Assembly (NCBI GenBank): GCA_016872015.1
Contig: VHBK01000011.1
Coordinates: 1-38,315 of the forward strand
Direction of reading: 5' to 3'
Length of the DNA stretch: 38,315 bases
DNA from: Nitrososphaerota archaeon
GTDB taxonomy: Archaea; Thermoproteota; Nitrososphaeria; Nitrososphaerales; Nitrosopumilaceae
The notes beneath the pieces are model-generated. The model searched no databases, was not told where the DNA came from, and saw only the letters and a program-made list of their open reading frames with translations. Every line of letters starts with the position of its first letter. The stretch's first letter is position 1. A program made the position numbers and the translations under genes. Below are positions 1-38,315 of this stretch, piece after piece.

Positions 1-225
1 CAAGTTTGGCAGGTATGGCATATGAGCAACGGTTGCAAGTCTATCTATTTTGCTTACAGATAGTTTATCCTTGAATTCCTGGGCATCATTTTTTGAAATA
101 ACTTTTGCAGTCCACATTCTTGGGCTGCGGGTAAATATCTGAAACGCGGAACACTCTCGTTCCACTGCATTATCAATTGCTGCAGAAAGCGAGCCAGAAA
201 TGGATACGTGCAGTCCCACTCGCAT
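1..225 (-). CDS. nfo: Endonuclease IV (deoxyribonuclease IV), 5' part only
   Basis: Reverse-strand reading gives 75 codons from an ATG at 225 and runs off the left edge, so only the N-terminal quarter is present. It begins MRVGLHVSISGSLSAAIDNA and continues with CSAFQIFTRSPRMW and a VAHMPYLPNL stretch, the typical N-terminal strands and loops of the Nfo TIM barrel. The His in VAHMPYLPNL is the equivalent of a metal-ligand His of the family. Endonuclease IV is a zinc-dependent AP endonuclease of base-excision repair. A TATA-like box at 246-254 lies about 25 nt before the ATG, so the mRNA is probably leaderless. The gene is divergent from priL. The identification is firm; the length is unknown. 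Confidence 0.9.
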   Translation of the reverse strand, partial: MRVGLHVSISGSLSAAIDNAVERECSAFQIFTRSPRMWTAKVISKNDAQEFKDKLSVSKIDRLATVAHMPYLPNL

Positions 226-245
226 ATTGTTTTCCTATACCATCA

Positions 246-279
246 TAATTTAAACCAAAATCAGGCTCTGATTTTTAAC
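246..279. promoter_or_regulatory. Divergent promoters for nfo and priL
   Basis: The 76-nt gap holds two TATA-like boxes. taatttaaa at 246-254 (TTTAAATTA on the minus strand) is centred about 25 nt upstream of the nfo ATG. tttttaac at 272-279 is centred about 26 nt upstream of the priL GTG. This spacing puts transcription starts at or next to the start codons. Seen in sequence; promoter activity is inferred. Confidence 0.5.
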
Positions 280-301
280 TAGAATTTGTATTATTGTATG
301 T

Positions 302-1309
302 GTGAAGCTTGGAACAGAAGAGATTGCAAAATATCCATTTCTCACAGAGGCGGGAAATTACCTGCGCGAAAAAGGATTCACGCTAGAGCAGTTTGGCAAT
401 GATGCAGATCTCAAGCCAATAATTGATCTGGCATTATCTCGAATCCAGACGGCAGCAGATGGCAAAATCCTCAATTCCGATTTTTCCATCAAAAACCTAG
501 ACATTGAGGTCTTTTCCTTTCTTGTAGCGGTAATACTGCTCAAACAGACCAACATGAATACACTAATCAAGAGATTCTCCCTAGCAGAGGCAAGGCGGGC
601 AGAAAAATTCCTAGAAAAAGACCTAACCAACTCTCATACAAATGAAGAACTTGCAATCAAAATCATCAAGGATCTGTTCTCCATGAATGTCACAAAGTCA
701 GGCGATTATTTTGTCATACCTGCGTCTGATTATCTGATGCATTCGGTGCATTTTCACGAAAAAGAATGGAAGCTAGTCAACAGGCTAGTCGATGACGGAA
801 AAGTCTTCCTTTCCGCACATGAAACCGTCCGATTGATACGAAAAGAGCTTGACAATTTCATTGCAAAAAAAATCCAATCTGCAAGCATTCCTAGTATACC
901 CGAGTCATTTAGAAAGCCAATTGACACATTATTGACACTGGCAAAAAAATTCACAGTCCAAATTGTAGAAACAACAGAACAGCCCCCGTGCATCAAGCAC
1001 GCACTAGAAATACTACACAAGGGCGAAAATCTCCCCCATTCAGGCAGATTCATGCTGGCAACATACCTTCTCAACAAAGGCCAAACAATAGAAGAGATTG
1101 CGCCGCTTTTCAAAAATGCACCAGACTATAACGAAAAAATCACACTATACCAGCTAAAGCACCTAGCAGGAAACTTTGGAAGCGGCACCAAATACGCATG
1201 TCCTTCATGCGAAAAGCTGAAAAGCGAAAATCTTTGCTTTGCAACGCCAGAATGCGCAGGTATAATCAACCCACTCCAATTTGGAAGGAAAAAAATCCCA
1301 AATGCATGA
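302..1309 (+). CDS. priL: DNA primase large subunit PriL
   Basis: A 335-residue protein with a GTG start placed 26 nt after a TATA-like box. It is the regulatory large subunit of the archaeal/eukaryotic primase, which makes RNA/DNA primers with PriS at replication forks. The C-terminal half carries the 4Fe-4S domain: Cys230 in EQPPCIKHAL, Cys300/Cys303 in YACPSCEKL, Cys312 and Cys318 in LCFATPECAG, with the conserved LPHSGRFMLATYLL helix between them. The length fits archaeal PriL. Its stop codon overlaps the start of priS by 8 nt, so the two subunits are translationally coupled. Confidence 0.95.
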   Translation: MKLGTEEIAKYPFLTEAGNYLREKGFTLEQFGNDADLKPIIDLALSRIQTAADGKILNSDFSIKNLDIEVFSFLVAVILLKQTNMNTLIKRFSLAEARRAEKFLEKDLTNSHTNEELAIKIIKDLFSMNVTKSGDYFVIPASDYLMHSVHFHEKEWKLVNRLVDDGKVFLSAHETVRLIRKELDNFIAKKIQSASIPSIPESFRKPIDTLLTLAKKFTVQIVETTEQPPCIKHALEILHKGENLPHSGRFMLATYLLNKGQTIEEIAPLFKNAPDYNEKITLYQLKHLAGNFGSGTKYACPSCEKLKSENLCFATPECAGIINPLQFGRKKIPNA

Positions 1310-2414
1310 CAAAGACGTAAAATTCCTAGAGGATGCATTCAAGAAATACTATTTTGATCATTTTGATCTGATTCATACACCAAAAAACCCAGAGATGCGC
1401 GAGTTTGGCTATCAAAAATTCAATTCCGGCATGACTAGGCATATCTCGCTAAAATCAGACAAGGATCTGCATCTGTTGTTGATGAAAAACATTCCATCTG
1501 ATGTATATTGCTCTAATGCGCGTTATTCATTCCCAAATTTGCCGATGGCAGAAAAAGACTGGCAAAATGCTGATCTAATATTTGACATTGATGCTAAAGA
1601 CCTGCATCTACCTTGCAGGCAAAATCATACCATCAAAAAATGCACCTCTTGTGGTAATATTGGCAATTCTGAATTGTGCTCACAATGCAATGCGACCAAG
1701 TTTGATACAGTATCTGTGTTGTGCAATGACTGCATTGCCGGGGCAAAAAAAGAGCTCGACAAGCTGATTACAATTTTAATCAGTGACCTTGGCATACCAA
1801 GGCAAAACATTACTGTGTATTTCTCAGGAAACGAAGGGTTTCATGTCCATGTCACTTCAGTATACGAAACCTTGGATTCTAGGCACCGTGCAGAATTAGT
1901 AGATTATCTGACATTTCGCGGAGCAACTCCCGAAACCTTTGGCGCCAGAACAAATTTCACAAAATCAGTATTTCCTGATCTTGATGATAAGGGCTGGCTT
2001 GGTCGAGTATCAAAGGCAGTCTTTGGTGCAAAATCAAACAAGGCCAAAATATCAAAGCAGATAATATCTGAAGGATATTTTCCTTTCAAAAAAAGGATAG
2101 AGTCGCTCCAAAAAGAGATTGGTGCACAAATAGACCCAAATGTCACAATCGATGTTCATCGAATATTTCGACTGGGCGGCACAATCAACTCCAAGTCAGG
2201 CCTAACCAAGATGCTTTGCACAGATATTGCCAAGTTCAATCCAGGCTCAGATGCCTGCTTTATTGACGAAAGCGAAGTCCCAATTCTTGCCGACTGCCCA
2301 GTATCGTTTAGGCTCAAAAACAAAAAGTTCGGGCCCTACCACAAAGAACAGATAAGCTTGCCAAAATATGCCGCAGTCTACATGATTTGCAAGGGCTGTG
2401 CCAGCGTTTCCTAG
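1302..2414 (+). CDS. priS: DNA primase catalytic subunit PriS
   Basis: A 370-residue AEP-fold primase. The catalytic DxD lies in DLIFDIDAKD (Asp95, Asp97), followed by a zinc-binding knuckle (CTSCGN, CSQCN, CNDC at about 114-144), the SGNEGFHVHV motif at 175-184 and a third acidic/basic motif DVHRIFRLGGTINSKSGL (Asp284). I chose the ATG at 1302, preceded by ggaagg at 1283-1288, rather than the open frame from TTG 1281, because family members start close to the KDVKFLEDAF-type helix. It overlaps priL by 8 nt. It synthesises primers for Okazaki fragments together with PriL. Confidence 0.95.
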   Translation: MHDKDVKFLEDAFKKYYFDHFDLIHTPKNPEMREFGYQKFNSGMTRHISLKSDKDLHLLLMKNIPSDVYCSNARYSFPNLPMAEKDWQNADLIFDIDAKDLHLPCRQNHTIKKCTSCGNIGNSELCSQCNATKFDTVSVLCNDCIAGAKKELDKLITILISDLGIPRQNITVYFSGNEGFHVHVTSVYETLDSRHRAELVDYLTFRGATPETFGARTNFTKSVFPDLDDKGWLGRVSKAVFGAKSNKAKISKQIISEGYFPFKKRIESLQKEIGAQIDPNVTIDVHRIFRLGGTINSKSGLTKMLCTDIAKFNPGSDACFIDESEVPILADCPVSFRLKNKKFGPYHKEQISLPKYAAVYMICKGCASVS

Positions 2415-2462
2415 GCGCAAAACTATCCCCAAGACATTAATTTATCTAAAATTGAGCAAATT

Positions 2463-5315
2463 TTGAATTTGTACAGTTCCTCACAGTCTAGTTCATCGCC
2501 CCCAGGCGCAGGCAAGCTAATCCGACTTGGCATAGTCGGCATAATTGGTATCATTGTTCTTGTAATGGTTGGAAACCAGGGCGTTATACTATCAATGAAC
2601 ATGACAGAGTTTGGCGACCAGTACACAAAGCCACTCCAATATTCCCTTATCTCTGCGGTGGTCCTAGCGGCAATAGCCCTAGTCAACGTAGATGCCAAAA
2701 ACCGCTCCTCAATAGTATGGTATTCAATACATGTAATGGTGATGTTCCTAAACAGAACAGCACACGATCCAGTAACCAAAAACATTTCCAGCTTTAGGGA
2801 TTACAAGCTAAGCGTCCCACAATTTGCAATTTGGCAGATTACCAAGATCTTTCTTTTTGGCGCATTCTTTGTCAATATCATGTTCGGCCTTGCACTGACA
2901 CATCTCCTGGATGGAAACGATCTTGGAGTGGACAAGCTCCCAGGTTTGTTTTCACTGCCGTTTAGCACCCCACAATCATCCGATGCAGCACTCACAGTAA
3001 TAGAATTAATTCCGGCACTAACTATTCTAGTCCCACCACTTTTCGGAGTAATTGGAATAAGGCTGGGGCTCTATGTCGGATTACACTCTATAGTCAAGGT
3101 AATCACATCTTACATTTCCGATTCGTCCCAAGGCAAACCCAAGTTCCTCAACTATGTCTCTACCATAGAGGCAGTCATAGGAATCGGCATAATCTGGGCC
3201 GGAATCAACATGTTCTTTACAGAACAAATCGACTACAACACAAAATATGTAATTGGTGCAACACTAGGCGCAGGCTTTGTCCTAATTGCATTTGCCATCT
3301 TTGATAAAATTCGCTCAAAGGTTCTGACTCATCCAATCAAGCGTGACATCTACATCCGGGTTTTTGCGCTAATTGCAATTGGAATCATTGCAGGAACAAT
3401 AATGGCAGTAAACAACAGCATTGCAGACACTCGCAAAATCGAATACCTAGGCCCGTACACCCAGCAACAAATTACACTGAATCGATACCTAGGAGAGCTA
3501 GACAAAGTCACCATAACCACAAACGATGTCAAGCTGACTTCTGTATCGCCAAACAACATCAAATCCTACATACAACAAAACCGAGATGTTCTAGATTCAG
3601 TTAGGATCTGGGACTGGGAGGCAGCATTTGCCAAGCTAAAGCCGGAAATTGGTCTAATCCCATATATCACATTTGGAGACAATGACATTTTGCGATTCAA
3701 CAGCACATTATACTGGACAGTATCAATGAAGCCAATCATACCCAGTACGGTAAGTCTTGAAAATCGGTGGTACAACGAGCACCTAGTATACACTCATGTC
3801 CCAGAAGGATTCCTTACTTTGGAGGCAACAACTGGCCAATCAGTAAACAGTGAAGATCTCTTTTCTCAGAGGTCCATCTATTATGGAGAGGGTGGACTGT
3901 TCCGAGAGACTTGGTCTGCATATCCAACAAATCGAGGAAGCACAAGCGCAGAAATCAACAACGCCCTATATTCCGGCGCAGGCGGCATCTCTTTGTCCCC
4001 ACCACTAAGCTGGGTCTTTGAGCCAAACTTTTTGCTCTCATATCCAAGCACGCCAGTCCATGTAATGAGATACAAGGACGTCTATGACCGAATGGAAACA
4101 CTATACCCGTATTTTCTCTATGACATGTTTGGCCAAAAGCTCGACATTTACCCAGTAACTGATGGCACAAGCACATATTGGCTCGTACCACTAATCATCG
4201 GGTTTGACACTCATTCTGTACCATGGTCCATGGGAAACCCGTATCTTAGACTGGTAGGCTTTGCCCTAGTTGACACCTATGATGGGGATATCACACTGCT
4301 CAAGCATGGCGATGACTATTTTGCCGAAATTCTAGAATCACAATATGGCGAAAAGTTCCAGCCAATCCCATCATGGTTAACTGAGCAAATCCGATACCCA
4401 CAGGAGCTATTCACATGGAAGACAGAAATGTTCAACATTTACCACGTAACTGACACAGAGACGTTCATCCAGGCAAACACGTTCTTCCAGATTCCAGAAA
4501 AAATAGACGCATACTATGTTCAGGCAAAGCCTCCTGGATTTGACAGTACTCAATTCCTAGGATTATTGTCTTTGGAGCTCCGAGACTCTAGAGGAAAAAA
4601 CCTCTCTGGATACATGATAGTGGAAAATGACTTGCCAACACTTGGCAACATGCACTTCTACCAGGTCCCGCTCAACTCTACTACAAAGCTTATCGGACCT
4701 ACTGCGGTCAGAGAGGCACTAGAAAAAGACAATAATTTTGCACAGCTAAAGACACTGCTTAGAACTCCAAGAATTGGCGACAATATTTTGTACAAGGTGG
4801 GCGAACATGACGTGTACTTTATTCCAGTATATACTGCAGGCTCTGGAGATGGAGTAGTAGCACAATTAGGAACAATTGCCGCAGTCGGCGCCGCATTCAA
4901 CGGAGAATACTATGTCGGATTGGGAAATACGCAACAAGAAGCCTTTGAGGCATATCTGCAAAAGCTGGCAGGAGTAGTTCCATCATCTACAACATCCAAA
5001 CCAGAGCCAGGATTTGACAAAGAGGCAAGAATTGCCAAGATAAAGTTGGCATTTGAGCAAAAGGGACTGGAAATAATCACACCTACAAGCCTGTCCGTTC
5101 CACTTTCGTTTAAGGAAGGCGAAGTATCGCTATTCTCACAGGTTGATGCAGAGGCAACAGACAAGCTACTAGACGAGTTCCTAGATGAATTTGTACTGCA
5201 AAAGACAAGGCGAGTCCTGATATGGCAAGAACAAGACACCATCAACATTGGTGTCCTATCAACAGTCGAAGGCGTGCCTGAGCTTCACTATATTTCTGTG
5301 ATTGTGGGCAAGTAA
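2463..5315 (+). CDS. UPF0182-family membrane protein with large extracytoplasmic domain
   Basis: A 950-residue protein. Seven hydrophobic segments can be seen at about 19-45, 61-76, 121-146, 177-207, 233-252, 262-281 and 297-317. About 630 mostly soluble residues follow. The architecture and blocks such as RKIEYLGPYTQQQITLNRYL, DSVRIWDW, NRWYNEHLVYTH and the C-terminal IGDNILYKVGEHDVYFIPVY match the UPF0182 family (PF03699), known mainly from actinobacteria, cyanobacteria and clostridia and without an assigned function. The start is TTG at 2463, with a second TTG at 2469; the AT-rich box near 2436-2443 does not decide between them. It lies 48 nt downstream of priS. Function unknown; family assignment fairly confident. 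Confidence 0.8.
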   Translation: MNLYSSSQSSSSPPGAGKLIRLGIVGIIGIIVLVMVGNQGVILSMNMTEFGDQYTKPLQYSLISAVVLAAIALVNVDAKNRSSIVWYSIHVMVMFLNRTAHDPVTKNISSFRDYKLSVPQFAIWQITKIFLFGAFFVNIMFGLALTHLLDGNDLGVDKLPGLFSLPFSTPQSSDAALTVIELIPALTILVPPLFGVIGIRLGLYVGLHSIVKVITSYISDSSQGKPKFLNYVSTIEAVIGIGIIWAGINMFFTEQIDYNTKYVIGATLGAGFVLIAFAIFDKIRSKVLTHPIKRDIYIRVFALIAIGIIAGTIMAVNNSIADTRKIEYLGPYTQQQITLNRYLGELDKVTITTNDVKLTSVSPNNIKSYIQQNRDVLDSVRIWDWEAAFAKLKPEIGLIPYITFGDNDILRFNSTLYWTVSMKPIIPSTVSLENRWYNEHLVYTHVPEGFLTLEATTGQSVNSEDLFSQRSIYYGEGGLFRETWSAYPTNRGSTSAEINNALYSGAGGISLSPPLSWVFEPNFLLSYPSTPVHVMRYKDVYDRMETLYPYFLYDMFGQKLDIYPVTDGTSTYWLVPLIIGFDTHSVPWSMGNPYLRLVGFALVDTYDGDITLLKHGDDYFAEILESQYGEKFQPIPSWLTEQIRYPQELFTWKTEMFNIYHVTDTETFIQANTFFQIPEKIDAYYVQAKPPGFDSTQFLGLLSLELRDSRGKNLSGYMIVENDLPTLGNMHFYQVPLNSTTKLIGPTAVREALEKDNNFAQLKTLLRTPRIGDNILYKVGEHDVYFIPVYTAGSGDGVVAQLGTIAAVGAAFNGEYYVGLGNTQQEAFEAYLQKLAGVVPSSTTSKPEPGFDKEARIAKIKLAFEQKGLEIITPTSLSVPLSFKEGEVSLFSQVDAEATDKLLDEFLDEFVLQKTRRVLIWQEQDTINIGVLSTVEGVPELHYISVIVGK

Positions 5316-5349
5316 TCAAATAAAAGAAGTATTTTCCCAAATTTCTCTA

Positions 5350-5892
5350 ATGTTGTTGCTAGTGGACAATGGTTCCATTTTCACAAAAAAGATTGTCGAG
5401 TTTTTGAATCTTACAAAAACAGATCATATTGCCCTGCCATTTGACAAGATAAACCCAAACGAGCTTAACAAATTTGACTCCATAATTCTCTCTGGGCGAA
5501 GGCATAACGATCAATCAATGAATGCGCTAAACTCCAAGATCATCAATCATTGCATAGCACAAAAAAAACCAATACTTGGAATCTGTTACGGGGCAGAAAT
5601 TCTTGCATTAACGGTTGGCGGAACAATTCGCAAAATGTCCTCAATACAAAAGGGACCAGGCACCATACAAATAACACAACAAAACCCCCTGTGTAGCGGT
5701 ATAATGCAAGTGTACCAAAGCCACAGCTACGAAATATCCACCCTAGGCAAATCCTTGACACAACTTGCAAGCTCTGATTCCTGCAAATACGAGATAATCC
5801 AATACAAAGATACCAAAATCTATGGAACCCAGTTCCATCCAGAAATGACCCAGAATGGTTTGTTCCTAATCGAGAAATTCATCAAGCTCTGA
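5350..5892 (+). CDS. Class I glutamine amidotransferase, GMP-synthase glutaminase-like
   Basis: A 180-residue single-domain class I GATase. The nucleophile elbow is GICYGAE (Cys79), and the His/Glu of the triad are in TQFHPEM (His163, Glu165). LLLVDNG at the N-terminus and PILGIC resemble the separate archaeal GuaA glutaminase subunit. However, the oxyanion-loop region reads LSGRRHND instead of the usual SGGP. The frame is open from 5302, but I chose ATG 5350: homologues start at this strand and an AT box (5318-5325) sits about 28 nt upstream. It would pass ammonia from glutamine to a partner synthetase that is not in the window. It could be a GuaA subunit or a divergent stand-alone GATase. 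Confidence 0.8.
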   Translation: MLLLVDNGSIFTKKIVEFLNLTKTDHIALPFDKINPNELNKFDSIILSGRRHNDQSMNALNSKIINHCIAQKKPILGICYGAEILALTVGGTIRKMSSIQKGPGTIQITQQNPLCSGIMQVYQSHSYEISTLGKSLTQLASSDSCKYEIIQYKDTKIYGTQFHPEMTQNGLFLIEKFIKL

Positions 5893-5896
5893 TCAG

Positions 5897-5904
5897 TATT
5901 AATA
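5897..5904 (+). promoter_or_regulatory. TATA-like box for the C39/TPR gene
   Basis: tattaata is centred about 26 nt upstream of the ATG at 5927, the spacing expected for a leaderless transcript. The box directly follows the stop of the amidotransferase gene. Confidence 0.45.
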
Positions 5905-5926
5905 CAAAATATCAAGTCAAAAAACA

Positions 5927-6868
5927 ATGAGTGAGCACGAGCTATTACTTCCGCAGGTAACTGAGGAAAACATTTGCCTTCCACTAGCAATAAGCGCAGT
6001 CTCAAAGTACTGGAATGTAAACCTGCCAATATCTGAGGCAAAGGAAATTGCAAAAAAATACCCAAATGTTCGGGGAAGTATTCTAATTGAGGGAATCGAG
6101 CTTGCAGAGCGACACGGCCTAGGCAGCCTAATTTTACACTCTACCATACCAGAACTCAAAAAAATAATCGACATGGGAATTCCACCGATTGTTATTCTGC
6201 CAGGACTGTACGAGACAGTCCAGCACACATCAGTAATTTCTGGCTATGACGACTCTGAGAAGATTATAATCCATTATATTCCACAGCAGGACCAAATTGG
6301 CGCAATACCTCAAAAACAGTTTGAAAAACTCTGGCAGGAAGACGGCATGCTGATGATACTGCTTGCCCCGCCAGACATAATCTCCAAAATACACGTGGAT
6401 AACAAGTCCAAGGAAAAATCAAACCGGCTCTGCTTTGTCTCTGAGAAGCTAAACCTGCAGGCAAAGCAAGACGAGGCAATAAAGTCACTAAAGGAGGCAA
6501 TCACATTGGATGCCTCTAACTCTACTGCCCTGTGCCTTTTAGGAGGTATATACAACGAGAAAAATTCAGCAGAATGCGTTTCATTTTACCAAAAAAGCAT
6601 AAACTCTAACAAAAAATGCTATCTGGCGTATCGTGGCCTAGGCAACTATTACCTCAAAGCAAAACAGTATGACAAGGCAGAATCAAACTATACTTCCGCA
6701 ATAGAGATAAACGAAAGCAGGTTTGGCCCAATCTACAAAAACCGCAGAATTGTGTACATGTCGCAAAACAAAAACAAGCAAGCAAAGCAGGACTTTGAAA
6801 ACTATCTGAAGTATTCCCCAAACGCAAAGGACAGAGCCGACATAATACAAGCAATAAAGGAACTCTAG
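5927..6868 (+). CDS. C39-like papain-fold domain fused to TPR repeats
   Basis: A 313-residue protein. Residues 1-150 look like a C39-family (bacteriocin-processing type) cysteine-peptidase-like domain, with Cys17 in TEENICLPLAISAVSKYW and His100 in YETVQHTSVISGYDD; GIPPIVIL forms the strand before the His. Residues 165-310 form about four tetratricopeptide repeats (for example KQDEAIKSLKEAITLDASN and KQYDKAESNYTSAIEIN). No signal peptide or membrane segment is visible, so it probably acts in the cytoplasm. The TPRs suggest protein partners. No neighbouring substrate or ABC exporter suggests bacteriocin processing. Whether it is an active peptidase is unknown. Confidence 0.7.
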   Translation: MSEHELLLPQVTEENICLPLAISAVSKYWNVNLPISEAKEIAKKYPNVRGSILIEGIELAERHGLGSLILHSTIPELKKIIDMGIPPIVILPGLYETVQHTSVISGYDDSEKIIIHYIPQQDQIGAIPQKQFEKLWQEDGMLMILLAPPDIISKIHVDNKSKEKSNRLCFVSEKLNLQAKQDEAIKSLKEAITLDASNSTALCLLGGIYNEKNSAECVSFYQKSINSNKKCYLAYRGLGNYYLKAKQYDKAESNYTSAIEINESRFGPIYKNRRIVYMSQNKNKQAKQDFENYLKYSPNAKDRADIIQAIKEL

Positions 6869-6942
6869 TGCGGTGTGCGGGAATTGAACCCGCGACCTTC
6901 AGCTTGGGAAGCTGACGTCCTGCCAGGCTGGACTAACACCGC
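6869..6942 (-). tRNA. tRNA-Gly (anticodon CCC)
   Basis: The minus strand folds into a full cloverleaf: acceptor GCGGTGT/ACACCGC, D stem GTCC/GGAC, anticodon stem TCAGC/GCTGA with loop TTCCCAA (anticodon CCC), T arm GCGGG-TTCAATT-CCCGC, discriminator A. CCA is not encoded and there is no intron. The 3' end touches the stop of the C39/TPR gene. Confidence 0.95.
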
Positions 6943-6967
6943 GCAGATCGAGTTTTTCAAATTAGCG

Positions 6968-6975
6968 TTAATATA
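6968..6975. promoter_or_regulatory. TATA-like box that could serve both directions
   Basis: ttaatata (TATATTAA on the minus strand) is centred about 26 nt before the ATG of the zinc-ribbon gene at 6998. It is also about 29 nt from the 5' end of the tRNA-Gly gene on the other strand. No second AT-rich box of similar quality lies in the 55-nt gap. Confidence 0.4.
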
Positions 6976-6997
6976 GTTTTGAGAGTACTATATCACC

Positions 6998-7171
6998 ATG
7001 GATGCAAAGTGCCCAGAATGCGACATGACTGCAAAACTAGACGATGATGTAACGCAGGTAAAATGTCCGCATTGCAATTTTGAGGCAGACTATGACACCT
7101 ATTTGGAAATAATGAAGGACAAGGCAGTCAACATGTCAATTGATTATTTGCCAAAAAGGCCCGGACTATAA
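6998..7171 (+). CDS. Small zinc-ribbon protein
   Basis: A 57-residue ORF with ATG start. It has two CxxC knuckles, KCPECDM (Cys5, Cys8) and VKCPHCNF (Cys23, Cys26), 14 residues apart, forming one zinc ribbon. The tail is helical and ends in PKRPGL. The spacing resembles the LysW/ArgW amino-group carriers, but the C-terminal EDWGE that carries the substrate in LysW is missing, so I do not assign that role. It is leaderless by TATA position. Its stop lies 2 nt from the end of the convergent zinc-ribbon gene. Exact function unknown. Confidence 0.7.
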   Translation: MDAKCPECDMTAKLDDDVTQVKCPHCNFEADYDTYLEIMKDKAVNMSIDYLPKRPGL

Positions 7172-7173
7172 TT

Positions 7174-7296
7174 TTACCAAAAAGAGCCCTTGTCTGTGCA
7201 GTCAAGGTGCGCACCACAATTACTGCAAACCATGTGGCATGCTTGTATGTCGTCCATTTTGTTGTTGCATCTGGGACATGCGATTTCTTCTTTCAT
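7174..7296 (-). CDS. Tiny cysteine-rich zinc-ribbon protein
   Basis: A 40-residue ORF on the minus strand: ATG at 7296, stop at 7174-7176. It starts MKEEIACPRCNNKMDDIQAC and then has MVCSNCGAHLDC before the ending DKGSFW. Five of its six cysteines lie in CxxC-type arrangements (CPRC, CSNCG), as expected for a zinc-ribbon. ttttattt at 7320-7327 is about 27 nt upstream of the ATG. The clear start, TATA box and Cys pattern argue for a real gene despite its size. Role unknown; small archaeal zinc proteins of this kind often bind RNA or proteins. Confidence 0.65.
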   Translation of the reverse strand: MKEEIACPRCNNKMDDIQACHMVCSNCGAHLDCTDKGSFW

Positions 7297-7369
7297 GGTA
7301 AATAGTATGAAACATTTGCTTTTATTTTTTCACATGGTTTATTAGCAGGCCAAAAAAACTGAGCAATAC

Positions 7370-7750
7370 TTGGCTAACTTTAAGCTAACAATATCGGACA
7401 AGAAAGGAAAGTCAGTCTCCAAAGAGATCAAGGACAAAGAAGCAAATATCTTCATTGGATTGCATCTTGGCGGAGAGGTTGACGCAGCAATTGCAGGCCT
7501 TGCAGGAAAACTCAGAATCACTGGAGGCAGCGACAAGTCCGGAATTCCAATGCGTGCAGACATTTACGGCTCTGCAAGAAAACAAGTCCTCATATCAAAG
7601 GGAGTGGGCCTGAAGCGAGTCAGCGACGGCCAACGCAAAAGGCGACTAATGCGAGGAAATACAATCTCAGAAGAAATTTATCAGCTCAACTGCTCTTATG
7701 ACGGCGAGATCAAAATAGAAGAAGCTCCTCCGGCAGAAAACAAGGCATAA
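7370..7750 (+). CDS. rps6e: 30S ribosomal protein S6e
   Basis: A 126-residue S6e, a small-subunit ribosomal protein. Recognisable blocks are NFKLTISDKKGKS, GLHLGGEVD, LRITGGSDKSGIPMR and the basic VGLKRVSDGQRKRRLMRGN. It carries a short acidic C-terminal tail. The start is TTG at 7370, supported by the TATA-like tttattag at 7338-7345; the only upstream ATG (7334) is followed at once by an in-frame stop. It is followed 31 nt later by eif2g, a common archaeal gene order. Confidence 0.95.
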   Translation: MANFKLTISDKKGKSVSKEIKDKEANIFIGLHLGGEVDAAIAGLAGKLRITGGSDKSGIPMRADIYGSARKQVLISKGVGLKRVSDGQRKRRLMRGNTISEEIYQLNCSYDGEIKIEEAPPAENKA

Positions 7751-7781
7751 CTTAACATAGTACAGTTTTCGAAGTTTTTCA

Positions 7782-9044
7782 TTGCATTGGCGTGAAACTT
7801 TACCTGACTGGTATGTAAAAAAATATGGTTACCAACCATGTGTCAACATTGGCACTGCAGGACATGTAGATCACGGCAAAACAACGCTAATCCAGGCACT
7901 GACAGGCCAGTGGACCAGTGTTCACAGCCAAGAACTAAAGCGAGGAATCACTATTCGAGTTGGCTATTCCGATGCGGCATTTTACAAGTGCAAAAAGTGT
8001 GAGGTGCCATTAGGCTATTCCACAACGCCGACCTGTCCTAATTGCGGAAAGGAAAGCGAGCTGTCAAGAGTAGTTAGTTTTGTGGACAGTCCAGGCCACG
8101 AAAGCCTCATGGCAAACATGCTCTCTGGCGCTGCGCTAATGGATGGCGCGTTACTTTTAGTTGCGGCAAATCAAAAGGTCCCGCAACCCCAGACAAAAGA
8201 ACACCTCCTGGCACTGCAAATTCTTGGAATCCAACAAATTGTCATTATTCAAAACAAAGTTGATCTAATATCATACCAGGACGCGACTGCAAACTATGCA
8301 GACATTGTAAAATTTGTCAAGGGAACAAAGGCAGCCAAGTCCCCAATAATTCCAATTTCAGCCCAATCACGACTAAACATTGATGCTCTAATTGGCGCAA
8401 TAGAGGAAACAATCCCAACTCCAACCAGAGCAGAATCCAAAGAGCCAGTAATGCACGTACTAAGATCATTTGATGTAAACAAGCCTGGAACTAAAATCAA
8501 GGACATCAAGGGAGGCGTAATTGGTGGAAGCCTCACACAGGGAACATTCTCAATAGGTGATGAAATCGAGATAAAGCCAGGAATCCTGAACCCCAAAAAG
8601 AACTCTTACGAGCCAATCAGAACTCAAATCATCTCTCTGGGTACTGCCGCAGGAATTGTAGATAATGTAAAGCCTGGAGGCCTAGTGGCAATTGGCACAA
8701 AACTTGATCCGTCAATGACACGAAGTGACTCGTTTGTTGGAAGCGTCATTGGCAAGCCAGAAACATTACCCGATAACGCATCCGATGCACGACTAGAGGT
8801 AAGCCTCTTTGATTCCGCAGTTGGAACAATGAATGACATCAAGGTCTTGCCAATACAGGTAGGAGAGTCACTGCGACTAAACATTGGCACAGCACCTGTC
8901 TTGGCAAAAGTAGCCAAAGTCAAATCAGAGAAAATCGAGGTCCAGTTCAAGCGACCAGTATGCCTCTTTGAGAAAAGCAATGTTGCGCTGAGCCGCAAAA
9001 TAGAGGACAGATGGAGACTAATTGGTGCAGGAATAGTTGGTTAA
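7782..9044 (+). CDS. eif2g: Translation initiation factor aIF2 gamma subunit
   Basis: A 420-residue GTPase that carries initiator Met-tRNA to the 30S subunit as part of aIF2 (alpha, beta, gamma). G1 GHVDHGKT at 27-34, switch I KRGITIRVG at 53-61, G3 DSPGHE at 102-107, G4 NKVD at 158-161. The aIF2 gamma-specific zinc knuckle has Cys70, Cys73, Cys85 and Cys88. Two beta-barrel domains follow, ending RWRLIGAG. The TTG start at 7782 is 27 nt after cttaacat. The 3' end overlaps the PIN gene by 8 nt. The alpha subunit gene is in the same window at 12938-13738; beta is not seen. Confidence 0.97.
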   Translation: MHWRETLPDWYVKKYGYQPCVNIGTAGHVDHGKTTLIQALTGQWTSVHSQELKRGITIRVGYSDAAFYKCKKCEVPLGYSTTPTCPNCGKESELSRVVSFVDSPGHESLMANMLSGAALMDGALLLVAANQKVPQPQTKEHLLALQILGIQQIVIIQNKVDLISYQDATANYADIVKFVKGTKAAKSPIIPISAQSRLNIDALIGAIEETIPTPTRAESKEPVMHVLRSFDVNKPGTKIKDIKGGVIGGSLTQGTFSIGDEIEIKPGILNPKKNSYEPIRTQIISLGTAAGIVDNVKPGGLVAIGTKLDPSMTRSDSFVGSVIGKPETLPDNASDARLEVSLFDSAVGTMNDIKVLPIQVGESLRLNIGTAPVLAKVAKVKSEKIEVQFKRPVCLFEKSNVALSRKIEDRWRLIGAGIVG

Positions 9045-9420
9045 GGTAATATGCGATACGAGCTTTCTAATCCATCTAGCTAATCACAGAATAAAAAATC
9101 TAGCCACACTAGACACCGACATTGGAGAAATCCAGTTTTTGGTGCCAGATATAGTTCTTGCAGAGCTAAAAAATCTTGCAAAAAAAGAGGAAAAAACCAA
9201 AGAGGCAACAAATACCATCCATTACATCAAAAACTGGCAGACAATCAAAATTGGCGGAAGCTTTGCAGACGACTCTATTCTGTATTATGTCAAAGATGTA
9301 GGCGGAGTAATCGCAACAATAGACAAGGCCCTAAAATACAAAATAAAAAACCACGGCGGCTCTGTCATATCTATTGCAAACAACAGAATAGTGCTTGAAG
9401 CCAGCAAAGGTTTAACTTGA
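9037..9420 (+). CDS. PIN-domain protein, Fcf1/Utp23-like
   Basis: A 127-residue PIN-fold nuclease-like protein. The acidic residues expected in a PIN active site are visible: Asp7 in VICDTSFLIHL, Glu43 in DIVLAELKNL, Asp79 near SFADDSIL and Asp96 in ATIDKALK. The compact form resembles the archaeal relatives of Fcf1/Utp23, rRNA-processing PIN proteins often encoded beside aIF2 gamma. TTG start, overlapping eif2g by 8 nt, so it is translationally coupled. No partner antitoxin is visible, which argues against a VapC toxin. A role in rRNA processing is inferred. Confidence 0.8.
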   Translation: MVKVICDTSFLIHLANHRIKNLATLDTDIGEIQFLVPDIVLAELKNLAKKEEKTKEATNTIHYIKNWQTIKIGGSFADDSILYYVKDVGGVIATIDKALKYKIKNHGGSVISIANNRIVLEASKGLT

Positions 9421-9439
9421 TTATTTCAGAATAATACCC

Positions 9440-10093
9440 ATGGAGTACAATGGAGTACAAATCAAGTGGTATGGCCATGACACCTTTACATTATCGTATA
9501 ACAATCTGACTGTCTGCATTGATCCGTACCAGCTAGAAAAAAAAATCAATGCCGATATTGTTCTAGTATCGCACAATCACTTTGATCACCTAAGCAATGA
9601 CGATCTGCAAAAAACATCCACAGAGAAAACCACAATCATTGCAGCAAAGGAATGCCTAGGCCAAATCAAGGCAAAAAGCAATCAGGTAATTGGAATAGAG
9701 CCAGGCGAGGAAAAGACTGTTTTCGACATCAAGATAAGGGCGGTTCCTGCGTACAATCTTGACAAGATAAATCCGCAAACAAACCAGCCGTTTCATCCAA
9801 AGCAGGACAAAAAGGTCGGATTCATCATTACAATTAACAATTCAACGTTTTATCATGCGGGAGACTCTGACTATATTCCTGAAATGAATGAACTTTCACC
9901 AGACGTATTCTTTGTGCCAGTAAGCGGCACATATGTCATGACAGCAAAAGAGGCGGCAAGCTCTGTTCTGGGAGTAAAGCCCAACCTTGCAATACCAATG
10001 CATTATGGAAGCATTGTTGGAAACAAAGATGATGCAGAGTCGTTCAAAAAACTTGTTAGCTCGTGCCAAGTTCAAATACCCACAAAAGAGTAA
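9440..10093 (+). CDS. Metallo-beta-lactamase-fold hydrolase (UPF0173-like)
   Basis: A 217-residue MBL-fold protein. It has the HxHxDH metal motif HNHFDH at 45-50, the later YHAGDSDYI strand with an HAGD metal site, and the C-terminal IPMHYG. The short single-domain layout, starting with IKWYGHDTF, matches the UPF0173 group of predicted zinc hydrolases such as UlaG-like proteins. The substrate cannot be told. ATG start with tttaactt about 25 nt upstream, 19 nt after the PIN gene. No membrane or signal segment. Confidence 0.85.
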   Translation: MEYNGVQIKWYGHDTFTLSYNNLTVCIDPYQLEKKINADIVLVSHNHFDHLSNDDLQKTSTEKTTIIAAKECLGQIKAKSNQVIGIEPGEEKTVFDIKIRAVPAYNLDKINPQTNQPFHPKQDKKVGFIITINNSTFYHAGDSDYIPEMNELSPDVFFVPVSGTYVMTAKEAASSVLGVKPNLAIPMHYGSIVGNKDDAESFKKLVSSCQVQIPTKE

Positions 10094-10098
10094 TAAAC
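10091..10098 (+). promoter_or_regulatory. TATA-like box for the STT3-cyclophilin gene
   Basis: taataaac is centred about 26 nt upstream of the TTG at 10121. This supports that codon as the true, leaderless start. The box overlaps the stop codon of the preceding hydrolase gene. Confidence 0.45.
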
Positions 10099-10120
10099 AC
10101 ACTTTGGGCAAAAAACACAA

Positions 10121-12781
10121 TTGCTTTCTAACAAACGACTTTTCTCTGTAGGTAGCTTTGAGTTTTACCTACATCACTTGCTCATAATTGGCATTTTGTC
10201 ATTATCATTTTCCATATCTGCAATGATCCGAGGCCAGGCAGCTGACTATGGATTTCAGCTAAACGAGTTTGATCCGTATTTCAACTACAGGGCAACCCAG
10301 TTTATAGTAGAAAACGGAATCCCTGCCTATTTTGAATGGCATGACGACATGAGCTGGTATCCATTTGGACGAGATGTTGCAGGCACATCCCAGGTCATGC
10401 TGCATATTACCACTGCAGTGCTTTATGGCGCGTTTGGCGGAGACTTGTATGGGTTTACAATTGTGTTTCCTCTGGTTGTTGGCTCGCTTACCACAATTGT
10501 AGTATTTGCACTTGTCCGGGTAATTGGCGGAACTACAGCCGGCTTGTTTGCGTCCTTGATGTATTCAATATCATTACCAATAATCTCAAGAGGCATGCTT
10601 GGCTGGTTCAAGTCTGAACCATTGGGACTGTTCTATGGATTATTAGCAGTGTATCTGTTTTTGAGTGGAATAAAATCATCTTCGCACAAAATAGCCGCAG
10701 CAAAGCTAGTCGGTGGGGGAATACTCCTTGGCTTTGCGTTTTCGGCGTGGGGCGGAACTGACTTTTTTGTCCTCCCAATAGGACTTTTCATTTTATCATT
10801 ACCGTTTACCAGAAAGGACACCAATTTTCTGAGATGGGCAATACCTCTGTTCATATTGGGCCTGGCGATCTCTCTTGCACCACTTGAAAGGCCAGGTCTT
10901 GGATTCTTTGGCAAGGCAAGTGGACTTTTGATAATCGGTCCGACATTATTCCTGATCGCATCGTCATTTATCCAAAAAATTGCTGGTGAGCAAAAGGCAC
11001 GACGCTACACTGCATTGTTTTTGATTGCAATAATACTTGCCGGAATTGGAATACTTTCTGCAAACGTGTTTGGCCTGCCTAGCTTTAGATACCTTAATGC
11101 AGTAAATCCGTTTTTGACCACACTTGATCCGTTGACTGACTCTGTAGCAGAGCACGCCACAACCACGGTATTTCAGTCATTTTTGTTCAATTCGGTGTTT
11201 ATGATATTTGGAGGAATCGGAATCTGGCTTGTCTTTAAAAATCTCACAAATGACGCAAATCAGCGAAGAGATGTTCAAGTATTTGCACTGATCTTTGGCC
11301 TGCTTGGCGTATACATCAGCTCCGCATTCATCAGACTGGAATTGTTCTCATCTATTGCACTCGTGATATTGGGTTCTATCGGCCTTGCGTTACTAACAAA
11401 AGAAATCTTCAAACCCGCAAGGCAGGAAAGCAAAAAACTAGTCAAATCTCATCCAAAGACAATCAAGATTTCATTTTTGGTTGTAATTACAATATTTCTG
11501 ATCACACCGATGATGGTACCTGCAAGTGCAAACTGGATAAGCGGCGGAAAGGCACCACCAACAATACTAAACGGCGGAAGCAACTACAACATTGCAACAA
11601 GTGACTGGCTTGATGCTATGGACTGGCTTAGAGAAAACACGCCAGATGACGCAGTTGTGGCGTCGTGGTGGGATTATGGTTATTGGATTACGACATTAGG
11701 GGAGAGAAGATCCATAGCAGACAATGCTACTTTGATTGACTGGAGAATAAAGCAGATGGCTCAGGCGTTTTTGAGCACGCCTGACCAAGGATGGAAAATA
11801 CTGCAAGAAATGGACGCTGACTATGTCCTGATTTATGTAGCTGCACAGAAAATCAACACGGAAGATCCTCCACTATTCTTTGTCCAGGGTGGCGGGGATG
11901 AGAGCAAAAAGCAATGGTTTATGAGAATTGGCGGATTTGACACACAAAAATTCCTCTATGATGATGGTGTCAGTTCTACCCCTGAATTTTGGAGCAATAC
12001 ACTACTTGGTAGAATGATTCCATTTACTGTATATGGCTATGTTGACCTTGCAAGCCAGAGACAAGCCGACATTTATGTTTCAGGATTCACACCAGTGTAT
12101 CTTGATGATATCAAGTATCCAAAAGAAGGAAACGGCCCACTAAAGCTAGCATACATGTCTCCTGGCTTCTTCATAAAAGAAACCGGTGCAATCAACGGCG
12201 TTCTGATTTATGAAATAAACAAGAACTATGTACCATCAGAAGCTCCAGCCGCACAGGCCACTACACCAATAGCACCGACTGAAGCCCCAGAATCGACTAA
12301 TCCAATTGCGACAATATTTACAAACTTTGGTGACATTGTAGTTGAGCTAAATCCAGAAATCGCGCCAAACACAGTTGCAAACTTTGTAAAATTAGCCGAC
12401 TCGGAATTCTATGACGGAACACTTTTCCACAGAATCATATCCACATTTGTAATACAGGGAGGAGACCCAAACACAAAGGACCAGCCTCCAGGAACATGGG
12501 GAACTGGCGGACCTGGCTATAGCATAGATGCAGAAATTAGCAATCTCAAGCACACAAAATATGTAGTGTCGATGGCACGCGGAACCGACATTAACAGCGC
12601 AGGATCACAGTTCTTTATCATGACTGGCGATGCTCCATTCTTGGATGGTAAATACACAATATTTGGCAAAGTCATTCAAGGCCAAGAAGTAGTTGACAAA
12701 ATAGCTTCACTGCAAACTGATCTAAATGACAGGCCAGTTGACTTTGAGTCGGCACGAATTAAGAGTATTAGAATTTCCTAG
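10121..12781 (+). CDS. aglB: Oligosaccharyltransferase STT3/AglB fused to a C-terminal cyclophilin
   Basis: An 886-residue protein. Residues 1-470 are the multi-membrane-pass STT3 core, with the first acidic motif EFDPYFNYR (Asp51), a second acidic pair WHDD (Asp75, Asp76) and the external-loop motif SVAEH at 341-345. Residues 470-705 are the extracytoplasmic domain with the sequon-binding WWDYG at 516-520. A 22-residue Ala/Pro/Thr-rich linker (about 707-728) leads to a complete cyclophilin at 728-886: FHRIISTFVIQGGD (Arg771, Phe776, Gln779), SAGSQFFIM and FLDGKYTIFGKV. The enzyme moves lipid-linked glycan to Asn in N-x-S/T; the cyclophilin would isomerise prolyl bonds on the same, outer face. 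TTG start. The frame is unbroken, so this is a true fusion in this sequence. Confidence 0.95.
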   Translation: MLSNKRLFSVGSFEFYLHHLLIIGILSLSFSISAMIRGQAADYGFQLNEFDPYFNYRATQFIVENGIPAYFEWHDDMSWYPFGRDVAGTSQVMLHITTAVLYGAFGGDLYGFTIVFPLVVGSLTTIVVFALVRVIGGTTAGLFASLMYSISLPIISRGMLGWFKSEPLGLFYGLLAVYLFLSGIKSSSHKIAAAKLVGGGILLGFAFSAWGGTDFFVLPIGLFILSLPFTRKDTNFLRWAIPLFILGLAISLAPLERPGLGFFGKASGLLIIGPTLFLIASSFIQKIAGEQKARRYTALFLIAIILAGIGILSANVFGLPSFRYLNAVNPFLTTLDPLTDSVAEHATTTVFQSFLFNSVFMIFGGIGIWLVFKNLTNDANQRRDVQVFALIFGLLGVYISSAFIRLELFSSIALVILGSIGLALLTKEIFKPARQESKKLVKSHPKTIKISFLVVITIFLITPMMVPASANWISGGKAPPTILNGGSNYNIATSDWLDAMDWLRENTPDDAVVASWWDYGYWITTLGERRSIADNATLIDWRIKQMAQAFLSTPDQGWKILQEMDADYVLIYVAAQKINTEDPPLFFVQGGGDESKKQWFMRIGGFDTQKFLYDDGVSSTPEFWSNTLLGRMIPFTVYGYVDLASQRQADIYVSGFTPVYLDDIKYPKEGNGPLKLAYMSPGFFIKETGAINGVLIYEINKNYVPSEAPAAQATTPIAPTEAPESTNPIATIFTNFGDIVVELNPEIAPNTVANFVKLADSEFYDGTLFHRIISTFVIQGGDPNTKDQPPGTWGTGGPGYSIDAEISNLKHTKYVVSMARGTDINSAGSQFFIMTGDAPFLDGKYTIFGKVIQGQEVVDKIASLQTDLNDRPVDFESARIKSIRIS

Positions 12782-12936
12782 TCCCTGAACTTGTTCATTA
12801 TTCTATAGCGAGCATACTTGTCGTCTGGCGAGAATTTAGCGGGATGGGCAGTCACGGTTTTTGCCTGACAGGCGGTACATTCTTCCTTTAGTGTGTATTT
12901 TTTGCATTCTGGGCACTTGCGAAGCTGGAACTTCAA
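12778..12936 (-). CDS. nop10: H/ACA RNP protein Nop10
   Basis: A 52-residue protein on the minus strand. It starts at TTG 12936 with MKFQLRKCPECKKYTLKEEC and ends AKFSPDDKYARYRIMNKFRD. The CPEC and CTAC knuckles and the C-terminal HPAKFSPDDKYARYR are the Nop10 signature. It is a core protein of H/ACA RNPs that guide pseudouridylation of rRNA. It begins one base after the eif2a stop, the usual archaeal pairing. Its stop shares a CTAG with the stop of the convergent STT3-cyclophilin gene. Confidence 0.93.
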   Translation of the reverse strand: MKFQLRKCPECKKYTLKEECTACQAKTVTAHPAKFSPDDKYARYRIMNKFRD

Positions 12937-12937
12937 G

Positions 12938-13738
12938 TTATCCTTCCCGTGTCTTTTTTGATTCTTCTCTGGTAAAGCTAAAGGTGCCGTTGCTTTTTTC
13001 TATGATTTTTTGAATTTTATCCAGAATTGGCTTGAGCATTCTCTCCGCTGTCTTAAAGTCAGGACCTGTGACACTTAGTCTGTATTTTGGCGCGCCAATA
13101 TAGGTCACGGAAATGCTTGATGTCTGATCGCCAATGGAATCCAAGATTGCGTTCTTGATTACTTCAACACCGTTTGATTGGTTGCATGTAAGCTCACAAA
13201 TTCCACGTATCTCTACAGATGGTGGCTTTATCTTGGAGCTTGTCTCTTGTATTGCAGAGGCTGTCTTTTTTGCCAGCTTGAGCTCATCTAATACTCCAAT
13301 TCCCTTTGTTGCCACATCTAAAAATGCGTCATAAACAAAATCGTATTTTGAGAAAATTGCATCTTCTAGCTTTTCAATGTCTTTGTCTGTTAGCCCTGCG
13401 GATGTCTTTACTGCATCTAGTAGTGTTTTTCCTTTTTCAATTCTTTTTACCTCTAGAAGCTTTTTCTTTTGCTGCTCCTTTGATACCTGTTTTAGTGAAA
13501 GATCAATTTCAGATCGTCCTGGATTTACCTTTTTTACCAAAAGGACCTTTTTTTCGCTCTCACGCACAAACTTGCTAACAGAGCGAACCCATCCGGGGGC
13601 AATCTCAGATACATGCAAAAATCCCTGCATATTGTCGTATTCATCAAGTGTTACGTATGCACCATGATCAGTAAGTTTGGTAATTGTTGCAAGAACAATC
13701 TCTCCTATCTCTGGAAGCTCCTGAGTTTGTGTGACCAA
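12938..13738 (-). CDS. eif2a: Translation initiation factor aIF2 alpha subunit
   Basis: A 266-residue aIF2 alpha. The N-terminal S1/OB domain (about 10-85) contains GEIVLATITKLTDHGAYVTL and GFLHVSEIAPGWVRSV. A helical domain and the C-terminal alpha-beta domain (SISVTYIGAPKYRLSVTG) follow. It binds aIF2 gamma and initiator tRNA. TTG start at 13738, with a TATA-like box 26 nt upstream. It is followed directly by nop10, forming a two-gene unit. A lysine-rich insert around 90-115 and the C-terminus KKTREG are ordinary for the family. Confidence 0.96.
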   Translation of the reverse strand: MVTQTQELPEIGEIVLATITKLTDHGAYVTLDEYDNMQGFLHVSEIAPGWVRSVSKFVRESEKKVLLVKKVNPGRSEIDLSLKQVSKEQQKKKLLEVKRIEKGKTLLDAVKTSAGLTDKDIEKLEDAIFSKYDFVYDAFLDVATKGIGVLDELKLAKKTASAIQETSSKIKPPSVEIRGICELTCNQSNGVEVIKNAILDSIGDQTSSISVTYIGAPKYRLSVTGPDFKTAERMLKPILDKIQKIIEKSNGTFSFTREESKKTREG

Positions 13739-13760
13739 TGCAGCTCTGGCTTGGACTACA

Positions 13761-13768
13761 TAATTTAA
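13761..13768 (-). promoter_or_regulatory. TATA-like box for eif2a-nop10
   Basis: taatttaa reads TTAAATTA on the minus strand and is centred about 26 nt from the TTG start of eif2a. It lies in the 36-nt gap after cobA, so the translation genes have their own promoter rather than reading through from the cobalamin gene. Confidence 0.45.
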
Positions 13769-13774
13769 TGTTGT

Positions 13775-14305
13775 CTAAAAGTCAATGCCTTTTTTTGCAC
13801 GAATACCTTTCTGAAATGGATGTTTTATTTCTCGCATCTCAGTTACCAGATCTGCCGCATCAATTATTTGCTGTTTTACATGATTTCCAGTCAGAACCAA
13901 AGTTACTTTTTGTGGTTTGATTTTTATCAAATCCAAAACGTCCCCGACATCAGCTAGTCCTAGATTTACTGCATAGTTGATTTCATCTAGGATTATAATG
14001 TTGTATTTTTCTGAGAGGATTTTTTGTTTGGCGATCTCTAGTGCTTCTTTTGCAATTTTCTGGTGTATTTCTTTTGGGGTCTTGTCATCCAAAATACCAA
14101 CAAAGCCCTTTCCTACTGCTGTCAGCTCAAACTCTGGCTCTAGTCTCTTTGATGAGCTCATCTCGCCATAATGCCAGGATCCTTTGATGAACTGGATCAT
14201 GCAGATGGTATAGTCGTGACCTATTGCTCGAAGCGCCATGCCTAGTGCGGCAGTGGTTTTTCCTTTGCCCTTACCTGTGTATACAATCACAAGACCTTCA
14301 TCCAT
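13775..14305 (-). CDS. cobA: ATP:cob(I)alamin adenosyltransferase (CobA/CobO/BtuR type)
   Basis: A 176-residue P-loop enzyme: YTGKGKGKTTAALGMALRA at 9-27 holds the ATP-binding loop typical of CobA, and NIIILDEINYAVNLGL is the Walker B-like strand followed by the conserved segment. It attaches the 5'-deoxyadenosyl group to the cobalt of corrinoids. ATG start. It is divergent from cbiA across 62 nt, which keeps both cobalamin genes in one regulatory unit. Length matches the family. Confidence 0.95.
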   Translation of the reverse strand: MDEGLVIVYTGKGKGKTTAALGMALRAIGHDYTICMIQFIKGSWHYGEMSSSKRLEPEFELTAVGKGFVGILDDKTPKEIHQKIAKEALEIAKQKILSEKYNIIILDEINYAVNLGLADVGDVLDLIKIKPQKVTLVLTGNHVKQQIIDAADLVTEMREIKHPFQKGIRAKKGIDF

Positions 14306-14367
14306 AATCGAAAAACCATTTTAGGCTAGAAAAAGATTGGTATAGTTCCAATTTTAAGAGATAGAAA

Positions 14368-15723
14368 ATGAAAATCCCCAGAATAGTAATTGCGGGAGCC
14401 ACAAGTGGTGTAGGCAAGACCTCGATTACGTGTTCTATTATTCATGGAATAAAACAAAAGGGATACTCTGTTCAACCATTCAAGGTCGGCCCTGATTATA
14501 TTGATCCGACATATCTTTCCGCAATATCGGGCAATTCTGCAAGAAATCTCGACTCGTGGATAATGGGAGAAGATGCAACACTTGAGAGCTTTGCAAAAAA
14601 TTCCCAATCCGATGTCTCTGTCATTGAGGGGGTAATGGGGTATTATGATGGATTTTCCGGAGCAACAAACCAGTCCAGCACACATCACATTGCAACAATT
14701 CTGGAGTCGCCAGTTATTCTGGTATTAGATGCAAGCAAGACTGCACGTTCTATTGCAGCGACTGCATTAGGCTATGTGAAATTCCATAAAAATTCCAGAA
14801 TTGCGGGCCTAATTCTTAACAAGCTTGGAAGTAAAAAGCACGAAGACATGTGCAGGATAGCACTTGCATCACTAAAAATTCCAATTCTTGGCTGCATTCC
14901 AAAAAATTCTGACTTGTCGCTAGAATCACGACACTTGGGCCTAATTCCTGCAGTAGAACAAGCACACTTAAAGCAAAAAATCACAAAAATAGCAAAGACA
15001 ATTTGTGGAAATATAGACATTGAAAAGATAATCTCTATTGCAAATCGTGTTGGCGTAATATCAAATCCACCAAAGCAAAAAGTGCAAAAATCCAAAACTA
15101 CAATAGCCGTTGCCCTTGATAAATCGTTTAATTTCTATTATTATGATAACTTTGATTCTCTGCGCAGAAATGGCGCAAAAATAGAGTTTTTCAGCCCAAT
15201 TTCTGATGTTTCTCCGCCAGAATGCTCTGGAATTTACATTGGGGGGGGATTTCCAGAGGTGCTAGGCCAGCCACTTGCAAAAAACCAATCAATGAAAAAA
15301 TCAATAAAAAAACTAGCAGAGCAAAACATGCCAATATACGGTGAATGTGGAGGCCTGATGTATCTTACAAAATCAATTGAATATGATTCCAAAAAATATT
15401 CAATGATAGGCCTATTTGATGCCACAACAAGCATGGAAAAGAAAATGACGCTAAACTACACTAGGGCAAACGTAGTTTCAAATTGTGTAATTGCAAAAAA
15501 TGCAACAAGGCTGTTCGGCCATGAATTCCATTATTCAGAGCTAAGCTCAATACCAAAGGACGCTAAATTTGCATATGATCTTTCAATCGGAGTTGGAATC
15601 AAAAACAAAAAAGACGGCCTAACTCAAAATAACGCTCTGGCATCATACATGCACCTTTACTTTGATAGGGCAACACATGCTCAAAACTTTGTAAATAACT
15701 GCGTCAAATTTTCCAGAATCTAG
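14368..15723 (+). CDS. cbiA: Cobyrinic acid a,c-diamide synthase CbiA
   Basis: A 451-residue two-domain enzyme. The N-terminal dethiobiotin-synthetase-like ATPase has GATSGVGKTS at 10-19, VGPDYIDPTYL at 40-50 and EGVMGYYDG. The C-terminal class I-like glutamine amidotransferase has the nucleophile in YGECGGLMYL (Cys327) and IYIGGGFPEV. It amidates the a and c side chains of (cob)yrinate using glutamine and ATP. ATG start with ggtatagt about 25 nt upstream. Its TAG stop lies in a CTAG shared with the convergent cbiC. Length is normal. Confidence 0.96.
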   Translation: MKIPRIVIAGATSGVGKTSITCSIIHGIKQKGYSVQPFKVGPDYIDPTYLSAISGNSARNLDSWIMGEDATLESFAKNSQSDVSVIEGVMGYYDGFSGATNQSSTHHIATILESPVILVLDASKTARSIAATALGYVKFHKNSRIAGLILNKLGSKKHEDMCRIALASLKIPILGCIPKNSDLSLESRHLGLIPAVEQAHLKQKITKIAKTICGNIDIEKIISIANRVGVISNPPKQKVQKSKTTIAVALDKSFNFYYYDNFDSLRRNGAKIEFFSPISDVSPPECSGIYIGGGFPEVLGQPLAKNQSMKKSIKKLAEQNMPIYGECGGLMYLTKSIEYDSKKYSMIGLFDATTSMEKKMTLNYTRANVVSNCVIAKNATRLFGHEFHYSELSSIPKDAKFAYDLSIGVGIKNKKDGLTQNNALASYMHLYFDRATHAQNFVNNCVKFSRI

Positions 15724-16349
15724 TCTCCTCGAATTATCTTAAAGAGAGCATTAACAATTGCAGATGCACAAGGGGTTCCGCCCTTTCTACCATTATTTGT
15801 AATAAATGGAACCTCTAGCTTTTGCAGATCATCCTTGGATTCTGCAGCGCAGACAAATCCAACTGGCACACCAATTATCAGGCCTGGTTTTGTTATTCCT
15901 TCTTTTACCATCTGAATTACTTCTAGGAGGGCGGTGGGGGCATTGCCAATCACCACAACTGCACCGTTCATCTCTTTTGCTCTAATTCGCATGGCTGTTT
16001 GGGCACGAGTTTTGTCCAGCCTGGTTGCCTCCTTTACGACGTCTGGATTTGAAATGTCGCAAATGACACTTGCCTTAAAGTCGGCCAAGTTTTGCTTGTT
16101 TAGAAGGCCGATTATGCCATTTACGTCAACTATAATGTTCTTGCCTGATCTTAAGGCGTCAAGGCCTGATAATACCGCATCTTTATGAAATACCAATCCG
16201 TTTTTGCCTGCAAAGTCAAAGTCAGCAGTAGAGTGAATCACCCTTCTCACTATTTTCCACTCATGTCCTTTGTATGGGTGGGGCCCAATCTCACGCTCTA
16301 TTATCTCCATACTTTCGTCTTCTATGGATTGGCCTTTCCTAGTTTGCAT
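15720..16349 (-). CDS. cbiC: Precorrin-8X methylmutase CbiC
   Basis: A 209-residue protein that moves the C-11 methyl group to C-12, turning (cobalt-)precorrin-8 into (cob)yrinate. The catalytic His is His39 in RRVIHSTADFDF. Other family blocks are ICDISNPDVV, GNAPTALLEVI, GVPVGFVCAAESK and NNGRKGGTPCASAIVNAL. ATG start at 16349, overlapping cbiX by 11 nt; it is the last gene of the cbiD-G-X-C run. Its product is the substrate of CbiA, encoded tail to tail with it. Confidence 0.96.
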   Translation of the reverse strand: MQTRKGQSIEDESMEIIEREIGPHPYKGHEWKIVRRVIHSTADFDFAGKNGLVFHKDAVLSGLDALRSGKNIIVDVNGIIGLLNKQNLADFKASVICDISNPDVVKEATRLDKTRAQTAMRIRAKEMNGAVVVIGNAPTALLEVIQMVKEGITKPGLIIGVPVGFVCAAESKDDLQKLEVPFITNNGRKGGTPCASAIVNALFKIIRGD

Positions 16350-17091
16350 TTTCTACCTCACGTGCTCGCTCTAAAACAAAATCAATCATCTTGTCGTCTG
16401 TTCCAATGTGTTCTGTTATGATGGTTTTTTTCAAATTGGATTTTTCCAGTGCTGGATTGAGATCTTGGTAAATGTCTCTTTTTACATGTGCGCCTTCATG
16501 CAGAAAATAAAACACAATTACTAGGACTTCGGGATTGTTCTTGTCACATTTTTGTATTCCTTGAGCAATGTTTGGCTCTTCGATTTCCAAAAAGCAATAT
16601 TCTACGTTTCTGTAGCTTGGCTTGAGATTATCAATTACATATTTCATTGACATCTGGGCATTTGGGTCCTTGCTGCCATGACCTATTACCAAAACATCCA
16701 CTTTATTGCTTGACAATACAATGTTGTTTTTCTTTAATGCTGATTCTATCTTGGAATTGACAATGTCAACCATGGTCTTGTGCATGCTCATTGGTTTTGT
16801 CACTGCGAACTTGACCTTGGTCTTTGCCTGAAGTTTTGCCGCTTCTGTTACTGCAATTTTGACTTTTTTTCCTGGGTATAGAAAATACGGAACTATGGTC
16901 AGTGCATCGATTTCAACTTTAAGGCAATTTGTAATTCCTTCTTCAATAAATGGCGGAACCACCTCCAAAAAACAGTAATTTACGAAGGCATAGTTTCCCC
17001 CTTGCTGGACTTTTTTGCAAATGTATTCCAGCTCATCTTTTGCCTCTTGCTCTCTGCTTCCCCTGTCAATTAGTAGTAATCCGCGCTTCAT
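16339..17091 (-). CDS. cbiX: Sirohydrochlorin cobaltochelatase CbiX, two-domain form
   Basis: A 250-residue protein made of two chelatase-like halves. The C-terminal half has both expected His residues: His138 in VIGHGSKDP and His202 in FLHEGAHVKRDI. The N-terminal half keeps the fold (LLLIDRGSREQEA, VPYFLYPGKKVKIAV) but has Arg10 and Lys76 at the matching positions, so metal insertion probably uses only the C-terminal site. It inserts cobalt into sirohydrochlorin, the first committed step of the anaerobic route. It overlaps cbiG by 4 nt (ATGA) and cbiC by 11 nt. A ferrochelatase role cannot be excluded, but the context favours cobalt. Confidence 0.92.
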   Translation of the reverse strand: MKRGLLLIDRGSREQEAKDELEYICKKVQQGGNYAFVNYCFLEVVPPFIEEGITNCLKVEIDALTIVPYFLYPGKKVKIAVTEAAKLQAKTKVKFAVTKPMSMHKTMVDIVNSKIESALKKNNIVLSSNKVDVLVIGHGSKDPNAQMSMKYVIDNLKPSYRNVEYCFLEIEEPNIAQGIQKCDKNNPEVLVIVFYFLHEGAHVKRDIYQDLNPALEKSNLKKTIITEHIGTDDKMIDFVLERAREVENAN

Positions 17092-18143
17092 TTTTCAATC
17101 CTTGCTATGGCAATTGTAAGATCTGGCGGGAATTTCTGCTTTTCAACGACTAGTTTTCCACCTGAGCTCTTGATTGCGGCAGCCTCTGATACACTTGGGG
17201 TTCCCTCATAGGCCTCCACCATCTGTGAGGGATTTGGGATGCTAACTTTGGCAAGCTCCTCTCTATCAAAATATTCCAGTGGTGTCTGCATGTCTCTTGC
17301 GGCATCTACTAGTCCCTGAACGTCTTTTGGCTTTTTGATTGAAACAAGTCTTGCTATGCATTTTGCATTAAGATCGTATTTTATCAGAGTATTATCAAGA
17401 CATTCTTTGATCTTTTCTTTTGAGGTATCTCCATGTAATCCAATGCCGACAACAAGTGTCTTGGGCCTGTATATTACAGAATTTCTTGCAACTGTATCAT
17501 TAATTTTTTTGTCTGATATGATCAAATATGCTTTGGAATCTGATTGGAGCATTTCCTCAATGGATTGGTAAGCTGTAACGTTTTTTGGTAGCTCTGACTT
17601 CCACCAGTTTTTTTCTCCAGCGTCTTGATACATTCCAATTTTTTCCTCATTTACCATAAACGCGCTGATTCTGGTGACATTGGAATCGTTCTCTATTTCC
17701 CAGCCAAACTCTTGGCCAACCAAGTCCACCGGTATCGTTTTGTTCACGTCTGCTGCCGTAGTCACTACAGGTGTTGCGCCAAGCTTTTTGGCAATCTCTT
17801 CTGTCAGCTCGTTTGCTCCCCCTATGTGTCCAGACAGGGCAGAAATCACAAAGCTTGCCTTGTCATCAATTACTATTACTGCCGGGTCTGTCTTTTTGTC
17901 CTTGAGAAATGGTGCTACTAGTCTTATTACTGCGCCGAGGGAAAACAGGCAAACTAAACCGTCGAATTTTCCAAAAAGCTCTGCTATTTTGGTTGATGTT
18001 TGTTCATCATACCACATTACAGCAATGGTGTTATCTTGGAATTTTGATGGAGCAAAGATTTCCCAGCCTGGGAAAAGTTGTTTGATTGTAGATGCAATTT
18101 TGATGCCGTTTTTTGTAATTGCCAAAATTGCGACCTTGTCCAT
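17088..18143 (-). CDS. cbiG: Cobalt-precorrin-5A hydrolase CbiG
   Basis: A 351-residue protein that opens the delta-lactone of cobalt-precorrin-5A and releases acetaldehyde, the ring-contraction step of the anaerobic pathway. The N-terminal domain has LVCLFSLGAVIRLVAPFL and VISALSGHIGGANELTE; the C-terminal domain has LVVGIGLHGDTSKE and EGTPSVSEAAAIKSSGG. ATG start. It follows cbiD after 36 nt, where TTTTATCT (minus strand) could act as an internal promoter, and overlaps cbiX by 4 nt. Confidence 0.95.
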   Translation of the reverse strand: MDKVAILAITKNGIKIASTIKQLFPGWEIFAPSKFQDNTIAVMWYDEQTSTKIAELFGKFDGLVCLFSLGAVIRLVAPFLKDKKTDPAVIVIDDKASFVISALSGHIGGANELTEEIAKKLGATPVVTTAADVNKTIPVDLVGQEFGWEIENDSNVTRISAFMVNEEKIGMYQDAGEKNWWKSELPKNVTAYQSIEEMLQSDSKAYLIISDKKINDTVARNSVIYRPKTLVVGIGLHGDTSKEKIKECLDNTLIKYDLNAKCIARLVSIKKPKDVQGLVDAARDMQTPLEYFDREELAKVSIPNPSQMVEAYEGTPSVSEAAAIKSSGGKLVVEKQKFPPDLTIAIARIEK

Positions 18144-18179
18144 GTCTTGCCGTTTTTTGTTGCTAGATAAAATTTCTTG

Positions 18180-19271
18180 CTAGGGATATCTGCCTAGTGT
18201 ACAACCATCAAAATCAAAGAGAATCACGTCGATCTCTACTCTGTTTTCAGAATGAGTGCGCATCTGCTCATAGGCTTCCTTGCAGACGGCAGTAAAGAAT
18301 ACGCCTATCTTGTTTTTGACAATGATTTCTTGTACATGCCTTGCGGTGTTTGCTTTTTTTATTTCCTCTATGACTTCTTGACTTGCATTGCACTTTTGTG
18401 CCGTTTTTGCTAAAAAATCCATGTCTACTTTGGAGCCCTTTACATGAGTCTGTTTTACACCCATTGCGATCTTGGTTAGCTTGCCGATAAATCCAGCAAC
18501 ATGTGCTTTTTTGATTGATTTTTTAGCACATTGCTGAATTGTATATCCGGAAAAATCTCCCATCTGGACAAAACAATGATCTGGCAGCTTGATCTCTTTT
18601 TTTGCAAAATCTTCAGATCTTCCACCTGTTGTCAAAACTACTGTATTGTCTCCCATTGCAATTGTGACATCGAGGCTTTGACGTATTGATGCAGCAAACG
18701 ACGCTGTGGAATACGGAATTACTATACCTGTTGTACCAAGAATCGATATTCCTCCAATGATTCCGAGTCTTGGGTTGTCTGTCTTTGGCGCAATCTCTTT
18801 TCCCTTTGGAATAGAAATCACAACTTTGATTCCTTTTTTTTGCAAGATCTCTTTTCCTACCTCTTTCAAATTTTGGGCTATCATTTTTTTTGGTGTGGGG
18901 TTTATTGCAGCAGAGCCAACATCTAGACCGAGGCCAGGCTTTGTTACACGTCCTACTCCCTCACCACCGTCAATTTCGATCTGACCTGTGTTGTCTGTTA
19001 TTTCCAAGTCAACAAATATTTCTGCACCATGAGTAACGTCTGGATCATCCCCACCATCCTTAATCACAGAACACTTTGACGTGGTATTACTAAATTCACA
19101 GCTTGCGATTTTGATTGTTATTTCTTTTTCTTTTGGCAATGAAACCTTGATAGAATTGATTTTCTTTTTTGTAATTATTGATACTAGTGCTGCTCTTGCA
19201 GCTGCTGTCGCACATGTTCCCGTAGTAAAACCCGTTCGCAGTTTTTGGCGAGGCTTTTCTGTCTCACTCAC
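18180..19271 (-). CDS. cbiD: Cobalt-precorrin-5B C1-methyltransferase CbiD
   Basis: A 363-residue CbiD. Family blocks are LRTGFTTGTCATAAARAAL at the N-terminus, VIKDGGDDPDVTHG, GVGRVTKPGL, GTTGIVIPYSTASFAASI and VAGFIGKLTKIAMG. It adds the C-1 methyl after CbiG has acted and marks the anaerobic (early cobalt) route. GTG start at 19271, 25 nt from a TATA-like box. First gene of the leftward cbiD-G-X-C unit. The C-methyltransferases CbiL, CbiF, CbiH, CbiE and CbiT and the reductase CbiJ are not in this window. Confidence 0.96.
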   Translation of the reverse strand: MSETEKPRQKLRTGFTTGTCATAAARAALVSIITKKKINSIKVSLPKEKEITIKIASCEFSNTTSKCSVIKDGGDDPDVTHGAEIFVDLEITDNTGQIEIDGGEGVGRVTKPGLGLDVGSAAINPTPKKMIAQNLKEVGKEILQKKGIKVVISIPKGKEIAPKTDNPRLGIIGGISILGTTGIVIPYSTASFAASIRQSLDVTIAMGDNTVVLTTGGRSEDFAKKEIKLPDHCFVQMGDFSGYTIQQCAKKSIKKAHVAGFIGKLTKIAMGVKQTHVKGSKVDMDFLAKTAQKCNASQEVIEEIKKANTARHVQEIIVKNKIGVFFTAVCKEAYEQMRTHSENRVEIDVILFDFDGCTLGRYP

Positions 19272-19292
19272 AATGAATAATTCTATTTTTGG

Positions 19293-19300
19293 ATAATAAC
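19293..19300 (-). promoter_or_regulatory. TATA-like box for cbiD-cbiG-cbiX-cbiC
   Basis: ataataac (GTTATTAT on the minus strand) is centred about 25 nt upstream of the GTG of cbiD. It lies in the 39-nt gap after the J-protein gene. No cobalamin riboswitch fits in this gap. Confidence 0.4.
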
Positions 19301-19310
19301 TCTTATTGGG

Positions 19311-19751
19311 TTACTTGAGAATCTCTGAAATAATTATCCACATTGCTATTGCACCAAGCCCACCATACAGCAATAAATGAGTCATCTTGTGTGACACCGG
19401 TCTTTCTTGGACTTCTCTTAGCTCGTCTACATTGACTCCAAAATTGCGCTTGAGTCCCTCTCGATATGCTTCGTAACCAAAATGGACTTCGTCAGTAGTC
19501 TTTTTGTCATAATATTTCCAAAATTCCGTCTGTGCAGCTTCTACGTTCTTATGCGTAGAGTTGCTCTTTTTTTGTTCTAGTTTTAGGATTTGATATGCAT
19601 GTGTTATTTCCTTGAATTTTTTCTCGGCATCATTGTCTTTGTTTCTGTCTGGATGATATCTAAGTGAGAGTTTCCTGTATGCTTGTTTTATCTCCTTATG
19701 CGACGCATCTTTTTGCAATTCAAGAATTTCATAGCACTGAGCTACATTCAA
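19311..19751 (-). CDS. Tail-anchored J-domain protein
   Basis: A 146-residue protein. Residues 4-65 are a J-domain with HPD at 33-35 ([14 protein letters not shown]) and the usual helices [16 protein letters not shown] and [15 protein letters not shown]. There is no Gly/Phe stretch or zinc domain. A charged middle part leads to one hydrophobic segment at about 123-143 ([20 protein letters not shown]) at the very C-terminus, so it is probably anchored with the J-domain in the cytosol. It could recruit DnaK, encoded at 31706, to the membrane. TTG start. Divergent from the SDR gene. Confidence 0.8.
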
Positions 19752-19776
19752 CGTTTAGTCTTAGCCTAGTTTAACA

Positions 19777-19784
19777 TTTAAAAT
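19777..19784. promoter_or_regulatory. Single TATA-like box between divergent J-protein and SDR genes
   Basis: tttaaaat is centred about 25 nt before the SDR ATG at 19806 and about 29 nt from the J-protein TTG at 19751. The sequence is nearly symmetric and is the main AT box in the 54-nt gap at a suitable distance for both starts. Confidence 0.35.
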
Positions 19785-19805
19785 TATATTTGATTTTTTA
19801 AATTC

Positions 19806-20642
19806 ATGGTAAAACAACTCACAATTGCGATCTCTGGTTCTACAGGATTTGTCGGAACAAATCTTCGAAGATTCCTCTCAGACCAAAACATTTCAGTAAT
19901 TTCTCTGTCTAGAAGAAAACACAAACATCTCAAATCAGAAAAAAACATTGTTTTTTCCGATCTGGAATATATCTCAAAAATAAATTGTGATGCACTGGTT
20001 CATCTAATTGGCACAGGTGCCCAAACCAAGTATGCTGATTATGATCTAGTAAATGTCAGACAATCACAAAAAATCATAGAGTTGTGCAAAAGATCACGCA
20101 TAAAAAAAATTGTTTACATAAGCGGCTTGGGCGTAAGTAATTCTACAACATTTGGATACTTCATATCAAAACTAAGGGCAGAACAACTAATCATCAAATC
20201 TGGCCTTGATTACACAATTCTTAGAGCATCATATATTGTTGGCAAAGATGATCCGCTGACACAAAATCTCTCAAAGCAAATCCGACAAGGAGTAATACAA
20301 ATACCTGGCTCTGGATTGTATAGATTACAGCCTATTGCAATAAGTGATGTTTGCAAAGTAATTTTCAATTGCGTTACTAACAAAAAATTCTCACACCAAA
20401 TAGTTGATCTGGTTGGCCCAAAGACGATTAGCTTTGAGAACTATGTGAAAAAATTCATCAAAGGCAAAAAAGCTAAAATCAAAAAAATTCCACTGGAAGA
20501 GGCCTATTTTGCCGCACTCAATAATCCGAAAAAGATCCCATATGGAATTGATGATCTCAATATTATGATTGGTGACTTTACGTCTAGTCACAAAAAACTC
20601 GAAAAACTTTCTGGAATTAAACTAGAATTTCCTGTGTTATAG
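19806..20642 (+). CDS. Atypical short-chain dehydrogenase (NAD(P)-binding, NDUFA9-like)
   Basis: A 278-residue Rossmann-fold protein. The N-terminal motif [16 protein letters not shown] (GxxGxxG, residues 10-16) binds NAD(P). [21 protein letters not shown] and the [14 protein letters not shown] segment, with a Tyr-containing YxxxK-like element, belong to the extended SDR group. [11 protein letters not shown] and the overall shape resemble the NDUFA9-like atypical SDRs, which often bind cofactor without catalysis. Substrate unknown; a complex-I link is only a family analogy. ATG start, leaderless by TATA position. The end overlaps metK by 6 nt. Confidence 0.8.
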
Positions 20643-21794
20643 GCCTGCTGCCTTTCTGAGAACATCTGCCTTGTCTGTTTTTTCCCATGGCAAGACAACG
20701 TCGGTTCTTCCAAAATGACCAAATGCTGCAGTATCTTTGTAGATTGGTCGCTTTAGATCTAATTGGGAAATTATTGCTGCTGGTCTCATATCGAAGTGCT
20801 TTCTTACTAGATTTTCAATTTCTTCTTCTGTAATTTTGCTTGTACCAAATGTGTTTACCATTAGGGATACTGGCTCTGCAACACCGATTGCATATGCGAC
20901 TTGGACTTCGCATTTTTCTGCCAAACCTGCGGCAACAATGTTTTTTGCAATGTATCTGCACATGTAGCAAGCTGATCTGTCTACTTTTGAGGGATCTTTG
21001 CCAGAAAATGCCCCACCACCGTGTCTGCCTGCACCGCCATATGTGTCTACGATGATCTTTCTTCCTGTTAGGCCGGAATCTCCTGGCGGACCTCCAATGA
21101 CAAATCGTCCTGTTGGATTTATGTGAATTTTGATCTTGTCGTGCCACCACTTGCCGCAAACTGGTTTGATGATCTTTTCGATGATCTGCTTTCTTATCTC
21201 ATCATTGCTGACTTCTGGGGAATGCTGAGTTGAAATCACAATTGTTTCTATTTTCTTTGGTTTGCCGTCCTCATATTCTACTGTGACTTGGGACTTGCCG
21301 TCTGGTCTTACCCATGGTAATTCCTTGCTTTTTCTCAGCTCAGATAGTCTTCGTGTAAGCTGATGTGCAAGCAATATTGGCAACGGCATTAACTCATTTG
21401 ATTCGTTTACTGCATAACCAAACATCAATCCTTGGTCTCCTGCACCTTGATCCTTGTTTTCAGTTGCAGTTACTCCCTGTGAAATATCTGGACTTTGTGC
21501 ATGGATTGAAACCATAACACTACACGTGTCTGCATCAAAACCGTATTCTGGCTTGTCGTATCCGATTTCTTTAATTGTTTTTCTAACTACATCTTGAATG
21601 TCGAATTTTGCTTTTGTTGTAACTTCGCCTGCAACTACAACAATTCCAGTCGTAGTCATTGTTTCTACTGCGACTCGTGAGTTTGGATCCTGTCGCAAAA
21701 ACTCGTCAAGCAATGCATCTGAAACCTTATCACAAATCTTATCAGGATGTCCTTCTGTTACTGATTCAGAAGTAAAAAGGAAACTTCGCGCCAT
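20637..21794 (-). CDS. metK: S-adenosylmethionine synthetase, bacterial/eukaryotic type
   Basis: A 385-residue MetK that makes SAM from methionine and ATP. Signature motifs are [20 protein letters not shown] (GHPDK 15-19), [16 protein letters not shown] (GAGDQG 117-122), [18 protein letters not shown] and [17 protein letters not shown] at 259-275. These belong to the bacterial/eukaryotic family, not to the diverged MAT enzyme found in most archaea. ATG start, 9 nt downstream of the Sm-like gene, so the two are one unit. SAM would feed the cobalamin C-methyltransferases, among others. Confidence 0.97.
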
Positions 21795-21803
21795 TAGGAT
21801 TAC

Positions 21804-22109
21804 CTACAGGTCGTTTTCTAGTTTGATGAATAATACGTTGTTTCCTCTAACTATGACTCTGCCGTAATTTGCAACAATTTTGCCGTCATGTAGTTCTTCA
21901 GCATCAGTCATAATCAGATTCATGTAGGAATCGACATTGTCCATTTTACCCTTGTATTCAACTTCGTTCTTTAGTCGTACGGTGACTTTCTTTTTAGTGC
22001 TTTTTTGTAGTGTTGTTAAAGGTCTTTTTGCGCTTACTTGTGACAATGGTTGTTCTCTTGAGTTGCTAGCTTGGTAACCAGAATAAAAGCCTTGCCTATT
22101 TTGTTGCAA
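21804..22109 (-). CDS. Archaeal Sm-like (LSm) protein
   Basis: Residues 29-101 form an Sm fold: Sm1 in KKVTVRLKNEVEYKGKMDNV and SYMNLIMTDAEEL, Sm2 in YGRVIVRGNNVLFIKLEND. Such proteins form heptameric rings that bind U-rich RNA. The frame opens with TTG at 22109 and gives a Gln/Ser-rich N-terminal extension of about 28 residues. An alternative TTG at 22046 (start SQVSAKRPL) would give an 80-residue protein of typical length. An AT-rich box fits the longer form better, but I am not certain. Directly upstream of metK. Confidence 0.85.
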   Translation of the reverse strand: MQQNRQGFYSGYQASNSREQPLSQVSAKRPLTTLQKSTKKKVTVRLKNEVEYKGKMDNVDSYMNLIMTDAEELHDGKIVANYGRVIVRGNNVLFIKLENDL

Positions 22110-22156
22110 AAATGCTGGATTCGTTTATTTTTTGTATTTTTCTATATTTTATTGGT

Positions 22157-22807
22157 ATGATCAGAACAGGACTTAAAAAATTGGATCAAATTCTTGGCGG
22201 TGGATTGAAAAGCTCAACAATTACTGATATTTTTGGCGCAAGTGGAACAGGAAAAACTCAACTTGCTCTACAAATAATCCTAAACTCTATGTCTGAGAAC
22301 AACAAAATTTTCTATCAAGACACAACAGGAAATTTTCGACCTGAACGACTTGTAGAAATGGCAAAATACAAAGAAATGAGTATTGATTTTCTTGATAAAA
22401 TTACTGTTGGAAGAATAACAAATGTAGTGGAGCAGCAAAATAGCCTTGATAAAATTCAGGAATCTGATTTTTCTCTAATAATAATTGACAATGTGACTGA
22501 TCTGTTCTCATTTGAATATCCAAAAGAGGAGCAAATTCTCGAAAAGACAACACAATTTTCCAAATACATGAAAAGACTCTCTCAAATTACATCACAAACA
22601 AAAATTCCAATTGTAATTACAAACATGATGCGCAAAGCTGATGAATTTGAACAAGAAAATATGGATTCTATTGTGTCGCTATATACGCACATCAAGATCA
22701 AGCTTTCCAGAAAACAAACAAACTATGAAGGTCAAGTAATCAACCCAATGAAAAAAAATCATTTCCTATACACAATAACAAAACAAGGCTTGACTGATCT
22801 GCCTTAA
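22157..22807 (+). CDS. RadA/RadB-family RecA-like ATPase
   Basis: A 216-residue protein consisting of little more than a RecA ATPase core. It starts MIRTGLKKLDQILGGGLKSS, typical of RadB/KaiC-type proteins. Walker A is GASGTGKTQ at 27-35. YQDTTGNFRPERLVEMAK matches the RadA/RadB post-Walker A region, and SLIIIDNV is Walker B. The N-terminal helix-hairpin-helix domain of RadA is missing, so a RadB-like recombination mediator is the best guess; an archaeal KaiC-like ATPase is the alternative. The frame opens at 22112, but the extra 15 residues are hydrophobic and unlike the family, so I use ATG 22157. Divergent from the Sm-like gene. Confidence 0.75.
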   Translation: MIRTGLKKLDQILGGGLKSSTITDIFGASGTGKTQLALQIILNSMSENNKIFYQDTTGNFRPERLVEMAKYKEMSIDFLDKITVGRITNVVEQQNSLDKIQESDFSLIIIDNVTDLFSFEYPKEEQILEKTTQFSKYMKRLSQITSQTKIPIVITNMMRKADEFEQENMDSIVSLYTHIKIKLSRKQTNYEGQVINPMKKNHFLYTITKQGLTDLP

Positions 22808-22808
22808 G

Positions 22809-22816
22809 CTATTTAA
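22809..22816 (+). promoter_or_regulatory. TATA-like box for the small membrane protein and lhr
   Basis: ctatttaa is centred about 26 nt upstream of the ATG at 22839, immediately after the RadB-like gene. No comparable box lies before the lhr ATG at 22915, so both genes may use this promoter. Confidence 0.4.
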
Positions 22817-22838
22817 CTCTGGCATACATCCACAAATT

Positions 22839-22958
22839 ATGGCAGGAATTTTCGACTCCATACCTATGATTTCTGTGGTGTTATTTGCGATTGGAGTTGT
22901 CGGAATAATGGTCTATGAGCGAGCAAAGTCAAGAAAAGACGCACAACAAACTACTTGA
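22839..22958 (+). CDS. Small single-pass membrane protein
   Basis: A 39-residue ORF beginning MAGIFDSIPMISVVLFAIGV and ending in a charged tail with RAKSRKDAQQTT. It has one hydrophobic segment at about 8-25 and a positive C-terminus, so the tail is probably cytoplasmic. A TATA-like box 26 nt before its ATG supports expression. Its last 44 nt overlap the 5' end of lhr in another frame. Not in a known family that I recognise; the gene call rests on start context and composition. Confidence 0.55.
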   Translation: MAGIFDSIPMISVVLFAIGVVGIMVYERAKSRKDAQQTT

Positions 22959-25662
22959 CTCTGTTTTAGACAAATTCCATAGCCTAGGTTTTGCGCATCT
23001 AACAGAGATCCAAAAAAAGGCAGTACCGTTAATCATTCAAAAAAAAGACTCGTTAATCATAGCACCAACCGGTTCTGGGAAAACCGAATGTTCCGTGATC
23101 CCAGTGTTTTCGTTTGTGTCATCAGCTAGACAGACAGGAAAAATAAAGGCATTATACATCACGCCTCTTAGAGCATTAAATCGAGATGTATTCAAAAGAA
23201 TAATCAGGTATGCAGAATCAGAAAACCTGACAATAGAGATTCGTCATGGAGATACATCCCAGGCAGCCAGAAAAAGAATAACTGCTCTTCCACCAGACAT
23301 TCTGATTACTACGCCGGAAACACTGGTGATCTTGCTGACGCAGGAAAAAATGCTAAATGCACTATCCGAGTTGGAATGGGTCATAATTGATGAAATCCAT
23401 GACTTGTTATCCAATGAGAGGGGCTCTCAGCTATCGCTTAGTCTTGAGAGACTGCAAATAAACACAGATCACCCAATAACAAGGATAGGCCTTTCTGCAA
23501 CAGTTGGAAATACTGATGATGCGGCAAAATTTCTAGTTGGAACCAAGAGAAAATACCAAATAATTCGTGACACCACCATTCGAAAATATGACGTGGAGAT
23601 CAAACATGTAAATGGAACTATAAGCGATGTGGCTGATTTTATGGTAGAATATCTTGCCAAGCTGAATCTGGATTCACCAGTATTGCTTTTTACAAACACG
23701 CGTGGTGAAGCGGAATTTTTGGCATCAATTCTGCGTGAAAAATCCCCAGCCTCAGTAGAACTACACCACGGTTCGCTGTCACAACAAGTACGCGAAGAAA
23801 CAGAAGACAACCTCAAGTCTGGCAAGTCACGACTGGTTGTATGCACGTCATCTCTTGAGCTTGGGCTGGACATTGGATCAGTTGAGCTTGTAATGCATTA
23901 TGGCTCTCCAAGACAGGTCTCCAAATTTATGCAAAGAATAGGGCGAAGCAAGCACAACAAACATTCTTCCGCAAAGGGCCTAATTGTAACAAATAATGTG
24001 GATGATGAGCTAGAAACAAAAGCAATTTTGGAGCGAATCCACGAAGGATCTATTGAGGACCAGCTGATCCATGATGGATCACTTGATGTCCTCGCACATC
24101 ATCTGGTGGGGCTATCGATGCAGCTTGGCTCCATGTTTGTTGCCGATGCATTAGATCTTTTTAGAAATTCATTTCTCTTCAGAAATCTTACACTAGATGA
24201 TCTGGTTGGCGTTCTTGAGCTGTTAGAATCCAACCATCTGATATTCTTTGATAAGGAAAAGATGACCTTCAAGAAAACTTCCAAGTGCTATAGATATTAT
24301 TTTGAAAATCTGTCTACAATTCCTGACATTTTAAAATTCAAAGTAATTGACACTGTATCAAAAAAGATCATTGGAAGCCTTGATCAGAGATTTGTAGGGG
24401 ATTTTGGTGATCCTGGAAATGTCTTTGTTTTGCGCGGCTCTCAGTGGAGAATCATCAACGTTGATGAATCCTCACTAAAAGTAAACGTGGAACCGATTCG
24501 TTCAGGTGGAATCACAGTTCCATATTGGGAGGGAGAAAATATTCCAGTCGACTATAAAACCACGTCAAAGGTAGGTAAATTCCGAAGCAAGATACGTGCA
24601 GGCTCACTAGTCTTGCCTGACAATGTCATCACTCGGCTTGATCTACCAATAATTCCTGATGACAAAACAGTCGTAGTAGAGTCTGTGCGCGGCCAGGGAA
24701 TGATAGTGATTCACAGCTGCTTTGGCACAAAAACAAACTCTACTTTAGCTACACTACTCTCATCGATGCTTTCTTCCAAGACAGGACTGCAGGTAGACGC
24801 ACGATCGGATGCATATAGAATTGTTTTATCATCCAAGGGGCGAATACTAGAAAATCATGTAAAGCAAACTCTTGCCGATACATACAATCTATATGAAATA
24901 GTTACTGCATCGCTAGGTGGGACACATAATGTAAGCTGGCGAACCTGGAATGTTGCAAAAAAATTCGGCGTCGTTGGAAGGGGTGCAGTCTATGAAAAAA
25001 AATCAGCGAGATTCCTCTTTGAGAGGTACATCAAAACTCCTCTTGTCAAGGAAGCCTTGCGGGAATTATTCCATGACAAATATGATCTGGAAAAGACAGC
25101 GCAGATCCTAGCAGATATTAAATCTCAAAATATTCAAATCCATTGGCTTGAGCAAAACAAGTTCTCCAAGCTTGCCGAGCCGATTCTGGATCATACTACA
25201 AAATATTATTCATCGCCCACTAGCATTGACAAGGGAATACTGGATTTAGTAAAAGCACGTCTTTTCAAAACATCGCACAGGTTCATCTGTGCTAGATGTG
25301 GGAAATGGGAACGAGTAATGAAAACAAATGAAATAGAAAACATCCCAATTTGTCCATATTGCAAAGCAAGACAGGTATCTGTGACATTTTATTCTGACTA
25401 TGATTTGGCAAAAATCATACAGAAAAAAGCTGCAGGAAAAAAGATCACACACGATGAAAATCACAGATTTTCCCGTGCGTGGAAGGCAGCGTCTCTTTTG
25501 GAAAATTTTGGAAAAACTGCCCTCATAGTTCTGTCTGGCTATGGAGTAGGGGTTGACACTGCATCGCGAATCCTAAGAAATATGGTTGATGAGGAAACAC
25601 TGTATCGGCAAATCTATGAAGCAGAGCGTCAGTACGTGACTACGCGAGGATTTTGGGACTAG
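22915..25662 (+). CDS. lhr: Lhr-type superfamily 2 helicase
   Basis: A 915-residue Lhr-core helicase for DNA repair. It has a Q-motif-like LTEIQKKAVPLI, Walker A APTGSGKTE at 50-58, motif Ia TPLRALNRDVF, DEIH at 159-162, SAT at 194-196, and in RecA2 LLFTNTRGEAEFL, CTSSLELGLDIG and QRIGRSKHN. The winged-helix and Lhr-specific beta domains follow (VESVRGQGMIVIHSCFGTK), then a late zinc knuckle CARCGKW/CPYCK. The start lies inside the small membrane-protein gene. The stop shares CTAG with the convergent RPA gene, another DNA-repair function. Confidence 0.94.
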   Translation: MSEQSQEKTHNKLLDSVLDKFHSLGFAHLTEIQKKAVPLIIQKKDSLIIAPTGSGKTECSVIPVFSFVSSARQTGKIKALYITPLRALNRDVFKRIIRYAESENLTIEIRHGDTSQAARKRITALPPDILITTPETLVILLTQEKMLNALSELEWVIIDEIHDLLSNERGSQLSLSLERLQINTDHPITRIGLSATVGNTDDAAKFLVGTKRKYQIIRDTTIRKYDVEIKHVNGTISDVADFMVEYLAKLNLDSPVLLFTNTRGEAEFLASILREKSPASVELHHGSLSQQVREETEDNLKSGKSRLVVCTSSLELGLDIGSVELVMHYGSPRQVSKFMQRIGRSKHNKHSSAKGLIVTNNVDDELETKAILERIHEGSIEDQLIHDGSLDVLAHHLVGLSMQLGSMFVADALDLFRNSFLFRNLTLDDLVGVLELLESNHLIFFDKEKMTFKKTSKCYRYYFENLSTIPDILKFKVIDTVSKKIIGSLDQRFVGDFGDPGNVFVLRGSQWRIINVDESSLKVNVEPIRSGGITVPYWEGENIPVDYKTTSKVGKFRSKIRAGSLVLPDNVITRLDLPIIPDDKTVVVESVRGQGMIVIHSCFGTKTNSTLATLLSSMLSSKTGLQVDARSDAYRIVLSSKGRILENHVKQTLADTYNLYEIVTASLGGTHNVSWRTWNVAKKFGVVGRGAVYEKKSARFLFERYIKTPLVKEALRELFHDKYDLEKTAQILADIKSQNIQIHWLEQNKFSKLAEPILDHTTKYYSSPTSIDKGILDLVKARLFKTSHRFICARCGKWERVMKTNEIENIPICPYCKARQVSVTFYSDYDLAKIIQKKAAGKKITHDENHRFSRAWKAASLLENFGKTALIVLSGYGVGVDTASRILRNMVDEETLYRQIYEAERQYVTTRGFWD

Positions 25663-27053
25663 TTTTTCTTCTTTATGCTTGAATATGGAGTCACGAACAG
25701 CTCAGTTCTTCCCTCCAAGCCCTGCTTTGCAGTGACTCCGGTAACTGAGATTATCTCTCCTATGGTGCACTCGTCTAATAGTCGTGCTTGATTTCTCCAT
25801 CCCTTGAGCCAAATCTGAGCAGTATCGTCCTCTACATACATTTCAGAAAGTGTTATTGTTTCTCCTGTCTTTGTCTGGACATTTCTTCTATCTGGTGCTT
25901 TTAGAATTATTGCCTCTATGCAGTATGTGTTGTTGTCTGCCTTGATATCAGTAATCTTGGTTCGTAGATCCGCAAGCTTTGGCAAGTCCTCATCAATTTT
26001 TCTAACAAATGATTCAGAGTCTATTGTGACATTATTTCCATAAAGTTTTGATGGCATGCATTCCAGCACATCCTCTTGTGCAAATGACTCTGTTATACTT
26101 GCAGTGTCAATAATGTTATAGAGTTGTTTTTGCTTGTCGACACCAAGAATCATTTTCTGTCCGTTTTCGTTTTTACTTGAAGACAGAATTCTGATCACTA
26201 GTGGTTCTACTTGTTTTTCTGATTGAACGTCAAGCGTGGTTGATTCATTCCCATGGATCTCTAGTTCTTGTTGGTTTGTCTTTGCCTTGACGCCGATGAG
26301 TCGTGCCTTGGTTCCTGCTGGAATGACTTTGGGCATCTCTGAATCTGTCTTTCCCCATAGTACTGCTCGCATGGAGCGACCGTCGCTTCCCTTTAGTCTT
26401 AGGCGCAAGGCAGTTCCAGGCATTCCTTTAAAGTTTGTAAACTCTGAAAATGTAATTGGGCCATCAAGCATTCCAGATACTACCACATTGTTGTCTCCTT
26501 CTTTTAGCTCAGAGACATCCTTAGTAATGGAATCAATGGATGGAATTGCGCTTTCTGTCTCTGTTCTTTCTATGCTAGAGCCAGAGCCAATGTTTACTGT
26601 AAGCTGACCGTTGAGATCGGACTTGACATACGCCTTGATTATCTTGATTAGGTCTCCTGGACTTAGGTTTGTCATCTCTGGCAGGTTTGCCTTTTCATCC
26701 CAGAGCTTTACTACTACTGCCGAGTCCTTGTCATATACTGTCATGTTTCGAAGGTAAAACTGAGACCCGTCCTTTCTTGAGAATTGTTTTTTTGGTGATA
26801 CGTTGAGTACACGTGTCTGCAATGTCACTTCTTTTGCTCCAGCATGCAAGTCTTTGATCGCAATCTCGCTTTTTGGTGGCTCTGAAATTGTAACTCCTAG
26901 ATCAGATGCCACAAGAAATAATGCACCTTGGTCTGTAAGATAACCCGCACCGATCTTTTCCTTTTTCTTTGCGATCAAGGCCTCTACATCAGATTTTGAG
27001 AGATCTGGCTTTAGCTCCAGCAATTTAGAAAGTAATGCATCAAATTCAGACAA
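25659..27053 (-). CDS. Replication protein A-like ssDNA-binding protein, three OB folds
   Basis: A 464-residue RPA-type protein. A short N-terminal helical part (1-45) is followed by OB folds at about 65-165 (SPKKQFSRKDGSQFYLRNMT, VVVKLWDEK), 190-285 (VVVSGMLDGP, MRAVLWGKT) and 375-460 (EAIILKAPDRRN, AQIWLKGWRNQARLL). No zinc finger is visible. It protects single-stranded DNA in replication and repair. The start is TTG at 27053, with a TATA-like box (TTATTAGT, minus strand) about 27 nt upstream. Tail to tail with lhr. Confidence 0.9.
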   Translation of the reverse strand: MSEFDALLSKLLELKPDLSKSDVEALIAKKKEKIGAGYLTDQGALFLVASDLGVTISEPPKSEIAIKDLHAGAKEVTLQTRVLNVSPKKQFSRKDGSQFYLRNMTVYDKDSAVVVKLWDEKANLPEMTNLSPGDLIKIIKAYVKSDLNGQLTVNIGSGSSIERTETESAIPSIDSITKDVSELKEGDNNVVVSGMLDGPITFSEFTNFKGMPGTALRLRLKGSDGRSMRAVLWGKTDSEMPKVIPAGTKARLIGVKAKTNQQELEIHGNESTTLDVQSEKQVEPLVIRILSSSKNENGQKMILGVDKQKQLYNIIDTASITESFAQEDVLECMPSKLYGNNVTIDSESFVRKIDEDLPKLADLRTKITDIKADNNTYCIEAIILKAPDRRNVQTKTGETITLSEMYVEDDTAQIWLKGWRNQARLLDECTIGEIISVTGVTAKQGLEGRTELFVTPYSSIKKKN

Positions 27054-27076
27054 TTTGATCTACTATAATTTGATGT

Positions 27077-27106
27077 ACTAATAAGAATTTCACTAATGTA
27101 AATTAA
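27077..27106. promoter_or_regulatory. Divergent TATA-like boxes for RPA and the ABC operon
   Basis: actaataa at 27077-27084 (TTATTAGT on the minus strand) lies about 27 nt from the RPA start. taaattaa at 27099-27106 is centred about 26 nt from the ABC ATPase ATG at 27129. Both fit leaderless transcription. Confidence 0.4.
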
Positions 27107-27128
27107 GAGATGGGATCACATCAGATCA

Positions 27129-28067
27129 ATGTCCGTTACAACCAGATCGCTTTTCAAATCATATGGAGATCTAGTGGCAGTCAATGGAATAGATCTTGAC
27201 ATCAAACCAGGTAAGGTGTTTGGATTTTTGGGACCAAACGGAGCAGGGAAATCAACTACGATCAAGATGCTTACAACTTTGATTCCACCAACAAGTGGTA
27301 CAATTGAAATTTTGGGAGTAAATGCGATCAAAAATCCTCTTGAGGTAAGAAAAAAGATAGGAGTTGTACTGCAACAACCAAGCTATGAGCCAAACTTGTC
27401 CGTAGAAAAATCTCTGGAAAAATATGGCATGATGTGGGATGTGGATAAAAAAACCCGAAAGCAAAGAACAGAAGAGCTAATCGATGTATTTGACTTGAGA
27501 GAAATAAGGAAGAAAAAGAATGAAGATCTCTCAATTGGGCAGCGCAGGCGCGTTCAGGTAGCTCGTGAATTTATGCATGAAATGGAATTGTTGTTTTTGG
27601 ATGAGCCAACAGTAGGCTTAGATCCAGGCGCACGACGCAATCTCTTGAACTATCTAAAAAACAAGGCAAAAGCAGGCTTGACTATATTCTATACTACACA
27701 CGTTTTAACCGAGGCAGAGTATCTCTGCGATGAAATTGCAGTAATTAACAAGGGCAAAATTCTGGCAGTAGACACTCCAGACCAACTCAAATCAACGTTT
27801 GGTCAGGAAAAAACAATCAAAATTCATCTTCTGGACAGAAATGACAAGCTAGCTCAATTGCTATCTGGAATTTTCGGCTGTACCCTTGACTTTAACACCG
27901 GAACGGACATCATAATACAGTCAAGCAAGGCAGAAATTGTATTGTCTCATGTATTATCGATTCTAATTGAAAACAATATTGCAGTGGAGGATCTATCTGC
28001 AATGCCGACTACGCTCGAGGAAATCTTCCTTAAAATGGTAAGGGACACAAATGAATCCAACAATTAG
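27129..28067 (+). CDS. ABC transporter ATP-binding protein (DrrA-like)
   Basis: A 312-residue ATPase. Walker A GPNGAGKST is at 35-43, the Q-loop lies in VVLQQPSYEPNLS, the signature is LSIGQRRR (canonical LSGGQ with Ile at position 3), Walker B LLFLDEPTVGLDPGARR, and the switch His is in YTTHVLTEAEYL. A roughly 90-residue C-terminal domain follows, as in DrrA/CcmA exporters. It powers the permease encoded next, with which it overlaps by 17 nt. Substrate unknown; lipids, drugs or polysaccharides are all possible. Confidence 0.93.
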   Translation: MSVTTRSLFKSYGDLVAVNGIDLDIKPGKVFGFLGPNGAGKSTTIKMLTTLIPPTSGTIEILGVNAIKNPLEVRKKIGVVLQQPSYEPNLSVEKSLEKYGMMWDVDKKTRKQRTEELIDVFDLREIRKKKNEDLSIGQRRRVQVAREFMHEMELLFLDEPTVGLDPGARRNLLNYLKNKAKAGLTIFYTTHVLTEAEYLCDEIAVINKGKILAVDTPDQLKSTFGQEKTIKIHLLDRNDKLAQLLSGIFGCTLDFNTGTDIIIQSSKAEIVLSHVLSILIENNIAVEDLSAMPTTLEEIFLKMVRDTNESNN

Positions 28068-28812
28068 GCTAGTAAACAGAAACCTGACAATCTCTCTGAA
28101 TCCAGGATTTCTCGTATGGCAGGTAATATTTCCAATAGTGTATATTTTTGTGGCAGGCTTTGCGTATACCGCATTAATCGATTCTGTACAATTTGGGGAA
28201 ATGTCCTTAGACTATCCAGCGTTTATCGCATCTGGCATGATTGGCTTTAACATAATGAATAGCACGTTAGTTTCTGGAATCATAATCTGGAATGACAGAA
28301 AACATGGAATGTTTGAGCAAATTTTGGTTGGGCCGTTCAAGCGCAGCCATTACATTTTGAGCAATGTTTACACAATAGCTATTGTTGGATTGATCAGCGC
28401 CGCCTTGATCACGGCAATTGGTTTTCCATTATTTTTCAAGTCAGTCCAGTTCAATTTGCTTACTATTCCGTTTCTTGTTTTTGCTTCAATTGTAGGTTCT
28501 ATTCTGTTTGGCTCTATCGCATCAATAATCTCCACTAGGCTTCGTTCAAGTGAGGGATTCAACGTAATGATCAACACAGTTTTTCTGTTCTTTGCCTTTG
28601 TGAGCACTGCATTTTATCCAGCTCAAGGAGCACCAGAACCTCTGGCAACCGGATTTTATCTAAATCCACTTACATATCTAGTTGATATCATTCGTGCGGG
28701 AATTTTTGGTACATTTAACGAATTTGTCATGCTTGAGATGGCAGTCCTAGTCAGTGTTGCGACAATTTTGTTTGTAGTTGCAATAAAACTTCTCACAAAA
28801 CTAGATCTGTAA
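28051..28812 (+). CDS. ABC-2 type permease
   Basis: A 253-residue membrane protein with about six hydrophobic segments (around 22-42, 58-80, 105-128, 137-162, 170-190, 226-248). The ABC-2 features are an N-terminal amphipathic helix, NDRKHGMFEQILVGPFKRSHY between TM2 and TM3, and LNPLTYLVDIIRAGIFG before the last segment. It forms the membrane channel of the exporter with the overlapping ATPase gene. The nearest downstream gene is tRNA-Gln on the other strand, so the operon has two genes. Confidence 0.9.
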   Translation: MNPTIRLVNRNLTISLNPGFLVWQVIFPIVYIFVAGFAYTALIDSVQFGEMSLDYPAFIASGMIGFNIMNSTLVSGIIIWNDRKHGMFEQILVGPFKRSHYILSNVYTIAIVGLISAALITAIGFPLFFKSVQFNLLTIPFLVFASIVGSILFGSIASIISTRLRSSEGFNVMINTVFLFFAFVSTAFYPAQGAPEPLATGFYLNPLTYLVDIIRAGIFGTFNEFVMLEMAVLVSVATILFVVAIKLLTKLDL

Positions 28813-28819
28813 AATCAAG

Positions 28820-28892
28820 TAGCCCGGCCCAGACTCGAACTGGGGTCAAGGGCTCCAAAGGCCCCTATGCTTGACCGCTACACTACCGGGCT
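28820..28892 (-). tRNA. tRNA-Gln (anticodon TTG)
   Basis: Minus-strand cloverleaf: acceptor AGCCCGG/CCGGGCT, D stem GTGT/GCAT with wobble pairs, anticodon stem GGGGC/GCCCT with loop CTTTGGA (anticodon TTG), T arm CCCAG-TTCGAGT-CTGGG, discriminator A. No intron and no encoded CCA. This is the tRNA that GatDE (35291-38315) would amidate from Glu to Gln. Confidence 0.94.
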
Positions 28893-28936
28893 TCCTGTAA
28901 TGACTCCTCAAAAACCCCTATTATTGATATTTTCTA

Positions 28937-29962
28937 TTATTTTCTGATTACTTGGATTAGTTTTTTGTAAGGATCTTCCATCGATGCCAAAGTTTTTTGT
29001 GCATTTATTTGCAAGGATTTGTTATCAGAAGACAGAAACTTTTCAATTAGTGAAATTATTTTATCTGGATTTGATTCAAGTTTGACAAGTTTTTTTCTCA
29101 CAAGATAGTCTTGGACCAAGTTCGGAGCTGCGTTGTATGATATTGTTGGAATTCCAAGCAGAGCAGATTCTGCAGTCATTGTTCCGCCAGATCCCACAAA
29201 GACATCCACATTTTGTAGTAATTCACTACCAATTACAGCTTTGTGCAAAACTTTGACCTTATCTCCTAGTGTTTTTTTGAGTTTAGCAATCTGAGATTTG
29301 TATCTTGGAAGCACCAGTATGTTGTATTGTGGAAGCCTGCTAGCAACTCTCTGAATAATCTGTATGGTGTGGTTGTTTTTTTGTACGTATGAAGCTTGTT
29401 CTTCTTCTACTCTGATTAGAATTGTTTTCTTCTTGTTTTTTGTAATTCTCGGTTTTTTTACATCTCTGACAATCACCGACGCGTCAATTGCCTTGTATGG
29501 TATGACGTCTTTTTGCACAATTCCATATTTTGTAAATTCTTTTTTTGGTATTATCCATGGAATTAACAGCTTATCGACAAATGGTATTGATAGTTTCATT
29601 ACCGCTTTTGCATGTGGCGAATCGCAAAAAGTAACATGCCTGATTCCGAGGCCAAATGCCACCCGTGCAGCCTCTGGAGAACAAAAGCTTACGGCAAGAT
29701 CTGGCTTGAATCTCTCCATACGTGTACCAAGACTGATGCTTCTTTTGAGTGAGGCATCCAGTTTGCCAGATTTGGTGTTTCCGCCATATTTTCCTACTAT
29801 TGTCAACTTCATTTTCTTTAGTTTTGAAAGTTCGTTTACTTCGCGATAGTCTCGAGTTGTACACAAGATGGAATTATTTTTCCTCAATTGCTTGATCATT
29901 GGATCGAAAAACAAGATTTGTTTTGGTGTCAAAATGTCAAACCAAATCTTCAAGACATCCAA
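28937..29962 (-). CDS. DUF354 family protein (glycosyltransferase-like fold)
   Basis: A 341-residue protein that matches DUF354 (PF04007), an archaeal family with a GT-B / UDP-GlcNAc 2-epimerase-like fold. Typical blocks are KIWFDILTPKQILFFDPMI, LAVSFCSPEAARVAFGLGI, VTFCDSPHA, VFVGSGGTMTAESALLGIP and TISYNAAPN. The SGGTMTAESALLG segment resembles the nucleotide-sugar binding loop of GT-B enzymes. TTG at 29962 starts the frame; a second TTG at 29953 (KIWFDI) is equally plausible. Divergent from the Rossmann gene. A role in glycan or cofactor synthesis is inferred. Confidence 0.8.
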   Translation of the reverse strand: MDVLKIWFDILTPKQILFFDPMIKQLRKNNSILCTTRDYREVNELSKLKKMKLTIVGKYGGNTKSGKLDASLKRSISLGTRMERFKPDLAVSFCSPEAARVAFGLGIRHVTFCDSPHAKAVMKLSIPFVDKLLIPWIIPKKEFTKYGIVQKDVIPYKAIDASVIVRDVKKPRITKNKKKTILIRVEEEQASYVQKNNHTIQIIQRVASRLPQYNILVLPRYKSQIAKLKKTLGDKVKVLHKAVIGSELLQNVDVFVGSGGTMTAESALLGIPTISYNAAPNLVQDYLVRKKLVKLESNPDKIISLIEKFLSSDNKSLQINAQKTLASMEDPYKKLIQVIRK

Positions 29963-30000
29963 TCTGCTGAGTTTTGATACAATAAGTTTTTCTTAGTCTT

Positions 30001-31161
30001 GTGCCTAGCCCCATTGAATTGGCATCTGACAGGGTAGTTGTTTATGGTTTGAGCACGGAGGGCTACTCTATTGCATGTCAAATGGCAATAAACGGTGTCA
30101 ATGTCTTTATCATTGACGAGTCTTCCCAGTCTGCAATTTCACTAAAGGCAGAGATTGCCAAGACCTATCCTAATGTTTCTGCGCTAAAAGAAGACGAACC
30201 ATTGCTTGCAATGGAACCAATCGATGTTGCAATATCAAAGGCACAATACCTCTTTTTTGCACCAAGAATAAGAAAGACGGGCCAGGAAACAAAAACTGAA
30301 GTCCATTCTAAATTCAAAGATGCTACATCATCGCTCAAAAAGGGTAGCTCAGTTGTCTATACTTTGCCAACAGGAATTGGTGGTAACAGTGAAAACATTT
30401 CACTACTAGAACATGTGACTGGACTTGAAGTAGGAAAATCAATTTCATATTATTACTATCCACTTGGAGGCGGAAATCAGCCACCCAAAGTAATAGGCTC
30501 ATTTAACAACAAATCAGATCCCGCCCTTGCAAGTCTTCTTACCAATTCCAAAAAAGAACTGTCATTTGTAGGAATTTCATCATCGGAACATTTCCACGCA
30601 ATAAACGTACTATCGAGATTTTCCACACTATGCAGTGTTCTTGAAGTATGCAAGTTTGCACAAGATGACACTACAAAGACAGATTTGCAATCCGACGATT
30701 TTCAGAATTTATTTCTAGATGATATGGTAAATGGGCTCTATGATCTGCGCTCACTTGGCACTTCGTTTGAAGGTGCAAACACACTGATGTATCTAATTAA
30801 TGGAAGTCTCAAGGGAATAGATGGGTACATAAAAAGACTGATAGATGAAATTCGTGCAACGCTGAAGAAAAACGATCTAAAGGCAAGCAGAACAAAGATT
30901 GCATTGTCATGGTCACTGGATCAACATGAAATGCGAGGAGACAAAATAGAGATGCTACAAAGTCTGATCACCAAACTGCGTGACTACATTGGAGATGTGG
31001 AAGCATACGAAGATCCAAATCTAGATCTTTTCCATAATGACAAAACAACAATCCTAGTCATATGTTCAAAAGCAGACTATGAACACCTACGCAAAAAGAA
31101 TGATAACGATCTCATAATAATAAAAGGAAATCCACTGTGTGAAATATCACACAAAGAATAA
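30001..31161 (+). CDS. Rossmann-fold protein, nucleotide-sugar-dehydrogenase-like N-terminus
   Basis: A 386-residue protein with GTG start. The N-terminus RVVVYGLSTEGYSIACQMAI carries a GLSTEG dinucleotide-binding loop at 16-21, followed by VFIIDE, an acidic end of strand 2 that suits NAD. The order of elements recalls UDP-glucose/GDP-mannose dehydrogenases. However, I find no clear catalytic Cys motif of that family, and the C-terminal half (from about 240) is not recognisable. It may be a binding protein or a diverged dehydrogenase. It is divergent from the DUF354 gene and 26 nt upstream of grpE. Function unknown. Confidence 0.65.
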   Translation: MPSPIELASDRVVVYGLSTEGYSIACQMAINGVNVFIIDESSQSAISLKAEIAKTYPNVSALKEDEPLLAMEPIDVAISKAQYLFFAPRIRKTGQETKTEVHSKFKDATSSLKKGSSVVYTLPTGIGGNSENISLLEHVTGLEVGKSISYYYYPLGGGNQPPKVIGSFNNKSDPALASLLTNSKKELSFVGISSSEHFHAINVLSRFSTLCSVLEVCKFAQDDTTKTDLQSDDFQNLFLDDMVNGLYDLRSLGTSFEGANTLMYLINGSLKGIDGYIKRLIDEIRATLKKNDLKASRTKIALSWSLDQHEMRGDKIEMLQSLITKLRDYIGDVEAYEDPNLDLFHNDKTTILVICSKADYEHLRKKNDNDLIIIKGNPLCEISHKE

Positions 31162-31187
31162 AACTAGAATACAAAAAATTACCTTTC

Positions 31188-31685
31188 ATGTCAGAACAAA
31201 ATGAAGATCAAATTACTACTGAAGAGCAAACTTCAAGCAATGAAATTGAACAGCTAAAGCAAAGCCTGAATAATTGTGAAGATAAGCTCAAGCGATCGCT
31301 TGCTGATTATATCAATTTAGAGCGCAAAACCAAATCTGACATACAAAACGGTATTGCAGAAAAACTAGACAAATTCATCATACAATTCTTAACAATATAT
31401 GATGATCTTGTGCGTGCAAAAGAAATACTAAAAAAAGAAAACCCAGAAGCACAAGGCCTTGATGGAATTCTAAAAAATATTGATTCGCTATTGGAAAGCT
31501 ATGGTGTCACACCAATTAATGCACTAGGTGAGATATTTGATCCAAATTTGCATGAGGCAATTGCGGTCATAAATGATAATTCTCTGGATGATAACACAAT
31601 TACAAAAGAATTAAGGAAAGGATATATTTCTCGTAATAGGACGCTTAGACCGACACTAGTCGAAATAGCAAAAAAATCGCAATAA
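31188..31685 (+). CDS. grpE: Nucleotide exchange factor GrpE
   Basis: A 165-residue GrpE, which releases ADP from DnaK. Residues 15-60 form a long charged coiled coil; NLERKTKSDIQNGIAEKLDK and LLTIYDDLVRAKE-like helices follow, then the C-terminal beta domain with FDPNLHEAIAVI and RKGYISRNRTLRPTLVEIAK. ATG start with aataaaac about 27 nt upstream. First gene of grpE-dnaK-dnaJ. No CIRCE-like inverted repeat is visible before it. Confidence 0.95.
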   Translation: MSEQNEDQITTEEQTSSNEIEQLKQSLNNCEDKLKRSLADYINLERKTKSDIQNGIAEKLDKFIIQFLTIYDDLVRAKEILKKENPEAQGLDGILKNIDSLLESYGVTPINALGEIFDPNLHEAIAVINDNSLDDNTITKELRKGYISRNRTLRPTLVEIAKKSQ

Positions 31686-31696
31686 AATAATCAAAT

Positions 31697-31701
31697 GGTG
31701 A
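31697..31701 (+). promoter_or_regulatory. Shine-Dalgarno sequence of dnaK
   Basis: ggtga lies 4 nt before the ATG at 31706 and is complementary to the 3' end of archaeal 16S rRNA. The gene sits inside an operon, where a leadered start is expected, in contrast to the leaderless first genes. Confidence 0.5.
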
Positions 31702-31705
31702 AAAA

Positions 31706-33532
31706 ATGGCAAAAATAATTGGAATAGATCTTGGAACAAGCAACTCTGCGGCATCTGTAATGATGGGTGGCAAGCCAGCCTTGATCCCAGCTGCTGAGGG
31801 CACCTCAATAGGTGGAAAAGCATTCCCATCCGTTGTTGCCTTTACAAAGGAAGGCCAACTCCTAGTCGGTGAGCCAGCAAGAAGACAGGCAGTCACAAAT
31901 CCAGACAATACCATAATTGCGGCAAAAAGAAAGATGGGCTCTGACCATATCTTCAAAGTACAGGGCAAAGACTACAAACCACAACAAATCTCTGCGTTTA
32001 TTTTGCAAAAAATCAAAAAAGACGCCGAAGCGTTCTTGGGAGAGCCAGTAACCAAAGCAGTAATCACGGTTCCTGCCTATTTTGATGACAACCAAAGGCA
32101 GGCGACAAAAGATGCAGGAACAATTGCAGGCCTTGATGTTGTAAGAATTATCAACGAACCAACAGCTGCATCTCTGGCATTTGGCCTAGACAAGGCAGGC
32201 CAAGACATGAAGATTCTTGTGTTTGATCTAGGCGGTGGAACACTAGATGTTACAATAATGGAAATGGGCGGTGGCGTCTTTGAAGTACTGAGTACATCAG
32301 GAGACACACAACTAGGTGGAACAGACATGGACAAAGTCCTAATTGATCATGTCGTAAACGAATTTCGCAAAACAACCGGAATTGATCTGACCAAAGATAG
32401 TACTGCGATGACAAGAATCCGAGAAGCATCGGAAAAAGCAAAGATAGAGCTCTCCACTGTAATGGAAACTGACATTAACTTGCCGTTTATCTCATATGAC
32501 CAATCGTCAGGCCCAAAGAATCTAGAATTAAAACTAACTAGGGCAAAATTCGAGGAACTAATCAGACCAATTGTAGAGCGATGCAGAACTTCAATTGATA
32601 ACGCATTACGTGATGCAAAACTTTCTACAACAGATGTCTCAAAAATTGTACTGGTTGGTGGTCCTACACGTATCCCAATGGTCAAAAAGTTCGTAGGTGA
32701 TGTCATTGGCAAGGGACCAGAATCTGGAGTAGATCCAATGGAGGCAGTCGCAATGGGTGCCGCAATCCAGGCAGGAATCATCGCAGGTGATGTTACCAGT
32801 GATATTGTATTGTTGGACGTGACTCCGTTAACCCTGGGAGTTGAAACACTAGGTGGTTTGAGAGAGCCGCTAATTGAAAGAAACACTACAATTCCAACCT
32901 CAAAAACCAAGGTCTTTACAACAGCCGCAGACAATCAAACTGCAGTTACCATTCATGTAGTTCAAGGTGAGCGACCAATGGCAGCAGACAATGTGTCGCT
33001 TGGCAGCTTTAATCTTGCTGGAATCCCACCAGCACCAAGAGGAATTCCACAAATCGAAGTCAAATTCGACATTGATGCAAACGGAATCATAAATGTAACA
33101 GCAAAAGACCTTGGCACATCAAAAGAGGCAAAAATAACAATCCAAGCAGGCACCAAACTGTCCAAGGAAGAAATTGATAATCTAAAGCAAGATGCAGAAA
33201 AGTTTGCCGAAGATGACAAAAAGAAAAAAGAATCAGTCGACATCAAAAACGAGGCAGAAAGTTTTGTCTATACCACTGAAAAACTTCTAACACAAGACCT
33301 CAAAGACAAGCTGACACAAGAACAAGGAATCAAAATCTCCGAATCTGTCAAAGAACTCAAAGAAGTCCTGGATAAAACCCCAGACGAAATTAAACCAAAA
33401 CTTGAAGCATTAAAAACTCTGGTAAACCAAATCACAACCGAACTATACAAAAATATCTCGCAACCACCACAACAAGAACAACAGTCAGGACCATCTGAGC
33501 AAAACACCCAGAACCAAGGCTCCACAAACTAA
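31706..33532 (+). CDS. dnaK: Hsp70 chaperone DnaK
   Basis: A 608-residue Hsp70. In the ATPase domain are [15 protein letters not shown] at 5-19, [31 protein letters not shown] and [12 protein letters not shown]. The substrate domain has [14 protein letters not shown] and a helical lid. After [19 protein letters not shown] the segment of about 23-25 residues found in proteobacterial DnaK is missing, as in Gram-positive and archaeal forms. The C-tail is Gln/Pro-rich ([10 protein letters not shown]) without the EEVD-like end. It works with GrpE and DnaJ, encoded on either side. Confidence 0.97.
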
Positions 33533-33559
33533 TTACTAATCATTCCATTACAATAAGAA

Positions 33560-34648
33560 ATGTCTGCAAAACGAGACTATTACGAAGTATTGGGAGTATC
33601 AAAATCTGATTCTACAGATTCCGTAAAATCGCAATACCGCAAGCTGGCGCTAAAATTCCATCCTGACCGAAACAAGTCTCCAGAAGCAGCAGAGCACTTT
33701 AAGGAAATCTCAGAAGCCTATGCGGTACTATCTGATCCTGAAAAGAAAAAACTCTATGATCAATATGGCCATGCAGGAGTTGACGGCAAATATTCTACAG
33801 AGGACATTTTCTCTGGGGCACGTGGAAACTTTGATGAAGTATTTTCTAATTTTGGAGCAGGTGGTTTTGACTCTATCTTTGAGTCATTATTTGGGAGAGG
33901 TGGTGGGTTTGGCGGATTTTCAAGACAGCGAGGCCAAGATCTTTTGCACGAAATATCGGTGTCACTTGATGATGTGTTTAGGGGCAAAAAACTAGAAATC
34001 GATATCAAAAAGAATGTTGACTGCAAGGACTGTGACGGTTCTGGATGTGCGCCAGGTACACATCCTGAAACTTGTCCTGCTTGTAGGGGTCAAGGCCAAG
34101 TAAGAATCACACGTAACATGGGATTTTCTACATTTGTCACCGTTCAACCGTGCTCAAAATGTCATGGGGAGGGAAAATTCATCTCAAAGCCTTGCTCTGA
34201 ATGCAAGGGATCTGGAAAAACCCGTGGCACCAAACATCTTTCATTTGATCTTCCACCAGGAATTGACAATGGTGATTATGTGATATCTGGTGAGGGTGAA
34301 TCGATACAACATGGCCAAAATGGCGATCTTGTAATCCGAGTCAGAGTTCAACCGCATCAGCACTTTAAAAGAGACGGTGCAGACGTTTTCTATGATGCCA
34401 AGATCTCTATAATTGATGCATGTATAGGCAGAACAATCGAAGTACCTGCACTCGAAAAGCCAGAAAAAATCAAAGTAGAGGAAGGAACACAACCAAACAC
34501 AATTGCAAAGCTAAAGGGCAAAGGTCTCCCATACATGAATTCTAGGGGGAGAGGTGACCAATACGTCAGATTGGTCATAGACATACCTACGAAGCTGAAC
34601 AAGCAGCAAAAGGAATTGCTAGAAAAACTAGGTCAAACCTTTGAGTAA
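33560..34648 (+). CDS. dnaJ: Co-chaperone DnaJ
   Basis: A 362-residue type I J-protein. The J-domain has HPD at 34-36, a Gly/Phe-rich part at about 78-120 ([20 protein letters not shown]), and the zinc domain has four CxxCxGxG-type repeats ([32 protein letters not shown]). Two beta domains and a dimerisation end follow. It delivers substrates to DnaK and stimulates its ATPase. ATG start 27 nt after dnaK; taattact near the dnaK stop could give an extra promoter. It ends 1 nt before the convergent 53-residue gene. Confidence 0.96.
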
Positions 34649-34649
34649 A

Positions 34650-34811
34650 CTACTTGCTAATCCTTCTTATTGAAATTTGGTGGCCGTTTCTGTAATGGGT
34701 AGTGTGTGTTGATTTTATCAGTTCTGCAATCTTGGCATCAGAAAAATATCTGACGTTATAGCGACCTAGTGTTTTTTTGCAGTTACTACAGTATATCTCT
34801 TTGAATTCCAA
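34650..34811 (-). CDS. Small conserved-looking CxxC protein
   Basis: A 53-residue ORF on the minus strand, TTG start at 34811, stop 34650-34652. It begins MEFKEIYCSNCKKTLGRYNV and ends in basic ISIRRISK. The CSNC knuckle and later His residues (STHTTHYRNGHQ) could bind one zinc. An in-frame stop lies just upstream of the TTG, and TTTATTAG (minus strand, 34834-34841) is centred 26 nt before it. This strongly supports both start and expression. Function unknown. Confidence 0.6.
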   Translation of the reverse strand: MEFKEIYCSNCKKTLGRYNVRYFSDAKIAELIKSTHTTHYRNGHQISIRRISK

Positions 34812-34845
34812 TTGTACCTATTTGACTGTGATGCTAATAAATGAC

Positions 34846-34853
34846 TTTTATTT
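34846..34853 (+). promoter_or_regulatory. TATA-like box of tRNA-Leu
   Basis: ttttattt is centred about 25 nt upstream of the first base of the tRNA-Leu gene at 34875. It lies next to the oppositely oriented box of the 53-residue gene. Confidence 0.4.
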
Positions 34854-34874
34854 TGGATGCAAAGACCATTGTTT

Positions 34875-34959
34875 GCGGGAGTCGCCAAGCCCGGTCAACG
34901 GCGTAAGGTTCAGATCCTTATCTCCTAGGAGTTCGTGGGTTCAAATCCCACCTCCCGCA
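34875..34959 (+). tRNA. tRNA-Leu (anticodon CAG)
   Basis: Class II tRNA with a long variable arm. Acceptor GCGGGAG/CTCCCGC, anticodon stem TAAGG/CCTTA with loop TTCAGAT (anticodon CAG), variable arm TCTCCTAGGAGTTC, T arm GTGGG-TTCAAAT-CCCAC, discriminator A. No intron, CCA not encoded. Confidence 0.95.
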
Positions 34960-34980
34960 TAAATCATAAAACTAATTCAA

Positions 34981-35007
34981 AACTATGAACAACTTTAAAC
35001 CATAGTT
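34981..35007. promoter_or_regulatory. 7-bp inverted repeat around a TATA-like box
   Basis: aactatg (34981-34987) and catagtt (35001-35007) are perfect inverted copies with a 13-nt spacer that holds ctttaaac (34993-35000), about 28 nt before the ATG at 35025. The half-site centres are 20 bp apart, two helical turns. This is a plausible operator for a dimeric regulator of the GRGT-repeat gene. Confidence 0.4.
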
Positions 35008-35024
35008 AGTTCTAATGTTTCCCA

Positions 35025-35279
35025 ATGGGAAAAATCATTAAAGTTGGCGGCAGAGGAACATCGCGAAGAGAAGCAGATCCTGACGATGAAAAGTGGGCTG
35101 GCGAAAAATTCAGAGAACACCAGAAAAAAATGAAGGAAAAAGCAGCAGATGAATATGTCGTCTCTGGCCGTGGTACAGGTAAAAGAAAACTTGGTGATAC
35201 TCCAGAAACTGAGAAACCTTCTACAAAGGGTCGCTACGTTTCAATGGGTAGAGGAACAGGAAGAAGAAAGTTAGATTAA
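35025..35279 (+). CDS. Small basic protein with three GRGT repeats
   Basis: An 84-residue, strongly charged protein. A short motif occurs three times: KVGGRGTSRRE (6-16), VVSGRGTGKRKL (45-56) and VSMGRGTGRRKLD (72-84), consensus V-x-x-G-R-G-T-[SG]-[RK]-R. A Lys/Glu-rich helix (about 20-42) separates the first two. There are no Cys residues and no hydrophobic core, so it is probably disordered in the repeats and may bind nucleic acid, as RG-rich or AT-hook-like tails do; this is inference. ATG start. It matches no family I know. Confidence 0.65.
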   Translation: MGKIIKVGGRGTSRREADPDDEKWAGEKFREHQKKMKEKAADEYVVSGRGTGKRKLGDTPETEKPSTKGRYVSMGRGTGRRKLD

Positions 35280-35282
35280 ACT

Positions 35283-35320
35283 AATTTTTCTTATTTTTCT
35301 AATATTTTTGTAATTTTTGA
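35283..35320 (+). terminator. Probable U-tract terminator after the GRGT gene
   Basis: Four runs of five T occur within 38 nt on the plus strand after the stop at 35279 (atttttc, atttttc, atttttg, atttttg). Archaeal RNA polymerase stops at such U-tracts. They lie inside the 3' end of the convergent gatE, where they encode Lys/Ile codons, so the pattern may partly reflect coding. Confidence 0.35.
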
Positions 35321-37177
35321 CTCGAGGGTTTTGCTTATCTTTTCACCGGAAACCTTGCCGCGAAGTGACTTCATTGCCATTCCCATAAGCATTCCTGCAG
35401 AATGAGTGCCTTGTTTTTGTATTACTCCAATGTTATTCTGAACTAACTCGTCTAGGAATTTTTCTAATTCCATGTCATCAAATGAGGATTGATTCTGCGC
35501 AAACTCGTCAGGCGATTTTATTTTCCCTGACATTATGTTCTCAAAGATAATCTCAATTGATTCCTTTGCAATTTTATTGTCTGATAATAACTCAAATGTT
35601 CTTGTAATATGTTCTGGCTTGAGTAGTGTCTGGTCTAGTCCCTGTCTTTGCAAATTAGTTATGGTAGAGCACAAGACAGACGCCACAAAATTTGGATTCT
35701 TGTATTTTATGCAAATTGACTCAAATAATTCCAAGTAATCGGAATCAAAGACTTGTTCTGCTAACTGCAAGTTTAGCCCATATTTTTTTTGTAGCTCTGA
35801 TATGGTCTCGTCCCAAGATTTTGGAATGTTTTTGTGCGCAAATTCAAGTTCTTGCCTGCTTACTAGTATTGGCGGAATGTCTGTTTCTGGGTACATTCGT
35901 GATGAGCCAGGCCTTGGCCTCAAAAATACTGTATCGCCAGTATTTGTTGCAGCACGGGTTTCTGCAGGAACTCCTTCCTTTGCAGCTTTGATTCTGTTAA
36001 TTACTGCATCTAGCGCAAACTCTAGCTTGTCTTTTGGACCTGCAACTATGAAAAATCCATCATTTTTTTCTAACTTTAGTAGTGCACGTAATTTGTCAAC
36101 ATAGTCTTGCTCTATGCCATAGTTTGGCAGCTCATCAGAATGAAAAATTCCACCAATCCCAAAAAACCGTACCTGTTGCCCAAGCTCTTTTCCTAGTCGT
36201 ACTCCCTCATATGGTTCATATCCAAACATGCCTGCAAAATTTTTGATTCCCAGCGACTTGATGGTCTGGCCATCCTTGATTGACTTTTGAATTATCTTTG
36301 ATTTGCAATCTGCAAAAAACGATGTAACGTCGACGCTCTGATCTCTTGTTATGGAATCAAGATCTGTTTTTTCTAGTTTTTGTGCTATTAGTTGTAGTCC
36401 GTGCTGTCGTTTTGCTTCATACAAGATCACTTTTTCAAGCTGGTCTAGCTGTTGGACTCCCTTTACCTCTACAATTCCACCTCCAGTGACTGAAACATTT
36501 ACGTCCTGCCTGATTGATCCTATTCCACGAGTTACTCTGCGCGTTACCCTGAGCAGCCTTCCAAGAGTCAATGCAATTTTTTTCACAAATGCTGGATTGC
36601 CATCTACTGGCTCTAGTGCGATTTCTACTAGTGGTACTCCGAGTCTGTCAAGTGCATACTCCCTAGTGTTTTCTGTATCTTTGAGTAATTTTGCAGCATC
36701 CTCTTCAAGGCAAATTGTCTGGATGCCAACATCTTGGCCGTCCACTCGTATATGTCCACCTTGTGATACTAGCATAGTTCTCTGAAATCCTGATGTGTTA
36801 GAGCCATCAATTACTATTTTTCTCATAACATAGCTTTCATCAAAAATGTCTGATTTTAGTGCAGACGCAATGATTAGGGCAGTGTCTTTTGCATCCTGAT
36901 CTAGCTTGTGTGGAGGCTCATCGTCGTGTTCCACAAGGCAGCTGCTCTGAGGATTTGCAAAATACTGTATTTGTTTTGATTTTGACGATTCAAAGAGCGC
37001 CGCTGGGTCGTATTTGCCAAGCTCGCTTTTTGCCAGCCTCAATTTTCTTGTAAACTGGAGTGGATATTCTTCTAGTTCTAGTTGTTTGCAGCCACAAAAC
37101 AACTTTTTATTGGTGGCTAACTGCTGATGTATCTCAAGGCCTACCCTTAAGCCAATTTTGTCTATTTGAGGCTCCAC
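35291..37177 (-). CDS. gatE: Glutamyl-tRNA(Gln) amidotransferase subunit E
   Basis: A 628-residue GatE, the kinase/transamidase subunit that activates Glu-tRNA(Gln) and converts it to Gln-tRNA(Gln) with ammonia from GatD. N-terminal GatB/E blocks: GLRVGLEIHQQLATNKKLFC, YVMRKIVIDGSNTSGFQRT, DRLGVPLVEIALEP and GIGSIRQDVNVSV. An AspRS-like insert (about 270-400) and a C-terminal YqeY-like tail domain follow. GTG start at 37177, 29 nt after gatD. GatDE is specific to archaea. Length is normal. Confidence 0.96.
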   Translation of the reverse strand: MEPQIDKIGLRVGLEIHQQLATNKKLFCGCKQLELEEYPLQFTRKLRLAKSELGKYDPAALFESSKSKQIQYFANPQSSCLVEHDDEPPHKLDQDAKDTALIIASALKSDIFDESYVMRKIVIDGSNTSGFQRTMLVSQGGHIRVDGQDVGIQTICLEEDAAKLLKDTENTREYALDRLGVPLVEIALEPVDGNPAFVKKIALTLGRLLRVTRRVTRGIGSIRQDVNVSVTGGGIVEVKGVQQLDQLEKVILYEAKRQHGLQLIAQKLEKTDLDSITRDQSVDVTSFFADCKSKIIQKSIKDGQTIKSLGIKNFAGMFGYEPYEGVRLGKELGQQVRFFGIGGIFHSDELPNYGIEQDYVDKLRALLKLEKNDGFFIVAGPKDKLEFALDAVINRIKAAKEGVPAETRAATNTGDTVFLRPRPGSSRMYPETDIPPILVSRQELEFAHKNIPKSWDETISELQKKYGLNLQLAEQVFDSDYLELFESICIKYKNPNFVASVLCSTITNLQRQGLDQTLLKPEHITRTFELLSDNKIAKESIEIIFENIMSGKIKSPDEFAQNQSSFDDMELEKFLDELVQNNIGVIQKQGTHSAGMLMGMAMKSLRGKVSGEKISKTLESKITKILEK

Positions 37178-37206
37178 ACAAAACCTATCTGTGATTGCCT
37201 TAAATC

Positions 37207-38315
37207 TTATTCTCTAAATTCAGATGCAATATTTTTTAACATAATATTTTTGATGTTTTTAGCATCTGTGCCTAATGCCCACATTGCTTTTACAAGTGCA
37301 ATCTCAGAAATCGTATCAGACAAAGGTATCACGCCAAAATGCATCAGATCTCTTCCACTCTCATAGATTGCCATGTTTACTTGACCGTCCAAGCACTGCG
37401 ATGCCATTCCCAAAAAGATGTCTTGTTGTTTTGCTTTTTTTATCACATCGTACATTGTTCTACCAACATGCCCAAGGCCAGTCCCCTCAAAAATTATTGC
37501 TTTGTATCCTTGGACTAGTAAATCCTCAACTAGTTTTGGATCGTATCCTGGATGATACTTCACCAGCGCCACTTTGGAGTCTAGTCCTATCTTTGGAGTA
37601 TAGTCTTTTTGGTTGTAGTATCGTCCAGTAAAGTTCTGAATTATTGAATCGCTAGATACAACAAATGCAGGCTTTGCGCCGACTGTCTCAAAGGCATTTC
37701 TCCTACTAGTGTGGTTTTTTCGCACGCGTGTTCCAAGATGACACGCAATGTCATTATCGTTTTCAGAATTGTGCATTGCAACAAAGACGCCACTTGCGCC
37801 AGATTTTACGATGAATTTTGTAGCTCCAATTAGGTTTAGTGCGGCATCAGATGAAGGCCTATCTGATGATCTCTGAGAGCCGACCAATACTATTGGCTTT
37901 GGAAAACCGGCTAGTGCAAATGACAAAAATGCCGCTGTATACTGCATGGTGTCAGTTCCATGCGCAACTAGGATTCCTTTATAGTCAGAATTTGCAAGCG
38001 AATCGAGCTTTTGCGCAGTTTTTACCCAATGTTCTGGTGTTATGTTTTCAGAATATTCAGAAAACAACACTTCGGCATCAATATTTGCAATTTCTGCCAG
38101 TTCTGGCACGGATGCATTTAGCTCTTGTGCAGTGAGTGCTGGTGTAACACTGCCGGTTCTATAGTCAATTCTACTTGCAATTGTTCCACCAGTGGATAAC
38201 AACAAAATTTTTGGCAATGCCGGATTATACTGTATTGGTTTGTTTGACTCCTGAAATGGTTCTGTACCAGATACATATTCAATTTTTTTTATCTTGTCTA
38301 GTCCCAACCCAACAT
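37207..38315 (-). CDS. gatD: Glutamyl-tRNA(Gln) amidotransferase subunit D, 5' end missing
   Basis: The asparaginase-like subunit that releases ammonia from glutamine for GatE. Visible motifs: ILLLSTGGTIASRIDYRTG, LVAHGTDTMQYTAAFLSFAL, GSQRSSDRPSSDAALN, KNHTSRRNAFE and EGTGLGHVGRTMYDVI. The frame stays open to the right edge (preceding the TTG at 38307 come in-frame Gly and Val codons), and known GatD proteins have about 70-80 more N-terminal residues. The true start is therefore outside the window, and a TTG start at 38307 would be wrong. Cotranscribed with gatE. Confidence 0.95.
   Translation of the reverse strand, partial: VGLGLDKIKKIEYVSGTEPFQESNKPIQYNPALPKILLLSTGGTIASRIDYRTGSVTPALTAQELNASVPELAEIANIDAEVLFSEYSENITPEHWVKTAQKLDSLANSDYKGILVAHGTDTMQYTAAFLSFALAGFPKPIVLVGSQRSSDRPSSDAALNLIGATKFIVKSGASGVFVAMHNSENDNDIACHLGTRVRKNHTSRRNAFETVGAKPAFVVSSDSIIQNFTGRYYNQKDYTPKIGLDSKVALVKYHPGYDPKLVEDLLVQGYKAIIFEGTGLGHVGRTMYDVIKKAKQQDIFLGMASQCLDGQVNMAIYESGRDLMHFGVIPLSDTISEIALVKAMWALGTDAKNIKNIMLKNIASEFRE

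Follow-up and report, generated by a model that had tools for sequence, protein, structure and literature searches.

A single frame of 886 codons in the window (the whole stretch of 38,315 nucleotides that was analysed) encodes a complete oligosaccharyltransferase (OST) of the STT3/AglB type, a disordered linker rich in proline, alanine and threonine, and a complete cyclophilin (Table 1). The presence of OST and cyclophilin in one chain is a genuine fusion, which occurs in many ammonia-oxidising archaea and is real, old and maintained by selection. Profile searches, the translation and intact orthologues all agree with the preliminary description of this gene, which had reported one unbroken frame with the STT3/AglB motifs, a linker and a full cyclophilin. 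As judged from its sequence and a structural model, the gene product is probably an OST that carries its own extracytoplasmic prolyl isomerase in the same chain, i.e. a foldase tethered at the OST. Both domains belong to known families, and no description of their combination in a single chain was found in the open-licence full-text literature; domain-architecture databases probably contain it already.

Table 1. Positions in the window of the OST-cyclophilin fusion gene, its parts and a neighbouring gene
Feature	Positions	Strand	Basis or remark
Metallo-beta-lactamase-fold neighbour gene	9440-10093
Whole gene, OST (STT3/AglB)-cyclophilin fusion	10121..12781	+	886 aa, TTG start, stop included; intact orthologues
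STT3 membrane domain, residues 1-473	10121..11539	+	Pfam STT3 at 47-328, hydropathy, model helices
First acidic OST motif, EFDP (residues 49-52)	10265..10276	+	Translation; E49, F50, D51 and P52 invariant in 24 fused proteins
SVAEH, residues 341-345	11141..11155	+	Translation; invariant in 24 aligned fused proteins
STT3 outer-face globular domain, residues 474-706	11540..12238	+	Model and OST structure matches
WWDYG, residues 516-520, acceptor-sequon recognition motif	11666..11680	+	Translation; invariant in 24/24 fused proteins
Flexible linker, residues 707-727	12239..12301	+	pLDDT <50 at 707-724
Cyclophilin domain, residues 728-886	12302..12778	+	Pfam Pro_isomerase at 731-874; cyclophilin fold
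Arg771, catalytic Arg of cyclophilins	12431..12433	+	FHRI motif; invariant in 24/24; aligned with solved cyclophilins
GSQFF, residues 828-832, cyclophilin active-site strand	12602..12616	+	Translation; alignments to fused proteins and solved chains

The OST part (OSTs constitute class GT66) matched the STT3 profile PF02516 with 92.5 bits (cut-off 24.5). With the AglB core domain profile PF22627 it scored 27.2 bits, at the border of the cut-off of 27, and no single stretch exceeded that value alone. Its score for TIGR04154, the OST of archaeosortase systems, was 108.1 bits, below the NCBIfam cut-off of 450, and the gene is not filed there. WWDYG has an established role in the recognition of the acceptor sequon. 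The cyclophilin domain scored 162.1 bits with the Pro_isomerase profile (cut-off 21.7). Structure matches to the predicted model recovered the OST fold for the STT3 part and the cyclophilin fold for the C-terminal domain; PDB 9n9j was the best Foldseek match of the whole model, via STT3A, and each of the 50 structure matches listed covers one part alone, either OST or cyclophilin. Among the 24 aligned fused proteins, Arg771 (which we take to correspond to R55 of human CypA), Ala819, Leu841 and Tyr845 are invariant, and Phe776, Gln779 and Phe832 are almost so; all of these residues except Tyr845 presumably occupy cyclophilin catalytic positions. Full length, fold and catalytic Arg are shared with the cyclophilins of PF00160, the nearest solved chains being of the PPIL1 type, whereas the tether to an OST and Phe840 set the window domain apart. 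Phe840 stands opposite a Trp in four of the five aligned solved chains. The Trp for cyclosporin binding, found at this position in human CypA, is thus absent, so that the fused cyclophilin may bind cyclosporin weakly.

Concerning topology, about 13 membrane helices were counted by us in the structural model. No segment after residue 473 has a Kyte-Doolittle mean of at least 1.5, and the maximum from residue 698 on is 0.88. It is established for this enzyme family that WWDYG faces outward, and the lack of a hydrophobic segment past residue 473 means that WWDYG and the cyclophilin are expected on one side of the membrane. An extracytoplasmic cyclophilin on the WWDYG side is predicted with strong support from hydropathy, the model and the OST structural match, in line with its earlier placement beside the glycosylation domain; the topology prediction, raised at that time as a possible objection in case it put the cyclophilin in the cytoplasm, came out outward. 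Glycosylation of the linker was considered as evidence of location and rejected, since sequons were not clearly above shuffles in most of the 24 fused proteins (none at all in 13 linkers; largest excess in L044, 10 versus 5.6 in shuffles).

The distribution of the fusion was followed in two collections. A first sample comprised 400 genomes of the class, 372 of which matched some part of the protein, possibly the cyclophilin alone. The window's own genus was represented by 16 genomes, 14 of them with a full-length match among those listed, in all 14 cases as a single frame without stops; three of these genomes are single contigs (G003, G025 and G083) and hold the intact fusion. Concerning the remaining two, G344 had a partial, fused match and G363 was absent among the matches listed. 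Full-length one-frame fusions, among the matches listed, were found in the own genus, in other genera of the same family (f1) and in families f3 and f5, to which family f2 (g31) can be added. The second collection consisted of 80 loci, the best 80 of 443 relatives: 36 were fused in-frame, 38 had an STT3 ending within the contig, five were cut by a contig end and one had the cyclophilin in another frame. Within these best 80 of 443, all loci were fused in Nitrosotenuis (2/2), Nitrosotalea (5/5), Nitrososphaera (3/3) and Nitrosocosmicus (2/2), and none in Nitrosopumilus (0/15, three of these being cut and hence uninformative), Nitrosopelagicus (0/3), Cenarchaeum (0/2), Nitrosarchaeum (0/2) and Nitrosopolaris (0/1); the 45 loci without a genus name comprised 24 fused, 18 unfused and two cut ones, and the one with the other frame. 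The bins L156, L182 and L190 carry bacterial names that are at odds with their gene content. Outside the group, in a sample of the phylum (398 genomes, 107 of them with a cyclophilin), the two longest frames among the matches listed (602 and 646 aa) were rejected as candidates, as they combine a cyclophilin with another, secreted-looking protein and not with STT3. The unfused named genera are mostly marine, Nitrosarchaeum being partly non-marine. A simple habitat rule was nevertheless set aside, since Nitrosarchaeum and Nitrosopolaris are unfused and habitat is confounded by phylogeny.

The history of the fusion was read from three trees. The STT3 tree comprised 81 chosen rows, 43 fused and 38 unfused, L057, whose cyclophilin is interrupted by a frame break, being counted as unfused and L059, with a break further along that domain, as fused. 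Sequences of f1, f2, f3 and f5 formed one clade of 63 rows, which, from the named loci, we read as the ammonia oxidisers. Fused rows amounted to 28 plus the window versus 18 unfused ones in f1, 12 versus two in f3, one of one in both f2 and f5, and none of 18 in other families. The unfused f1 genera were nested among fused ones, parsimony requiring nine changes. A tree of the neighbouring aIF2-gamma gene (66 rows, 31 fused; without an outgroup and midpoint-drawn) required five changes for the fusion state. Fused forms occurred on either side of the deepest split in both trees, which agrees best with an early origin and repeated loss; most likely, there was a single fusion in the ammonia-oxidiser ancestor, followed by several losses, including those in the Nitrosopumilus and Nitrosopelagicus lineages. 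Two or three fusions are possible. The cyclophilin tree (84 rows) united the fused f1 domains in one clade (100/98) and left those of f3 unresolved; it required six changes and grouped the fused f2 and f5 domains with non-fused ones (96/91), which counts against a single event. However, its alignment had merely 162 columns, constraining all fused cyclophilins together (44 rows) was not rejected (p-AU 0.364), the domain order is identical throughout, and both other trees place fused forms across the deepest split. We consider several independent fusions somewhat unlikely; they would alter the history only and are compatible with every functional reading.

Traces of the losses and of the source of the domain were sought as well. 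No convincing cyclophilin remnant was present 3' of the unfused STT3 genes in 26 loci (best E 1.4). A low-complexity tail was retained by the unfused L048, L054, L180 and L184, and such tails would fit truncation. As to the source, 13 cyclophilins were taken from relatives that lie outside the group, and 12 of them had an N-terminal hydrophobic segment, indicating that these are probably membrane-anchored and outward-facing. In ammonia oxidisers, such a segment was lacking from the small cyclophilins and present in all ten large ones. It may be conjectured that the domain derives from an anchored, outward-facing cyclophilin that swapped its own anchor for the OST.

Selection was estimated from eight congener pairs, several of them near saturation in dS. 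The dN/dS values were 0.021-0.058 for the cyclophilin (seven pairs with estimable dS), 0.059-0.114 for the STT3 part (five pairs) and 0.21-0.66 for the linker (seven pairs), the cyclophilin being below the OST part in all five pairs estimable for both, narrowly in one. The stretch aligned to residues 698-726 varied from 18 to 78 residues among the 24 fused proteins. On these rates, purifying selection acts strongly on the cyclophilin, and together with the variable linker the pattern is that expected of a functional domain attached by a flexible tether.

The metallo-beta-lactamase-fold gene upstream of the fusion was considered as a functional partner. It was not seen at the locus in unfused f1 loci, and a close homologue was present genome-wide in 12 of 19 fused and none of 30 unfused f1 genomes, the latter yielding one distant match (G239, E 3e-7). 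Functional coupling was rejected, as the pattern partly reflects lineage loss and the gene occurs with an unfused STT3, which it adjoins in four f3 loci (L048, L049, L184 and L201), and without an OST, homologues being present in six of six genomes without a detected one.

S-layer glycosylation offers a comparison between a fused and an unfused species. According to the available part of a 2025 study (PMC12153357), the S-layer of Nitrososphaera viennensis is N-glycosylated, none was detected in Nitrosopumilus piranensis, and each species has a single OST gene. The genomes presumably belonging to these species contain OST frames of 928 aa, fused (L217), and 723 aa, unfused (L218), respectively. 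OST abundances reported in PMC12153357 were 0.044/0.031/0.034 for Ns. viennensis and 0.004/0.002/0.007 for Np. piranensis; the fused OST of Ns. viennensis, being seen by proteomics, thus exists as a protein in a glycosylating species. The glycosylation contrast comprises one species on each side and is confounded by all other differences between them; the authors of PMC12153357 propose that the lack of detection in Np. piranensis could be due to low abundance of the OST, and refer to a suggestion that N. maritimus, which belongs to an unfused genus, has N-glycosylation.

The same two species served for a comparison of prolines and sequons. The genome assigned to Ns. viennensis (G132, species presumed) encodes an S-layer-like protein of 1199 residues with a sequon at N1181, and that assigned to Np. 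piranensis (G048, species presumed) one of 1736 residues with sequons at N70, N435 and N1734, three sites named in PMC12153357. Our scan retrieved seven and nine sequons, respectively, versus six and eight potential sites in the available part of that paper, and did not recover its N1721. Prolines within 10 residues of sequons numbered four in the Ns. viennensis protein, with 7.1 expected, and eight in that of Np. piranensis, with 7.6 expected. Moreover, N1181, reported as unglycosylated (PMC12153357), has the most nearby prolines, namely two. Action of the cyclophilin on prolines beside sequons is not supported by the Ns. viennensis protein, which showed no enrichment, and the earlier suggestion that the isomerase acts on sequon loops is not supported so far. 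As a single protein was tested, this result speaks weakly, and against the local version alone; it does not affect a more general role in folding or holding.

The following mechanism is proposed for the tethered foldase. The OST would glycosylate Asn-X-Ser/Thr sites on emerging S-layer and other secreted proteins, while the cyclophilin on its disordered tether would catalyse prolyl cis-trans steps of the same emerging chains, and perhaps also hold their unfolded segments. Glycosylation and folding would thereby be coupled in place, generally along the chain and beyond the prolines adjacent to sequons, the OST perhaps having taken over as the anchor of a formerly membrane-anchored, outward-facing cyclophilin. 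Against this proposal, many relatives keep the OST without the fusion (nine parsimony changes), indicating that the cyclophilin is dispensable for the OST.

That same repeated loss of the cyclophilin from a retained OST would be expected if the OST merely anchored a general extracytoplasmic cyclophilin in the membrane, with no coupling to glycosylation. This alternative also accords with the probably outward-facing cyclophilins that outside-group relatives carry on N-terminal anchors of their own (12/13), with a second, secreted-looking cyclophilin in the window genome, and with the absence of a sequon-proline signal. Two observations, neither of them decisive, speak against a mere anchor: the retention of the same partner in families f1, f2, f3 and f5, and a cyclophilin dN/dS below that of the OST part in five of five pairs. 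We regard it as unlikely. Another role would be that of a non-catalytic adaptor, docking substrates, the Sec translocon or an S-layer chaperone at the OST. Its model is FKBP11 of the mammalian OST-A translocon, whose nominal active site is buried and which its authors argue to be an adaptor at the OST, not an isomerase (PMC12804085, available part); this counts against the foldase reading. A mere scaffold, however, need not keep its catalytic-site residues at very low dN/dS, as is the case here; we consider the adaptor quite unlikely. Finally, frame breaks inside the cyclophilin of two relatives (L057 and L059) notwithstanding, a sequencing or assembly error merging two genes, the objection that the preliminary description had raised itself, is practically ruled out by intact fusions in single-contig genomes and named genera, by the unbroken frame through both domains in 36 of the best 80 of 443 relatives' loci and in all 14 full-length own-genus matches listed, and by a cyclophilin that evolves like coding sequence.

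Folding-enzyme domains at an OST are known from other systems. Ost3/Ost6 (TUSC3/MAGT1) are thioredoxin-like OST subunits, thought to keep acceptor chains open; they resemble the fusion in bringing such a domain to the OST, but are redox proteins and separate subunits, whereas proline isomerisation would here reside in the same chain. Similarly, FKBP11 is a protein of a prolyl-isomerase family beside STT3 on the lumenal face, but it belongs to the FKBP family and joins the translocon as a protein of its own, in contrast to a cyclophilin covalently within the OST (PMC12804085). The statement that these activities reside on separate proteins in eukaryotes was right, and FKBP11 provides a precedent for the juxtaposition of isomerase and OST. 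The parvulin NmPin, a prolyl isomerase located on the outer side of the membrane in Nitrosopumilus maritimus, has been proposed to act in S-layer protein folding (PMC4922055, available part); it is a separate small protein, in a genus whose OST was unfused at the loci examined. What sets the window gene apart from known AglB/STT3 enzymes is a cyclophilin at the C-terminus, attached through a disordered linker. According to PMC8530231, archaeal cyclophilins include some multi-domain proteins whose isomerase is N-terminal, and the available part of this paper on archaeal prolyl isomerases contains neither STT3 nor oligosaccharyl. Isomerase and cyclophilin do not occur in the available part of the glycoproteomics paper PMC12153357, nor in the paper on the origins of N-glycosylation pathways PMC4973528, and nothing on an OST was found in the available parts of the genome papers PMC5767755, PMC5797428 and PMC4836417.

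A wider scenario is possible, albeit doubtful: the fusion may represent an ancestral single-chain enzyme of the ammonia-oxidising archaea that glycosylates and folds, its dismantling in the Nitrosopumilus lineage having accompanied a weakening or loss of S-layer N-glycosylation, and archaea and mammals having independently brought members of prolyl-isomerase families to the OST. The coordination of folding with N-glycosylation in a given chain is a long-standing question, which an OST bearing a folding enzyme within its own chain would open to a test through a single gene and a single point mutation. The fusion has a parallel in FKBP11, recently found at the mammalian OST-A translocon, and constitutes a concrete gene-level difference between two ammonia oxidisers, one reported to glycosylate its S-layer and one in which this was not seen.

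The oligosaccharyltransferase (OST) gene, with its C-terminal cyclophilin, is embedded in the order aIF2-gamma, PIN, hydrolase and OST, followed on the facing strand by aIF2-alpha and cobA (window 7782-15723). This order, from aIF2-gamma to cobA, was found again in many loci of family f1, to which the window belongs, and the adjacency of OST and aIF2-alpha is retained even in many relatives beyond the ammonia oxidisers. A close homologue of the upstream hydrolase (see the table below) was absent from all 30 unfused family-f1 genomes checked, which gave a single distant match, and was also missing from seven of the 19 fused ones.

Genes discussed in relation to the OST-cyclophilin fusion
Feature	Location	Position	Evidence
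Metallo-beta-lactamase-fold hydrolase (PF13483)	window 9440-10093	27 bases 5' of the OST gene	profile match
Second cyclophilin of the source genome	L002:1381-2949	separate contig	

The OST was apparently lost altogether in two lineages, because no STT3 match was retrieved in six genomes, namely G067, G077, G080 and G099 (family f2, genus g23) and G124 and G147 (family f1, genus g15), and a cyclophilin search of five of these (G067, G077, G080, G099 and G124) returned none.

Cyclophilins occur in other contexts as well. The second one of the source genome is preceded by a signal-like N-terminus and followed by a PsbP-like domain and a hydrophobic segment at the C-terminus. In a genus-g7 relative, a secreted-looking frame of 923 aa (L216:1892-4660) starts with a cyclophilin, after which regions resembling a sugar-dehydrogenase and a DsbA-like domain were noted by eye. 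In family f47, outside the ammonia oxidisers, a C-terminal cyclophilin is carried by a protein that by eye is solute-binding-like (L214:3933-5738 and L215:1180-3117), representing a further cyclophilin fusion that is probably extracytoplasmic. Lastly, genus g24 contains a separate, secreted-looking protein of 470 aa with a cyclophilin (L112:568-1977). In the cyclophilin tree, this domain falls among the g24 cyclophilins that are fused to an OST, a placement that would fit duplication of the fused domain and its attachment to a different protein.
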